NCBI GenBank assembly: GCA_947457545.1 | Contig: CANGXD010000014.1 | Location: 1-50,133, forward strand | Direction of reading: 5' to 3' | Source of the DNA: Gemmatimonadaceae bacterium | Lineage (GTDB): Bacteria; Gemmatimonadota; Gemmatimonadetes; Gemmatimonadales; Gemmatimonadaceae | DNA: 50,133 nucleotides | In this document: positions 1 through 50,133 of the stretch, one piece after another | Numbering within the stretch: position 1 is the first letter of the stretch | Layout of the letters: the number at the start of each line of letters is the position of its first letter | Translations under genes and position numbers: made by a program | The notes under the pieces: generated by a model | The model's database searches: none | Told to the model about the DNA's origin: nothing | The model's input: only the letters and a program-made list of their open reading frames with translations

Positions 1-61
1 CGCCACACGCGGTGGTGGCGACGAGCACGGCGAACGAAAGGAAGCGAAGTGACTGACGCAT
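1..61 (-). CDS. Lipoprotein, N-terminal fragment only
   Basis: Only the first 20 codons lie in the window; the gene runs off the left edge. It starts at ATG 61 and encodes a typical lipoprotein signal: Arg2 and Arg6, a hydrophobic core (LSFAVLVA) and a lipobox TTAC ending at Cys19, so the mature protein is probably lipid-anchored at that Cys. An AGGAG Shine-Dalgarno lies 8 nt before the ATG, which fixes the start. The function of the mature protein cannot be seen. No clear promoter is recognisable in 62-268, the leader between this gene and the terminator at 269-312. Confidence 0.75.
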   Translation of the reverse strand, partial: MRQSLRFLSFAVLVATTACG

Positions 62-268
62 TGCGAAAACTCCTGAGGGAAACAGTGGGGGGATGACTAC
101 ACCCTCTGAGTTCGGCAATTCGCGGGACGACTTTAACGCGAATTTCGCAGTTCATCACTAAAGTTTGGTCATTTGTCACATACAGACGCATCGGCGTGCG
201 GCGGAACTCACACCACCGGCACAGGTGTCACGCCCTCGGCTCGTCCCAGATTCTGCGGACATCGACAA

Positions 269-312
269 AAAAAACCGGGGCCGCGGATGACGTCCGCGGC
301 CCCGGCTTTTTC
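269..312. terminator. Strong bidirectional rho-independent terminator
   Basis: A GC-rich hairpin (CCGGGGCCGCGGA / TCCGCGGCCCCGG, short loop TGACG) is flanked on the left by a run of A and on the right by a run of T. It can therefore terminate in either direction. It sits 12 bp beyond the stop codon of the metalloprotease gene (minus strand) and separates it from the lipoprotein gene at the left edge. Confidence 0.9.
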
Positions 313-323
313 CGACAGCCCGA

Positions 324-2918
324 CTACTTCTCGGTCTCCAGCATCTTCTTGATCTGATCGCGCGCGTCTTCGAGGTGCGCCTTGCTCATGCGATCACTCG
401 TCTTGGCAATCGCCGTCGCCAGGTCGGCATCGAGCGCCCGAATTTCCGCCTTGAGAATCGGGCGGAAATCGGCGGTGCCAACCGGTGCCGCGCCGGCGCC
501 GCGGCCACCACCACCACCCGGTGCCTGCGGCGCAGCGGCGGCCGCCGGCGGATTGATCTTGCTCGCCATCGCTTCGAGGTACACGCGCTGCAGACGACGA
601 CGGAAGGCGTCGATGGGCGCACCCGTGCCGATTTCCTTCCACAGGCCAGCGCGTAGATCGGCCAGCATGTCGGCCACCGGATACACCTCGTTCTTGCTCG
701 CGGCCATCGCTTCCATTTCCAGCATGCGCTGCAAACGCTCGTTGGCGACCAGCGCGGCGAGTGAACGCGCCTGCGCGCCACCCACACGATTCAGGCTGCC
801 ACTCGGCTCGATCTTGCGCAGGATATCCTGGTTGAGCAGCCACGTGGGCGTCGTGTACGCATTGTCGAGCAGGAACTGGAGCGCTTCCTTCTGGCGCGCC
901 GGCTCCACGGGACGATACACGGGGCCCTTCTGCCCAACGTACTTCTCCTGCTTGTACTGACCGCCAAGGATGCGCGCGACGTGGCCCATCTCGGTGGCCC
1001 ACTGACCAATGAGACGACCGTACAGCTCTTCGAGGTCGTCGTACGTGGTGCCGTCCTTCCACGCCGTCGCGCTCTCCAGCATGGCGATGGTGCGCTTGAG
1101 GTTCTTCACGCCGAGCGTCGTGGCCTTCACGGCATCGGCATCACCGACGGCTTCCGACTGTTCGCCCGGATCGGCACCGCCCGCGCCGGCGTCGCTCGCA
1201 AAGCGATACCACGGGATGGTGTCCTGCATGCGCGTCCACTTGTCGAGCGTCGCCTTTTCGTCTTCCGGCGTCTTCGCGTTGGGGATGGGCGTGTAGCCCC
1301 ACATCACGGCGTACTTGTCGTACGGTCCGACCTTCGGGATGAGATCGTCGAGGTCGATGTTGTCTTCCGGCTGCGCGACGTAGTTGAAGCGCGAGTAGTC
1401 CATGAGCGTGGGCGTGTGGCCCATCTTCTTCACGAACGTGCGGCTGCGCACCGAGTCCGTGGGATACATGGAGCTGGCCTTGAAGTTGTGCGGGAAGCCG
1501 AGGGTGTGTCCGACTTCGTGTGCCGTGACGTATTCCACGAGACGGCCCATGAGCGTGTCGGGGAACGGCAGCTTCTGCGCGCGCTTGTCGAGATGGCCCA
1601 CCTGCGTGAAGTACCACGACCGGTTGAGGTTCATCACGTTGAGATACGTTTGCACGTCGGCGTCGATGATTTCGCCGGTGCGCGGATCGCGCAGCGACGG
1701 ACCGACGGCGTTTTCGGTGGCGCTGGGCAGCCAACGCACCATGGCGACGGTCGCATCTTCACCCGAGAAGTCGGGATCGTTCTTGGGGGGCTCGGCGGCC
1801 ACGATGCCCTTGTAGAAGCCGGCGGCTTCGAAGGCGACCTGCCAGTCTTCGATGCCCTTCTTGATCCACGGCTTGATCCACGCCGGCGTGGCGGGGTCGA
1901 GGTAGTACGTGATCGGCTTGATGGGCACGCAGAGGTTGCCGACCTTCTTGTCGCTGCACTCGAGGCGCCAGCGGCCAATGAAGCGACGCGTCTCCACACG
2001 CTGCGTGTTGCCGCTGAAATCGCGCTGCTGTACACCGAAGTAGCCCACGCGCTCGTCGAGCAGACGCGGCTTCATGGGGACGTCGGGGAGCTTGGCGATA
2101 GAGAAGGTGTACTTCTCGGTCGTGGGCGCGGTGGCCGCAGCGGCCGCGCCCGGGAAGCCGCCACCACCACCGGGCGCGCCGCCCTGCGGGGTGAAGCTCT
2201 GCACGGCGGTGACGTTCACATTGCGCGAGTACGCCGCAAACTTTTCGATGTACGAGCGCGCGGCATCGACCTGGGCACGACGGCCGAGGGCGGTGTATTC
2301 GGCCACGCCGCCGGTGAACATGCGCGTGACTTCGACGACCGCGCTGCTGTCCGGCCCGTAGGCTTCGATGTTGAGCGCGGCGAGAATCTTGGTGACGCCA
2401 ATGAGATCGGCGGCGAGCTTCTGCGACGTGGCGGTGTCGGCGATGATGTCGCGGTAATCGGCTTCGCGCACGAAGATCCGATTGTCGCGACGCTCGAAGC
2501 GCACGAGGTTGTTGCCGCCCTGCGTGCCGCGAATGCCGATTTCGTCGGGGGTGCCGGCGAGCGTGCTGACGATGACGTAGTCCTTGCCCAGTTCAGCGCG
2601 CGGGATTTCGAAGAAGAGTCGGGCGCCGACCTGATGAACCTTGAAGATGCCGTTCTTGGTGGTGGCGCGCGGCGTGATGACCGTGGCGTAGGGGCGGGGC
2701 TGGGGGTCCTGCGCAGCGGCCGCACCGCCACCCTGGGCGCCGGCACCGCCGCCTTGTCCGAAGCCACCGGCACCGCCGGGGGCACCGCCGGGACGACCAG
2801 CAGCGGGCGTAGGCGCCGCACTGGGGGCCGGCGTGGGCGCCGGTGTAGGAGCAGGCTTGGCGCACGCGGCAAGGCTGAGCCCCGCGGTGACGGCCAAGGA
2901 AAGAGAGCGTTGACGCAT
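324..2918 (-). CDS. Zinc-dependent metalloprotease lipoprotein (DUF5117/DUF4953-like)
   Basis: A secreted or outer-surface zinc protease of 864 residues. The start chosen is ATG 2918, giving a lipoprotein signal with lipobox LAAC (Cys19); the longer reading frame upstream to 3233 only crosses a palindromic repeat and is rejected. After the signal comes a Pro/Ala/Gly-rich low-complexity segment (about 20-75), then the DUF5118/DUF5117-like region. The catalytic motif HEVGHTLGFPHN is at 467-478, with His467, His471 and His477 as expected zinc ligands and Glu468 as catalytic base (extended HExxHxxGxxH metzincin-type pattern). A second Gly/Ala/Pro-rich segment lies near the C-terminus. It stands alone, with a strong terminator behind it. 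Substrate unknown; the family is common in Gemmatimonadota and Bacteroidota. Confidence 0.88.
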   Translation of the reverse strand: MRQRSLSLAVTAGLSLAACAKPAPTPAPTPAPSAAPTPAAGRPGGAPGGAGGFGQGGGAGAQGGGAAAAQDPQPRPYATVITPRATTKNGIFKVHQVGARLFFEIPRAELGKDYVIVSTLAGTPDEIGIRGTQGGNNLVRFERRDNRIFVREADYRDIIADTATSQKLAADLIGVTKILAALNIEAYGPDSSAVVEVTRMFTGGVAEYTALGRRAQVDAARSYIEKFAAYSRNVNVTAVQSFTPQGGAPGGGGGFPGAAAAATAPTTEKYTFSIAKLPDVPMKPRLLDERVGYFGVQQRDFSGNTQRVETRRFIGRWRLECSDKKVGNLCVPIKPITYYLDPATPAWIKPWIKKGIEDWQVAFEAAGFYKGIVAAEPPKNDPDFSGEDATVAMVRWLPSATENAVGPSLRDPRTGEIIDADVQTYLNVMNLNRSWYFTQVGHLDKRAQKLPFPDTLMGRLVEYVTAHEVGHTLGFPHNFKASSMYPTDSVRSRTFVKKMGHTPTLMDYSRFNYVAQPEDNIDLDDLIPKVGPYDKYAVMWGYTPIPNAKTPEDEKATLDKWTRMQDTIPWYRFASDAGAGGADPGEQSEAVGDADAVKATTLGVKNLKRTIAMLESATAWKDGTTYDDLEELYGRLIGQWATEMGHVARILGGQYKQEKYVGQKGPVYRPVEPARQKEALQFLLDNAYTTPTWLLNQDILRKIEPSGSLNRVGGAQARSLAALVANERLQRMLEMEAMAASKNEVYPVADMLADLRAGLWKEIGTGAPIDAFRRRLQRVYLEAMASKINPPAAAAAPQAPGGGGGRGAGAAPVGTADFRPILKAEIRALDADLATAIAKTSDRMSKAHLEDARDQIKKMLETEK

Positions 2919-3033
2919 GCGTATGGGGTCTCGCTGAGGGGGGACCAACGGTAGGACGGGCGCGACGATGGGTGGTCGCGACATATGGTGTACGCGCGGG
3001 GCGGGGTTGGTGCTGACTACGGTTTTGGTCGGG

Positions 3034-3235
3034 GGTGGCTGGTCCGGCGACCTACTTTCTACGGATCTAGCCCTCAGGGGAAAGAACGTAAGGGCAAAGG
3101 AGAAAGCGCGATGCCGTTCACCCGGACCGCGACTGCGGTTCCCGTGTGGACCAAACCGTGCTTTCCCCTTTGTCCTTACGTTCTTTCTCCTGAAGGCTCG
3201 ATCCGTCGGCGGGTTGACCGTCGGACCAGCCACCC
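3034..3235. repeat. Family 1 long inverted repeat, copy 1a
   Basis: An approximately 200-bp imperfect palindrome. The outer ends are GGGTGGCTGGTCC and its complement GGACCAGCCACCC; the inner arms carry CTAGCCCTCAGG, GAAAGAACGTAAGG and GGAGAAAGCGCG against matching complements. It ends 5 bp before the stop codon of the gene at 3241-3909 and lies upstream of the metalloprotease start. Related copies are at 3927-4022 (half), 14856-15057 and 42751-42958. It could work as a terminator-like hairpin or be a non-autonomous mobile repeat; no encoded protein is credible. Confidence 0.85.
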
Positions 3236-3240
3236 GTTGT

Positions 3241-3909
3241 TCATAGCGCCGGCGGCAGCGTCATCACCCGCTTCACCACCAGCTCCTGACTCGGCACCCG
3301 CATCTCCACGAGCACCCCGTCATTCCAGACCGTTTGCAGTACGAGGCCGTCGGCGGTGATCCAGATTTCGTCGCCGAACACCTGCACCGCGGCGTCGACG
3401 GTTTTGCCTGAGGCGCTGAGAAACAGCGGTATCGTGCGCAGTCGCTGCTGCACCGCGTAGTAGGCGACGGACGCGAGATGGGTCATGGAGCTGCTGAAGA
3501 CCGGCACTGCGCCGATCCGCGACGGGCGGACGACCGACTGCGACGAACGCGGGTCGCGCGCGGTGACGACGACCGAATCCGCGCGGCGCACGTAGTCGAC
3601 CTCGCGATTCGGACGGGCTTCGGCGGGTGCGTCGACGGGGAAATAGCCGAGCATGAGCGACCCGGGCACACCTTGCATGAGCTCCTGATCCCAGTGAATG
3701 CGGAGCTGGTTCGGCACGATGAACACACCGCGCACCATGTCGGGCTCGCCGCGTACGACCTCGAAGGCGGTGGTGTCACCGGCGACGAGATAGGCGAAGA
3801 CGACGGGCGGTGGTGGCGCTACTGGTGGTGCCGGCGGCGCGAATTGCGCGCCGAGGGCGCTGGCGGCGCAAAGGGCGACGGCGACGACGCATTTGCAAAC
3901 ACGGTGCAT
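3241..3909 (-). CDS. Secreted protein, stand-alone paralogue of the hydrolase N-terminal domain
   Basis: 222 residues from ATG 3909, with a signal peptide ending near ALGA-Q and then a Pro-rich linker. The rest aligns by eye with residues about 40-215 of the hydrolase encoded at 4596-6212: both have F-Y-L...DT near the start, VRGV, a GAVP-F/V segment, PLFL, and a closing V-W-(N/A)DG-(V/A)-V...VP. The frame above 3909 lies in repeat sequence, so the later ATG is preferred. No catalytic motif is visible; it is probably a periplasmic or exported beta-rich domain of unknown role. Copy 1a of repeat family 1 abuts its stop codon and copy 1b lies in its leader. Confidence 0.7.
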   Translation of the reverse strand: MHRVCKCVVAVALCAASALGAQFAPPAPPVAPPPPVVFAYLVAGDTTAFEVVRGEPDMVRGVFIVPNQLRIHWDQELMQGVPGSLMLGYFPVDAPAEARPNREVDYVRRADSVVVTARDPRSSQSVVRPSRIGAVPVFSSSMTHLASVAYYAVQQRLRTIPLFLSASGKTVDAAVQVFGDEIWITADGLVLQTVWNDGVLVEMRVPSQELVVKRVMTLPPAL

Positions 3910-3926
3910 ATACGGCGGGGAAAAAC

Positions 3927-4022
3927 GGGTGGCTGGTCCGGCGGTCAACCGGTTACGGATCTAGCCCTCAGGGGAAAGAACGCAAGGGGAGAGGGGAGAG
4001 CACGGTTCGGTTCACCCGTTGT
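3927..4022. repeat. Family 1 repeat, half element 1b
   Basis: This contains only one arm of the family 1 palindrome: the GGGTGGCTGGTCCGGCGGTC outer end, ACGGATCTAGCCCTCAGG, GAAAGAACGCAAGGG, then a jump to the terminal CACCCGTTGTTCA also found at the end of copy 1a. The facing arm is missing, so it reads like an internal deletion product. It ends directly at the stop codon of the DUF1648 gene (4023). Confidence 0.75.
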
Positions 4023-4559
4023 TCACGATTGCAGCGGATTGCGCCTGCTGTCGTACCGCCGTTGCGCCGCGTCGACTTCGGATTGGATGACGTTGAGAAA
4101 CAGCCCGATCGCGATGAGCATGAACATCGGAAAGACGAGCGTGGCAATGGACAGACCGCCGCTGCTTTCGCCGCGCGCGCCGCGCCAGATCATGAGCTGC
4201 ACCATCCCGAACGTGATGACGAGTTGGATGTTCATGACGTCCATGAACTGCTGCATGCGCACGACGGCACCGGTGCGATATTCGCTGGGCAGCTTGAGCA
4301 GCTGTTCCTTGCCGGGAAAGTTGAAGAGCTCGGGCTTCTTGGGGAGTCGTGCGCGCAGGACCTCGAGGCCGATCAGTGTGACCAGCCCGATGCACATGGG
4401 GAGCCCCCACGTGAACGGCGAGCGTGGCGTGAAGCCTTTGCCCTGGCCGTTGACGTCGATGCTTTGGGGAATCGAGGTGGGCAACGAGGGGTAGGCGACG
4501 ACGACGGCGATGACGAGCGCGATCGCGAGAATCCAGGTCAGTGGGCGAAGAAATCGCAT
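4023..4559 (-). CDS. DUF1648-type integral membrane protein
   Basis: 178 residues with about four hydrophobic segments: 8-24, around 53-70, around 110-125 and 140-160. After the first segment comes YPSLPTSIPQSIDVNGQGKG, which resembles the DUF1648 signature (SLP..IP.HF...G). Members are small inner-membrane proteins of poorly known function, often near regulators or immunity-type proteins. The gene starts 36 bp after the stop of the hydrolase gene on the same strand, so co-transcription is likely. Domain assignment is by motif only. Confidence 0.6.
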   Translation of the reverse strand: MRFLRPLTWILAIALVIAVVVAYPSLPTSIPQSIDVNGQGKGFTPRSPFTWGLPMCIGLVTLIGLEVLRARLPKKPELFNFPGKEQLLKLPSEYRTGAVVRMQQFMDVMNIQLVITFGMVQLMIWRGARGESSGGLSIATLVFPMFMLIAIGLFLNVIQSEVDAAQRRYDSRRNPLQS

Positions 4560-4595
4560 GGGGTCAATCCGGCATTGAGTGCGAAGAACGAACGC

Positions 4596-6212
4596 TTACT
4601 TGAGTGTCGTGACGAACCAGTCGGCGAGCGTGCCGAGCACGTCGCGACGGACGTGCACGTCCTTGAGTGCGCTGTAGCCTTGCGGGGCGCCGGAGGCGTC
4701 GGCGAGAAAGAGATGATTGGTCGCGGGGAAACGCTTGAGTGTGACGGCGCGATTGCCCGCTCGGCGCAGCGCCGTGGCAAGCGTGTCGGCCTGTTCCGGA
4801 GTGACCTGCATATCGGTGTCGCCCTGCAGGATGAGCACCGGTTGCTTGACGCGCTGTGCCGTAGGAAGCGGGTCGTACGCGAGCCAGAACTTGGTCCACG
4901 GTTGTGAGACCGTGTCGAGCATGGCGGGGACACTGGCCATGATGGAATCGCGCTGCGCCGGTGTGAGCGATGGTGTTGCGTCGAGCACCTGCCGGTTCTG
5001 AAAGAGGCTCACGCGACGGCCGGCGTAGGCGGGGCCGGCGAGCAGAGCGACGGCGCGCAGCTGCGCATCGGTGGCAGCGATCATCGGCGCAATGATCCCG
5101 CCTTCGCTGTGGCCGATGAGCGCGATGCGCTGTCCGTCGATGTCGGCGCGCGCGCGCAGCATGGTGATGACGCTGCGTGCGTCGTCGGCCCAGTCGGCGC
5201 TGGTGCCCTTGATGGCACTCGAGCGACCACCGCTCTCACCCACGCCGCGATCGTCGTAGCGCAGCACCGCAATGCCGCGGCGCGACAGCGTGTCGGCAAT
5301 CTCGCGGAAGAGGGCATAGCCAGGTACGATGGCAATGCGTGAGTCCCGTTCCTGCGGGCCGCTACCGCTGATGGTCACGACCACCGGTACTTTGCCGCGC
5401 GCGCTCTTGGGCATCGTGAGTGTGCCGGCAAGCGTGTAGCCGCGCGTGGTGGGAATGGTGAGCGCCTGACTCGTGTACGACGCGTTGGCGGGTGCGTCGT
5501 AGTTGTTGGTTGCCGGCTTGGTGTTCGTCGGCGCAGCGGGCGGGCGAGGAGCGGTCGCCCCCGCGCGTATGGCCCGAAGATTTTGCGCGGGCACGTCGAC
5601 GCTGACGGGCGCCCCGTCGGCCCACACGATGCGCATCGCCATACCGGCCACCGTCATGGTGGTGGTGTCGCCGCGCCGCTCGATGGTGGCATCGATGGTT
5701 TGCGCGCCCTGCGTGAGAAAGAGCGGCAACGTGCTCACACCAAGTTCACGTGCCAGCTGCGTGAGCAGGGCGCTGTGCAGGAGTGAATTGTTGATGAACG
5801 GCACGGCGCCCGCGCGCATAGGCATCATTTGCGGACGCATGGCGCCGCGCGTACCGACTTCGACGCTCAGCGAATCGCCTTGCGGTGCGAAGCTCGCGAC
5901 CTGTACCGGCGCGGCGTCGGGCGCGCTGCCGGGAGCGAACACATTGAGCGTGAGACGCAGCGGCGTGCGCACCTGCTCCCATTCGAGGCGCGGCTGCCCG
6001 CGGTACTGCAGCACACCGCGTACGACGCCGTTGCCGGGCATAACGGTCTCCGTGCCGAGCGTGTCGGCGCCGCGCAGATAGACGAAGGTGACGGGCGCCT
6101 GTTGTGCGCGCGCCGATCGCGCCACGATCACGCCGGCCGCGAGGCCCACGAGTGCGCTGAACCACGCGAGTCGACGACGTGCCGGCGAGAGACGAGCGAA
6201 AGCCATGATCAT
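4596..6212 (-). CDS. Secreted alpha/beta hydrolase with N-terminal accessory domain
   Basis: 538 residues: a signal peptide (1-36, ending ARSARA-QQ), an N-terminal beta-rich domain (about 40-215) paralogous to the protein at 3241-3909, a Pro/Thr/Asn linker, then an alpha/beta hydrolase of the serine aminopeptidase (S33)/dienelactone hydrolase type. Visible hydrolase features are SGSGPQERD (oxyanion region), the RYDDRGVGESGG loop, nucleophile elbow GHSEGG with Ser369, an Asp in LQGDTDMQ and a late His in TNHLFL. It is probably an exported esterase or peptidase. It precedes the DUF1648 gene and follows the ribbon-helix-helix gene (12-bp gap), so the run 7342 to 4023 may be one operon. ATG 6212 and ATG 6206 are both possible starts. 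Confidence 0.8.
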   Translation of the reverse strand: MIMAFARLSPARRRLAWFSALVGLAAGVIVARSARAQQAPVTFVYLRGADTLGTETVMPGNGVVRGVLQYRGQPRLEWEQVRTPLRLTLNVFAPGSAPDAAPVQVASFAPQGDSLSVEVGTRGAMRPQMMPMRAGAVPFINNSLLHSALLTQLARELGVSTLPLFLTQGAQTIDATIERRGDTTTMTVAGMAMRIVWADGAPVSVDVPAQNLRAIRAGATAPRPPAAPTNTKPATNNYDAPANASYTSQALTIPTTRGYTLAGTLTMPKSARGKVPVVVTISGSGPQERDSRIAIVPGYALFREIADTLSRRGIAVLRYDDRGVGESGGRSSAIKGTSADWADDARSVITMLRARADIDGQRIALIGHSEGGIIAPMIAATDAQLRAVALLAGPAYAGRRVSLFQNRQVLDATPSLTPAQRDSIMASVPAMLDTVSQPWTKFWLAYDPLPTAQRVKQPVLILQGDTDMQVTPEQADTLATALRRAGNRAVTLKRFPATNHLFLADASGAPQGYSALKDVHVRRDVLGTLADWFVTTLK

Positions 6213-6224
6213 GACGAAGACGCC

Positions 6225-6434
6225 TCAGGCGTCGGACAAAGTGTCAGTGGGGTCATCGGGCGCGTTGTTCGACGGCGCGCCGCCCTTGGGCGCGCGCCCC
6301 GCATCCCGCAGCGCGCGCCGCAACAGAAATTCGATCTGCCCGTTGAGGCTGCGCAGATCGTCGTTGGCCCAGCGTTGGACCGCGTCGAGCGTGTCGCGGT
6401 CGACGCGCAGCAGGAACGGTTTGCGTTCAGCCAC
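6225..6434 (-). CDS. Small Arc-type ribbon-helix-helix protein
   Basis: 69 residues starting at GTG 6434. The N-terminal half reads KPFLLRVDRDTLDAVQRWA-DDLRSLNGQIEFLLRRAL, a clear ribbon-helix-helix pattern (beta strand FLLRVD, two helices, with the SLNGQIEFLLR second helix typical of Arc/MetJ relatives). The C-terminal tail is Pro/Asp-rich and disordered. It follows the SPFH gene by 38 bp. A perfect palindrome at 7369-7382 ahead of the SPFH gene is a plausible binding site, but that link is inference. Confidence 0.72.
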   Translation of the reverse strand: MAERKPFLLRVDRDTLDAVQRWANDDLRSLNGQIEFLLRRALRDAGRAPKGGAPSNNAPDDPTDTLSDA

Positions 6435-6472
6435 GTGTCCGTCCGGACACGAAGGTCAGGCGCACGACGCGG

Positions 6473-7342
6473 TCAGGTGTAGAGCGAACCGGTGTTCACC
6501 ACCGGCTGTGTGGAACGTTCGGAGCAGAGGACCACCAGCAGGTTGCTCACCATGGCGGCCTTACGTTCGGTATCGAGCTCCACGATGTCGCGCTGCTTGA
6601 GCGCGGCCAGCGCCATCTCCACCATGCCCACCGCGCCTTCCACAATGGTCTGCCGCGCCGCCACGATGGCACTCGCCTGCTGACGCTGCAGCATGGCCGC
6701 GGCGATTTCCGGCGAATACGCGAGGTGGCTGATGCGCGCTTCGATGACTTCGACGCCCGCTTTCGCGAGGCGGTCGACGAGCGCGTCAGCGAGCCCCTTG
6801 TTGACTTCGTTCTGGTGCGTGCTGAGCGCAATCGTGTCGGCGCCATGCGCGTCGTACGGATGTTGCGACGCGAGGGCGCGCAACGCGGACTCGCTTTGCA
6901 CGGCGACGTACTGCACGTAGTCGTTCACTTCGAACAGTGCTTCGGCGGTGTCGGTGACGCGCCAGACGACGATCGCGCCGATCTCCACGGGATTGGAGAA
7001 GGCATCGTTCACCTTGAGCTTGTTCGTTTCGAAGTTGCGCACGCGGAGCGAGACCGCGGTCTTGGTCATGAACGGGTTGACCCACCAGAGTCCGGGCTCG
7101 CGCACGGTGCCCTTGTAGGTACCGAACAGGGTGAGCGCTTTGCCTTCGTTGGGCTCGACGGTGAAGAGCCCGGGGAGGCAGAGGCCGAAGATGGTGCCGA
7201 CGATGATGCTGGGGATGGCGAGGCCGAAGTCGCCGGCGCGGGCGCCGATATAGAAGCCGTAGACGCCGGCGCCGAGGAGCGCGGTGAGGACGAGGGCGGC
7301 GAAGAGGCCGTTCGTGGGCTTGACGTTGAGTTCGCGGAGCAT
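6473..7342 (-). CDS. SPFH/band-7 (stomatin-like) membrane protein
   Basis: 289 residues from ATG 7342 (an upstream TTG at 7369 is possible but less likely). Two N-terminal membrane segments (about 8-30 and 40-60) are followed by an SPFH/band-7 domain: [38 protein letters not shown] and [15 protein letters not shown] are typical. The helical flotillin-like tail includes [31 protein letters not shown]. Such proteins oligomerise at the membrane and scaffold microdomains or proteases. No NfeD partner is next to it; instead the next gene encodes a ribbon-helix-helix protein. Confidence 0.85.
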
Positions 7343-7368
7343 GGATGGGCTCGATTGGGGTGGTACCA

Positions 7369-7382
7369 AAGTGATATCACTT
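7369..7382. promoter_or_regulatory. Perfect 14-bp palindrome upstream of SPFH gene
   Basis: AAGTGATATCACTT is a perfect palindrome, 27 bp upstream of the SPFH start and just outside the giant family 4 palindrome. Its size and position fit an operator. The ribbon-helix-helix protein of the same operon is a candidate ligand, though a regulator elsewhere in the genome is equally possible. Confidence 0.45.
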
Positions 7383-7420
7383 CGCTATTGGCTTACGCAA
7401 TGGGTGGGGTGTGGTTTCAC

Positions 7421-7885
7421 GCGGGTTTTTGGTCGTGGTCGGGGTGGCGGCGGGGGTCGGGGTACGGCCACTACAGTCGGGGTACCGCCACGACGGTCGG
7501 GGCACTGCCACTACGGTCGGGGTCGATAAACAGTCGGGGTCCCGGTCGGGTCTTGGCGCGACGCTTCGCTTGCGTGGGTCGGGGTCGGGGGTAGGGGTCA
7601 GAGTCGTGGTCGGGGGGCGACTGTCGGGGCGTGGGTAGGGGTCAGAGTCGAAGTTGGGGGGCCCCGACCCCCGCCAAGACGGTGTGACCCCGACCCCGAC
7701 CCCGACCGCCCAGCGAAGCGCCGGCCCCCCGACCGCCACTCCGACCGCAGTGAGACCCCGACCCGGCCGGGACCCCGACCGCAGGTAGACCCCGACTGTG
7801 GTGGCAGTGCCCCGACTGTCGTAGCAGTGCCCCGACTGTAGTGGCCGTACCCCGACCATAGCCACGACCAAGACCAAGACCCCCC
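7421..7885. repeat. Family 4: giant imperfect palindrome with internal 20-bp tandem units
   Basis: About 465 bp between two divergent genes. The left arm is rich in GTCGGGGT and carries three 20-bp units (7458-7517), each starting CGGGG and containing GCCAC.AC.GT. The right arm carries the inverted versions (about 7796-7855: ACTGTAGTGGCCGTACCCCG and variants). The centre is GGGGGGCCCC near 7661. Strands show strong purine/pyrimidine asymmetry and G-runs with G-quadruplex potential. Open frames here are repeat artefacts. It could fold into a very long hairpin or cruciform; origin and role unknown. Confidence 0.85.
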
Positions 7886-7995
7886 AACCAAGGCGATCAG
7901 CAGCCCGTACCTATGGCATGGGTCCTATTGCGCCACGGTCTGCCGGCAGCAATAGTCGCCGCTCGTCCCGTTCACCGTTTTTTGGAGGTCCCGCT

Positions 7996-10900
7996 GTGAA
8001 GCGCTTTACTCCGCGTCTGGCCCTGCTGGCCGTCGCGCTCGCTCCCGTCGCTGCCGGCGCCCAGGCCAAGCCTGCGGCCCGTGCCGCGACCCGGACCGCG
8101 ACCCCCGTCGGTCCGCTTGCCGCGTCGTTCGATACCGCCGCCCTTTCCGCCATTCGCTGGCGTGAAATCGGTCCCTACCGCGGCGGCCGCTCTGTCGCCG
8201 TTGCCGGCTCCGTCGCCCGTCCCAAGGAGTATTGGATGGGCACCGTCGGCGCCGGCGTCATGAAGAGCACCGATGGTGGTGACAGCTGGGCTCCCATGAC
8301 CGACAAGTATTTCGGCGGCACCGTGGGCGCGATTGCCGTGGCGCCGAGCAATCCGGACGTCGTGTATGTCGGCGGCGGCGAGTTCGCCATTCGCGGCAAC
8401 GTCTCGCACGGCGACGGCATGTGGAAGACCGCCGACGGCGGAAAGACGTGGACGAACATCGGGCTCAACGACACGCGCCAGATCTCGAAGGTGCGCGTGC
8501 ACCCCACCAACCCCGACCTCGTGTACGTCGCGGCGTTCGGGCATGTGTGGGGGCCGAATAACGAACGCGGCATCTATCGCAGCAAGGACGGCGGCAAGAA
8601 CTGGCAGCGCGTGCTCTCCCGCGACGACTCCACCGGCGCCGCCGATCTCGTCATGGACCCGACCAATCCCAACGTGCTCTACGCCGGCTTCTGGCAGGCG
8701 CATCGCAAGCCGTGGATGCTCGTGTCGGGCGGCAAGGGGTCGGGGATGTTCAAGAGTATCGATGGCGGCGACACGTGGACCGAAATCACGAAGAACCCCG
8801 GTTTGCCGGCCGGTCTCTGGGGGAACATCGGCATCACGGTGAGTGGCGCCAACCCGAAGCGCCTCTATGCGCAGATCGAGGCCGAGGCCGGCGGGCTGTA
8901 TCGCTCCGACGATGCCGGGGCCTCATGGCAGCTGGTGAACAACGAGCGCAAGCTGCGGCAGCGTGCCTGGTACTACTCCAAGGTGTACGCCGACCCGAAG
9001 AACCCCGACGTCGTGTACGCCTCGAACGTACAGTTCCAGGTGTCGAAGGACGGCGGCAAGACCTTCAGCAATCTCAATCCGCCGCACGGCGACTCGCACG
9101 ATCTGTGGATTGCGCCCGATGATCCGGCGCGCATGATCGAAGGCGATGACGGCGGCGCGAGTGTGAGCGTCGATACCGGCAAGACGTGGTCGGCGCAGGA
9201 CTTCGCGACGGCGCAGTTCTATCATGTCACCACGACGAATCACTTCCCGTATCAGATTTGCGGGGCGCAGCAGGACAACAGCACGCTCTGCGGCCCGTCG
9301 CGCGCGCGCGGCGGCATCACGATGGATATGTGGAAGGACGCCGGTGGTGGCGAGTCGGGCTTCATTGCCGCGTTGCCGGACAAGCCGGACATCGTGTTTG
9401 CCGGTAGCTACGGCGGCCTGCTCACGCGCAAGGACATGCGCACAGGGCTCGAGCGTGACGTGAACCCGTGGCCGCTCAACCCCATGGGGCACGACGCGAA
9501 GGACGCGAAGTTCCGCATGCAGTGGACCTTCCCCATCTTCGTGAGCCCGCACGACGTCAAGACGCTTTATGTCGGATCGAGCGTGCTCTTCAAGACCACG
9601 AACGAAGGCGAGAGCTACACCGCCATTTCTCCCGACTTGTCGCGCAACGATCCGCGCACGTTGGGCGCATCGGGCGGCCCCATCACCAAGGACCAGACCG
9701 GCGTCGAAACGTACGGGACCGTCTTCGCCGTGAGTGAGTCGCCGGTGGCCAAGGGCACCATCTGGGCCGGCACCGACGACGGCCTCGTGCACATCACGCG
9801 CAACGGTGGGGTGTCATGGACCAACGTGACGCCGCCGCTGCTCAAGGAGCGCGAGTGGGCACGCATTTCCATCATCGACGCGAGCCACTTCGACGCGGGC
9901 ACGGCGTACGTCGCGGCGAATCGTTTCCAGATGGATGATCAGGAGCCGTATCTCTTCCGCACCACCGACTTCGGCAAGACGTGGACGCGTATCGATGCGG
10001 GCATTCCGCGCACCGAGTTCACGCGTGTCATTCGTGAAGACGAAGGGCGCAAGGGACTGTTGTTCGCGGGTACTGAGCGTGGTGTGTTCGCGTCGCTCGA
10101 TGACGGCGCCACGTGGTTCTCGCTCAAGCGCAACCTGCCCATCGTGCCGGTGCATGATCTCACGATCAAGGAAGGCGATCTTATCGCCGCCACGCACGGC
10201 CGGTCGTTCTATGTGATCGACGACATCAACGTGCTGCGTCAGCTCAGTGCGGAAACGCTGGCCAAGCGCGCGCATCTGTTCACGCCGCGTCCGTCGTATC
10301 GCATCAACTGGGGCGGTGGATTCCAGATTGGCGCGCCCACGAGCCCCGTGGGGCAGAACCCGCCCAACGGCGCGATCGTGTACTACTGGCTCAAGGACAA
10401 GGCCAACAAAGTCACGATCGAATTCCGCGACAGCACGGGACGTACCGTGCGCTCGTTCTCGAGCGACGAACAGGCGGTCACCGCAGGCCCCGGTGGGCGC
10501 CGAGCGGTGGCTGGCGATCGTCCACCGACGAACACCGTGGGGATGAATACCTTCTCGTGGAATTTGCGCGAGGGCGACGCCACCACGTTCCCGGGCATGA
10601 TCATGTGGGCCGGTGTCACCAACGGCCCGCTGGTGCTCCCCGGCAACTACTCGGTGCGTCTGCTCGTCGACGGCGCGCCGGCCGGTGACACCAAGCTGCT
10701 GGTCAAGAAAGATCCGCGCAGCGACGCGACGCCGCTCGATCTCGTGGCGCAGTACAAGCTGCTCATGGCCATCCGTGATCGCACCACCGACGCCAACGAC
10801 GCGGTGCGCACCGTACGCAACGTGCGGCAGCAGGCCGTCGCGCGCATGAAGCAGGTGGGCAGCGACTCGGCCGCCTATGCGGGCCTCGTGAAGACGCTCG

Positions 10901-11247
10901 ACACCAAGATCAGCGAGATGGAAGCGCAGATCTATCAGGTGAAGAATCAGTCGGGACAGGATCCGCTCAACTACCCGATCAAGGTGAACAACCAGATCGC
11001 CGCGTTGGCGGGCACCGTGGGCAGCACCGAAGCGCGTCCCACGCGTCAGTCGCAACAGGTGTTCGACCTCCTCACCAAGGAGCTCGAAGGCTATCTGGTG
11101 GAGCTGCGCAAGGCGTACAAGGAGCTTCTCCCGCCCATCGACGAGATCCTCAAGAAGCATGGTCACCCCGTCATCGAGGTGAAGCCTGCAGACACACCGC
11201 AGGCTCGGCAGACCAGCGCCGAAGAGGACGTGACCGGGCAGCAGTAA
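7996..11247 (+). CDS. Secreted Asp-box/VPS10-like beta-propeller protein
   Basis: 1083 residues from GTG 7996, preceded by an excellent Shine-Dalgarno (GGAGGT, 8 nt spacing); an upstream ATG at 7918 is not needed. The signal peptide ends near AGAQA. The N-terminal two thirds hold about ten Asp-box repeats (STDGGDSW, TADGGKTW, SKDGGKNW, SIDGGDTW, SKDGGKTF, TRNGGVSW, TTDFGKTW, SLDDGATW), the signature of sialidase/sortilin-type propellers. The C-terminal third has a beta-sandwich-like segment (about 780-890), then a helical region. It is often annotated as a glycosyl hydrolase or VPS10 protein, but no sialidase catalytic set is evident. Likely periplasmic or surface; substrate unknown. It reads away from the giant palindrome. 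Confidence 0.85.
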   Translation: MKRFTPRLALLAVALAPVAAGAQAKPAARAATRTATPVGPLAASFDTAALSAIRWREIGPYRGGRSVAVAGSVARPKEYWMGTVGAGVMKSTDGGDSWAPMTDKYFGGTVGAIAVAPSNPDVVYVGGGEFAIRGNVSHGDGMWKTADGGKTWTNIGLNDTRQISKVRVHPTNPDLVYVAAFGHVWGPNNERGIYRSKDGGKNWQRVLSRDDSTGAADLVMDPTNPNVLYAGFWQAHRKPWMLVSGGKGSGMFKSIDGGDTWTEITKNPGLPAGLWGNIGITVSGANPKRLYAQIEAEAGGLYRSDDAGASWQLVNNERKLRQRAWYYSKVYADPKNPDVVYASNVQFQVSKDGGKTFSNLNPPHGDSHDLWIAPDDPARMIEGDDGGASVSVDTGKTWSAQDFATAQFYHVTTTNHFPYQICGAQQDNSTLCGPSRARGGITMDMWKDAGGGESGFIAALPDKPDIVFAGSYGGLLTRKDMRTGLERDVNPWPLNPMGHDAKDAKFRMQWTFPIFVSPHDVKTLYVGSSVLFKTTNEGESYTAISPDLSRNDPRTLGASGGPITKDQTGVETYGTVFAVSESPVAKGTIWAGTDDGLVHITRNGGVSWTNVTPPLLKEREWARISIIDASHFDAGTAYVAANRFQMDDQEPYLFRTTDFGKTWTRIDAGIPRTEFTRVIREDEGRKGLLFAGTERGVFASLDDGATWFSLKRNLPIVPVHDLTIKEGDLIAATHGRSFYVIDDINVLRQLSAETLAKRAHLFTPRPSYRINWGGGFQIGAPTSPVGQNPPNGAIVYYWLKDKANKVTIEFRDSTGRTVRSFSSDEQAVTAGPGGRRAVAGDRPPTNTVGMNTFSWNLREGDATTFPGMIMWAGVTNGPLVLPGNYSVRLLVDGAPAGDTKLLVKKDPRSDATPLDLVAQYKLLMAIRDRTTDANDAVRTVRNVRQQAVARMKQVGSDSAAYAGLVKTLDTKISEMEAQIYQVKNQSGQDPLNYPIKVNNQIAALAGTVGSTEARPTRQSQQVFDLLTKELEGYLVELRKAYKELLPPIDEILKKHGHPVIEVKPADTPQARQTSAEEDVTGQQ

Positions 11248-11288
11248 ATCGTTCAGCCCTGCCCACGCGGGCAGTACGATAATTGCAC

Positions 11289-11326
11289 AGGTCCCCTGTC
11301 GTGGATACAGCCGCGACAGGGGACCT
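11289..11326. other. Long hairpin at the kinase gene start
   Basis: A 13-bp perfect stem (AGGTCCCCTGTCG at 11289-11301 and CGACAGGGGACCT at 11314-11326) with a 12-nt loop. There is no T-run, so it is a poor intrinsic terminator for the upstream propeller gene. A GATAAT -10-like hexamer sits at 11278-11283, which would start a transcript almost exactly at the stem base. The candidate kinase start codon GTG 11301 is inside the stem, so the hairpin may control translation. A smaller hairpin lies at 11259-11274. Confidence 0.5.
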
Positions 11327-13034
11327 CGTCGTTCCAAACATCTTTGAGAAGCGCCGCGGTGGCGATCGTCGCGCCGATCACCAGGCGCGCATCGAGCTCG
11401 CGCTCGATGCGTCCGGGGTGGGGATGTGGGACTGGGACCTCCCCAACGATGCGTTGTCATGGGACCAACGCTGCTGTGCGATTTTTGGTGTACCGCCCAA
11501 CGCGCCCATGACGTATGCACTCTACCTCGCGCTACTCGACCCCGCGGACCGGGACCACGCGCACCGACTCGTGGTGGATGCGCTCGACCCGGGTGGGACT
11601 GGGCATTTTGCGATGGAGTACCACATCACCACGCCGGCCGGTGAGCGACGGATGATCTCGGCCCGAGGGCGAACGCTCTTTGCCGACGCGGTCAACGGAC
11701 GGCGGGCGACAAAGCTGGTCGGGACCGTGCTCGACATGACCGAGCGTGGGCGAAGCGAGCGCGAGCGTCACATGGACAGCCACACGGCGCGCGAGCAGCT
11801 GCATGAACAGCTGCAGGAGCGACTTCGGCAAGCGCAGAAAATGGAAGCCGTGGGACAACTCGCCGGAGGCATCGCGCACGACTTCAACAATCTGCTCACC
11901 GTCATCACCGGCAATCTCGAGTTCGCGAGCGCCGACCTCCCGCCCGAGCATCCGGTACACGAAGACTTGAAGGAGATCGCGCACGCCACGGAACGGGCGC
12001 GCGAACTGGTACGCCAGCTGCTCGCCTTCAGTCGCAAGCAGGCGGTGTCGCTGCAGCCCGTGAACCTCAGCAGTGTCGTGGGTGCAGCCGAATCGCTGCT
12101 CCGGCGCGTCATCGGTGAGGAGATCGTGCTCGATGTGCACCTCGACATGGAGCTTCCCTCCATCCGTGCCGACCGTGGCCAACTGGAGCAGGTGCTCATG
12201 AATCTCGCCGTCAATGCACGGGATGCGATGCTGACGGCCGCGCACGGGACACAGGGACACGGCGGTACCCTGCAGATCGAAACGGCCAAGGTCGAGCTCA
12301 CCGAGTACGACGTGCAGACCATTCCTGATTTTCCGCCGGGCGCTGCCGTACGACTGCGTGTCCGCGATTCCGGACACGGCATGGACGAAGCCACTCGGCT
12401 CCGCGTGTTCGAGCCGTTCTTCACCACGAAAGGCGTGGGGCAGGGGACCGGACTGGGACTCGCCACGGTCTTCGGCATCGTGAAGCAGTTCGGCGGCGCG
12501 ATCACGCTCGAAAGCATCCCGGGCAGCGGATCACTGTTCACGCTGTACTTCCCCATCCATGACGGCGTGGTGGATGCAGCTCCCGTGTTGCCCGGAAGTC
12601 CGCACACCACGTCGACGGCGACGATCCTGCTCGTCGAAGACGAAGCGGCTGTGCGCAGCGCGGCGCGGCGCATGCTCGAACGGCGTGGCTACACCGTGCT
12701 CGAAGCGCGACACGGCGCCGACGCGTTGCTGGTGTGGCGCGACAAACAGGCGACGATCGACGCGGTCGTCACCGATCTGCGCATGCCCGAAATGGGCGGG
12801 CGTGAACTCGTGCTGCAATTGCGCGCCGAGCAGCCAGCGCTTCCCGTGGTATACATGTCGGGGTACTCCGAGCAGAGTGTCCCCGATGCGGATGCCGTGC
12901 GGACTGCATTTCTGGAGAAGCCGTTCACGATGGACGGCCTGATCGGCGCCGTGGAGAGGGTACTGGCCGATGCCTTGTCAGTGCACCTCGTGAATGCGCC
13001 GCGCCTCCTCGGCGAGGGCCGCCGAGTCGAGTGA
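11301..13034 (+). CDS. Soluble PAS hybrid histidine kinase with C-terminal receiver
   Basis: 577 residues from GTG 11301 (TTG 11283 would add six). There is no membrane segment, so it is cytoplasmic. The order is: a basic N-terminus (EKRRGGDRR), a PAS domain (about 27-155, GVGMWDWDL...), a HisKA H-box [18 protein letters not shown] with His193, then a HATPase domain with N-box NLAVNARDAM, G1 DSGHGMDE and G2 TGLGLATV. A receiver ends the protein (LLVEDEAAVR, phospho-acceptor Asp492 in TDLRMPEMGG, MSGYSEQ). Signal and output are unknown. Its last 57 bp overlap the end of arsC on the other strand. The start is uncertain because it lies in a hairpin. Confidence 0.85.
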   Translation: MDTAATGDLVVPNIFEKRRGGDRRADHQARIELALDASGVGMWDWDLPNDALSWDQRCCAIFGVPPNAPMTYALYLALLDPADRDHAHRLVVDALDPGGTGHFAMEYHITTPAGERRMISARGRTLFADAVNGRRATKLVGTVLDMTERGRSERERHMDSHTAREQLHEQLQERLRQAQKMEAVGQLAGGIAHDFNNLLTVITGNLEFASADLPPEHPVHEDLKEIAHATERARELVRQLLAFSRKQAVSLQPVNLSSVVGAAESLLRRVIGEEIVLDVHLDMELPSIRADRGQLEQVLMNLAVNARDAMLTAAHGTQGHGGTLQIETAKVELTEYDVQTIPDFPPGAAVRLRVRDSGHGMDEATRLRVFEPFFTTKGVGQGTGLGLATVFGIVKQFGGAITLESIPGSGSLFTLYFPIHDGVVDAAPVLPGSPHTTSTATILLVEDEAAVRSAARRMLERRGYTVLEARHGADALLVWRDKQATIDAVVTDLRMPEMGGRELVLQLRAEQPALPVVYMSGYSEQSVPDADAVRTAFLEKPFTMDGLIGAVERVLADALSVHLVNAPRLLGEGRRVE

Positions 13035-13481
13035 CTCGACGGGCAACGCGAGCAGCGCCGTGACGCGTCGCTCCAGCGCGTCGAATGTGTGCGCGAACGC
13101 ACGACGCGCGGCATCGGGGACGGACTCCTCGGCTGGGTCGGGAAGCCCCCAGTGCACCGTGGCCGCGCCTGGAAGATACGGGCACGCCTCACGCGCGTTG
13201 TCGCACACGGTAATCACGAGGTCGTGGTGCGTATGCGCCACGGCATCGATGTGTTGCGGTGTTCGCCCCTCCCAGTGAATGCCATGCGCCTGCAGCGTTT
13301 CGACGGCGTATGGATTCACGCGCGGCGCTGGATGCGAGCCCGCGCTCGACGCGACGAGGCGTCCGGCGCCGCGCGTTGCGAGCAGCGCTTCCGCGATCTG
13401 GCTCCGTGCCGAGTTGCCGGTGCAGAGGACGAGCACGGAAAACGGCCGCGCTGACGGTGTGTTGGTGTCGGCCATGCTCAT
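12978..13481 (-). CDS. arsC: Arsenate reductase, low-molecular-weight phosphatase type
   Basis: 167 residues. The P-loop C20-TGNSA-R26 is the LMW-PTPase CX5R catalytic loop near the N-terminus. Two further cysteines, Cys93 and Cys100 (VITVCDNAREACPY), have the seven-residue spacing known from the thioredoxin-coupled pI258-type ArsC (Cys10/Cys82/Cys89). Thus it should reduce arsenate to arsenite using a three-Cys relay and thioredoxin. It overlaps arsM by 4 bp (ATGA), so it is last in the arsR-arsM-arsC unit. It converges with and overlaps the kinase gene. The ArsC family is about 130-150 residues; the extra C-terminal stretch here is helical. Confidence 0.9.
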   Translation of the reverse strand: MSMADTNTPSARPFSVLVLCTGNSARSQIAEALLATRGAGRLVASSAGSHPAPRVNPYAVETLQAHGIHWEGRTPQHIDAVAHTHHDLVITVCDNAREACPYLPGAATVHWGLPDPAEESVPDAARRAFAHTFDALERRVTALLALPVESLDSAALAEEARRIHEVH

Positions 13482-14386
13482 GCGGTGAGCTCAGCAGGCA
13501 CCGCTGCGGTCGTCGCCGGCTTGGTGGCGCGTACGAACGCGGCCATGATCTTGCCTTCCATTGCCGCGAGGTTCGTGGTGTCGAGCCCCGACTCCGTCAG
13601 GAACTGCAGTGCGTCTTCAGGACGGTAAACGCGCGTGGGCTCGATATCGGTGTTGGTGAAGCCGGCCTCGCCGAGCAGTGTGTGAAACTCCGATTCGTCG
13701 AGTGCGCCCGCAACGCAGCCCACCCAGAGCTCCATGTTGCGTCGAACGTCCTGCGGCATGGCGCCACGGGTGACCACGTCGCTCACCGCGAAGCGGCCGC
13801 CCGGCTTGAGCACGCGAAACGCTTCCTCGAGCACACGCCGCTTGTCGCCCGACAGATTGATGACGCAGTTGGAGATGATCACGTCGACGGAGTTGTCAGG
13901 CAGCGGGATGGCCTCGATCTGCCCTTTCAGAAACTCCACGTTGGTGACCTTCGCCTCGGCTGCATTCTGCCGGGCCAGCGCGAGCATGTCGTCGGTCATG
14001 TCGAGGCCGAACGCCTTGCCCGTGGGGCCCACTCGCCGCGCAGACAGAATGACGTCGATGCCGCCACCGGAGCCCAGATCGAGGACGACTTCCCCGGCCG
14101 CCAACTCGGCCAAGGCCGTGGGATTCCCGCAGCCAAGCGACGCGAGGACCGCCGCTGACGGCAGGGCATCCGTCTCGCCATTCACGTAGAGGTTCGACGT
14201 GATAGGGTCGACGCTGCCGTTGAAGGCATCGCCGCCGCAGCAGGAGTTCACCGGTCCGCAGCAGCTCGCGGCCTCGCCGGCAGCCAATACGCGTCGCGCA
14301 GCGTCGCCGTACTTCTCGCGCACCAGGGTGGTGAGGGCGGAGTCCGCAGTCGCCGTCGTGCCGGTGGTCGAATTGGATGTCGTCAT
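13478..14386 (-). CDS. arsM: Arsenite S-adenosylmethionine methyltransferase
   Basis: 302 residues from ATG 14386; the 20 codons above it are not needed. The Rossmann SAM site is [17 protein letters not shown], followed by GLDMTDDML. Cysteines used for As(III) binding in the family are present: [15 protein letters not shown] and WVGCVAGAL. An N-terminal CC pair motif ([13 protein letters not shown]), also common in bacterial ArsM, is seen. It methylates arsenite to methylated, partly volatile arsenicals. It is coupled to arsC by a 4-bp overlap and preceded by a second ATCAA-N6-TTGTT site at 14399-14414. Confidence 0.93.
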
Positions 14387-14398
14387 GGTGTCCCTTTG

Positions 14399-14414
14399 AA
14401 CAAAAAAAGTTGAT
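14399..14414 (-). promoter_or_regulatory. Second putative ArsR operator, before arsM
   Basis: On the minus strand this reads ATCAACTTTTTTTGTT, the same ATCAA-N6-TTGTT pattern as in the arsR promoter (14803-14818). It ends 12 bp before the arsM start, between arsR and arsM. No good -35/-10 pair is evident here, so it may act as a roadblock or auxiliary site rather than cover an arsM promoter. Confidence 0.6.
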
Positions 14415-14450
14415 GGATTGGGCGCGAAACGGCGGCGTTGCCGCATGCCG

Positions 14451-14789
14451 TCAGCCGCAACAGCGGGCGTTTACGGGCAACTGTCGTCGGCCGCCGACTC
14501 CGGTCGGACGCATGCCGACCACGAGATCGTGTGCCGCGGCCAGTGACTCGGGCACAATGGTGTAGTAGGACCACCGCCCCTCTTTCCGGTCGGTCACGAT
14601 CCCGGCTTCACGGAGCACCTTCAGGTGAAACGAGAGGCGCGACTGCGCCACGTCCAGCTCGTCCTGCAGGTCGCACACACACCGCTCGCCGTCACGCAGC
14701 ATCTCGAGAATGCCGAGCCGCGTTTCGTCGGAGAGCGCATGGAAGAGGCGCACGGCAGCGCTGACGTCGGTGGCGGTGATAGTGGGCAC
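14451..14789 (-). CDS. arsR: ArsR/SmtB-family arsenic-responsive repressor
   Basis: 112 residues from GTG 14789. A winged helix-turn-helix is evident: LFHALSDETRLGILEML, then the metal-site sequence RCVCDLQDEL (CxC pair of classical ArsR) and recognition helix SRLSFHLKVLREAGIV, with wing RKEGRWSYYTIV. A C-terminal CC pair (RCCG) may add ligands. The GTG lies about 7 nt after the -10 box, so the mRNA would be essentially leaderless; no upstream in-frame alternative lies within the transcript. It represses its own operon until As(III) binds. Confidence 0.88.
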   Translation of the reverse strand: MPTITATDVSAAVRLFHALSDETRLGILEMLRDGERCVCDLQDELDVAQSRLSFHLKVLREAGIVTDRKEGRWSYYTIVPESLAAAHDLVVGMRPTGVGGRRQLPVNARCCG

Positions 14790-14795
14790 ATGGGA

Positions 14796-14825
14796 AGTAT
14801 ACAACAAGAAAACTTGATGGGTCAA
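14796..14825 (-). promoter_or_regulatory. arsRMC promoter with embedded ArsR operator
   Basis: On the minus strand: -35 TTGACC (14820-14825), an 18-bp spacer and -10 TATACT (14796-14801). The spacer contains ATCAAGTTTTCTTGTT (14803-14818), matching the ATCAA-N6-TTG core of known ars operators, so bound ArsR would block RNA polymerase. The predicted start site coincides with the GTG start codon of arsR. Confidence 0.8.
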
Positions 14826-14855
14826 GGGCGGATGCACAGCGGTTTGGGTTCAAGC

Positions 14856-15057
14856 GGGTGGCTGGTCCGGCGGTCTACAGGCTTTCGGCACTAGCCCTCA
14901 GGAGGAAGAACGTAAGGAGAAAGGGGGAAGCGCGGTGCCGTCCGCGCGAACCCCAACCGCAGTTCCGAGTGGACCGAACCGCGCTTCCCCCTTTCGTCTT
15001 GCGTTCTTCTCCCCGAGGGCTAGTGCCGTCGCCAGTTCACCGCCGGACCAGCCACCC
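14856..15057. repeat. Family 1 long inverted repeat, copy 1c
   Basis: A full palindrome of about 200 bp with outer ends GGGTGGCTGGTCCGG and CCGGACCAGCCACCC. The inner arms are GGCACTAGCCCTCAGGAGGA and GGGAAGCGCGGT, with matching complements on the right (ACCGCGCTTCCCCC, GAGGGCTAGTGCC). It lies between the ars promoter and the stop codon of the MFS gene (15073), 15 bp from that stop. Arm changes are compensated on the other side, suggesting the base-paired form matters or that arms are gene-converted. Confidence 0.85.
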
Positions 15058-15072
15058 GTAGTTCACCGCCGT

Positions 15073-16266
15073 TCACCGCAGTCGCCTTACGACAAGCATC
15101 CCCGCCAACGGCCCCGCCGCCAGCAGCGTGAACGCCCACGCCCATCCCCACCATCCGGCGAGCATCGGCACCAGCTGAATGACGCCGGCCGTGAGCAGAA
15201 ATCCTGCCGAGGTTTGCAGGGTGAGCGCGGTACCCACGGCGTGCGGTGGGACACTCTCGGTAACCATGACGGAGAACTGCGCGCTGTCGGCGATGACGAA
15301 GAAGCCCCACACGAGCGCGATCGGTGTCAGCAGCCAGAGCGACCGACCGAAGGCCAATCCGATGAGCAGCGCGCAGCTGCCGCTGATACCCATCGCGAGG
15401 TTCACCAGCCAGGCGCGTCCATGACGGTCGGCGGCGATGCCGCCCCACACGCATCCGATGCCTCCCACGGCGAGTGCGAGGAAGCCGATGACCGAAGCGG
15501 CACGCGCACCGCTCGCGTTGCCGTCGTGTGCCACCACACTGGCCGCGATGAACACGGGGAGCCACGTCCACGCGGCGTACAGCTCCCACATGTGCCCCAG
15601 GTACCCGCCCATCGCGAGTCGCCAGCGTCGTTCGCGCACCACGTCACCCACGAGCCCCCACGAAAACTTTCGTGGAGGGAACGGATACGGCCCTTCGCGA
15701 TAGCCCACGTACACGAGCACCGCCGCCACGAGCGCGCCGGCCGAGGCGGAGAGCGTCACGTTGACGATCGTGGCGCCGGGAATGGCTTTCACCAAATAGG
15801 GCAGCGCTTTGCCGACGGTCAGTGCGCCGACGACGGTGCCCACGGCAAGACCGCGCCGCGCGCGGAACCATGTGGCGACCATCTTCATGGCCGGTGGATA
15901 GACACCGGCCAGACAGAACCCGGTGCAGAAGCGCCAGACGAGTGCCGCGGGCAGCGCGGCGGCGGTGAGCATCATCGCGTTCGCCGCTGCGGCGAGCAGT
16001 GCACTGACGGCAAAGAGGCGCCGCGTGGGAATCACATCGGCGAGGTTGAGCAACGCCGACAGCGCCGTCCCGCCCACGAAACCCAACTGGACGATCGTGG
16101 TCAGCCACGCCGCTTCACTGCTCGTGAGGTTCCACTGCGTCTGGTATTGCGCGGATACGGCACTGGCGGCGAACCAGAGCGACATCCCGAGCAATTGTGC
16201 GACGGCGATGACGCCGAGCTGACGCCAGCGTGCGGGGTGGGTGTCGTTGACGGGCGGCGCCGCCAC
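15073..16266 (-). CDS. Major facilitator superfamily transporter
   Basis: 397 residues from GTG 16266, with about twelve hydrophobic segments in two halves. Signatures include GMSLWFAASAVSAQY in TM1, the loop after TM2 (NLADVIPTRRLF) and the DRHGRAWLVNL loop between TM8 and TM9, the mirror of the MFS A motif. The opening resembles MFS members related to nitrate/nitrite or cyanate permeases and CynX-type carriers, but the substrate cannot be assigned. Its start lies one base after the stop of the SRPBCC gene, so they are co-transcribed. Although next to the ars unit, it is separated by repeat 1c and the ars promoter, so an arsenic role is not supported. Confidence 0.82.
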   Translation of the reverse strand: MAAPPVNDTHPARWRQLGVIAVAQLLGMSLWFAASAVSAQYQTQWNLTSSEAAWLTTIVQLGFVGGTALSALLNLADVIPTRRLFAVSALLAAAANAMMLTAAALPAALVWRFCTGFCLAGVYPPAMKMVATWFRARRGLAVGTVVGALTVGKALPYLVKAIPGATIVNVTLSASAGALVAAVLVYVGYREGPYPFPPRKFSWGLVGDVVRERRWRLAMGGYLGHMWELYAAWTWLPVFIAASVVAHDGNASGARAASVIGFLALAVGGIGCVWGGIAADRHGRAWLVNLAMGISGSCALLIGLAFGRSLWLLTPIALVWGFFVIADSAQFSVMVTESVPPHAVGTALTLQTSAGFLLTAGVIQLVPMLAGWWGWAWAFTLLAAGPLAGMLVVRRLR

Positions 16267-16267
16267 G

Positions 16268-16756
16268 TCAGGCGGCGCCGCCCGTCGCGGTGCGTTCGTG
16301 CATGCTCACGCCTCCGATCGTCACATCGGTTTCACCAACCTGCGCCGCGAGTGCACGCAGGAAACCGTCAACTCGGCTGGAGTCGATGCTGAACGAATTG
16401 AAGAAGCGCGCAATGACGTTGTGCAGTTCGCACGTTTCCGCGACCGACAGCTGCGTTCCCCCGTCGCGCGGGGATGCCGCGATGGTCCACTCGCCGAAGG
16501 CCACGCCGTCGTCATTGAGCAGCTGCAACCGCCGCAGTCGCGGTGCCGACTCCGACAGCAGCTGCATGTTGGGTAACTGCGCGCACCACGCCGGCGTCTG
16601 CTCGACCTGGGTGAGCAGTGGCCACACCGTCTCCAACGACGCGCGGAGTCGCACCTCGCGTGCTACGAGCCGCGTGCGTTGCGAGGCGAGCCCTCCCACG
16701 ATGAGCGCCAGCACGACGGCCACGACGCCCGCCATGATGACGAGAATCCAGTTCAT
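16268..16756 (-). CDS. Membrane-anchored SRPBCC-fold protein
   Basis: 162 residues from ATG 16756 (GTG 16759 is equally possible). A single N-terminal membrane segment (about 4-25) is followed by an SRPBCC/START-like domain: EVRLRASLETVWPLLTQVEQTPAW is the usual first strand and helix of polyketide-cyclase-like proteins, and LLNDDGVAFGEWTIAA and GTQLSVAETCEL fit the central strands. Such folds bind hydrophobic ligands. It is packed between the hybrid kinase gene (18-bp gap) and the MFS gene (1-bp gap). Ligand unknown. Confidence 0.68.
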   Translation of the reverse strand: MNWILVIMAGVVAVVLALIVGGLASQRTRLVAREVRLRASLETVWPLLTQVEQTPAWCAQLPNMQLLSESAPRLRRLQLLNDDGVAFGEWTIAASPRDGGTQLSVAETCELHNVIARFFNSFSIDSSRVDGFLRALAAQVGETDVTIGGVSMHERTATGGAA

Positions 16757-16774
16757 CACGGCCGCATTGCTCCG

Positions 16775-18706
16775 TCAGCCAGCGTGTACGGCGCCGTCGA
16801 TCGTCTGCCGCACGCGACGCGCGAGCTCGAGCGACGTGAACGGCTTGGAGAGCAGTGTGCGTTCGCCGCTCACGAGTTCGTCCATCAGCGCGCGATCGTC
16901 GGTGTAGCCGGACACGTACAGCACCGGCAGGCCCGGACGTTCGCGGGTGAGCGCGTCCGCGAGCTGTCGTCCGCCAACCCCCGGCATGATGACGTCGGTG
17001 ACGAGCAGGTCGATCCGCCCCGGGAACGCGCGCGAGATCGCCATGGCGGCCTCACCATCGCTGGCGGCGAGCACACGATAGCCACGGCGCTCGAGGGCGG
17101 CGACGGCCACAGCGCGAACGGCGTCTTCGTCTTCGGTGAGCAAGACGGTTTCGCTACCGGCCAGCACTTCGGGTGGCTCGGCAACCGTGATGGCAGGCGT
17201 GACGGCTTCCGAGAGACGCGGCAGCAGCAGATGCATGGTGGTCCCCACGCCGAGCTCACTGTCCACGCGAATCTCGCCGCCACTTTGATCCATCACACTG
17301 TAGGCGAGTGCCAGGCCGAGACCACTGCCTTTGCCGCGCTCCTTGGTCGTAAAGAACGGCTCGAAAATGTGCGCTTTCACCTCGTCACTCATGCCGCTGC
17401 CGGTGTCGCACACCCGAATGGCCAGCCACTCCATTTCGTGGTCGAGACTCAATCGGCGCGTCTCCGCGACTTCGAGGGCGGCGGTTTCGATCGTCAGATG
17501 ACCACCGTTCGGCATGGCATCACGCGCGTTGCTGACGAGGTTGAGCAGCGCCTGTTCGAGCTGCGACATGTCGACGCGCACGGTTCCGATGTCGGCGCCC
17601 AGCGTCGTGACGAGATCGATGTTCTCCCCGATCACGCGACGCAGCAATCGGTCGAGTCCGCGCACGACATCGTTGGGGTCGAGCACGGTGGGCTGCACCA
17701 TCTGCCGTCGGCTGACCGACAGGATTTGCCGCGAAAGCTCGGTGCCGCGCATGGCGAGCGCGCGAATCTCCTGCACATCGTCACGCGAACGATCGTCCGC
17801 GGGCATCTGTGCGAGCAACAGGTCGCAGTATCCCAACATGCCGGTGAGCAGGTTGTTGAAATCATGCGAGATACCGCCGGCGAATGTACCAATCGCTTCC
17901 ATCTTCTGCGACTGACGCAGCTGTTCCTCACTGCGCGCGAGCGCCTGTTCCGCTTCGCGGCGTGCGGTGATGTCGATGCCGACACTCAACCAGCTCGCGC
18001 GCCCGAGGCGCCGTGAGCTCGTGGTGATCACCTCCATCTCCATTCGGCGGCCGCTGGCGGTGCGGTGCAGCCAGCTCCCGGCATTCTGCCTGGTCTCCGA
18101 AAAGGGCAGGCGCGCGCCCGTGAAGCGCGGCATCTCGACCGGATCGATAAGGTCGGTGATCTTGAGGGAGAGAAACGTCGCGCGATCGTAGCCGTACTTC
18201 TCGATGGCCGCTTCGTTCACGGCCAGAATGTTCGCCGTCTCGGCGTCCCACGCCCACATGGGGAGCGGATTCGAGTCGAAGAGGAAACGATACCGGCGTT
18301 CATTGTCGGCCAGCGCTGCACTGCGCCGCTCGACGGTATCGGCCATCTGGTTGAGCGCGACGGCGAGTTGCCCGATCTCGTCGCTCGACCTGATGGCCGA
18401 TCGATGGCCGGCGACACCTGCGGCGAGCGCATGCGCGTCGGCAATGAGCGACTCCACTGCGTTTACAATCAAGGAGCCCATCGCATAGGCGAGCCCGAAC
18501 GACAACGTGAGCGAGGCGCCGAGGGCCAGCAGCCCCGTCTTGCTCGTGTCGTCGAAATCGAAGAGCACGCCCACGAGAATGGGGGGCAACAGCGCCGCCA
18601 CGACCATTGCCAACAAGCGCACGCGTAAACCAAGCCCCCGCGCCGGCGCGGGGGCAGCCGGCAGCGGGGGAACGGTTTTCAGCGGAGCAATGGGAGTGTC
18701 AGGCAC
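16775..18706 (-). CDS. Membrane hybrid sensor histidine kinase (HAMP-PAS-HisKA-HATPase-REC)
   Basis: 643 residues from GTG 18706. The layout is: a Pro-rich cytoplasmic start, two adjacent membrane segments (about 27-50 and 57-82) with almost no periplasmic loop, a HAMP linker ([13 protein letters not shown]...[17 protein letters not shown]), and a PAS domain (about 140-255: [20 protein letters not shown]). The HisKA H-box is [16 protein letters not shown] with His281, followed by HATPase boxes ([26 protein letters not shown]). A receiver carries Asp571 in [10 protein letters not shown]. With no sensor loop it probably senses membrane or cytoplasmic cues. It lies 24 bp downstream of fabI and upstream of the SRPBCC gene. 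Confidence 0.87.
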
Positions 18707-18730
18707 GGCGGCGCGTCGTACTCGCAGTGG

Positions 18731-19645
18731 TTAGCGTGGGTCCCGTTCGTCGCTCGGCGGAGCGACGGCCATACCCATGGCGTGATACCCCTTGTCTACG
18801 TACACCGTCGAGCCGGTGATGCCGCTCGCCAGCGGGCTGCAGAGGAACGCCGCCGTCGTGCCGACTTCGCGCGCCGAGAGCTCCTCGGGGAGCGGCGAAT
18901 TGGCGCGGCAGTACTTCACCATGTTGTCGATGATGCCAATAGCGCTGGCCGCGCGCGAGGCGAACGGACCGGCGGAAATGGTGTTGACGCGGAGTCCCCA
19001 CTTGCGACCGGCTTCGTAGGCCAGCACGCGCGTGTCGCTTTCGAGCTGTGCCTTGGCCGACGACATCCCGCCGCCGTAGCCGGGAATCGCGCGCTCGCTG
19101 GCCATGTAGGTGAGCGAGCTGATGGCACCGCCGGGACGCATGAGCGGCCCGAGGCGCTGCACCATGGATACGAGCGAGTACGCACTCGCGCTCGAGGCGG
19201 CGAGGTAGCCGGCGCGGCTCACTTCGAGCAGCGACTTCTTGACTTCGGGGCCGTTGGCCAGCGAATGGAAGACGATGTCGAGCGGCTGCTCACCGAAGTC
19301 GGCGACGAGGCGCGCTGCGAGTCCGTCGATGGTGAAATCGCCGAGCTCCTTGTAGCGCTTGTTCTCGCGGATTTCGGCCGGCGTGCTGTCGAGATTGTCG
19401 TAGACGGCGTCGAGCGGATAAATGCGCTCGAAGGTGAGCATCGAGCCGTCGGGCATCTGCCGCGATTCGTCGAGCTTGCCGCGTTCGAGCAGGTTGAGAA
19501 AGATGTTGAGCGCCGGGGGCCAGGTGGCGACGCATACGCTGGCGCCCGCTTCGGCAAAGGCCTTGGCGATCGCCCAGCCAAAACCGTTGTCATCGGCGAC
19601 GCCCGCCACAAGGACGCGCTTGCCGGTCAGGTTGATGGGAAGCAT
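18731..19645 (-). CDS. fabI: Enoyl-[acyl-carrier-protein] reductase, plant-type FabI
   Basis: 304 residues; reduces trans-2-enoyl-ACP with NADH in the last step of each fatty-acid elongation cycle. The N-terminal nucleotide site is [19 protein letters not shown]. Catalytic Tyr190 and Lys198 sit in [16 protein letters not shown]: the spacing is Tyr-x7-Lys rather than the Tyr-x6-Lys of E. coli FabI, and the insertion after TWPP plus the [12 protein letters not shown] block match plant and chlamydial/cyanobacterial-like ENRs. It is about 40 residues longer than E. coli FabI. It lies in a minus-strand run with a kinase downstream and repeat family 3 upstream. Confidence 0.92.
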
Positions 19646-19691
19646 CGGGAAAAGATAGCGTCTGGAAGGCAGGGGAGCACAGTGCGACCGC

Positions 19692-19806
19692 TGTTCCTGC
19701 GCGCCTGCCGTCTGAGTGGCTGCCGTCTGCGATCTCGGCGTGATCCTGCGGCATCGCGCCGAGACGGCGGACGGCAGAAACTACAGATGGCAGGAGCGCA
19801 GACTCT
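19692..19806. repeat. Family 3 inverted repeat, copy 3a
   Basis: GTTCCTGCGCGCCTGCC followed by TGGCTGCCGTCTGC, a CTCGGCG / CGCCGAG inner stem and a CCGTCTGC / GCGGACGG arm, then AGATGGCAGGAGCGCAGAC. The hairpin lies between the fabI start and the TsaC stop codon and ends 1 bp before that stop (19808). Two near-identical copies are at 43766-43996. Confidence 0.8.
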
Positions 19807-19807
19807 T

Positions 19808-20863
19808 CTACCGGGCGGCCCTGCTGAGCCGGTCCCGTACGCCGTCCCAGCGGGAATCTCCCTCGGGCGGCGCCTCAATGAGTACGAGCCCCGCGCCCGC
19901 GGCGTCGGCGTCGTGCAGCGCCGCGTACAGCGCGCGGGCGTACTGCGATGCGTCATCGGGCATCCGCACTTCCGTAACGCTCGCGACATAGTTGCCATGC
20001 GAAGCAAGCGACACAGAGCGCAGCAGCGCATGCATGCGAACGCCCGCCGCGCCGTCGCGCACGCGCGCGGCCAATGCGTCCTGCATCTCGTTCGCCTGCG
20101 CACCATCGAAGAGCCACACCTCGGCCTTCGGCGCGTAATGTCGGTCGGCCATTCCGGGTGAGCGCGGCGCCGTGTCTGGCGTCGCGTCATGCGCAACGGC
20201 GGGGCGCGTCGCGAACTTCACGAACACACCGATCTCCTCGAGCGCCGCCTGTAGCGACTCCCGCCCCAGCATCCCCGGCCGGAGAATGACGACATCGTTG
20301 CCGGTGCAATCGACTACGGTGCTTTCGATCCCCACGGCGCAGGGGCCGCCGTCGAGCACGAGCGGCACCCGATCGCCCAGCGATTGCACGACATGCGCGG
20401 CCGTCGTGGGGCTCACCTGCGTGAACCGGTTCGCGCTCGGCGCCGCGACGGGCACGCCGGCCGCAGTGATCAGCGCCAGGGCCACCGCGTGGTCGGGCAT
20501 ACGCACCGCCACCGCATCGAGGCCGGCCGTGGAGATCTCCGGCACGTGCGCGGCCTTGGGGACCACCAGCGTAAGTGGCCCGGGCCAGAAATGCTTGGCG
20601 AGCTGCTCGGCCGACGCCGGCCACGCCCGCGACAATTCGCGCGCCGCCGCAATGGCGGGCACATGCGCGATGACCGGGTTCCACGCGGGACGCCCCTTGG
20701 CCGCATAGATACGCGCCACCGCCTCGGGATCGAGCGCGTTGGCGCCCAGGCCGTACACCGTTTCAGTGGGAAACGCGACGAGCTGGCCGGCGCGTAGCAG
20801 CGCGGCCGCCTGCTCGATGAGTTCCGGCTCGGGGTGCTGCGGATCAATGCGAACGACGGGCAT
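19808..20863 (-). CDS. tsaC: L-threonylcarbamoyladenylate synthase (Sua5-type TsaC)
   Basis: 351 residues from ATG 20863 (TTG 20869 adds two). It makes threonylcarbamoyl-AMP from Thr, bicarbonate and ATP for the tRNA t6A37 modification. The YrdC domain (about 1-200) shows FPTETVYGLGANA, YAAKGRPAWNP, WPGPLTLVV, VAAPSANRF and DGGPCAVGIESTVVD. The SPGMADRHYAPKAEV linker and the C-terminal domain identify the long Sua5 form rather than short TsaC. It is 31 bp after the SDR gene on the same strand. The family usually has KGRP as here; nothing is missing. Confidence 0.92.
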   Translation of the reverse strand: MPVVRIDPQHPEPELIEQAAALLRAGQLVAFPTETVYGLGANALDPEAVARIYAAKGRPAWNPVIAHVPAIAAARELSRAWPASAEQLAKHFWPGPLTLVVPKAAHVPEISTAGLDAVAVRMPDHAVALALITAAGVPVAAPSANRFTQVSPTTAAHVVQSLGDRVPLVLDGGPCAVGIESTVVDCTGNDVVILRPGMLGRESLQAALEEIGVFVKFATRPAVAHDATPDTAPRSPGMADRHYAPKAEVWLFDGAQANEMQDALAARVRDGAAGVRMHALLRSVSLASHGNYVASVTEVRMPDDASQYARALYAALHDADAAGAGLVLIEAPPEGDSRWDGVRDRLSRAAR

Positions 20864-20893
20864 ACACAAAACTAGCGACGACGCCCCGCGTGC

Positions 20894-21700
20894 CTATTGC
20901 TTGAACTGAATCGCCTGCTTGGCAATACGGTCCACGAGCCGCGGCGAAATGAGCTTGAGCAGTCGCCCGATCTTGCCGCGCCACGTCATCACGAGATCGC
21001 GGTCCCGCCGGGCCACGGCGCCAAGAATGAGGCGGCAGCATTCGGCCGTTTCCATCGTCTCGCCGGGTCGGCGCTTGTAGGCACGGTCGCCGTACGCGGT
21101 GCCGTCGGGGGCGTAGGCGCGCGCATTGATCTCCGAAAAGACGAAGCCCGGATAGACCACCGTGACGCTCACGCCGCTGTCCTCGAGCTCGATGCGCAGC
21201 GAATCGAAAAACCCGGCCATGGCGTGCTTGCTCGCCGCGTAGGCACTGCGCTTGGGGACGCCGGCGAGCCCCGTGAGGCTGGAAATGGCGACCACGCGTC
21301 CGCGCGACTGCTTGAGATGCGGCAGCGCATAGGCCGTGCACCACACGCTGCCGAGGAAATTGAGACGCATGAGCTTCTCGAAGATCGAGAGGTCGGTGAT
21401 CTCGTCGAACATGGCGCTCATGCTCATCCCGGCGTTGTTCACCAGAATGTCGAGACGCCCAAAGTGCGCCGTCGTCGTCGCGACCATGGCGGCGCATTGC
21501 GCGTCAATCGTGACGTCGGTGGGGACGACGAGTGCTTCACCGCCTGCCGCGCGGCACTCGGCCGCGACCGCCTGCAGCCTGGTCTCGTCGCGAGCCGCGA
21601 GCGCCACGCGGGCACCGGCGCGCGCGAACTGTCTGGCGAGCTCCGCGCCAATACCTGTCGAAGCGCCGGTAATGAGAACCACCTGCCCTGCGAAGTTCAT
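20894..21700 (-). CDS. Short-chain dehydrogenase/reductase
   Basis: 268 residues with all classical SDR motifs: TGASTGIG coenzyme site (about 11-18), NNAGMS, Ser in ISSLTG and the YAASK catalytic pair. An Arg/Ala context after strand 2 (AARDETRL) suggests NADP(H). The C-terminal part (RPGETMETAECCRLILGAVARRDRDLVMTWRGKIGRLLKLISPRLVDRIAKQ) resembles DHRS7/retinol-dehydrogenase-like members that associate with membranes or act on lipids. It is between the DUF2007 gene (14-bp gap) and tsaC. Substrate unknown. Confidence 0.85.
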   Translation of the reverse strand: MNFAGQVVLITGASTGIGAELARQFARAGARVALAARDETRLQAVAAECRAAGGEALVVPTDVTIDAQCAAMVATTTAHFGRLDILVNNAGMSMSAMFDEITDLSIFEKLMRLNFLGSVWCTAYALPHLKQSRGRVVAISSLTGLAGVPKRSAYAASKHAMAGFFDSLRIELEDSGVSVTVVYPGFVFSEINARAYAPDGTAYGDRAYKRRPGETMETAECCRLILGAVARRDRDLVMTWRGKIGRLLKLISPRLVDRIAKQAIQFKQ

Positions 21701-21714
21701 GCGTGGGGAGGCAT

Positions 21715-21984
21715 TCAGCGGCCCGTGGTCCCGCCAAAGGGCCGGTCGTCGTCGCCGCGGCTGTCGTCTTCGAAGGGGGCGTCGAGAATGCGAATGGCGT
21801 GCGTGGCGTCGACGGCACGCACGGCGAGCCGCACCGGGTAGAGCAGGCGCATGGCCGGGAGCATGCCGCCGGCGTCATCCCGAAGGACAACGGCGGGGAT
21901 CTGATGTGCCTCGAGCACGCTGCGTGCGACGAGCGCTTCCATCTCGTTCACGTACTCGCGAATGACCACCATGGCTTCACCCAT
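21715..21984 (-). CDS. DUF2007-like small protein
   Basis: 89 residues (ATG 21972 would give 85 and has a better GGTGA-like upstream element). The pattern MVVIREYVNEMEALVARSVLEAHQIPAVVLRDDAGG followed by a short beta-rich end (VRLAVRAVDATHAIRIL) fits DUF2007, a ferredoxin-like putative signal-transducing fold. The C-terminus is Asp/Gly-rich. It is first in the run toward the SDR and tsaC genes. Confidence 0.65.
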   Translation of the reverse strand: MGEAMVVIREYVNEMEALVARSVLEAHQIPAVVLRDDAGGMLPAMRLLYPVRLAVRAVDATHAIRILDAPFEDDSRGDDDRPFGGTTGR

Positions 21985-22037
21985 GCGGGCGAAAGTAGCA
22001 CGTGGAAGGGGGCTTCGTGAGGTCGCTATATTTGGGA

Positions 22038-22637
22038 ATGGCCGCTTCGTTTGGAATCTTTGTGCTCGCCGAACTCCCCGGAGAGGCAGGCGCGACTGTA
22101 CGGGACATACAGCAGCGCTACGATCCCAAGCTCGCGCGGCTCACGCCGCCGCATGTCACGCTCGTGGGGTCCTCCGGTGTGGGCGCGATTCCCACCGACA
22201 CGCCGGTCGACCGTATCCGCGCCGCGCTCGAGCCCATTGCGGCCAGCACGGCGCCCATGTCGCTGCCGCTCGGCAAGCCGCACCGCTTCATGCAGACGGA
22301 CATCATTTCGCTGCCCCTCGATCCCAACGGGCCGCTGCGTCTGTTGCACGAGCGGTTGGCGCGCAGTGGGCTGCCCTTCAAGCGGTCGCGGTTTCTCTTT
22401 TCGCCGCACTGCACGCTCACGTTCTACCCGATGCTCACGCCCCAGACGGAGCGAGAGCTACTCGCGGTGCGGGTCACCGCGCCCGCCATTATCGACACGT
22501 TGCAGGTGTATCTCACCCGCGATCCGCAGCCCAGCAAACTGCTGTTCACGCTGCCCCTCACCGGCGCGATGCCGGCGCAGACGGTCAGCAGCGTTCGTCC
22601 GGGCGCAGCTTCTGGTATGTCGCGGTCGAGTGCTTGA
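22038..22637 (+). CDS. 2'-5' RNA ligase/cyclic phosphodiesterase superfamily protein
   Basis: 199 residues from ATG 22038. It carries two H-x-T motifs, PPHVTLVG (about 39-46) and SPHCTLTFYP (about 119-128), spaced as in the LigT/CPDase 2H-phosphoesterase fold. The family hydrolyses or forms 2',3'-cyclic phosphates on small RNAs or nucleotides. GTG 22002 would add 12 residues and cannot be excluded. Its last 53 bp overlap the convergent gene at 22585-23070. Confidence 0.78.
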   Translation: MAASFGIFVLAELPGEAGATVRDIQQRYDPKLARLTPPHVTLVGSSGVGAIPTDTPVDRIRAALEPIAASTAPMSLPLGKPHRFMQTDIISLPLDPNGPLRLLHERLARSGLPFKRSRFLFSPHCTLTFYPMLTPQTERELLAVRVTAPAIIDTLQVYLTRDPQPSKLLFTLPLTGAMPAQTVSSVRPGAASGMSRSSA

Positions 22638-23070
22638 GTCCGAGCAGCGCTGACGCTTCGAGCTCGTACTCCATTTGCAGATCGCCGAGCGTGTCGGCAT
22701 CGCGCTGCGCAATCTGCCGCGAGGCCCGTTCGGCAATGCTGTGCCGCCGCAAATACTCGCGCGCCGAGAGCCAGAGCGCATTGGCCGCCTGACGGAGATC
22801 GGCCTGGTCGGTCACCGGGATGGTCGCGGCAACACGCTCGAAGTTCTTCACCGACTCCGCCAGTGCCAGATCGATTGTGTCGACCATGGCGTGCGCCGCT
22901 TCCAGTTCATCCTGCTCAACCCGGAGCTGCATGAGGCGCGCCAGGCGCTCGTGCTGACGCCACGTTTCGACGGCGGTACGCGCGAGCGCGTCGCAGCAGG
23001 AGATGGGGCTCGGGGCTACGGCAGTGGGATCGTCAGCGAGCGCGGCAGCAGTGGAACGTGAGGGAGCCAT
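22585..23070 (-). CDS. Hypothetical helical protein
   Basis: 161 residues from ATG 23070; upstream codons are noncoding in character. The composition is helix-rich: ALARTAVETWRQHERLARLMQLRVEQDELEAAHAMVDTIDLALAE, then a second helical block. No membrane segment, signal or known motif is recognised. The gene converges with the RNA-ligase-like gene (53-bp overlap) and diverges from the enoyl-CoA hydratase gene, sharing the 133-bp intergenic region 23071-23203. Function unknown. Confidence 0.6.
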   Translation of the reverse strand: MAPSRSTAAALADDPTAVAPSPISCCDALARTAVETWRQHERLARLMQLRVEQDELEAAHAMVDTIDLALAESVKNFERVAATIPVTDQADLRQAANALWLSAREYLRRHSIAERASRQIAQRDADTLGDLQMEYELEASALLGLKHSTATYQKLRPDERC

Positions 23071-23167
23071 GGGACCGGGAGAGCGGGACGTGCGGAAATG
23101 CGTCGAGGCAGGGATACTTACCCTGTGATCTAGTGGGCGAACCCGTCCCCGTGGTAGTGGGGTCGCT

Positions 23168-23179
23168 CGATTCGAATCG
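23168..23179. promoter_or_regulatory. Perfect 12-bp palindrome upstream of enoyl-CoA hydratase
   Basis: CGATTCGAATCG is a perfect palindrome 24 bp before the ATG at 23204, in the divergent region 23071-23203. Its position would suit an operator. No regulator gene is adjacent and no clear promoter boxes are seen. Confidence 0.3.
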
Positions 23180-23203
23180 TGATTCCAGACAACTGAGCAC
23201 TCC

Positions 23204-23995
23204 ATGCCTCCTTTCACGCATCTGCAGGTCGACACGTCACCAGCCGGCGTACGTACCATCACATTGGACCGACCGGACCGACTCAATGCGGTGAATCCCA
23301 CATTGGCCACGACGTTTCCGCAGGCGATGCGTGAGGCCGCGGAAGATGATGCGGTGCGTGTCGTCGTGATTACCGGCGCGGGCCGTGCGTTTTGCGCGGG
23401 TCTCGATTTGTCAGCGCCGGCAGTGCCGGGTACATCACGCGCTGAGCAGCTCGATCCGTACTACTGGGTGGGTGCGTGGGTGCATGCGGTCACGCAGTGC
23501 GAGAAGCCGGTGATCGCGGCGCTCAATGGTGTCGCAGCCGGTGCGGGTTTCGGTTTGGCGCTGGCGTGCGATCTGCGCGTCATGAGTGCCGAGGCTACGC
23601 TCACCGCGGGGTACGTGCGTCGCGGACTGTCGCCCGATGCAGGAGTAAGCTGGTTCCTGCCGCGACTCATCGGGCAGGCGCGCGCGGGCGACATCATCCT
23701 CACCGGACGTGATGTCTCGGCCACGGAGGCCGAGCGCATTGGGCTGGTGAGCGCGGTGTGGGCAGCCGACGAATTTGCGTCGCGCGTGGACGCGTACGCG
23801 ACGCAGCTGGCGGGTGGTCCGCCTATCGCGTTCGCCCTCACCAAGCGACTGCTGCTGGCCAGCGCCGATGCCACACTCGATCAGCAGCTGCGCGAAGAGC
23901 TCACGCACATCAAGAGTTGCTTTGCGACTGCCGATGTGCGTGAAGCGATGGCGGCGTTCAAGGAGAAGCGCGCGCCGGTGTTCCGCGGGGAGTGA
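23204..23995 (+). CDS. Enoyl-CoA hydratase/isomerase family protein (PaaG-like)
   Basis: 263 residues, crotonase fold. The oxyanion segments are GAGRAFCAGLDLS (about 63-75) and NGVAAGAGFGLALACDLRVMS. The second catalytic position falls in LSPDAGVSWFLPRLIG, which has Asp where classical hydratases have Glu; this resembles PaaG-type delta3-delta2 isomerases (PDxG.(T/S)W.LPR). It probably acts on acyl-CoA in beta-oxidation or aromatic degradation as an isomerase rather than hydratase. It stands alone on the plus strand between convergent and divergent neighbours. Confidence 0.83.
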   Translation: MPPFTHLQVDTSPAGVRTITLDRPDRLNAVNPTLATTFPQAMREAAEDDAVRVVVITGAGRAFCAGLDLSAPAVPGTSRAEQLDPYYWVGAWVHAVTQCEKPVIAALNGVAAGAGFGLALACDLRVMSAEATLTAGYVRRGLSPDAGVSWFLPRLIGQARAGDIILTGRDVSATEAERIGLVSAVWAADEFASRVDAYATQLAGGPPIAFALTKRLLLASADATLDQQLREELTHIKSCFATADVREAMAAFKEKRAPVFRGE

Positions 23996-24015
23996 GCGGC
24001 GCGCGTGCGACGCGT

Positions 24016-25197
24016 TTACTGACGTCCGGGGTTGAAGCGCAGACTTCCCGGGAGAGCGTTGAGCATGGGGCCAAGCTCCGTCGCGCGGTCCTGCGTGGTG
24101 ACGAAGGTGAGGCCATCGATGCTCACGACGATCATGCCACTGATGCCATAGGCGACCACGCAGCAGCCGTCTGCGTGAATGACATTGCCGCTGCAATCGA
24201 CGCAGTGCACATCGCCCATGACGCCGTTGCCGGTGTCGTCGAGTTCGCGCACGCGACGCAGTGAGGCCCACGTGCCGACGTCGTCCCATTCCATGGCGGC
24301 GGGGAGCACCACCACGTTGGACGAGCGCTCGAGCAGCCCGCGGTCGATGGAGACGCTCGTGACGAGCTCTGCAAATGCAGCCATCTCTCCGGCGGCGAGT
24401 TTGGGCAGGCCGTACTGCAGTTCGGCGGTGTGCTGTTCGAGCTCGTCGAGCACCACGCGTGCGCGCCACACGAAGATGCCGCTGTTCCAGAGCGCGCCCT
24501 TGTCGATGAGCACATCGGCGAGCGCCGCGCTGGGCTTTTCGACGAAATGCTCCACGCGACAGGCGCCCCCTTCGGCGCGACTCACCAGCGGGTCTATGGG
24601 CATACCGGGTTGCAGGTAGCCGAAGCCTGTTTCCGGGCGCGTGGGCTGCGCACCGATCGTGACGAGCACCTTGTCCGCCAGCGCAATCGACGCGGCGCGG
24701 CGCAGCGTATCGCGCAATACGTCGGGATAGCCGACTGCGAGGTCGGCGTGCAGCGCGACGAAGACCGTATCGGGGCCGGCGCGGCGCGACACTTCCTGAG
24801 CGCCCCACGCGAGGGCGGCGGCGGTGCCGAGCGGGCGCGGCTCCACCAGCATGTTGGCGCGCGGGACTTCGGGAATCGCTTCGTGCAGCGTGTCGGCGAT
24901 GTCGGCGCTCGTGACCACGAGGACCCGTTCGGCGGGGACCAGCGGGGCGAGACGGGCGATGGTGTCGGCGATGAGCGGCCGCTCGTTGACGAGGGCCAGT
25001 ACCTGCTTGGGACGGCGCGGTGTGCTCATCGGCCAGAAGCGGGTGCCGATGCCGCCAGCGAAGACCACGGCCCACATGGTGGTGCCCGTTTCGAGCAGCG
25101 CCTCCAATTCCACCTCGTCGAGCGTGTCGGCTCCGGTCACGGGATCTGCTGTGACCGACGACGGGGGGATTGGACTGACGACTCGGGTCTCGGGCAT
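24016..25197 (-). CDS. manC: Mannose-1-phosphate guanylyltransferase
   Basis: 393 residues as drawn; forms GDP-mannose from mannose-1-phosphate and GTP for polysaccharide or glycan synthesis. The nucleotide-transfer signature FAGGIGTRFWPMSTPRRPKQ is followed by ERVLVVTSADI, EPRPLGTAAA, the PETGFGYL substrate loop and FVEKP. Family members usually begin about ten residues before the signature, which corresponds to ATG 25077 (353 residues, the normal length of the one-domain form). The 40-residue extension from ATG 25197 is Pro/Thr and then Glu-rich; neither start has a good Shine-Dalgarno. No second isomerase domain is present. Confidence 0.88.
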   Translation of the reverse strand: MPETRVVSPIPPSSVTADPVTGADTLDEVELEALLETGTTMWAVVFAGGIGTRFWPMSTPRRPKQVLALVNERPLIADTIARLAPLVPAERVLVVTSADIADTLHEAIPEVPRANMLVEPRPLGTAAALAWGAQEVSRRAGPDTVFVALHADLAVGYPDVLRDTLRRAASIALADKVLVTIGAQPTRPETGFGYLQPGMPIDPLVSRAEGGACRVEHFVEKPSAALADVLIDKGALWNSGIFVWRARVVLDELEQHTAELQYGLPKLAAGEMAAFAELVTSVSIDRGLLERSSNVVVLPAAMEWDDVGTWASLRRVRELDDTGNGVMGDVHCVDCSGNVIHADGCCVVAYGISGMIVVSIDGLTFVTTQDRATELGPMLNALPGSLRFNPGRQ

Positions 25198-25301
25198 CGG
25201 TCGGCTGGTATGTCGTTGGAAAATCAGGGCGGAAAGCCCGGGCCACTGATTGGACTCGCTCGACTGTACCCTAGCGAATCGGACCCGGTGCGTCCAACAT
25301 A

Positions 25302-26357
25302 ATGTCCAACATACGTCAACTCATGCTTACACTGCACCTCACCAACGGCGATCACGCCGCCACCGCACTCGCCCGATCGGGGCTTCCCGGCGACATCCTG
25401 TCGTGGCGGGACCTGCTCCATGACGGCCCCGTGCCCTCCGACCGCGACATGACGGCATTCCGGCGCGTGCGCGGGGAGTTCCTGGCCAGCCGCGGGTGGC
25501 AGAGCCAGTCGGCGGCCATGGCCGACTTTGCCGAGCGCGATGCGCGTCTCGATGGCATTGGTCCGGAGGATGAGCTCGTCCTGTGGTTCGAGCCCGATCT
25601 CTACGATCAGCTGCAGCTCATTCAAGTGCTGGCGCGAGTGGAGCGCCGCCCCGCCGCCGAGCGGCCGCGGCTCACGATCGTACCGGCCGACTGTTTTCTC
25701 GGGCCGCTGGCGCCGGAAAAATTCCCGCCGTTGTACGAGGCGCGTCGGTCGGTCACCGAGAGCGATCTCTCGGTGGGCTCGGCGGCGTGGGATGCGTTCA
25801 CGGCCGATACGCCCGACGCGCTGCTGGCGCTCATGGACCGCCTGGATCGCGAGGTCACGGCGCGCGCGTATGCGTACGACGATCACGTGCGATTGCCGCA
25901 TCTGGTCGCCGCGCTGCGCCGTCAGCTCGAGGAGTATCCCGATACGCAGGCGGGGTTGTCGCGCTGCGAACGCCAACTGTGTGAGGCGCTGTCGCCCGGC
26001 GCGATGACGCTCGCCAAGCTGTTCACCGCACATCAGAGCGCCGAATCGTGGGTGTGGCTCGGCGACTGGAGCTTCGCGTGGTACGTGCAGCGCCTCAGCG
26101 ATTGCGCGCATCCGCTGGTGGTGCATGTGAACGGGTCGCGCGTCATCGCGCCGCTCCGCGACACCGATGGCAAGGCGTTCTGGGAGCGCCAAGTGCAGCT
26201 CACGCCGTTGGGGCAGGACATGGTGCGCGATCGTGCGGACTTCGTGCGCATGAACGGCATCGACCGGTGGATTGGGGGCGTGTACAATACGACGTCGAGT
26301 CACTGGCGCTGGGATCCGAACCGGTACCGTCTCATTCCGCACGTGCTCCAGCGTTGA
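25302..26357 (+). CDS. DUF1835 domain protein
   Basis: 351 residues (ATG 25323 gives 344 and fits the family start better). The N-terminus LHLTNGDHAATALARSGLPGDILSWRDLLHDGPVP is the DUF1835 signature; the central ELVLWFEPDLYDQLQLIQVL and the C-terminal LTPLGQDMV...WIGG fit the DUF1835/DUF3658 arrangement. Function is unknown. The next gene begins 20 bp after its stop, suggesting co-transcription with a PLP decarboxylase. The start codon is in a short direct repeat (TCCAACATA twice, 25291-25312). Confidence 0.75.
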   Translation: MSNIRQLMLTLHLTNGDHAATALARSGLPGDILSWRDLLHDGPVPSDRDMTAFRRVRGEFLASRGWQSQSAAMADFAERDARLDGIGPEDELVLWFEPDLYDQLQLIQVLARVERRPAAERPRLTIVPADCFLGPLAPEKFPPLYEARRSVTESDLSVGSAAWDAFTADTPDALLALMDRLDREVTARAYAYDDHVRLPHLVAALRRQLEEYPDTQAGLSRCERQLCEALSPGAMTLAKLFTAHQSAESWVWLGDWSFAWYVQRLSDCAHPLVVHVNGSRVIAPLRDTDGKAFWERQVQLTPLGQDMVRDRADFVRMNGIDRWIGGVYNTTSSHWRWDPNRYRLIPHVLQR

Positions 26358-26376
26358 CGCCCGTCAGGGGGCACCC

Positions 26377-27855
26377 ATGAACAACGAAGACGTCGTCGAT
26401 CCGCTGTCGCTGCTCGAAGCCGATACGTCGCTCGAGGCGGCGCGACCGATTCTGGAGCTGGCGGCGAACTATCTCACGGGCACGCGCAGTGGCGAGGGGC
26501 CCGTGTCCACGTGGCACAGCGCGGAAGTCATCGCCGACCGGCTCAACGAGCCGATGCCGCGTCGGTCGCGTCCGCTGGCGGATGTCGCGCGCCGTCTGTC
26601 GACGATGTTGCTCGACGATGTGAATCGGCTCGCGCATCCGATGTACATCGGGCATCAGGTGTCGGCGCCGCTGCCGGCCGCCGTGTGGACGGACGCGCTG
26701 ATCAGCGCGCTCAACCAGAGCATGGCGGTGCGCGAGATGTCGCCGTCGTTCACACCGCTCGAGCATCAGGTCGTCGAGTGGATGACCGATCTGATCGGCT
26801 GGGATTCGCGCGCCGGTGGAACGATGACGAGCGGTGGCACGGAGGCGACGCTGACGGCGCTGCTGGCGGCCCGCAGTCGTGCGGTACCCAACGTGTGGTC
26901 GCACGGCTTGGGCGATCATGCACCAGTGCTCGTGTGCGGCGAACATGCACACTATGCGGTGTCGCGTGCCGCGGGCGAGATGGGGCTCGGTGTGCGTCGC
27001 GTGATCACCATTCCAGGCGTCGATCATTGCATGAGCATACCGATGCTGCGCGAGAAGCTGTCGTCGCTGCGCGCATCGGGGACGCGCGTCATGGCGGTGG
27101 TGGCGACCGCCGGGTGCACGGCTACGGGCTCGTTCGACGATCTGAACGGTGTCGCTGACGCCTGCGACGCGTTCGCGGACGATCACGGTCCGCTGTGGAT
27201 GCACGTCGATGCCGCGCACGGCGGCGCGGCGATGTTGTCGCCGACCCATGCGCACCGGGTGGCGGGGATTGCGCGTGCACGATCAGTGGCGTGGGACCCG
27301 CACAAGACGCTGCTGTTGCCGCTGGCCGCGGGGCTGCTGCTGATGCGCGAGGAGCACGACCTCGAAGCCGCGTTCGCGCAGAAGGCGCCGTACCTGTTCA
27401 ATCACAACGACGATGCGCGCGCCTGGGATATTGGCCCGCGCTCGTTCCAGTGTTCGCGGCGTGCCGATGTCCTCAAGCTGTGGGTGGCCTTTCAGCGCTA
27501 CGGCGCCGACGCGCTGTCGTCGTTGTACGACAAACTCTGCCGCACGGCGCAGGCGCTTCACGGCCTGCTCGAGGCGCATCCGCAGTTTGCGCCGTTGCAC
27601 GAGCCCATGAGCAACATTCTGTGCTTCGCGTGGAACCCGCCGGGGGTGGAGCTCGGCGATCGTGATGCGCTCACCAACGCGCTGCGCGAGCGATACAACC
27701 GCAGTGGCCGCGGCTGGATTACCGCCACGACCCTCGATGGACGCCGGGTCCTGCGGGTGACGGTAATGAACGCGCGCACCGACGTGCCGCACGTGGAAGC
27801 GTTGGTGGCGGGGCTCGAAGCCGAAGCGGCCTACGTGCTCAAGCACCACCGCTGA
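26377..27855 (+). CDS. PLP-dependent decarboxylase (group II, DDC/GAD-like)
   Basis: 492 residues from ATG 26377, which follows an AGGGGG Shine-Dalgarno; the 35 codons upstream overlap the DUF1835 gene and are rejected. The PLP site is intact: MTSGGTEATLTALLAAR, stacking His in CGEHAHYAVSRAA, WMHVDAAHGG with the Asp that contacts the pyridine N, and Schiff-base Lys in WDPHKTLLLP. HPMYIGHQVSAPLP near the N-terminus is typical of the glutamate/aspartate/tyrosine/DABA decarboxylase group. The substrate amino acid cannot be told from motifs. Confidence 0.85.
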   Translation: MNNEDVVDPLSLLEADTSLEAARPILELAANYLTGTRSGEGPVSTWHSAEVIADRLNEPMPRRSRPLADVARRLSTMLLDDVNRLAHPMYIGHQVSAPLPAAVWTDALISALNQSMAVREMSPSFTPLEHQVVEWMTDLIGWDSRAGGTMTSGGTEATLTALLAARSRAVPNVWSHGLGDHAPVLVCGEHAHYAVSRAAGEMGLGVRRVITIPGVDHCMSIPMLREKLSSLRASGTRVMAVVATAGCTATGSFDDLNGVADACDAFADDHGPLWMHVDAAHGGAAMLSPTHAHRVAGIARARSVAWDPHKTLLLPLAAGLLLMREEHDLEAAFAQKAPYLFNHNDDARAWDIGPRSFQCSRRADVLKLWVAFQRYGADALSSLYDKLCRTAQALHGLLEAHPQFAPLHEPMSNILCFAWNPPGVELGDRDALTNALRERYNRSGRGWITATTLDGRRVLRVTVMNARTDVPHVEALVAGLEAEAAYVLKHHR

Positions 27856-27889
27856 AGAGGGGCTTGGTGCTCCCTCTGGCTTTGGCGAT

Positions 27890-28110
27890 TCAGAGTTGAG
27901 TGGGAGCTTTGAGCGATAGAGTCGAGATGCAGATTTCAGTCGGTCAGACGCCAGCCCGGATCGGTGTGAGAGTCGAGCAACGCAGGGGTGAGAAGCGAGG
28001 TCCTGCGGTGGCGGTTGCCCCAACCGCAGGGCCTCGCTTCTCACCGCTGCGTTCCTCGACTCTCACGCCTATCCGGAACTCGACTCTCAATTCTCACGCT
28101 CACCTCGTCA
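27890..28110. repeat. Family 2 inverted repeat, copy 2a
   Basis: Between the decarboxylase and kelch genes (27856-28217 has no gene). The core palindrome spans about 27956-28077: CGGTGTGAGAGTCGAG and GCAACGCAGGGGTGAGAAGCGAGG against CCTCGCTTCTCACCGCTGCG and CTCGACTCTCACGCC. It is flanked by short degenerate CAGAGTTGAG / CTCAATTCTC elements. Copies 2b and 2c are at 29404-29522 and 40830-41040. Confidence 0.82.
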
Positions 28111-28217
28111 TCTCGTTCTGAGGACTCACATCTCAGACAAACCGGCCGTCCGTCCAACCGTTTCGGCTTTCGCGGTTTCATACGGGTATCGCTCATCTCT
28201 TGGCGGGAGTCCGTGTC

Positions 28218-29324
28218 ATGTCGATCCGTACCGTGCGTGTTGCGCTGTTCGCGGGCCTGTTGCTCCCATGGGGGGCGGGTTCGTTTCCGGCCGAGGCCTC
28301 CGTGATTCCGACCGCGTCGTTGTCGGCGGAACGGATGGCGCATACGGCGACACTGCTGGCGTCCGGAGACGTGTTGATTGCGGGTGGCTTTACCGACGTG
28401 CAACGGGCGGCGCGGAGCGCCGAGCTGTATAGCCCGGTATCGCGTCGTTTCGCACCACTGCCGCGCATGGTCGTACCGCGGCACAGCCACACGGCCACGC
28501 TGCTCGCCGACGGATCGGTGCTCATCGCGGGAGGGTACGGTACGAACGGCGATCCGGTGGTGGCGGTAGAACGTTTCGACCCGGTGCGCCGTCGATTTGA
28601 GCCGGCGGGGCATATGCTCGATGCCCGCGCGGGGCATTCGGCGCAGTTGCTGCGCGATGGTCGTGTGCTCATCGCTGGCGGTGTCGGACCCGGGTGGACA
28701 TTTCTGTCGTCGGCGGAACTGTTCGACCCCACGCGGGGCCGCGCCGAGCGCGTGGCGTCCATGAGCGTCCCGCGGGAGAGCCACGTCGCGGTCACGTTGA
28801 ACGACGGGCGCGTGCTCATTGTGGGTGGTCACAGCGGGCGTCGCGCAGCGATGCGGCTGTATACCAGCGCCGAAGTGTACGACCCCACACAGCAGCGGTT
28901 TACGCGCACGGGCGACATGCGCATCCGTCGACACAAGCACGACGCCGTGCGTGCGGCCGATGGGCGTGTGCTGATCACCGGCGGCGCCGACGAGCGGGAC
29001 GACCAGGGTGCCTATCGCTCCACCGAGTGGTACGACCCCCGCACCGGCGTGTTCAGCTTGGGGCCTATGCTCACGCGCGCGCGGTACAAGCACGAGCGGA
29101 GCAGCCTGCTCATGCAGAACGGCGACATCCTCATTGCCGGCGGGGCCGCGGAGCCCGAGGTGCTGGAGGCGAAAACGAATCGCTTCCGCGTCATTCCCTC
29201 CGGAACGCCCCTCGCCGGTCAATTCTCGGCGGCTGCCCGGCTCCCCAACGGCCGGGCCCTGATCACGGGGGGATACGGAAACGGCGAGGGACCGAGAGCA
29301 CTGGCTTGGGAATACGTTCCTTGA
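28218..29324 (+). CDS. Secreted kelch-repeat beta-propeller protein
   Basis: 368 residues from ATG 28218, with GGGAG 10 nt upstream; TTG 28200 is less likely. A signal peptide (1-28, ending AEAS) precedes about six kelch-like repeats with the consensus R..HTATLL.DG.VLIAGG...., then an ELY/EVYDP strand and F..... Examples are HTATLLASGDVLIAGGF, HTATLLADGSVLIAGGY, HSAQLLRDGRVLIAGGV, SHVAVTLNDGRVLIVGGH and HDAVRAADGRVLITGGA. It probably forms an exported propeller for binding; no enzyme residues are seen. Repeat family 2 elements lie on both sides. Confidence 0.85.
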   Translation: MSIRTVRVALFAGLLLPWGAGSFPAEASVIPTASLSAERMAHTATLLASGDVLIAGGFTDVQRAARSAELYSPVSRRFAPLPRMVVPRHSHTATLLADGSVLIAGGYGTNGDPVVAVERFDPVRRRFEPAGHMLDARAGHSAQLLRDGRVLIAGGVGPGWTFLSSAELFDPTRGRAERVASMSVPRESHVAVTLNDGRVLIVGGHSGRRAAMRLYTSAEVYDPTQQRFTRTGDMRIRRHKHDAVRAADGRVLITGGADERDDQGAYRSTEWYDPRTGVFSLGPMLTRARYKHERSSLLMQNGDILIAGGAAEPEVLEAKTNRFRVIPSGTPLAGQFSAAARLPNGRALITGGYGNGEGPRALAWEYVP

Positions 29325-29344
29325 GAGGGATATCTGAGTGCTGA

Positions 29345-29400
29345 GAGCTCAGGGCTCAGAGCTCAGAGCTCAGAGCTCAGAGCTCAGAGCTCAGCACTCA
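29345..29400. repeat. 7-bp tandem repeat (GCTCAGA)n
   Basis: GCTCAGA is repeated about six times (29354-29394), flanked by degenerate units. It is directly after the kelch stop codon and merges into palindrome copy 2b. Similar single units (GAGAGCTCAG, CTGAGTTCTG) border the other family 2 copies, so this is an expanded border of the same element. Confidence 0.85.
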
Positions 29401-29403
29401 GTT

Positions 29404-29522
29404 CCGGATAGGCGTGAGAGTCCAGCAACGCAGCAGTGAGAAGCGAGGCCCTGCGGTTGGGGCGACCGCCACCGCGGTGCTGGCTTCTCACCCCTGCGTT
29501 CCTCGATTCTCACGCCTATCCA
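29404..29522. repeat. Family 2 inverted repeat, copy 2b
   Basis: Ends CCGGATAGGCGTGAGAGT and its complement ACTCTCACGCCTATCC (one arm has GATTCTCACG). The inner arms are CAACGCAGCAGTGAGAAGCG and GGCTTCTCACCCCTGCGTT. The loop contains ACCGCCACCGCGG, shared with copy 2c. It lies between the convergent kelch and DCC-protein genes. Degenerate TCAG/CTGA-type units follow to about 29570. Confidence 0.85.
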
Positions 29523-29582
29523 GAACTGAGTTCTGAGTTCTGAGCTGTCAGTTCTCAGATCTCAGTCTGAACCATCTCGCTC

Positions 29583-29978
29583 TCAAGGCAGGAACCACGA
29601 TCGTTCGTGTTCGCTCGGTACCCTGCAGCTCGAACGCCGCCCACTCCACCGGTGCCGGTTCCGCGCGATGAAGTCGTAAACGGCGTCCCGAATTGCCCGC
29701 GGAACGACCTTCAGGACGCGCACGGCGCTCCACGCCCCTCCCAGCTGCGCGATGGCGGCAATCGCGGCGTCGGAGCGCACCAGCAGGCGCGTGCCGTCGT
29801 CTACAATGACGGAGTCCACGGCGGGGAGCGTTGGGTAGCTCGCGGCGGTCTGCCCCTGAAGCGACGCGAAGCGCAGTGCGCCCTCGGTATCGCGCGCTAC
29901 GAGGAAGTCGACGAAGCCGTTGCACAGGCCGCAGGCGCCGTCGAAGAAGACCAGGATGGTCGGGGCGTGGGTAGCCAT
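29583..29978 (-). CDS. DCC-family thiol-disulfide oxidoreductase-like protein
   Basis: 131 residues from ATG 29978. The N-terminus ILVFFDGACGLCNGFVDFLVARD has the DxxCxxC (DCC) motif of DUF393 proteins, a thioredoxin-like fold with a CxxC pair (here CGLC). It continues with FASLQGQTAA and a VRSDAAIAAIAQLGGAWS segment typical of the family. Biological substrate unknown. It diverges from trmL by 60 bp. Confidence 0.85.
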   Translation of the reverse strand: MATHAPTILVFFDGACGLCNGFVDFLVARDTEGALRFASLQGQTAASYPTLPAVDSVIVDDGTRLLVRSDAAIAAIAQLGGAWSAVRVLKVVPRAIRDAVYDFIARNRHRWSGRRSSCRVPSEHERSWFLP

Positions 29979-30038
29979 GATGCCGAAGAATACCCATGGC
30001 GACTTGGAAAGTGACGCGGCGCCGCGCAACGTTCGGCC

Positions 30039-30518
30039 ATGTCCATTCACGTCGTGCTCGTCCATCCGGAAATTCACTGGAACACCGGTAACGCCGGACG
30101 CACCTGTCTTGCCACCGGTGCCACCCTGCATCTCATCGAGCCGCTCGGCTTTTCCCTCAACGAGCGGGAAGTGAAGCGCGCGGGACTCGACTATTGGGAG
30201 CATGTCGACCTGCATGTCTGGAAGGACTGGGAGACGTTCGAAGCCGAGCTGCCGGCGCTTGGCGAGCCGTGGTTCTTCTCGACGAAAGGGACGCAAACGT
30301 TTTGGGATGCCCCGCTTGGCGAAACCGATGGCACCGTACTGGTGTTCGGGCGCGAAACCGGCGGGCTGCCACCGGCACTGCACAGCAAGTACGCCGACCG
30401 CTTCGTGACCATGCCCATGTACTCACCCGCCATCAGATCGCTCAACCTGTCCACGAGCGTCGCCATCGGGGTGTACGAAGTGCTCCGTCGTCAGCGGGGC
30501 CTACGCGCGACGTCGTAG
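30039..30518 (+). CDS. trmL: tRNA (cytidine/uridine-2'-O-)-methyltransferase TrmL
   Basis: 159 residues, the normal size of TrmL, a knotted SPOUT enzyme that 2'-O-methylates the wobble position 34 of tRNA-Leu isoacceptors with SAM. Signatures are HPEIHWNTGNAGRTCLATG at the N-terminus, LHLIEPLGFSL, LDYWEHV, LVFGRETGGLP and MPMYSPAIRSLNLSTSVAIGVYEVLRR, the knot region. Monocistronic; a lipoprotein gene follows 123 bp downstream. Confidence 0.94.
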   Translation: MSIHVVLVHPEIHWNTGNAGRTCLATGATLHLIEPLGFSLNEREVKRAGLDYWEHVDLHVWKDWETFEAELPALGEPWFFSTKGTQTFWDAPLGETDGTVLVFGRETGGLPPALHSKYADRFVTMPMYSPAIRSLNLSTSVAIGVYEVLRRQRGLRATS

Positions 30519-30641
30519 CGTTGGCCGGGCCCCACGGGTAGCGACGGGTTGCCGATTGTCCAATGCGGGCGCACCGTTGTGCATGACTCCTTGCGGCGTC
30601 GTAATCCACCACGCCATTCACACGGGTACAGGTCCCACGGT

Positions 30642-31205
30642 ATGACGCATGCGCGCGCGGGAGTTCTGATGGGGCTGATGGCCGCAACAGTCGTGGCTGG
30701 GTGCGCCAGCGCCGGCGCGACCATTGACGATGCGACGCAGCCACAGCAGACGGTCTTCACCGATCCGAACGTGTCGACGATACGCACCGATGCGCCGCGG
30801 TCGTCGTTGCGCACCATACCGGCGCCCGTCGCTGTGGTGCGCACCGCGGTGCAGCAGACGTTTCTCGACTACAGCATTCCGCTTTCCATGAGCAATCCGG
30901 CGGCCGGTCAGATCGGCAACACCGACTTCTATCGTACCGGCAAGTTCATGGGACGCCCCATGGTCGAACTCGTGTCGTGTGGCAGCGGCATTACCGGGCC
31001 CAACGCCGCCAGCTATCGCATCTACATGTCGATGCTGGCGACGTACAAAGATGACGGGAAAGGCGGTACGCTGGTCGGCATGAACTTCACCGCGGCCGCG
31101 CGCGACGTGGCCGGCGGCGCGACCGCCGACCGGCTGCCCTGTGGCAGCACCGGACGCGTGGAGACGCTCTTTCTCGAGCGCGTCGCGGCGCTGATTCCCA
31201 AGTAA
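30642..31205 (+). CDS. Hypothetical lipoprotein
   Basis: 187 residues from ATG 30642; the 31 codons upstream lack a signal and are rejected. The signal peptide ends with lipobox VAGC (Cys21). The mature part has SVPL-type beta content with a conserved-looking ELVSCGSGITGPNAASYRIYMSMLATYK core and a late Cys in RLPCGSTGRVE, so the two Cys could pair. No domain is recognised. Neighbouring OmpH and the lipoprotein signal suggest an envelope role. Confidence 0.7.
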   Translation: MTHARAGVLMGLMAATVVAGCASAGATIDDATQPQQTVFTDPNVSTIRTDAPRSSLRTIPAPVAVVRTAVQQTFLDYSIPLSMSNPAAGQIGNTDFYRTGKFMGRPMVELVSCGSGITGPNAASYRIYMSMLATYKDDGKGGTLVGMNFTAAARDVAGGATADRLPCGSTGRVETLFLERVAALIPK

Positions 31206-31549
31206 ACGTTCCATTCAAAAAAACATGCATGTCCATCGAAAGGATCGATGGACGCTATGCTTGTGGCCGGCTGTCGTTCGTCCCTACACTCCTCTCATGC
31301 TGTAAAAGGGAAGTGACCGCATGGAACGTGGGTCGCTTCGCGAACATGGGGAGTAGCCGCCCGCGCCGCCTGGCGCGGGGCTGATGACCGTCAACACGAG
31401 GCGCTGCCTCCGGTTGTCAGCGTACTGCGGAGGGTGTCGCCAACGGGCGATGCCCGAGCGTGGTGTCGCGCGAGACCATGGCACCTGTGTGCCGTGGCTC
31501 ATGTGCATTTTCGCCATGACATCCGCGGCCCACTTTCCGGGCTCGAATC
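31206..31549. other. 344-bp intergenic region with one hairpin
   Basis: No convincing gene is seen. At 31231-31253 there is a perfect 9-bp stem (GTCCATCGA / TCGATGGAC, loop AAGGA) soon after the lipoprotein stop; it has no T-run on the plus strand and A-rich sequence before it, so it is at best a weak terminator for the plus-strand gene. The remainder has no clear promoter, and plus-strand frames through it lack codon character. Confidence 0.4.
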
Positions 31550-32143
31550 GTGTACATCGTGCGAAACATCCTCGCGGCACTCCTGCTCTCGCTGGTCGTC
31601 CTGACCACCTCTGCGTCGGCACAAGGCGCCCCGCCATCGGCGGGGAAGCAGGCGGACGCGCGCGCGGGGCTGCGCCCGACCCGCATTGCCGTGTTCGATT
31701 CGCGCGTCGTGTTCGATTCCATGCCCGAACGCAGCCGCGCCGAGTCGGAGTTGGCGCTGGCGCAGGCGCAGGCGCGTGTCAAGCTGGAAGCCGCCAAGGA
31801 CTCCCTTCGTGCCGCCGTAGACGAACTCGCCAAGTTCGAGCAGACGATGTCTATGCGCGAACGCGAAGCAGTCACGCTCAACCTGCGCGCGCGGGAACTG
31901 CTCGTGGAGGAAACCGTCGCCCGTCTCGATCAGGACGTGCAGCGCGCGTACGTCACGCTCCGCCAACCCATGGTGGAGCGTCTGCGAGCGGCGGTACGGG
32001 CCGTGCGCGAGAAAGAGGGATACGATCTGCTGCTCGATTTGGCGAGTGAAGGACTGATGCTCGAAGCGAGTCCGTCCATCAATCTCACCAGTCTCGTGTT
32101 ACGTGAACTGCGGAAGCCGGTCGCCGATGCACGACACCGTTGA
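31550..32143 (+). CDS. OmpH/Skp-family periplasmic chaperone
   Basis: 197 residues from GTG 31550 (GTG 31559 also possible), with a signal peptide ending SASA-Q. The mature protein begins RIAVFDSRVVFDSMPE, the standard Skp/OmpH N-terminal strand, followed by a long charged coiled-coil arm (about 65-150) and a hydrophobic return (GYDLLLDLASEGLMLEASPSINLT). Skp trimers hold unfolded outer-membrane proteins. It lies away from bamA, unlike many genomes, so it may be an extra copy. Its 3' end overlaps the alkyltransferase-like gene by 17 bp. Confidence 0.82.
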   Translation: MYIVRNILAALLLSLVVLTTSASAQGAPPSAGKQADARAGLRPTRIAVFDSRVVFDSMPERSRAESELALAQAQARVKLEAAKDSLRAAVDELAKFEQTMSMREREAVTLNLRARELLVEETVARLDQDVQRAYVTLRQPMVERLRAAVRAVREKEGYDLLLDLASEGLMLEASPSINLTSLVLRELRKPVADARHR

Positions 32144-32597
32144 AATTCACACGATCTTCCAGGACGCGTGCGCGCTGAAGGCGGAGTACACGCGCATCAA
32201 CGAGCACATCGTCCGCGTGGTGTGTGCGGTGCCCCACGGGCGCGTCACGACGGTGGAGGCCATCAGCCATTTTCTGTTGGTGCCGGCGCATCACGTCACG
32301 TATCTGCTGGCGAGACGTCCGGATACCAACGGGCCGGCACCGGAGCGGCCAAGCGATCCGGCGCCGCCGCAGGTCTCGTGGCAATCGTCGGTGCCCTGGC
32401 ACCGGGTGCTCGCGCACCGCGGCGCCATTGGACGACCGTTCCTCGACGCCAACGGACGTACGCAGGCGCAGCATCTGATCGCCGAAGGCGTCGCGGTGGA
32501 TTTTCGCGGACGGATTGCAGAATTCGAAACGCGATTCTTCGAGCTGACGCCAGCGTCGACGGGCGTTACGCCAAACGTCCGCGAGAACGTTCGATAG
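32127..32597 (+). CDS. Alkyltransferase-like protein (MGMT family, Trp in place of active Cys)
   Basis: 156 residues from ATG 32127. The MGMT DNA-binding fold is visible: VCAVPHGRVTTVEAISHFL (helix-turn-helix entry), then VPWHRVLAHRGAIG, where MGMT has PCHR; Trp91 replaces the alkyl-acceptor Cys. QAQHLIAEGVAVDFRGRI fits the end of the domain. Alkyltransferase-like proteins bind O6-alkylguanine without repairing it and hand it to nucleotide-excision repair. The helix-turn-helix region has an extra Pro-rich insertion (about 65-85) and a 30-residue N-terminal extension. Confidence 0.82.
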   Translation: MHDTVEIHTIFQDACALKAEYTRINEHIVRVVCAVPHGRVTTVEAISHFLLVPAHHVTYLLARRPDTNGPAPERPSDPAPPQVSWQSSVPWHRVLAHRGAIGRPFLDANGRTQAQHLIAEGVAVDFRGRIAEFETRFFELTPASTGVTPNVRENVR

Positions 32598-33120
32598 TAC
32601 GACGTGCCGACAGTCGCCACAGGCCGAGTGCCGTGGCGAGCACCGTGAGCGAAATGAGCGCGATCCCCACTTGCTGCTGTTCACTGCGCGCGTAGCTGGT
32701 GCACAGGCGCGCGGGCGCATCGAGATACAGCATGCCCACCGACGCCATCATCCAGACGCTGTTCCCCGCCACGAACGTGCGGACGAGCGTCGATGCGCTC
32801 GCCCATGCCCGTGCCCCCACCGCGCCGGCCAACAGCAGCGACATAAATTTGGCGGCGTTCACGGCCGGAGACTCGATGGCCCCGTCGAGCGCGCGTGGGA
32901 TCATCCACGTCATCGCCACTCCCGTCACGAACACGGCCGCAGGCAACACGGGCACGTTCCATCGCCCCCACGACGTTTCGCGCGCTAACGCCAGCAGCAC
33001 TCCGCCGGCAAAGAGCAACGGCAGCTGCACGAACATGTGCAACATCATCCGCGACATCAGCCAGTCGCCGGCCACCAATGCCGCCGCCACGACCAGCACG
33101 CCGGCGCGAAGTGCATTCAC
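32566..33120 (-). CDS. Membrane protein of the cbb3 oxidase operon (weakly CtaG-like)
   Basis: 184 residues from GTG 33120, which overlaps the SCO stop by 4 bp (GTGA). It has about six hydrophobic segments. The stretch WLMSRMMLHMFVQLPLLFAGG resembles the (H)MLxHMxxMxxxPLL segment of CtaG-type copper/oxidase assembly proteins, but the match is short and the protein is smaller than CtaG. Last in the cco operon, so a role in oxidase assembly is inferred from position. Its end overlaps the alkyltransferase-like gene by 32 bp in the convergent direction. Confidence 0.68.
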   Translation of the reverse strand: MNALRAGVLVVAAALVAGDWLMSRMMLHMFVQLPLLFAGGVLLALARETSWGRWNVPVLPAAVFVTGVAMTWMIPRALDGAIESPAVNAAKFMSLLLAGAVGARAWASASTLVRTFVAGNSVWMMASVGMLYLDAPARLCTSYARSEQQQVGIALISLTVLATALGLWRLSARRTIERSRGRLA

Positions 33121-33743
33121 GGGGTGCGGCCCGTCTGCGCCGCCGCCAACGAAAGCGCGTCTTCGACGTTGGTGATCGGCACGATCCCCACCAGACGCCC
33201 CGTGGGAGCGACGATGTGCAAGGCGGTGTTGTGCACGAACTCCGTGCCGTCGCGAATGACCCGAATGCCGAAGGACCGCAGCAATGGCATCAGTGCCGTG
33301 CTGTCGCGCGGCGTGAGCACCGTCCATACCGACCGGTCGGTGCGCTGGGCCAAGGCGAAGTAGCGCAGCACCCGCGGCGTGTCCCACGCCGGGTCGAACG
33401 AAATGGTCACCAGTCGTACGCGCGACGCGAGGCCGCGTGCACGGATGTCACGCTGGAGCTGCTGGTATATCCCATTTTGCGTCGCGCACAGCGTATGACA
33501 GCGCGTCGCGATGAAATCCACGATCAGGGCGCGTCCGTCGCCCGTGAGCGGCTGCGACACACTGTCGGCGTCGAGCAGCGCCACCTTCGGCACCACTGGC
33601 GGACTCGCCGCAACACTCAAGGCACGCGCCGTATCGGTCGTGAAGGCGGTGAGCCATCGCGAGGCCCCCAACGGTGCCGCGATACCAACGCCGAGCAGCA
33701 CCAGCGATGCCATGCGGCGTTGCCAGTGCGGCGCGGTGGTCAC
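33117..33743 (-). CDS. SCO1/SenC-type copper chaperone
   Basis: 208 residues from GTG 33743, overlapping the cytochrome c gene stop by 4 bp. An N-terminal membrane anchor (about 11-30) is followed by a thioredoxin-like domain: ALIVDFIATRCHTLCATQN with Cys82-x3-Cys86, the copper-binding CxxxC of SCO proteins, then VRLVTISFDPAWDTPRVL and a C-terminal FVHNTALHIVAPTG with the expected distal His. It should deliver copper to the oxidase. The CxxxC loop has the residues TRCHTLC in place of the usual T.CPxxC, but the ligands are kept. Confidence 0.88.
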   Translation of the reverse strand: MTTAPHWQRRMASLVLLGVGIAAPLGASRWLTAFTTDTARALSVAASPPVVPKVALLDADSVSQPLTGDGRALIVDFIATRCHTLCATQNGIYQQLQRDIRARGLASRVRLVTISFDPAWDTPRVLRYFALAQRTDRSVWTVLTPRDSTALMPLLRSFGIRVIRDGTEFVHNTALHIVAPTGRLVGIVPITNVEDALSLAAAQTGRTP

Positions 33744-34324
33744 GGAACGGAATCGAGCGCCGCGCCACCTTCCCATGACGTAGTGCGCGTGCTCGTGCGT
33801 GCGCGCTCGGCCGCCACCGTCGCGGCCGAGACCGGTGAGGCACTGTTGCCGAAGCCGCTGCGCACGTACGTGGCGACGGCCGCGATTTCCTCGTCGGAGA
33901 GCGACTTCCACGCAGGCATGAGGCCATTGTAGGTCGCGCCAAGCACCTCGATGGGCCCTTGAATGCCATGCAGCAGAATTTGTACGAGACGCGTCTCGCT
34001 CCCCGTCACCCAGGGCGAATTGGCCAGCGGCGGAAACACGCCCGTGACGCCCGCGCCCGTGGCTTGATGACAGCCCGCGCACTTGCCCGCGTAGACCTGC
34101 CCGCCATCGAGCGCTCCGGCCTTCGGTGCGGCAAATCCCGCGGCGGTGCGTCCATCGCCGAGGGTGGCGTCCATCTGTGGCGTGCTGGTGGCGAGGTACC
34201 ACCCGGACCACGCCAGCAGCACAACAATGACCGCGATCAGTACGCGCGGCAGCGGCCGCACCCGCTCATCGGGATCTTCGAACTCGCGCTGCCGTGGCGG
34301 CAGGTCTTTGCGATCCGGCGTCAC
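33740..34324 (-). CDS. Membrane-anchored mono-haem cytochrome c (CcoP-position)
   Basis: 194 residues. One membrane helix (about 27-45), then a class I cytochrome c domain with haem site CAGCH (Cys82, Cys85, His86), GVFPPLANSPWV and a Met ligand in YNGLMPAWKSLSDEEIAAV. It occupies the position of CcoP in the operon but has a single haem, whereas classical CcoP is di-haem; the C-terminal tail is Ser/Thr/Ala-rich with no second CxxCH. It probably shuttles electrons into CcoO/CcoN. Overlaps SCO by 4 bp (GTGA) and CcoO by 4 bp (ATGA). Confidence 0.88.
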   Translation of the reverse strand: MTPDRKDLPPRQREFEDPDERVRPLPRVLIAVIVVLLAWSGWYLATSTPQMDATLGDGRTAAGFAAPKAGALDGGQVYAGKCAGCHQATGAGVTGVFPPLANSPWVTGSETRLVQILLHGIQGPIEVLGATYNGLMPAWKSLSDEEIAAVATYVRSGFGNSASPVSAATVAAERARTSTRTTSWEGGAALDSVP

Positions 34325-34974
34325 GGTGTCTGCTCCTTCGCCACCTGTCGTGCCGGATAGCTGTGGTCGAGCGACAACAAATATTCCACGAGATTGACGG
34401 CGTCCTCGGTGGCAACGACGCGCACCCCCGGTGCGACGATGCCCGGCGGCAACGCCACCACTCGTTCACCGGGCTGCGCTGGACCACGCCGCTGCTCGAA
34501 GAGGAACGGGTACGCCGGCATGATCGACCCCGGCAGATATGCGCGCGGCTGATACAAATGCCCCAGGTGCCAATCGGCACTCGGCTGGCGCACCGCAATG
34601 TTGAACAGATCGGGCCCGGTACGCATGGTGCCGAGCAGGTGCGGCGTGTCGTAGCGATAGTCGTTGGGCACCGACGGACGCCCCCATCCGCGCTGCATGT
34701 CGGGCGCAATGCCGGGATCGCGTGGCTGCTGCGAGTGGCAGTAAATGCACCCGTTGGCGATGTACACCTGACGCCCCGCGATCTGCTGCGCGGTGTACGG
34801 GCGAGGAAACGGCGTGACCGCGCCGGGCTTGGTGAGGACATACGGCAAGGCGACAAGCGCGATCATTGATACGACCACGATGACGACCGCACCGATGATG
34901 AGGCGCGTGACGTCGACGTTGCCGTGCGCGCCGCCGGCGGGGGGCTTGCCTGGTCCTGTCTGCGGCGTGCTCAT
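34321..34974 (-). CDS. ccoO: cbb3-type cytochrome c oxidase subunit II
   Basis: 217 residues. A Pro/Gly-rich N-terminus, a membrane helix (about 25-46), then a mono-haem domain with CIYCHSQQPRDPG (Cys76, Cys79, His80), the hallmark of CcoO/FixO, and RYDTPHLLGTMRTGPDL. The axial Met is in PGSIMPAYPFLF. It overlaps both neighbours by 4 bp, so translation is coupled. Size and motifs are normal for the family. Confidence 0.93.
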   Translation of the reverse strand: MSTPQTGPGKPPAGGAHGNVDVTRLIIGAVVIVVVSMIALVALPYVLTKPGAVTPFPRPYTAQQIAGRQVYIANGCIYCHSQQPRDPGIAPDMQRGWGRPSVPNDYRYDTPHLLGTMRTGPDLFNIAVRQPSADWHLGHLYQPRAYLPGSIMPAYPFLFEQRRGPAQPGERVVALPPGIVAPGVRVVATEDAVNLVEYLLSLDHSYPARQVAKEQTP

Positions 34975-36650
34975 GCTCTCGCCCCCTGCACGGGTGACGA
35001 CATGGGCGTGTTCATGCTCTGCCGGCGCAGCAACGTCGGTCCGCGGCGCGCCTCACCACGACGCAGCAGCATGAGTCCGACGTGCACGGCAAAGACCAGG
35101 TGCCCCAGCGTCATGAGGGCACCGCCAATGGAGCGCAAAAGCAGATACGGTTTGGTGATGTTGACGCTGTCCATGAACGGCTTGCTGCCGTCGAGCATGG
35201 CGAGGCCCTGCAGCCACCCGCCGATGGACAGGCCGACGAAGTAGATCGCGAAGCCCACGATCACCAGCCAGAAATGGGCGCGAATGAGCGTCGACGACGG
35301 CCACTCCCAGTCGAGCACGCGCGGCAGAATGAAGTAGATCGCGCCGAACATCACCATTGAGAAGAACCCGTACAGCCCGAGGTGTGCATGGGCCACGGTA
35401 TAGTGCGTGAAATGCGTGATCGTGTTGACGGTGCGCAGCGACTCGATCGAGCCCTGAATGGAGGCAAGCGTGTACATCATGCCGCCCACCACGATGAAAC
35501 GCAGCGTGGGCGAATAGCGCAGCGCGCCCAGGTGCTTCCACGACGTGCGGTGCTGATTGATGGCGACGGCCAGCACGGGAATGACCATCATCATGCTCTG
35601 CACAATCGACAGCGAAATCACCCATCCCGGCACAGGACCGCCAATGAGATGGTGTCCGCCCACCTGGCTGTAGAAGAAGGCCAGACTCCAGAAGCCGATG
35701 AGCGACAGGTTGTACGAGTGAATCGGCTTGCCGAGGACTTTGGGAATGAAGTAGTAGATGGCGGCCAGGCCGATGGGCGTGAACCAGAGCCCCAGCACGT
35801 TGTGGCCGTACCACCAGTTCATCGCCGCCTGCTGCACTCCGTGATGAAGGCCCGGCCAGTTCGCGACGGTGATGAGAATGGGGAGCCACACCAGCCCCGC
35901 GGCGATGTACCACACCGACACGTACAAATGGTCGACGGTGCGACGCCGCAGCGTGCGCAACAGCGCGACGCCCATGAGCGTACCGCCGATGACCAGCGGC
36001 ACGTCGCAGAACCACGGGAATTCGAGCCACTCGAGCCCCGTGCTGTGGCCCGTCAGGACGGCGACGAGGCCGGCGGTGACCCCCAGGCCCCAGAGGGTGG
36101 CGCCCAACGCAGCGGTCCGCCCACCCACCAGCGGGGTGCGCAGCAGGCGCGGCATGAGCCAGAGCGCGACGCCGAAGGCCGCCAGGCTGCACCAACCGTA
36201 GGCCACCGCATTGAGATGCGCCGGGCGAATGCGCCCAAACGTGAGCCATGCCTCGCTCACGAGCCAATCCGGGAAATGCAGCTTGATGCTGGCCACCAGG
36301 CCGAAGGCGGACGCCACGACCAGCCACAGCGCAGCGAAGCCGATGCTGAGGAGCACGGGCCAGCGTCCCGACTCGTCTTGCGTGGCGCGCTCGTCGGCTT
36401 CTTCGGGAGTGAGCACGGCAAACTCCCCGGTGTGCCCCGTGCGGGTCATCGTGTCCTGCAGCTCGTCCTGCTGCTGCACCGACGCGGCCGCGGGCTCCTC
36501 GATCAGACCGACTTCACGACTGCCGAAAATCACGCGGCTGGCACGGTCCTCGGGACCGAACAACCCCTGCGACATCGACCAGATAAAGACGAACAGCGCG
36601 GCACATGAGACGAGGAACGTCACGGCCAGCAGCCCTGCCCACATACTCAT
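34971..36650 (-). CDS. ccoN: cbb3-type cytochrome c oxidase subunit I with CcoS-like N-terminus
   Basis: 559 residues. The first 48 look like CcoS: one membrane helix (about 5-25), then IWSMSQGLFGPEDRASRVIF, which parallels the W...GQF-D-EGPA-RILFDD pattern of the CcoS assembly factor. An acidic linker (50-95) joins it to a CcoN core. There the low-spin haem ligand His145 (RPAHLNAV), CuB ligands His283 (WWYGHN) and His333/His334 (GGHH), and haem ligands His421/His423 (THYTVAHAHLG) are present. It reduces O2 at low tension while pumping protons. First gene of a five-gene operon; divergent from the nSTAND gene by 126 bp. No FNR-type TTGAT-N4-ATCAA box is seen upstream. Confidence 0.9.
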   Translation of the reverse strand: MSMWAGLLAVTFLVSCAALFVFIWSMSQGLFGPEDRASRVIFGSREVGLIEEPAAASVQQQDELQDTMTRTGHTGEFAVLTPEEADERATQDESGRWPVLLSIGFAALWLVVASAFGLVASIKLHFPDWLVSEAWLTFGRIRPAHLNAVAYGWCSLAAFGVALWLMPRLLRTPLVGGRTAALGATLWGLGVTAGLVAVLTGHSTGLEWLEFPWFCDVPLVIGGTLMGVALLRTLRRRTVDHLYVSVWYIAAGLVWLPILITVANWPGLHHGVQQAAMNWWYGHNVLGLWFTPIGLAAIYYFIPKVLGKPIHSYNLSLIGFWSLAFFYSQVGGHHLIGGPVPGWVISLSIVQSMMMVIPVLAVAINQHRTSWKHLGALRYSPTLRFIVVGGMMYTLASIQGSIESLRTVNTITHFTHYTVAHAHLGLYGFFSMVMFGAIYFILPRVLDWEWPSSTLIRAHFWLVIVGFAIYFVGLSIGGWLQGLAMLDGSKPFMDSVNITKPYLLLRSIGGALMTLGHLVFAVHVGLMLLRRGEARRGPTLLRRQSMNTPMSSPVQGARA

Positions 36651-36776
36651 GATTTACCCACGGAGAAAAGCTAAAAGTATGGACGCCGCACTGGTGGCAA
36701 TGGTTCCAGTGGAATCGGGATCGTGCATCGTTCGATGTGCTCTTGCCCGGTCTGGAATGGCCGGCGAGTATTCAGC

Positions 36777-39700
36777 GTGACCGAGCGCGCTCTTCCATAC
36801 GTTGGCTTCCGGCCGTTCGAGACGGCCGACGCACCCCTGTTCTTTGGTCGTCGCGAGCAGTCGATCGCTCTGGTCGAGCGATTGCGGAGCACACGATGTC
36901 TGCCGGTCATCGGCAGTCGCGGCACCGGCACGTCGTCGCTCGTGTTGGCGGGCCTCATTCCCGCGCTCAATGCCGACGCCGTGGCACAGGGGCGGGACGA
37001 GTGGGTCTGCGTCGTCACCCGTCCCGGCGATACGCCGTTCGACAACTTCTCTCACGCGCTGCTCGCGACCACTGGCGTGGCCAGCGACACGCCGACGCGC
37101 GCAGTCCCGCGTGATGCGGTGGTGCAGTTTGCGGCACGACTGCGCGCCGAAGGGCTGACCGCGCTACGCGAGTGGTACACCGCACGCGCGATCACCAGCA
37201 CTGGACGTCAGCGACCGGTGCTCCTCGTCGCCGATCAGTTTCACGCGCTCTTTGAAAATCAGCGACCGACCCGCCTGCCCCCCGACGATGGGGACATCGA
37301 GTTGGCGGTGCAGCAGCAGCTGGCCGCCGAACGGAGTGCCCGTGAGGCCGAATCGGCCGCGTACGTGGCGCTGCTGCAAGGTGTGGCGAGCGACCCGTCG
37401 CTGCCCATCCATGTCGTGCTCACACTGCACGCCGAAACACTCGCGGCGTGCGCGCAGTATGCGGGGCTGGCCGAGTTGGTGAATGCCCACGGGTATCTGG
37501 TGCCGCGATTGTCTCCGGCGCAGCTCACGGAGGCGATCGAGCAGCCCGCGCTCCGCCTGGGTGGTCGCGTGGCGCCAGCGCTGGTGCAACAGCTGCTCGC
37601 GTTTGCCCATGCGCGCGGCGCCGATTCGCACAGCGAGGTGCTGCCGTACACGCAGCATCTGCTCCGACGCCTCTGGGAACGCGCGTGCGCCGCATCGCCA
37701 GCGGGTGCCGACGGTGTGCCGCCCGAGCTCCTGCTCGATGTGCCGCTTCTCGCGGAGATCGGTGGGGTGGACAACGCCCTGTCGCTCGACATCGAGCGTG
37801 TGGTGGGGAGCTACGATCGAGAGATGGTGTCGCGGGTGTTCAAGCGTCTCACGCAGGTGACGGCCAGCGGGCACCGCGCGCCGCGTGCGGCGCGGTGGCT
37901 CGAGTTGCGCGCGGTGGCCGCAGGAAAGCAGCCCAACGCGCAGGCCCGACTCGCGGCGTTGCTCGAGGCGCTCACGGGTGACGATGCGCAGGTGCTGCGT
38001 CGCGCCGACGATGCGCAGCCGGACAATCCGCGGTATCTGCTGGCCAACGACTGTCTCATTCGGCAATGGCTGGCGCTGCGCACCTGGATGGACGAAGAGC
38101 AGGCACTCGGCGATTGGTACTACGCACTCGCCGATCGGGCGTCGCGTCATGCGCGCGGGGCCGACGTGGAGCTCCTGACGCGCCCGGCGTGGCAGCTTGC
38201 GCAACAACGCCTCAACGGACCGGCGTCGGAAGCGTGGGTGTCCGGACGCTACGACGACAGCGCGGCACCGCTTCGACTGGTGCACCATTTCGTGCAGGTC
38301 AGTCGTGATGCGCGCGTGCGACGGAACACCACGCGCGTCGCTGTTGCCGCGTTGCTCGTCGCAGCGCTCGTGGCGGTGCGTATCGAAGTCGGCATGTCCG
38401 ACAGCACCGTGCGCAAGCAGCAGCTCGAAGCGGTCCTGTCGACGAGTCTGCAGCGGTTCGCGGCAACCGATCCCACCTACGGACAATTGCTCGCCGGTTT
38501 TCTCGGGGTCGAACTGTCGGAAGACTCGCTGCGGGCCTCGGTGCATCGACTCGAAGAACGACCGGCCGCGCTGCTCGAAGTGCCGCAGGTTTGTGCGGTC
38601 GCCATTTTCGACAGCACGCATGTGGTGACAGCGTTCATGAGTGGTGACGTCACGGTGTCGTCGCTGCGCGCGCCGCAACGCGCGGTGGCGGTGGTGCCGC
38701 GCGGTGCGAATGCGCCGGCAGTGGAGTTCGTGTACCGCGCCCGCAATGGGGCGCTGCTCCTCATCGATACCACCGGCACGCTCGAGGCGTACACGCTCTC
38801 CTCGCCTACGGCGACGGCCAGTCGCACGACCCGGCAGCCGCTGCGCTCGCGCGTGCTGCACGCCGCGCGGTCGGCCGACAGCAGTACGATGGTCATGCAC
38901 ACCAGCGACGGACGCTTGTTGCGGTGGCGGGCCGACGCACCAGATCGTGTCGATGTGCTCGTCGATGCCGAGCAGGTTACGGCGTTCGCCTTCTCCCCGC
39001 GGGATGCCGACCGGCTCGTGTACGCCAGCAGTGGCGAGAACGCCGCGGTCGTTGTCGTGACGTCCCTGCAGACGACGCCACAGTTCACGCGCGTGGGCGG
39101 TCTCTCGTCGCGTTCCGTGCAACAGGTGGCGCTCGCAGCCGATGGACGCGTCGTTGCACTCGCGGGCGACGATCTGCTCGAACTCCGCAGCGGCACCGAC
39201 CCACGGATCGTCGCGGACTTTCATGGCACCACGCTCTCGGCGATCAACGACAGCGCGGCGACGGTCGTCGCGGGAACCGTCGACGGGCACGTCGAGCTGC
39301 TGCGTGCGGGGCAGGTGAGCAACCCGACGCGCCTTGCCGACCACGCCGATTTCGTGAGCGCCATCGAGACGGGTACTGCCGGTTATGCTCTGTCGACCGC
39401 GGCCGATCACGCCATGCTGTACACGTCGCTGGCCGATCCGTCGGAGCAGTACGCGCTCGATGGGCACCGCGGTGTCGTGCGCACCGGCCGTACTGCCAGT
39501 GGCTACGGCTTGCTCGCGACCATCGACGAGGACCACCGCCTGCGCGTGTGGCAGCCGGCGCCGTGGCGCCGTCGCTATCTGCTCAATGCGACGCGCAGCA
39601 GCAGCCCCGCCTGGTTCATCAGTCGGTTCGGCGATCGCGTGGTCACCACGCAGCACGATTCGTTGGTCGTCGAGCAGGACGGACGCGTGCGCATGGTCAC

Positions 39701-40811
39701 CGCGTTGCCGGCGCCATCAACGCGCGTGCTGGCGCTCTCGCCGGCCGGCACGACGGCCATTCTCGGCGCCGATGACGGCTCGCGTTGGTGGTGGCACGAA
39801 CGCGCAGGCTCGGCGACGGCTTCTGCGGACTCGCTGACGGCATTACGCCCCGCGTTCGGGGCCCTCGGCATGGACTTCAGCACCGACGGCGCCATCCTCA
39901 TGAGCGTCCACGCCGATTCCACGGTGTCGGTCCTTGACGGTAACAGCGGTGCCTCGCGGACTGCACAGGCGTGGGGAGCGGTGCGCGTGCCGACAGCACC
40001 GCGACTCGACAGCGCCGGGGCGCAGGTGGCGTATGTCGATTCGACCGGCGTGCAGGTGCGCACCGTCGCCACCGCGCGACTGGTACGCCGCTTCCCGCGT
40101 CGTGTGAACGCGAACACCGTGTACCACGCGCTTTTCCCCAGCGGCAAGCGGGTGCTCTGGATGGATGACGACGGGCGCGTGTTCGTGCGTGATCTCGCAT
40201 CCACGCGCGATACGCTGGTCACGCGCGCGGCGTTTACCGGCGCGCCGCGGACCACGATGACATCGTTCGCCACACGTCGCGACGAGTACGTCTTTGCCTA
40301 CGTGACCGACCGCGGCGGACTCTTTCTACTCGAGGTGCTCCCCACCTCGATGCGTCAGGTGGCGCTGCCCATGCGCCTGTCGAGCAAGGATGCGGTGCGC
40401 CATGTCGCGTTCGACTCCAGCGGGCTGCGCATCGTGGCCACGACGGAGTTCGGGAGCGTATACCTGTGGGAACTGTGGTGGGACAGCAGCGCCGAAATGA
40501 TGCGCGCGCGCGCCGTCATGCAGCGAGAGCACGCCCCGCGCGTGCGCCGGTCGTCGGCGGTGCAGCTGGCGGCGTCGGTCTTCTCCGAAGACGGCACGCG
40601 GCTGCATTCGGTCATGGCACTGCCGGGCGAGCTCTCGCGACAGCGCACATGGGAGCTCGACGCCAATCTCATTCGCCGGCGCGCGGACTCGTGGAAGACA
40701 CGCTGCGTGGATTTCCGCTCGCTGTTTCGCGAAGCGTCGCGGGAGTTCGAGCGAGAGAGCGCAAGCTGCGTGTTCAACCCGGCGACGACGCCGACGACGC
40801 CGCGGCCCTGA
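36777..40811 (+). CDS. nSTAND-type NTPase-like membrane protein with WD40-like propeller
   Basis: 1344 residues from GTG 36777 (GTG 36723 and ATG 36735 are earlier alternatives). It opens with LPYVGFRPFETADAPLFFGRREQ, the nSTAND1 signature. The P-loop reads GSRGTGTSS (46-54), with Thr52 where Walker A needs Lys. The Walker B region reads LLVADQFHALF, with His156-Ala157 where the family has Glu-Glu; Asp153 remains. A winged-helix-like segment follows, then one membrane helix (about 520-540), then roughly 750 residues of degenerate WD40-like propeller repeats with many DG and SRG turns. The N-part would be cytoplasmic and the propeller periplasmic if the helix is inserted simply. Nucleotide hydrolysis is doubtful; binding or scaffold function is likely. 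Not an obvious part of the oxidase operon. Confidence 0.82.
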   Translation: MTERALPYVGFRPFETADAPLFFGRREQSIALVERLRSTRCLPVIGSRGTGTSSLVLAGLIPALNADAVAQGRDEWVCVVTRPGDTPFDNFSHALLATTGVASDTPTRAVPRDAVVQFAARLRAEGLTALREWYTARAITSTGRQRPVLLVADQFHALFENQRPTRLPPDDGDIELAVQQQLAAERSAREAESAAYVALLQGVASDPSLPIHVVLTLHAETLAACAQYAGLAELVNAHGYLVPRLSPAQLTEAIEQPALRLGGRVAPALVQQLLAFAHARGADSHSEVLPYTQHLLRRLWERACAASPAGADGVPPELLLDVPLLAEIGGVDNALSLDIERVVGSYDREMVSRVFKRLTQVTASGHRAPRAARWLELRAVAAGKQPNAQARLAALLEALTGDDAQVLRRADDAQPDNPRYLLANDCLIRQWLALRTWMDEEQALGDWYYALADRASRHARGADVELLTRPAWQLAQQRLNGPASEAWVSGRYDDSAAPLRLVHHFVQVSRDARVRRNTTRVAVAALLVAALVAVRIEVGMSDSTVRKQQLEAVLSTSLQRFAATDPTYGQLLAGFLGVELSEDSLRASVHRLEERPAALLEVPQVCAVAIFDSTHVVTAFMSGDVTVSSLRAPQRAVAVVPRGANAPAVEFVYRARNGALLLIDTTGTLEAYTLSSPTATASRTTRQPLRSRVLHAARSADSSTMVMHTSDGRLLRWRADAPDRVDVLVDAEQVTAFAFSPRDADRLVYASSGENAAVVVVTSLQTTPQFTRVGGLSSRSVQQVALAADGRVVALAGDDLLELRSGTDPRIVADFHGTTLSAINDSAATVVAGTVDGHVELLRAGQVSNPTRLADHADFVSAIETGTAGYALSTAADHAMLYTSLADPSEQYALDGHRGVVRTGRTASGYGLLATIDEDHRLRVWQPAPWRRRYLLNATRSSSPAWFISRFGDRVVTTQHDSLVVEQDGRVRMVTALPAPSTRVLALSPAGTTAILGADDGSRWWWHERAGSATASADSLTALRPAFGALGMDFSTDGAILMSVHADSTVSVLDGNSGASRTAQAWGAVRVPTAPRLDSAGAQVAYVDSTGVQVRTVATARLVRRFPRRVNANTVYHALFPSGKRVLWMDDDGRVFVRDLASTRDTLVTRAAFTGAPRTTMTSFATRRDEYVFAYVTDRGGLFLLEVLPTSMRQVALPMRLSSKDAVRHVAFDSSGLRIVATTEFGSVYLWELWWDSSAEMMRARAVMQREHAPRVRRSSAVQLAASVFSEDGTRLHSVMALPGELSRQRTWELDANLIRRRADSWKTRCVDFRSLFREASREFERESASCVFNPATTPTTPRP

Positions 40812-40829
40812 CTACTGCGTCCTCCTCGC

Positions 40830-41040
40830 TGAGAGCTCAGTACTCAGCGTGAGACGAAGCAGTGAGAGTCGAGAGCTGAGTTCTGGATAGGCGTGAGAGT
40901 TCAGCAACGCAGAAGCGAGAAGCGAGCACAACCGCCACCGCGGGTCCTCGCTTCTCGCTTCTGCGTTGCTGAACTCTCACGCCTATCCGGGCTCGCCTCT
41001 CGCCGACTGAACTCTCAGTCTCAACTCTCAAACTCACGTC
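40830..41040. repeat. Family 2 inverted repeat, copy 2c, with a 42-bp perfect stem
   Basis: Arms at 40885-40926 and 40947-40988 are exact reverse complements over 42 bp, with a 20-nt loop (40927-40946). They start GGATAGGCGTGAGAGTTCAG. Flanks carry degenerate GAGAGCTCAG / GAACTCTCAG elements. It lies between the nSTAND stop (40811) and the LacI stop (41041), two convergent genes. This is the most perfect copy and so probably the youngest or most recently corrected. Confidence 0.95.
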
Positions 41041-42075
41041 TCACGTGGCGGCTTCCATCATTTTGTGGGCGGCTCCACAACTCGACCGGATCACCAACTG
41101 CGCCGGCAGGATTTCATGATTCGCCGGGACCGCGGTTCCTCCCGCGCGCAATGTTTCGATGAGGCGCAGGGCGGCGCGCTCGCCGAGGGCGAAGATGGGC
41201 ATGCGGACCGTCGTGAGCGGCGGCGAGAGAAAGCGCGTCATCGGGATGTCGTCAAAGCCCGTCACGGCGATGTCGTCGGGGACCCGGAGGTCGGCGTCCT
41301 TGACGGCCGAAATGGCGCCGATGGCCATCGTATCGTTGGCCGCGAAGATGGCGTCGGGGCGGGCGCCGCTCTGCAGCAGTTGCGTGACGACGTCGTAGGC
41401 CGTGTCCATGCGGAACTCCCCTGAGACTTCGGTGAGTTCGCAGTCGTCGTACCAGTTCGCCACTTCGCGTACGGCATGCAGGCGTTCGCCGGCGTCTACG
41501 TTGCCAGCCGGTCCGCGCAAAAAGACGACTTTGCGATGGCCGAGCGACAACAGGTGCTTCATCATCGCGGCGGCGCCCTGGAAGTTGTTCACCGAGAGCG
41601 CGGCGAAGGCGCCCACGTCGCTGCCGGCGCCAACGAGTACGGTGGGATAGCGTTCGGCGACTTCCGCGAGGGTGGCCCGGGCGGCGACCGACGGTGAAAC
41701 CGCCAGAAACCCGTCGACCCGTCCGCGCATGTTGCTCACGGCGGCCGAAATTTCATTGGCCTCGCGTCGGGCACTGGTGACGAGCGTCAGGAAGCCGTGC
41801 TTCTTGGCGGTCTCATCGATACCGCGGATGAACTCGGAGAAGAACTCGCCGTAGAGCTCGGGGAGCAGGACGCCGAGGGTGCGCGTGCGGCGCACCACGA
41901 CGGTGCGGGTTCCGCCGTGCGGCGCGTAGCCCATTTTGTCGACCACCGAGCGCACGCGGTCGCGCGTGTCGTCGGTAACGCGCGCGGCGTCGTTGAGGAC
42001 CCGGGACACGGTGGCGATGGACACACCGGCCGCTTTGGCCACGTCGCGAATGGTGGGCGTAGGGCGACTGCTCAC
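41041..42075 (-). CDS. LacI-family transcriptional regulator
   Basis: 344 residues from GTG 42075. Typical LacI helix-turn-helix: PTIRDVAKAAGVSIATVSRVLND (about 7-29), hinge region up to YAPHGG, then a periplasmic-binding-protein-like effector domain (RTRTLGVLLPELYGEFFSEFIRGI..., DAIFAANDTMAIGAISAV, VTGFDDIPMTRFLSPPLTTVRMP). The effector is probably a sugar; no sugar gene is adjacent. The palindrome TGTAACGCGTTACA at 42167-42180 upstream suggests autoregulation. It reads in the same direction as, and 131 bp after, the TlpA-type gene. Confidence 0.9.
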   Translation of the reverse strand: MSSRPTPTIRDVAKAAGVSIATVSRVLNDAARVTDDTRDRVRSVVDKMGYAPHGGTRTVVVRRTRTLGVLLPELYGEFFSEFIRGIDETAKKHGFLTLVTSARREANEISAAVSNMRGRVDGFLAVSPSVAARATLAEVAERYPTVLVGAGSDVGAFAALSVNNFQGAAAMMKHLLSLGHRKVVFLRGPAGNVDAGERLHAVREVANWYDDCELTEVSGEFRMDTAYDVVTQLLQSGARPDAIFAANDTMAIGAISAVKDADLRVPDDIAVTGFDDIPMTRFLSPPLTTVRMPIFALGERAALRLIETLRAGGTAVPANHEILPAQLVIRSSCGAAHKMMEAAT

Positions 42076-42166
42076 GCGAAAGCTCGATGTTTGAGGCGGG
42101 AAACGACAGCCGCGTCGCAGACAGCGACGCGGCGGGTTCGGACCGGCTTTCCAAGTACAGGGTGAA

Positions 42167-42180
42167 TGTAACGCGTTACA
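42167..42180. promoter_or_regulatory. LacI-type operator
   Basis: TGTAACGCGTTACA is a perfect 14-bp palindrome with the central CG and TGTAA/TTACA half sites typical of LacI-family operators. It is 91 bp before the LacI start and 26 bp beyond the stop of the TlpA-type gene. Autoregulation is the simplest reading. Confidence 0.75.
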
Positions 42181-42206
42181 GTCGATCCTGCACGATTGGT
42201 GCGCTG

Positions 42207-42707
42207 TTACATGGCCTTCTTGATGGCCGCGTCGAGGTTCTGGGTGCCGCCCACGCCGGTGTAGACGATCTTGCCGGTCTTGTCGACGACAACCACGTAG
42301 GAGGTCGCCGGCACGTCGTAGGCGCCGCTCACCGTGCCTTTGCGATCGTACAGCAGCTCACCAGGCAGCTTGTTGGCCGCCTGCCACGCTTTCACCCGCT
42401 CCACCGACTGGTTCACCGACACCGCCACCGTGACGAAGCGGACGGTGGTGCCGTACTTCGTGTGCGCCGCGCGCACCGATGGCTCGAGCTGCTTGCAGTT
42501 GCCACACCAGGTGGCCCAGAACTCCACCACCGTGGGCTGCTTGCCAAGGAAGCTGCCGAGATCGACGGTCTGGCCGGTCAGCGTTTCGAGGGGACCGCCC
42601 GGGGCTTTTTCGCCGACGGCGATGCCCAGGTCCTGCGCGAGCGCGGGCGCGGCGGTCAGCGCGATGGCCGCGACGGCGACGCGGGCGTGCTGGAGGAGAC
42701 GGGTCAT
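42207..42707 (-). CDS. Secreted TlpA/ResA-like thioredoxin
   Basis: 166 residues from ATG 42707, giving a signal peptide ending APALA-QD; GTG 42743 would add 12. It has a thioredoxin fold with FWATWCGNCKQLEP (Cys68, Cys71), VNQSVERVKAWQAANKLPGELLYDRKG and a cis-Pro strand in DVPATSYVVVVDKTG. Such proteins reduce or oxidise thiols in the periplasm, often for cytochrome c maturation. It lies after the CcdA-like gene on the same strand, separated by repeat 1d, and the two probably form an electron-transfer pair. Confidence 0.86.
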   Translation of the reverse strand: MTRLLQHARVAVAAIALTAAPALAQDLGIAVGEKAPGGPLETLTGQTVDLGSFLGKQPTVVEFWATWCGNCKQLEPSVRAAHTKYGTTVRFVTVAVSVNQSVERVKAWQAANKLPGELLYDRKGTVSGAYDVPATSYVVVVDKTGKIVYTGVGGTQNLDAAIKKAM

Positions 42708-42750
42708 GAGATGGTTCAAGGGTGCACTGAACGGGTTGGACACAGAAAAC

Positions 42751-42958
42751 GGATGTTTGGTCCGTCGGTCTACCAGCGACGGATCTAGCCCTCAGGGGGA
42801 AGAACGCAAGAGCACAGGGAGTAGCGCGGTACCATCCACTGAAAAACGTCAACGGCAGTTGCGGTTTTGTGGACGGCACCGCGCTTCCTCCTTTCCCCTT
42901 GCTTTCTTTTTCCTGAGGGCTCGATCCGTCGTTCGTGGACCGCCGGACCAACCGTCCG
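42751..42958. repeat. Family 1 long inverted repeat, copy 1d
   Basis: A diverged copy: outer ends GGATGTTTGGTCCG and CGGACCAACCGTCC, inner CGGATCTAGCCCTCAGGGGG with GAGGGCTCGATCCG on the right, and AGCGCGGTACCATCCACTGA against GTGGACGGCACCGCGCTTCC. Outer-end substitutions in one arm are matched in the other. It ends 18 bp before the CcdA stop (42977) and lies upstream of the TlpA-type gene. Confidence 0.85.
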
Positions 42959-42976
42959 CAGTCCACTCAAAGCAGA

Positions 42977-43720
42977 TCAAAAATAGACCTGCCCCATCTT
43001 CACCAAGTAGTACTCGGCCATGCCGATCATCACGAAGGCGAAGCCCTTTTTTACTGTCAGCATCCACGCACCAGCGCGTGGTAGTCGCGACAGTGTCCCG
43101 GCAGATACCCCAACCAGCACCAAAAGGGTGCACATGCCGAGGGAGAAGGTGAAGAGGTAGGTAAAGCCGAGGAGCGCCGACTTGGTGGTGGACACCCACG
43201 TGAGGACCGCGGCCATGACCGGCGCGGAACAGGGGGCGGCGACCAATCCGGAGGCGGCGCCCATGATCAGGGCGCCGGCGGCGCGTCCACCCGTCCCGGC
43301 GTTCGCGGCGCGCTGCATGATGGCCGACGGCACGCGCACCGGAATGACATCGAGCATGGAGAGCCCCGCGAGCATGAGCAGGTTGGCCATGACGAAGAAC
43401 GCCCACGGGTTTGCCGACACCGTCCCGAACATCGTGCCGGTGAGCCCCGCCAGTAGTCCGAGCCCGGCGTAGACGCTCGCCAGCCCGGCGACGTAGAGAA
43501 TGGAAAGTCCGAGCGGACGCCACCGTGATACTATAGTGGCGCCAGACTGTTCCGATGATGACTGACCGCCGACGATTGCGGCGGTAATCGGGATCATCGG
43601 GTACACGCAGGGCGTGAGGCTCGTGAGCACTCCCGCACCGAACAGGAACGGGAGCGCCGCGGCCGGATTGCCGGAGAGCTGGGCCGACAAGTCGGAGATC
43701 TGGAGCAGGAGGGCAGGCAT
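42977..43720 (-). CDS. CcdA/DsbD-type transmembrane thiol reductase
   Basis: 247 residues with about six to seven hydrophobic segments. The two redox cysteines are in LTPCVYPMIP (Cys38) and AAPCSAPVMAAVL (Cys164), the paired positions of the DsbD-beta/CcdA core. It moves electrons from cytoplasmic thioredoxin across the membrane, here presumably to the secreted TlpA-type protein encoded downstream. The first methionine at 43720 gives a short periplasmic start. It precedes the family 1 repeat, and family 3 copies lie in its leader. Confidence 0.9.
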   Translation of the reverse strand: MPALLLQISDLSAQLSGNPAAALPFLFGAGVLTSLTPCVYPMIPITAAIVGGQSSSEQSGATIVSRWRPLGLSILYVAGLASVYAGLGLLAGLTGTMFGTVSANPWAFFVMANLLMLAGLSMLDVIPVRVPSAIMQRAANAGTGGRAAGALIMGAASGLVAAPCSAPVMAAVLTWVSTTKSALLGFTYLFTFSLGMCTLLVLVGVSAGTLSRLPRAGAWMLTVKKGFAFVMIGMAEYYLVKMGQVYF

Positions 43721-43765
43721 TGCCCTTCATACGGGCGTAGGGGCGGGAGCGTTCCCGACAAGTCG

Positions 43766-43996
43766 GTTCCTGCGCGCCTGCCATCTGTGTGGCTGCCGTC
43801 TGCGCCACTCGGCGCGATGCGGCGGCACCGCGCCGAGACGGCGGACGGCAGGAGCCCAGACCGCAGGGGCGGGGGAACCGCGGTCGCACTGCGCCCCTGC
43901 CATCTGTGTGGCTGCCGTCTGCGCCACTCGGCGCGATGCGGCGGCACCGCGCCGAGACAGCGGACGGCAGGAGCCCAGACTGCAGGGACGGAGGAA
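43766..43996. repeat. Family 3 inverted repeat, two tandem copies (3b, 3c)
   Basis: Copies at 43766-43879 and 43880-43996 share a core (CTGCCATCTGTGTGGCTGCC through GCCCAGAC) that differs at only one or two positions. Each can fold: CCGTCTGC and CTCGGCGCG pair with CGCGCCGAG and GCGGACGG around a GATGCGGCGGCAC-type loop. The array lies between the CcdA start (43720) and the HD-GYP stop (44003). The duplication of a hairpin in tandem suggests recent local amplification. Confidence 0.88.
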
Positions 43997-44002
43997 CTAC
44001 CG

Positions 44003-45262
44003 CTAGCCCGCCGCCTGGCGCCGTTCCGCCCGGTCGAGCAGGTCGAAGAACGCCAGCAGCAGATCGTAGTCCAGTTCGCGGCCGGCCTGCAGTCGCATGT
44101 GATGCAACGTCCGGGACCGCGGCCACGCGGCGCGGTACGGGCGCTCGGTGCTCAACGCGTCGTACACGTCGCACACCTGCACCAGCCGGCTCACATAGTG
44201 CGTGCGCCGCGGGAATTGGAACGTGGGGTAGCCGCCTTCGCCGTTGGCCCACACGTGGTGCTCATAGGCGACAATGGCGGCGAGTGCATGGCCTTCGCCG
44301 CGCTCGCCGAGCAGCTTGGCGCCTTCGATGGGATGGGTGCGCATGAGCTCGCGCTCGCTGTCGGTGAGCGCCCCGGTTTTGCTCAGCAGCGCCTCGGGGA
44401 GCCTCACCTTGCCGATGTCGTGCAGCAGGGCGGCTGTTCCCACGGCGCGCACATCGCGTGACGAAAAGCCCAGCGATTCGGCGAGCCCCATCGAAAGCAT
44501 CGACACGTTGAAGGCATGCACCGTGGTGTACTGATCGACCGACTTGAGCGAAATGAGCGGAATGAGCGTGTCGTGTTCGGCCTGCATGGACAGCGACAGG
44601 CCGCGGATGACAGCCTCCACGTCGCCCATCGGTACGCGCCCCTTCGCGGCGGCACTCGACGTAATCCACGTCATCGTTTCGAGCTCTTCCTGCAGCCCGC
44701 CGGCCACGAGGGCGTCCATGAAGGCATTCTCCTCGCTCTCCTGACGGCCGACGCCCGAAGCCCCCGCCGAACTGTTGTCCTCGGAGGCGTCGTTGAGCAG
44801 CGCCACCGGACCCAGGCGAATGCCCGGGAGCGACACCATCTGCGTGACCGGGGTGCCTTGCGGGCCGGCCGCCGCGTAGAGCGTGTCGAGGAGCGCCGTC
44901 ATGACGGCGTCCGTGGGGACGGTCCCATCGAACTCGAGGCGCTGCACGCCGGCGGCCCCGAGCCGCTGCCCGAGGTCACCGGCGCGCAACTCATGCAACG
45001 CCTGCAGCCCCACAATGACATCGCCGTCGAGGAACGTCAGGCGTAGCGGATGCACGACGGCCAGTGCGGCGGCGAGTCGTTCGTGGGCGCGCGTGCGGCT
45101 GATGCCGCGCGACGGATGCCCCGCGCCGTACAGCGACATCGACGCTAGTGCCTGGCCAAGGGCAGTCAGAAACTCGGCCACCAGCGCATGGTGTTGCGCC
45201 ACCCCGGACGACGATTCCGCACTCATCGACTGGTGCGGAGTCTTGCTCCACGTGTTGCTCAT
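44003..45262 (-). CDS. HD-GYP domain phosphodiesterase-like protein with N-terminal module
   Basis: 419 residues from ATG 45262. The N-terminal region (about 25-130: EFLTALGQALASMSLYGAGHP..., then LTFLDGDVIVG, DLGQRLGAAGVQRLEF) matches the N-terminus of the HEAT protein upstream. A variable Ser/Glu linker follows. The HD-GYP domain (about 240-410) has His249 (TVHAF), HDIGK (281-285), RTHPIEG (His310), YEHH (335-336) and GEGGYP. These are the metal ligands and GYP of c-di-GMP phosphodiesterases; HHVWANGEGGYP varies from HHExxDGxGYP, with the E and D changed. Overlaps the HEAT gene by 4 bp (ATGA). Confidence 0.87.
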   Translation of the reverse strand: MSNTWSKTPHQSMSAESSSGVAQHHALVAEFLTALGQALASMSLYGAGHPSRGISRTRAHERLAAALAVVHPLRLTFLDGDVIVGLQALHELRAGDLGQRLGAAGVQRLEFDGTVPTDAVMTALLDTLYAAAGPQGTPVTQMVSLPGIRLGPVALLNDASEDNSSAGASGVGRQESEENAFMDALVAGGLQEELETMTWITSSAAAKGRVPMGDVEAVIRGLSLSMQAEHDTLIPLISLKSVDQYTTVHAFNVSMLSMGLAESLGFSSRDVRAVGTAALLHDIGKVRLPEALLSKTGALTDSERELMRTHPIEGAKLLGERGEGHALAAIVAYEHHVWANGEGGYPTFQFPRRTHYVSRLVQVCDVYDALSTERPYRAAWPRSRTLHHMRLQAGRELDYDLLLAFFDLLDRAERRQAAG

Positions 45263-47292
45263 CGCGTCTCTCCCACCATGCCGGCCTTGCGGGCGAGCAC
45301 GAGAACCGGTGCGGCCAGCGGATCGGTGGCGAACGCCGTGGCCAGCACGTGCACGGCCGCGCGTACCGTTTCGCTGGTCGGCGCGATCTTGGTGGAGCCC
45401 GTGAGCCGCGCCCGACGCGTGCTGTGCGCAATAAGCCAGGTGCGCACGTCGGCGTGTCGCGTGCCGCCCACCGCGCGCACCGCTTTCTCGCGCAACTCCA
45501 CCGGCACGGTCTCGCGCTCGGCCAGCCCCAGCAGGCGCGTCGCCACGTCGACCGGAAGTTCGTCCTTGCGCTGCGCGAAGGCGACGTCGATCGCGGCCTG
45601 TTGTACGTCGTCGGACTGATCGTCGAGGGCGCGCCGGAGGGCGGCGGCACGAACGGATGGAACACCCGCCAGCAGGCGGATGGCCTCGCGCCGCACCGCT
45701 GCGTGCTCGTGACGCTGGAACAGGAGCAGCGGCCCGACGGCGAACGACGACGGCAGGTCGGGGGTGGCCAGCAGCAGCTCGCGTAGCAATGCCAGCAGAT
45801 TGCGCGCGAGGAACCACGGCATGGGTTCCGCCATGCGCGCGCGCACCGCGTCGGCAATGCTGATGTTCATCGTGCGCAGCCGGTCAAAAATGAGCCGGCG
45901 CCCGGCGCGTGTTTCACACCGCTCGAGGGCGTCGATGAGCACCGCGGCGACATCTTCGTGCGTGGCGTGGAGCAACGCCTTCGCGGCCGCGCTGTCCAGC
46001 GGGGTCGCCAGCAACGTGCGCGAAATGGCGGTAGGGGTCAGCGTCATTTCGCGCAGCTGCCGCTTGGTCGACTCGCTGAGTGCGCGATCGGCCCACGCCA
46101 GCACGGCGCTCGAGTGGCCGTTGTCGGCGAGCTTCTGCACGGCCACCGTCGTATCGGGGGCGACGAAGTCGAGTTCGCACGCCATCTGGACCAGTCGGGC
46201 GGCCTCCTGCGACGCCGAGTCGAATTGGGAGGCGCTTTCGCCCGTTGGGGCGCCCTCGCGCGCGGTCCACTCGGCCAGCGTGTCGAGCAACGCGGTGTGA
46301 TCGACCGGGTTGGGCTGCCCACCTTCCCAGCCGCTCATCAGTTCGGCGGCGGTCTCGCGCAGCGCCTCTTCGGCGGCTTCCTTGCGACGGCCGCGGAAGT
46401 GCACGGACATCTTGGACAGCAGACGCAGCATGTGCGGCGACATGTCCTCGCCCGAGGCCGTCGTCGCCGCATGGAGCCATCGCACCACGGCCGCCGCCGG
46501 GAGCACATTCACCACGTTCTGCACGAGGCGCTGGCGTTCCGCCCGGCCGGCTACGCGCAACGTGGCGATAATCGCGCCTTGCTCGGTGGCCGAGAGGAGC
46601 TCCTGCAGTCGCTCACCAATGGTTTCGCGGACCGCGCGCGGCGCCAGCGAGACGCCGTCGGCCAGAGTGTCGAGCGCCTCGAACGCGCGTTGCGCAATGG
46701 CGTCGTCGGTCGACGCGTCGGCCAGCGATGACGCGAGTCCGGTGGGTGACACGGCCTCGCTGGCCTCGTCGCTCTCACCCACCGATCCCAACATGCGCTC
46801 GGCCAGTGCCCGCCACAGTTGCGCGCTTTCGGTGCGGCTTGTTTCGGCGTCGGCCAGTCCGAGCTGCTCGTAGTCGATGCGCCCGAGCGCGATGCCATTG
46901 ATGCTCGGCAGCGGGTCCTGGAGCGTGGGGTCGTTGAGGCGGCGGGAGAGCAGGCGCACCAGCTGCGTCACCGCCTCGACCGTCACGCCCCGCTGCAGCT
47001 TGATGGCCCCGATGCCCATCCCGTGCAGCCGGGTCGCGAGGTCGCGCACCACGGTGCTCGTGGCCGGCAGGACGGCGCCATCGAGCAGGAGTTCCCGGTT
47101 GGCCACGCCAAGGGCGAGCGACGTTTCCCCGGCCAGGTAGGCGGTGAGGGCCGCGGTCAGCGCCTCATCCGCCTGCACGGCCATGGGATGCCCGTCGGCG
47201 TACGATCGCCGGCGCGCGATCGCCATGGCCAGCCGGGACAGGATCGACTGGACCGTGGTGGGCACGGCGGGAGATGGGGCAGCGGCGGACAT
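45259..47292 (-). CDS. HEAT-repeat-like helical protein with shared N-terminal module
   Basis: 677 residues from ATG 47292; the much longer open frame to 49305 runs antisense through ettA and is rejected. The first 115 residues parallel those of the HD-GYP protein: S.YADGHPMAVQ..., LALGVANRELLLDGAVLP, DLATRLHGMGIGAIKLQRGVT...LVRLL. The rest is made of helical repeats with HEAT-like character toward the C-terminus (HEHAAVRREAIRLLAGVPSVRAAALRRALDDQSDDVQQAAIDVAFA). No enzyme motif is seen. Coupled to the HD-GYP gene; divergent from ettA across 210 bp. Probably a scaffold or signalling partner. Confidence 0.8.
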   Translation of the reverse strand: MSAAAPSPAVPTTVQSILSRLAMAIARRRSYADGHPMAVQADEALTAALTAYLAGETSLALGVANRELLLDGAVLPATSTVVRDLATRLHGMGIGAIKLQRGVTVEAVTQLVRLLSRRLNDPTLQDPLPSINGIALGRIDYEQLGLADAETSRTESAQLWRALAERMLGSVGESDEASEAVSPTGLASSLADASTDDAIAQRAFEALDTLADGVSLAPRAVRETIGERLQELLSATEQGAIIATLRVAGRAERQRLVQNVVNVLPAAAVVRWLHAATTASGEDMSPHMLRLLSKMSVHFRGRRKEAAEEALRETAAELMSGWEGGQPNPVDHTALLDTLAEWTAREGAPTGESASQFDSASQEAARLVQMACELDFVAPDTTVAVQKLADNGHSSAVLAWADRALSESTKRQLREMTLTPTAISRTLLATPLDSAAAKALLHATHEDVAAVLIDALERCETRAGRRLIFDRLRTMNISIADAVRARMAEPMPWFLARNLLALLRELLLATPDLPSSFAVGPLLLFQRHEHAAVRREAIRLLAGVPSVRAAALRRALDDQSDDVQQAAIDVAFAQRKDELPVDVATRLLGLAERETVPVELREKAVRAVGGTRHADVRTWLIAHSTRRARLTGSTKIAPTSETVRAAVHVLATAFATDPLAAPVLVLARKAGMVGETR

Positions 47293-47502
47293 GATTGGTA
47301 AATCATATATCGGCCGGCGCATACGTGTTCTACAATGGCTGGAAAAAACGCGTTCCCGTCGGGGCTCCAGCGGCGACCGGGTCGGCCCCGGGGCGTCCGA
47401 CGGCGCCGTGGCCGTCTGGGCAGGCTTCCGTCGCCGCCTAGATTTCGCCCCGTAGGCCGCTGCCATTCGGGCGGCGGCGCATTCTCTTCTGTCTCCGTGT
47501 CC

Positions 47503-49170
47503 ATGGCTCCGCAGTTCATTTACGTCATGAAGGCGCTGCGCAAGGTCGTTCCGCCTTCGCGCATCATTCTCGACGACATCTGGCTCTCCTTCTATCCCGG
47601 CGCCAAGATCGGCGTGCTCGGTCCGAACGGGGCCGGTAAGTCGTCGCTGCTGCGCATCATGGCGGGCGTGGACACCGAGTTTCAGGGCGAGGCGTGGGCG
47701 CACAAGGGCACGCGCATCGGCTACCTGAGCCAGGAGCCCGAGCTCGACCCCACGCTCGACGTGCGCGGCAACGTGGAACTCGCCGTCAAGGCGCAGCGCG
47801 ACGCGCTCAACGAGTACAACGAGATTTCGATGAAGTTCGCGGAACCCGATGCGGACTTCGACAAGTTGATGGACCGTCAGGCGAAGCTGCAGGAGTACAT
47901 CGACCAGCACGATCTGTGGAATCTCGACAACAAGATCGACGTGGCGATGGACGCGCTGCGGTTGCCGCCGGGTGATGCCGACGTGACGGTGTTGTCGGGT
48001 GGTGAAAAGCGACGTGTCGCGCTCTGCCGCATTCTGCTCGAAGAGCCGGACATGCTGCTCCTCGACGAACCCACGAATCACCTCGACGCCGAGTCGGTGG
48101 CGTGGCTCGAGCATTATCTCGAGAAGTTTGCGGGGACCGTGGTGGCCATCACCCACGATCGCTACTTCCTGGACAATGTGGCCAAGTGGATCCTCGAGCT
48201 CGATCGCGGCAAGGGTGTGCCGTACGAGGGGAACTACTCGGGATGGCTGGAGCAGAAGCAGGCGCGGTTGGCGCTCGAAGAGAAGCAGGCCAGCGCGCGT
48301 CAGAAGACGCTGCAGAAGGAGCTCGAGTGGGTGCGCATGTCGCCGCGTGCGCGTCAGGCCAAGAACAAGGCGCGTTTGCAGGCGTACGAGGATCTCGCCA
48401 GCGAAGCGCAGAACGATCGCGTGATGTCGAACGAAATCGTCATTCCGCCGGCGCCGCGCCTCGGCAACGATGTCGTGCGCGCGAAGGGGTTGAAGAAGGC
48501 GTTCGGTGACAAGCTGTTGTTCGAGAACCTGAACTTCGACTTGCCGCGTGCCGGTATCGTGGGGATCATCGGCCCCAACGGTGCCGGTAAGACGACGTTG
48601 TTCCGCATGATCAACGGCTTGGAGACGCCCGACGGCGGCGAGCTCACGATTGGCGAAACGGTGCAGATCTCGTATCAGGATCAGCAGCGCACGCTCGAAG
48701 GGAAGCGCACGGTGTGGGAAGAGATTTCGGGGGGCCGCGAAACCATTCCGGTGGGCAAGCGCGAGCTCAATTCCCGCGCGTATGCCGCGAGCTTCAACTT
48801 CAAGGGCGCCGATCAGCAGAAGCTCACGGCCAACCTGTCGGGTGGTGAGCGGAACCGGTTGCACTTGGCGAAGACGGTGATGCAGGGCGGCAATCTGCTG
48901 CTGCTCGACGAACCGACGAACGATCTCGACGTCGATACGTTGCGTGCGTTGGAAGAGGCGGTGATCGACTTCTCCGGCTGCGCCGTCATCATTTCTCACG
49001 ATCGCTGGTTCCTCGATCGTGTGGCGACGCACATTCTGGCGTTCGAAGGTGACTCGGAAGTGGTGTGGTTCGAGGGCAACTACGGCGCGTACATCGAGGA
49101 CCTGAAGAAGCGGAAGGGGCCGGATGCGGACCAGCCGCACCGGATCAAGTACAAGAAGTTGGTGCGGTGA
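47503..49170 (+). CDS. ettA: ABC-F translation factor EttA
   Basis: 555 residues from ATG 47503, exactly the usual EttA length; 56 upstream codons are rejected. Two ABC domains: Walker A GPNGAGKS (about 42-49) with signature LSGGEKRR and Walker [12 protein letters not shown], then the arm and P-site tRNA interaction motif linker ([23 protein letters not shown]), then GPNGAGKT with [12 protein letters not shown] and [11 protein letters not shown]. It gates entry of ribosomes into elongation depending on the ADP/ATP ratio. The last 100 bp of the gene are repeated at 49947-50046, bounding a small islet. A TACAAT -10-like box is at 47331-47336 without a clear -35. Confidence 0.94.
49071..49170 (+). 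repeat. Direct repeat A: 3' end of ettA
   Basis: The last 100 bp of ettA, ending at its TGA. It matches 49947-50046 at 96 of 100 positions (differences at 49077, two in the TAC codon near 49088, and one GAC/GAT). It resembles one end of an inserted element that used the gene's 3' end as a site, with the coding frame preserved. Confidence 0.92.
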
Positions 49171-49171
49171 C

Positions 49172-49384
49172 GTGTCGAACGACACGAGCGCGGATGCCGA
49201 GGCGGTGCGCGTGGCCGCTATCCGTGCCCGCTCACCGGAAGCGCGTCTTCGCGATGCGCTCGAGTTGAGCGAGCTCATACATGCGGCGGCGATAGCGCGC
49301 TTCAAAGCGCGCTATCCCGACCGGACCATGGTGGAGTTGGCGTACATGGTGAGTGAGGGGTCGCACACGCCGCGGGCGGACTAA
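49172..49384 (+). CDS. Small helical protein partnered with a nucleotidyltransferase
   Basis: 70 residues from GTG 49172, one base after the ettA TGA. The sequence RARSPEARLRDALELSELIHAAAIARFKARYPDRTMVELAYMVSE resembles the short proteins found immediately before MNT-type nucleotidyltransferase genes (SPE.RLR.ALELSEL......R.R..HPD pattern), from memory of the pairing. Its stop overlaps the next start (TAATG), so the two are coupled. No DNA-binding fold is seen; if the pair is a toxin-antitoxin module, which member neutralises the other is not clear. Confidence 0.7.
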   Translation: MSNDTSADAEAVRVAAIRARSPEARLRDALELSELIHAAAIARFKARYPDRTMVELAYMVSEGSHTPRAD

Positions 49385-49944
49385 TGACCGTGCTCTCTCT
49401 GCTCGACGAAATGGTCGTCGCGCTGAAGTCCGCCGGGGTGCCGTTCATGCTTACCGGATCGTTTGCTGCGGCCGTGCACGGCGCAGGCCGTTCGACGTTG
49501 GATATCGATTTCGTCATCGACCCTACGCCTGCGTCGCTCGAACAGTTTGTCACGGCGATGCTGTCGACTGGTCGGTATGTGTCGATGGACGCTGCCGAGG
49601 AGGCGATGGCGACGCGCAGCATGTTCAACGTGGTCGACGTCGAATCGGGGTGGAAAATTGACCTTATTGTTCGGAAGGCTCGGCCGTTCAGTATTGAGGA
49701 GTTTTCACGCCGGGTCGATCTGGCGCTGGGCAATGTCACACTGCCGGTGGCGACCGTCGAGGACTTGGTGATTGCGAAGCTCGAGTGGGCGCAGCTTGGC
49801 GCGTCTGCCCGTCAGTTGGAGGATGTACGGGCGCTCGTGTCACTTGCTGGCCCCGCATTTGATCGTGCGTATGTCGAGCGCTGGGTGAGCGCGCTCGGTC
49901 TTGGCGCGCAGTGGCGGGCGATCGGTCCGGTGGACGCCCTGTAG
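49384..49944 (+). CDS. MNT-type nucleotidyltransferase (AbiEii/DUF6036-like)
   Basis: 186 residues. The nucleotidyltransferase fold is shown by GSFAAAVHGAGRSTLDIDF: Gly25-Ser26, then Asp40 and Asp42 as the metal pair, and a third acidic residue, Asp93, in WKIDLIVRK. All catalytic positions are kept. Related enzymes include AbiEii and MNT-type toxins or antitoxins, which add nucleotides to tRNA or to a partner protein. The gene has more AT-rich codons (e.g. ATT GAC CTT ATT) than its neighbours, which suggests transfer. It is enclosed by the ettA direct repeats. Confidence 0.78.
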   Translation: MTVLSLLDEMVVALKSAGVPFMLTGSFAAAVHGAGRSTLDIDFVIDPTPASLEQFVTAMLSTGRYVSMDAAEEAMATRSMFNVVDVESGWKIDLIVRKARPFSIEEFSRRVDLALGNVTLPVATVEDLVIAKLEWAQLGASARQLEDVRALVSLAGPAFDRAYVERWVSALGLGAQWRAIGPVDAL

Positions 49945-49946
49945 TC

Positions 49947-50046
49947 CGAGGGGAACTACGGCGCGTGTATCGAGGATCTGAAGAAGCGGAAGGGGCCGGA
50001 TGCGGACCAGCCGCACCGGATCAAGTACAAGAAGTTGGTGCGGTGA
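49947..50046 (+). repeat. Direct repeat B: second copy of the ettA 3' end
   Basis: 96 of 100 bp match 49071-49170. It begins 3 bp after the nucleotidyltransferase stop codon and ends at a TGA matching the ettA stop. One difference turns a Tyr codon (TAC) into Cys (TGT), so it is a gene remnant under no coding constraint or comes from a diverged ettA. The 87 bp beyond it (50047-50133) show no recognisable feature. Confidence 0.92.
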
Positions 50047-50133
50047 TACGTCGTTGATTGGTTTGGGTTTGCCGGTGAGGTCTCGTTCGTGGCCGCCGGC
50101 GAGCCCGGTTCAACGCCGGCGACGCCCGGTCGA

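Follow-up and report, generated by a model that had tools for sequence, protein, structure and literature searches.

What accounts for a second copy of the end of a translation-factor gene standing directly behind a two-gene islet, at the edge of a Gemmatimonadaceae contig? The window, 50,133 nucleotides long, is the whole of contig C14 of genome G000 and ends just past this second copy. The upstream gene, which we take to be ettA (a name adopted from the earlier note), lies in a frame that is open from position 47335 of the forward strand and closes with TGA at 49168-49170; the ATG at 47503 is its most likely start. Features of the locus are collected in Table 1.

Table 1. Features at the ettA end of the window, with the basis of each assignment.
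Feature	Position	Strand	Basis
ettA (ABC-F translation factor), target gene	47503..49170	+	open reading frame; ettA end found in relatives
Proximal repeat copy in the ettA frame, putative attL side	49064..49170	+	101/107 match to 49940-50046
70-aa protein, putative MenA1-like antitoxin	49172..49384	+	GTG 49172 to TAA 49384; 38 homologues
MNT nucleotidyltransferase, putative MenT1-like toxin	49384..49944	+	PF08843 E 2.3e-5, over cut-off
Distal repeat copy, putative attR half-site and ettA 3' end	49940..50046	+	left boundary as in 21 other distal copies
ettA-type downstream region	50047..50133	+	first arm of terminator-like hairpin

The earlier note had reported that the last 100 bp of ettA recur behind the islet with four mismatches, and direct comparison of 49071-49170 with 49947-50046 confirmed this (4 of 100 positions differ). 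A repeat search returned a longer, 114-nt pair (49064-49177 and 49940-50053, 92%), in which the ungapped match starts at 49064 and 49940. The proximal copy forms the last ~105 bp of ettA and has the core GTGGTTC/GAGGGCAACTAC. As described before, the islet starts 1 bp past the ettA stop, with the gene for the 70-aa protein that the earlier note called helical. Its far end had been placed 3 bp before the second copy and outside the repeat; the distance from the MNT stop to the 100-bp copy is 2 bp, and that stop, TAG at 49942-49944, sits within the longer repeat, at a point where ettA has the Trp codon TGG.

Further copies of the segment, for which a wider search had been suggested, are present both on neighbouring contigs of the same genome, which hold additional islands with the same repeat, and across the family. 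At least two EttA C-terminal stretches occur in 19 of 155 family genomes with a match, compared with 3 of 151 when an internal EttA stretch served as the control. Eleven of these 19 multi-copy genomes have the same edge, seven contain other duplications and one is ambiguous. In total, 22 distal copies from 12 genomes and six genera all start at one ettA position. For 18 of them (10 genomes, four genera) the start lies at -1 to -8 from GAGGGG, and identity amounts to 11-20 of 48 positions upstream and 49-100 of 100 downstream of the boundary, where the two lowest values belong to truncated copies and the copies of G129 and G030 were compared against ettA of G128. The four further copies (two in G099, one each in G062 and G181:C112) have corresponding values of 10-14/48 and 65-97/100.

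What follows the boundary is variable. Different content is found at exactly this position in G105, G128, G129, G030, G181, G180, G099 and G062, and the cargo of the islands includes type I restriction, MADS, Zorya-like and toxin-antitoxin systems as well as ordinary genes. Tandem copies occur, four on G128:C60 and three plus a weak fourth on G129:C16, and some islands have one end only on their contig (G012, G001, G105). Of 19 Gemmatimonas ettA ends that were read, the one in the window and 18 others, 15 lack both the 70-aa gene and a close MNT at the boundary, and the islet occupies three separate branches of the ettA tree, a patchy distribution. Both comparisons, with relatives lacking the islet and with other content at the same boundary, support the proposal in the earlier note of an integrated element that carries its own copy of the target gene's end. 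A pattern scan of named genomes was too loose; three of its four matches were plain ettA ends and the fourth was G006.

We consider it likely that the repeats reflect site-specific integration of islands into the 3' end of ettA, which would serve as attB, with tandem accretion and with a recombinase either supplied in trans or since lost. Recombination would occur at or beside GTnGTnC/GAGGGGAAYTWC, about 100 bp before the ettA stop. Because the incoming DNA would bring its own ettA 3' end, ettA would stay whole, and the displaced end would be left at the far boundary; new islands would use the same sites, so that cassettes could accumulate in tandem. The expectation of a foreign proximal and an original distal copy met with a mixed outcome: the expected arrangement was seen in G015 and the reverse in G000 and G006, and G001 was uninformative. 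If integration proceeds in this way, defence genes, toxin-antitoxin pairs and other genes would share one point of entry, a translation-factor gene, throughout a family of this little-studied phylum. A search limited to an open-access library, in which most subscription journals are absent, brought up no paper that describes integration into ettA (yjjK).

Sequences resembling recombinase arms accompany the boundary. TTGTCAC heptamers stand at fixed upstream offsets in 11 of the 22 distal copies; 23 heptamers lie within 170 bp of the 22 copies, compared with 0.27 expected in shuffles, for a motif that was picked after inspecting the sequences and in copies that are related within one genome. 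Eleven copies, including the one behind the islet, have no heptamer within 170 bp. The right arm comprises up to three TTGTCAC-based sites and the left arm a pair with a 12-bp period past the ettA terminator; tandem pairs 3' of the ettA end are found in two genera. The downstream region of the window runs on in contigs C135 and C65 into such a pair, and the terminator-like hairpin appears when it is folded together with the C135 continuation. All six occurrences of TGTCACATNNNNYGTCACATC, in 3 of 61 genomes, are at an ettA island. Judged by sequence, these sites look like integrase arm sites, which suggests an integrase of tyrosine-recombinase-like type. Together, the core and arm sequences give rules by which further islands could be sought.

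The islet (49171-49944) is best read as the smallest unit of this kind, 876 bp long and either minimal or worn-down, with its stop codon within an attachment half-site. The ATG of MNT overlaps the stop of the 70-aa gene by one base, and the pair is probably expressed by read-through from ettA and by translational coupling to it. A unit this small hints at how a pair of toxin and antitoxin genes may owe both its expression and a stop codon to the place where it inserted. The pair itself is a putative MenAT1-like toxin-antitoxin system. Residues G25-S26, D40, D42 and D93 of MNT, presumably the nucleotidyltransferase catalytic motif, are intact and invariant across 24 sequences, and the 70-aa partner also precedes MNT at six loci remote from ettA. 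Direct repeats around MNT pairs elsewhere (eight loci) are clearly flanking at L068 only. In MenAT1 of Mycobacterium tuberculosis, a 68-aa antitoxin gene stands directly upstream of the nucleotidyltransferase (PMC10435456), and the islet is alike in having its 70-aa gene directly before a nucleotidyltransferase of similar size. The MNT of the islet is distant from MenT1 in sequence: a single-sequence phmmer query matched MenT1 (PDB 8an4) with E 5e-4, and a 24-sequence MNT profile did not recover 8an4 and found nothing in the PDB at E 0.01. For the antitoxin side, PF18993 (Rv0078B-related antitoxin) matched five of six scanned relatives of the 70-aa protein weakly, all under the curated cut-off (E 5.9e-5 for P0133, 0.058-0.092 for P0127, P0129, P0155 and P0156, no match for P0121), three of the six having been picked because their source already listed that family. 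The islet's own 70-aa protein gave no match to PF18993 at E 10, and a PDB search with profile A2 returned unrelated chains only.

The islet could instead be no cassette but a fixed remnant: a larger ettA island would have shed its arms and the bulk of its genes until the leading two were left, joined to the far half-site. We rate this only slightly below an even chance. The missing heptamers upstream of its distal copy fit such a history, as does the lack of space for one between the ettA stop and the 70-aa gene; moreover, G001 keeps the 70-aa gene alone, ending on the same half-site TAG, and its distal copy is decayed. However, the islet has the same boundaries in G000, G006 and G015, even though the G015 MNT is a different one with 74% identity; purifying selection acts on MNT (dN/dS about 0.14-0.17), and the patchiness on the ettA tree also speaks against a fixed remnant. 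Between G000 and G015, dS is 1.52 for MNT versus 0.61 for ettA, which counts in favour of integration. The low G+C content of MNT, to which the earlier note had pointed as a sign of transfer, is real (62.2%; among all stretches of 561 bp in the window it ranks in the bottom 5%), yet the argument is weak because ettA, at 63.1%, is nearly as low.

The integration model raises the question of which enzyme moves islands that seemingly carry none. The statement that the islet has no integrase holds for the other island sequence examined as well. Searches of assembled island sequence, with unassembled parts and helper elements elsewhere outside their scope, found no tyrosine recombinase (PF00589) in the islands examined in 21 genomes (including 18 of the 19 multi-copy genomes; G131 was left out) and no serine recombinase (PF00239) nearby or inside the islands of seven genomes. 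The enzyme may therefore act in trans or have been lost. Looking for recombinases acting in trans, as had been proposed, yielded candidates without tying any of them to the arrays. Five tyrosine recombinases that are orphans (G128, G129, G015, G017, G001), taken from 18 integrase regions out of more numerous matches, all lie away from ettA; where BLAST aligned two of them, identity is 24-80%, and the 3-6 kb around each contain at most one heptamer. We also considered, and rejected, carriage of the ettA end by a phage or satellite, since one degenerate pattern had no matches in viral contigs; the arm pattern matched 44 viral loci, which we take as chance because none has an ettA end at E 0.01.

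We regard it as possible, if rather unlikely, that an unlinked recombinase acting in trans gathers recombinase-less cassettes at ettA, in a manner analogous but unrelated to integrons. The site of a cassette would then combine a TTGTCAC arm with the core and with an ettA 3' end that still functions. Cassettes would enter at ettA and leave it intact, promoterless ones would be expressed by coupling to it, and an array of defence and toxin-antitoxin genes would build up. Integron arrays likewise consist of small cassettes that are poor in promoters, encode no recombinase themselves and often contribute toxin-antitoxin and defence functions. Unlike in integrons, the site at ettA is made of part of a housekeeping gene and arms and is not known to be an attC, and no PF00589 match (IntI) lies beside the ettA arrays examined.

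Other islands are known to share parts of the proposed integration at ettA. SCC elements at rlmH are islands at the 3' end of a conserved translation-machinery gene, and tandem and recombinase-less forms exist; they resemble the ettA islands in this choice of target and differ in their serine recombinases, short att sites and phylum. The closest known system is the ssrA islands of Dehalococcoides. In their description (McMurdie et al. 2011, PMC3146451), where SCCmec and CcrB are mentioned in passing, the islands stand in tandem downstream of one conserved gene, are bounded by direct repeats of its 3' end and carry cargo that varies by strain; 15 of 31 lack an integration module, and the 16 with a module have serine recombinases. 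Measured against these, the ettA islands are alike in the repeats of the target 3' end, with a constant boundary in 22 distal copies, in the presence of several islands at one site (G128:C60, G129:C16), and in their variable, unrelated cargo. They differ in having a protein-coding target, a repeat of ~105 bp or more that restores the reading frame (20 bp at ssrA), TTGTCAC arm-like sites, and no recombinase match in the islands examined.

Of the three origins offered in the earlier note, an integrated cassette or its remnant is supported, whereas duplication by homologous recombination is not. Tandem duplication is indeed seen in the family, but without this edge: homology of the copies in G173, G149, G081, G131 and G150 extends upstream of the core, and G069 and G140 also have at least two internal EttA matches, as second ettA genes would give. 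Repeats of about 100-240 bp could, in addition, recombine via RecA. Nevertheless, ordinary homologous recombination or tandem duplication, without a site-specific recombinase, is an improbable source of the island repeats, given one common left edge in 22 copies from six genera, chance-level identity just upstream of it, non-ettA arms at a fixed distance in half of the copies, and unrelated cargo.

The end of C14 looks like a branch in the assembly graph, as C135 and C65 both begin with exactly the 128 bases on which C14 ends. That the second ettA end is an assembly artefact is hardly credible, for although C14 stops 87 bp past the copy, where these other metagenome contigs start, in G006 the same islet, with its second copy, lies in the interior of a contig of 790 kb, and in G015 a homologous islet and copy lie within one of 174 kb. 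C135 itself closes with one more copy of the repeat, and its identical 128-bp ends are compatible equally with a circle or a tandem array; the order C14-C135-C65 was inferred from the contig ends. In G006, the islet and its second copy are followed by C65-like DNA (96.8% over 6.5 kb) without C135, which corresponds to the island-free state.

The last 100 bp of ettA (49071-49170) are duplicated at 49947-50046 with four mismatches, as the earlier note had described, and the match can be extended to 107 bp (101 identical) starting at 49064 and 49940. The claim that the two-gene islet starts directly behind the ettA stop also holds (Table). Its end, which had been placed before the repeat, lies within the repeat. 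The TAG of the inferred attachment half-site terminates the nucleotidyltransferase (MNT) frame in the genome of the window (G000) and in G006 and G015, and the frame of the 70-aa protein in G001.

The window is an entire contig (C14) of a 321-contig assembly, and its final 128 bases are the initial 128 of two other contigs, C135 and C65. C135 (10.6 kb) closes with another ettA-end copy, followed by the same shared stretch. In G006, the islet and the second copy are internal to a long contig. Since this contig runs from the second copy into C65-like DNA (96.8% over 6.5 kb), and C135 matches only in repeat-sized pieces within the 18.6 kb examined, C135 appears to be an island that one of two close genomes carries and the other lacks exactly at the repeat. 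We infer that C135 lies between C14 and C65; a free circle would yield identical contig ends.

We compared 21 ettA-end copies with ettA, using the ettA of G128 as reference for those of G129 and G030. Eighteen distal copies from ten genomes (five in G128, two each in G000, G006, G129 and G030, one each in G015, G001, G105, G181 and G180) start at -1 to -8 from GAGGGG, with identities of 11-20/48 upstream and 49-100/100 downstream, the two lowest values coming from truncated copies. The remaining three compared copies (G173, G149, G081) did not fit this edge. Four copies compared later (two in G099, one in G062, one on G181:C112) gave 10-14/48 upstream and 65-97/100 downstream. On one G128 contig (C60), four copies within 7.7 kb form an array of small cassettes. 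In G180 the copy and ettA are on different contigs; this copy (G180:C2:701477; L148:9478), on a large contig without ettA, has an upstream arm unlike all three kinds found elsewhere, and another stretch, which is degenerate, lies roughly 4 kb from it.

The C-terminal 35-aa peptide of EttA matched in 155 of 179 family genomes and at two or more places in 19, compared with 151 and three for an internal 35-aa control peptide. Eleven of the 19 multi-copy genomes have the common edge (G000, G006, G015, G030, G062, G099, G105, G128, G129, G180, G181), and a decayed copy bearing it makes G001 the twelfth. Seven have no common edge: homology extends upstream of the core in G173, G149, G081, G131 and G150, and G069 and G140 also show several internal matches, probably from second ettA genes. 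The match in G066 covers only 21 residues and was assigned to neither group. Among the duplications with upstream homology (L140 in G149:C15, L141 in G150:C95, L145 in G173:C4), those of G149 and G150 have an identical 2.5-kb spacing, which points to a different process.

In a search of 61 genomes, the motif TGTCACATNNNNYGTCACATC was found at six places in three genomes, all of them at ettA islands; C135 and the G006 island each have it at both ends. As a control, the motif was reversed, and this version had no occurrence in the 61 genomes. TTGTCAC/GTGACAA heptamers occur 23 times within 170 bp before 22 distal copies, against a mean of 0.27 (maximum 2) in 200 mononucleotide shuffles, figures that serve as a guide and not as a probability, the heptamer having been chosen after inspection and the copies being partly related. 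They precede 11 of the 22 copies, and the other 11 have none within 170 bp. Most lie at offsets -122/-109/-90 in genus g2, at -129/-116/-99 in G099 and, in Gemmatimonas, at -95/-83 or shifted by a single base. A TTGTCAC pair with a 12-bp period also lies downstream of the ettA end in G012 and G099, which belong to different genera. The succession of arm, core, gene end and a further arm is, by analogy, the layout of a tyrosine-recombinase attP.

Site-specific integration into ettA by islands that bring their own ettA end is the best supported reading; the island-borne end would restore ettA upon insertion. An exchange test against relatives gave mixed results. In G015 the direction was as expected, with likeness to the relatives lower for the proximal end (0.84) than for the distal end (0.875) and the upstream sequence (0.88). 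For G000 and G006 it was the proximal end that proved more typical (0.90 and 0.89 versus 0.88 and 0.83); the distal copy of G001 was too decayed to compare. Because the islet lacks arms, it may be a remnant or rely on the sites of its neighbours.

Profile searches at E 0.001, covering 21 genomes for PF00589 (among them 18 of the 19 multi-copy genomes, all but G131) and seven for PF00239, gave no match within assembled ettA island sequence, several islands running off their contig. The closest match sharing a contig with a copy is about 52 kb distant (G180:C2), and none of the orphan integrases elsewhere in the genomes could be linked to the ettA arrays. On visual inspection, box I appears unusual in five mutually related orphan tyrosine recombinases from five genomes (L176, L177, L181, L188, L193), with the expected arginine replaced or shifted. 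G000 also encodes a 355-aa tyrosine recombinase (C193; L192:868-1935) that presumably resembles integron integrases, and may thus hold an integron too.

The closest match is the ssrA islands of Dehalococcoides, which likewise lie in tandem between target-end repeats and of which 15 of 31 lack an integration module (PMC3146451). In contrast to what is described there, the ettA islands use a protein-coding target with a long frame-restoring repeat and show arm-like sites, and no recombinase was found in them. In the open literature searched, no apparently relevant report described integration at ettA or yjjK.

Judged from sequence, defence and toxin-antitoxin genes are frequent as putative cargo, yet much cargo is of other kinds (Table). 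The G001 MADS system (mad3 and mad5-mad8 matched) lies close behind the decayed copy; the far boundary of this island was not found within the stretch examined. Islands of G030, G105 and G181 gave few or no family names where scanned.

Genes of the window islet and putative cargo of ettA islands
Genome	Location	Content	Remark
G000	window, 49172-49384	70-aa gene of MenAT1-like pair	between copies; first base 1 bp past ettA stop
G000	window, 49384-49944	MNT gene of MenAT1-like pair, 186 aa	between copies; TAG stop within second copy
G000	C135	1561-aa PDC-M54A-like protein, transposase (presumably IS3 type), GajB-like helicase end	
G000	C65	type I restriction-modification, Fic, Schlafen/AlbA proteins	
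G001	L050 (G001:C11:108000-127600)	MADS genes	behind lone 70-aa gene and decayed copy
G012		ZorA/ZorB-like genes	behind left arm; contig stops short of any far boundary
G099		NYN/HEC-09-like protein; HTH_37 and Gp49-like pair; DUF6036 nucleotidyltransferase	
G129		Fic/DOC protein, hydrolase, AraC-type regulator	
G128		sigma factor, thioredoxin, transposase	

The 70-aa gene is at the boundary in four of 19 Gemmatimonas ettA ends (G000, G006, G015, G001) and not in the other 15. In an ettA tree of 20 genomes, arbitrarily rooted (outgroup not retained) and without support values, three separate branches hold the four carriers, and the nearest neighbours of G000/G006 (G017) and of G015 (G005) lack the islet. 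This patchiness, with MNT dS exceeding ettA dS between G000 and G015 (1.52 and 0.61) and the two being alike between G000 and G006 (0.057 and 0.044), favours separate gains at one spot, followed by vertical descent; many losses are a possible alternative source of the patchiness. Values of dN/dS for MNT of 0.17 (G000/G006) and 0.14 (G000/G015) indicate that the protein is maintained.

MNT exceeds the PF08843 cut-off (E 2.3e-5), keeps G25-S26, D40, D42 and D93 across 24 sequences, and matches PDB 8an4 (E 5e-4), which is MenT1 (PMC10435456). A profile of the 24 sequences did not recover 8an4 at E 0.01, and the link to MenT1 is therefore distant. The pair resembles MenAT1 in antitoxin-toxin gene order and in the size of the small partner (68 aa in MenA1; PMC10435456). 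The 70-aa protein has 38 homologues, and five of six scanned relatives (three of the six chosen because a source already named PF18993, the Rv0078B-related antitoxin family) matched that family weakly (E 5.9e-5 to 0.092, all under the cut-off). The window's own 70-aa protein did not match PF18993, and PADLOC matched neither protein.

MNT relatives occur in 38 of 179 genomes. Three of the 30 loci from the MNT search adjoin ettA and six others have a 70-aa partner; places without a locus are on contigs other than that of ettA, or 76 kb from it (G074). One pair away from ettA (L068, G104:C23) lies between 40-nt direct repeats (1105-1144 and 2136-2175, 88% identity), which may mark a cassette boundary of a different kind. 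A 261-aa protein (P0064) combines PF18993 and nucleotidyltransferase family matches, all under curated cut-offs, and is apparently a natural antitoxin-toxin fusion.
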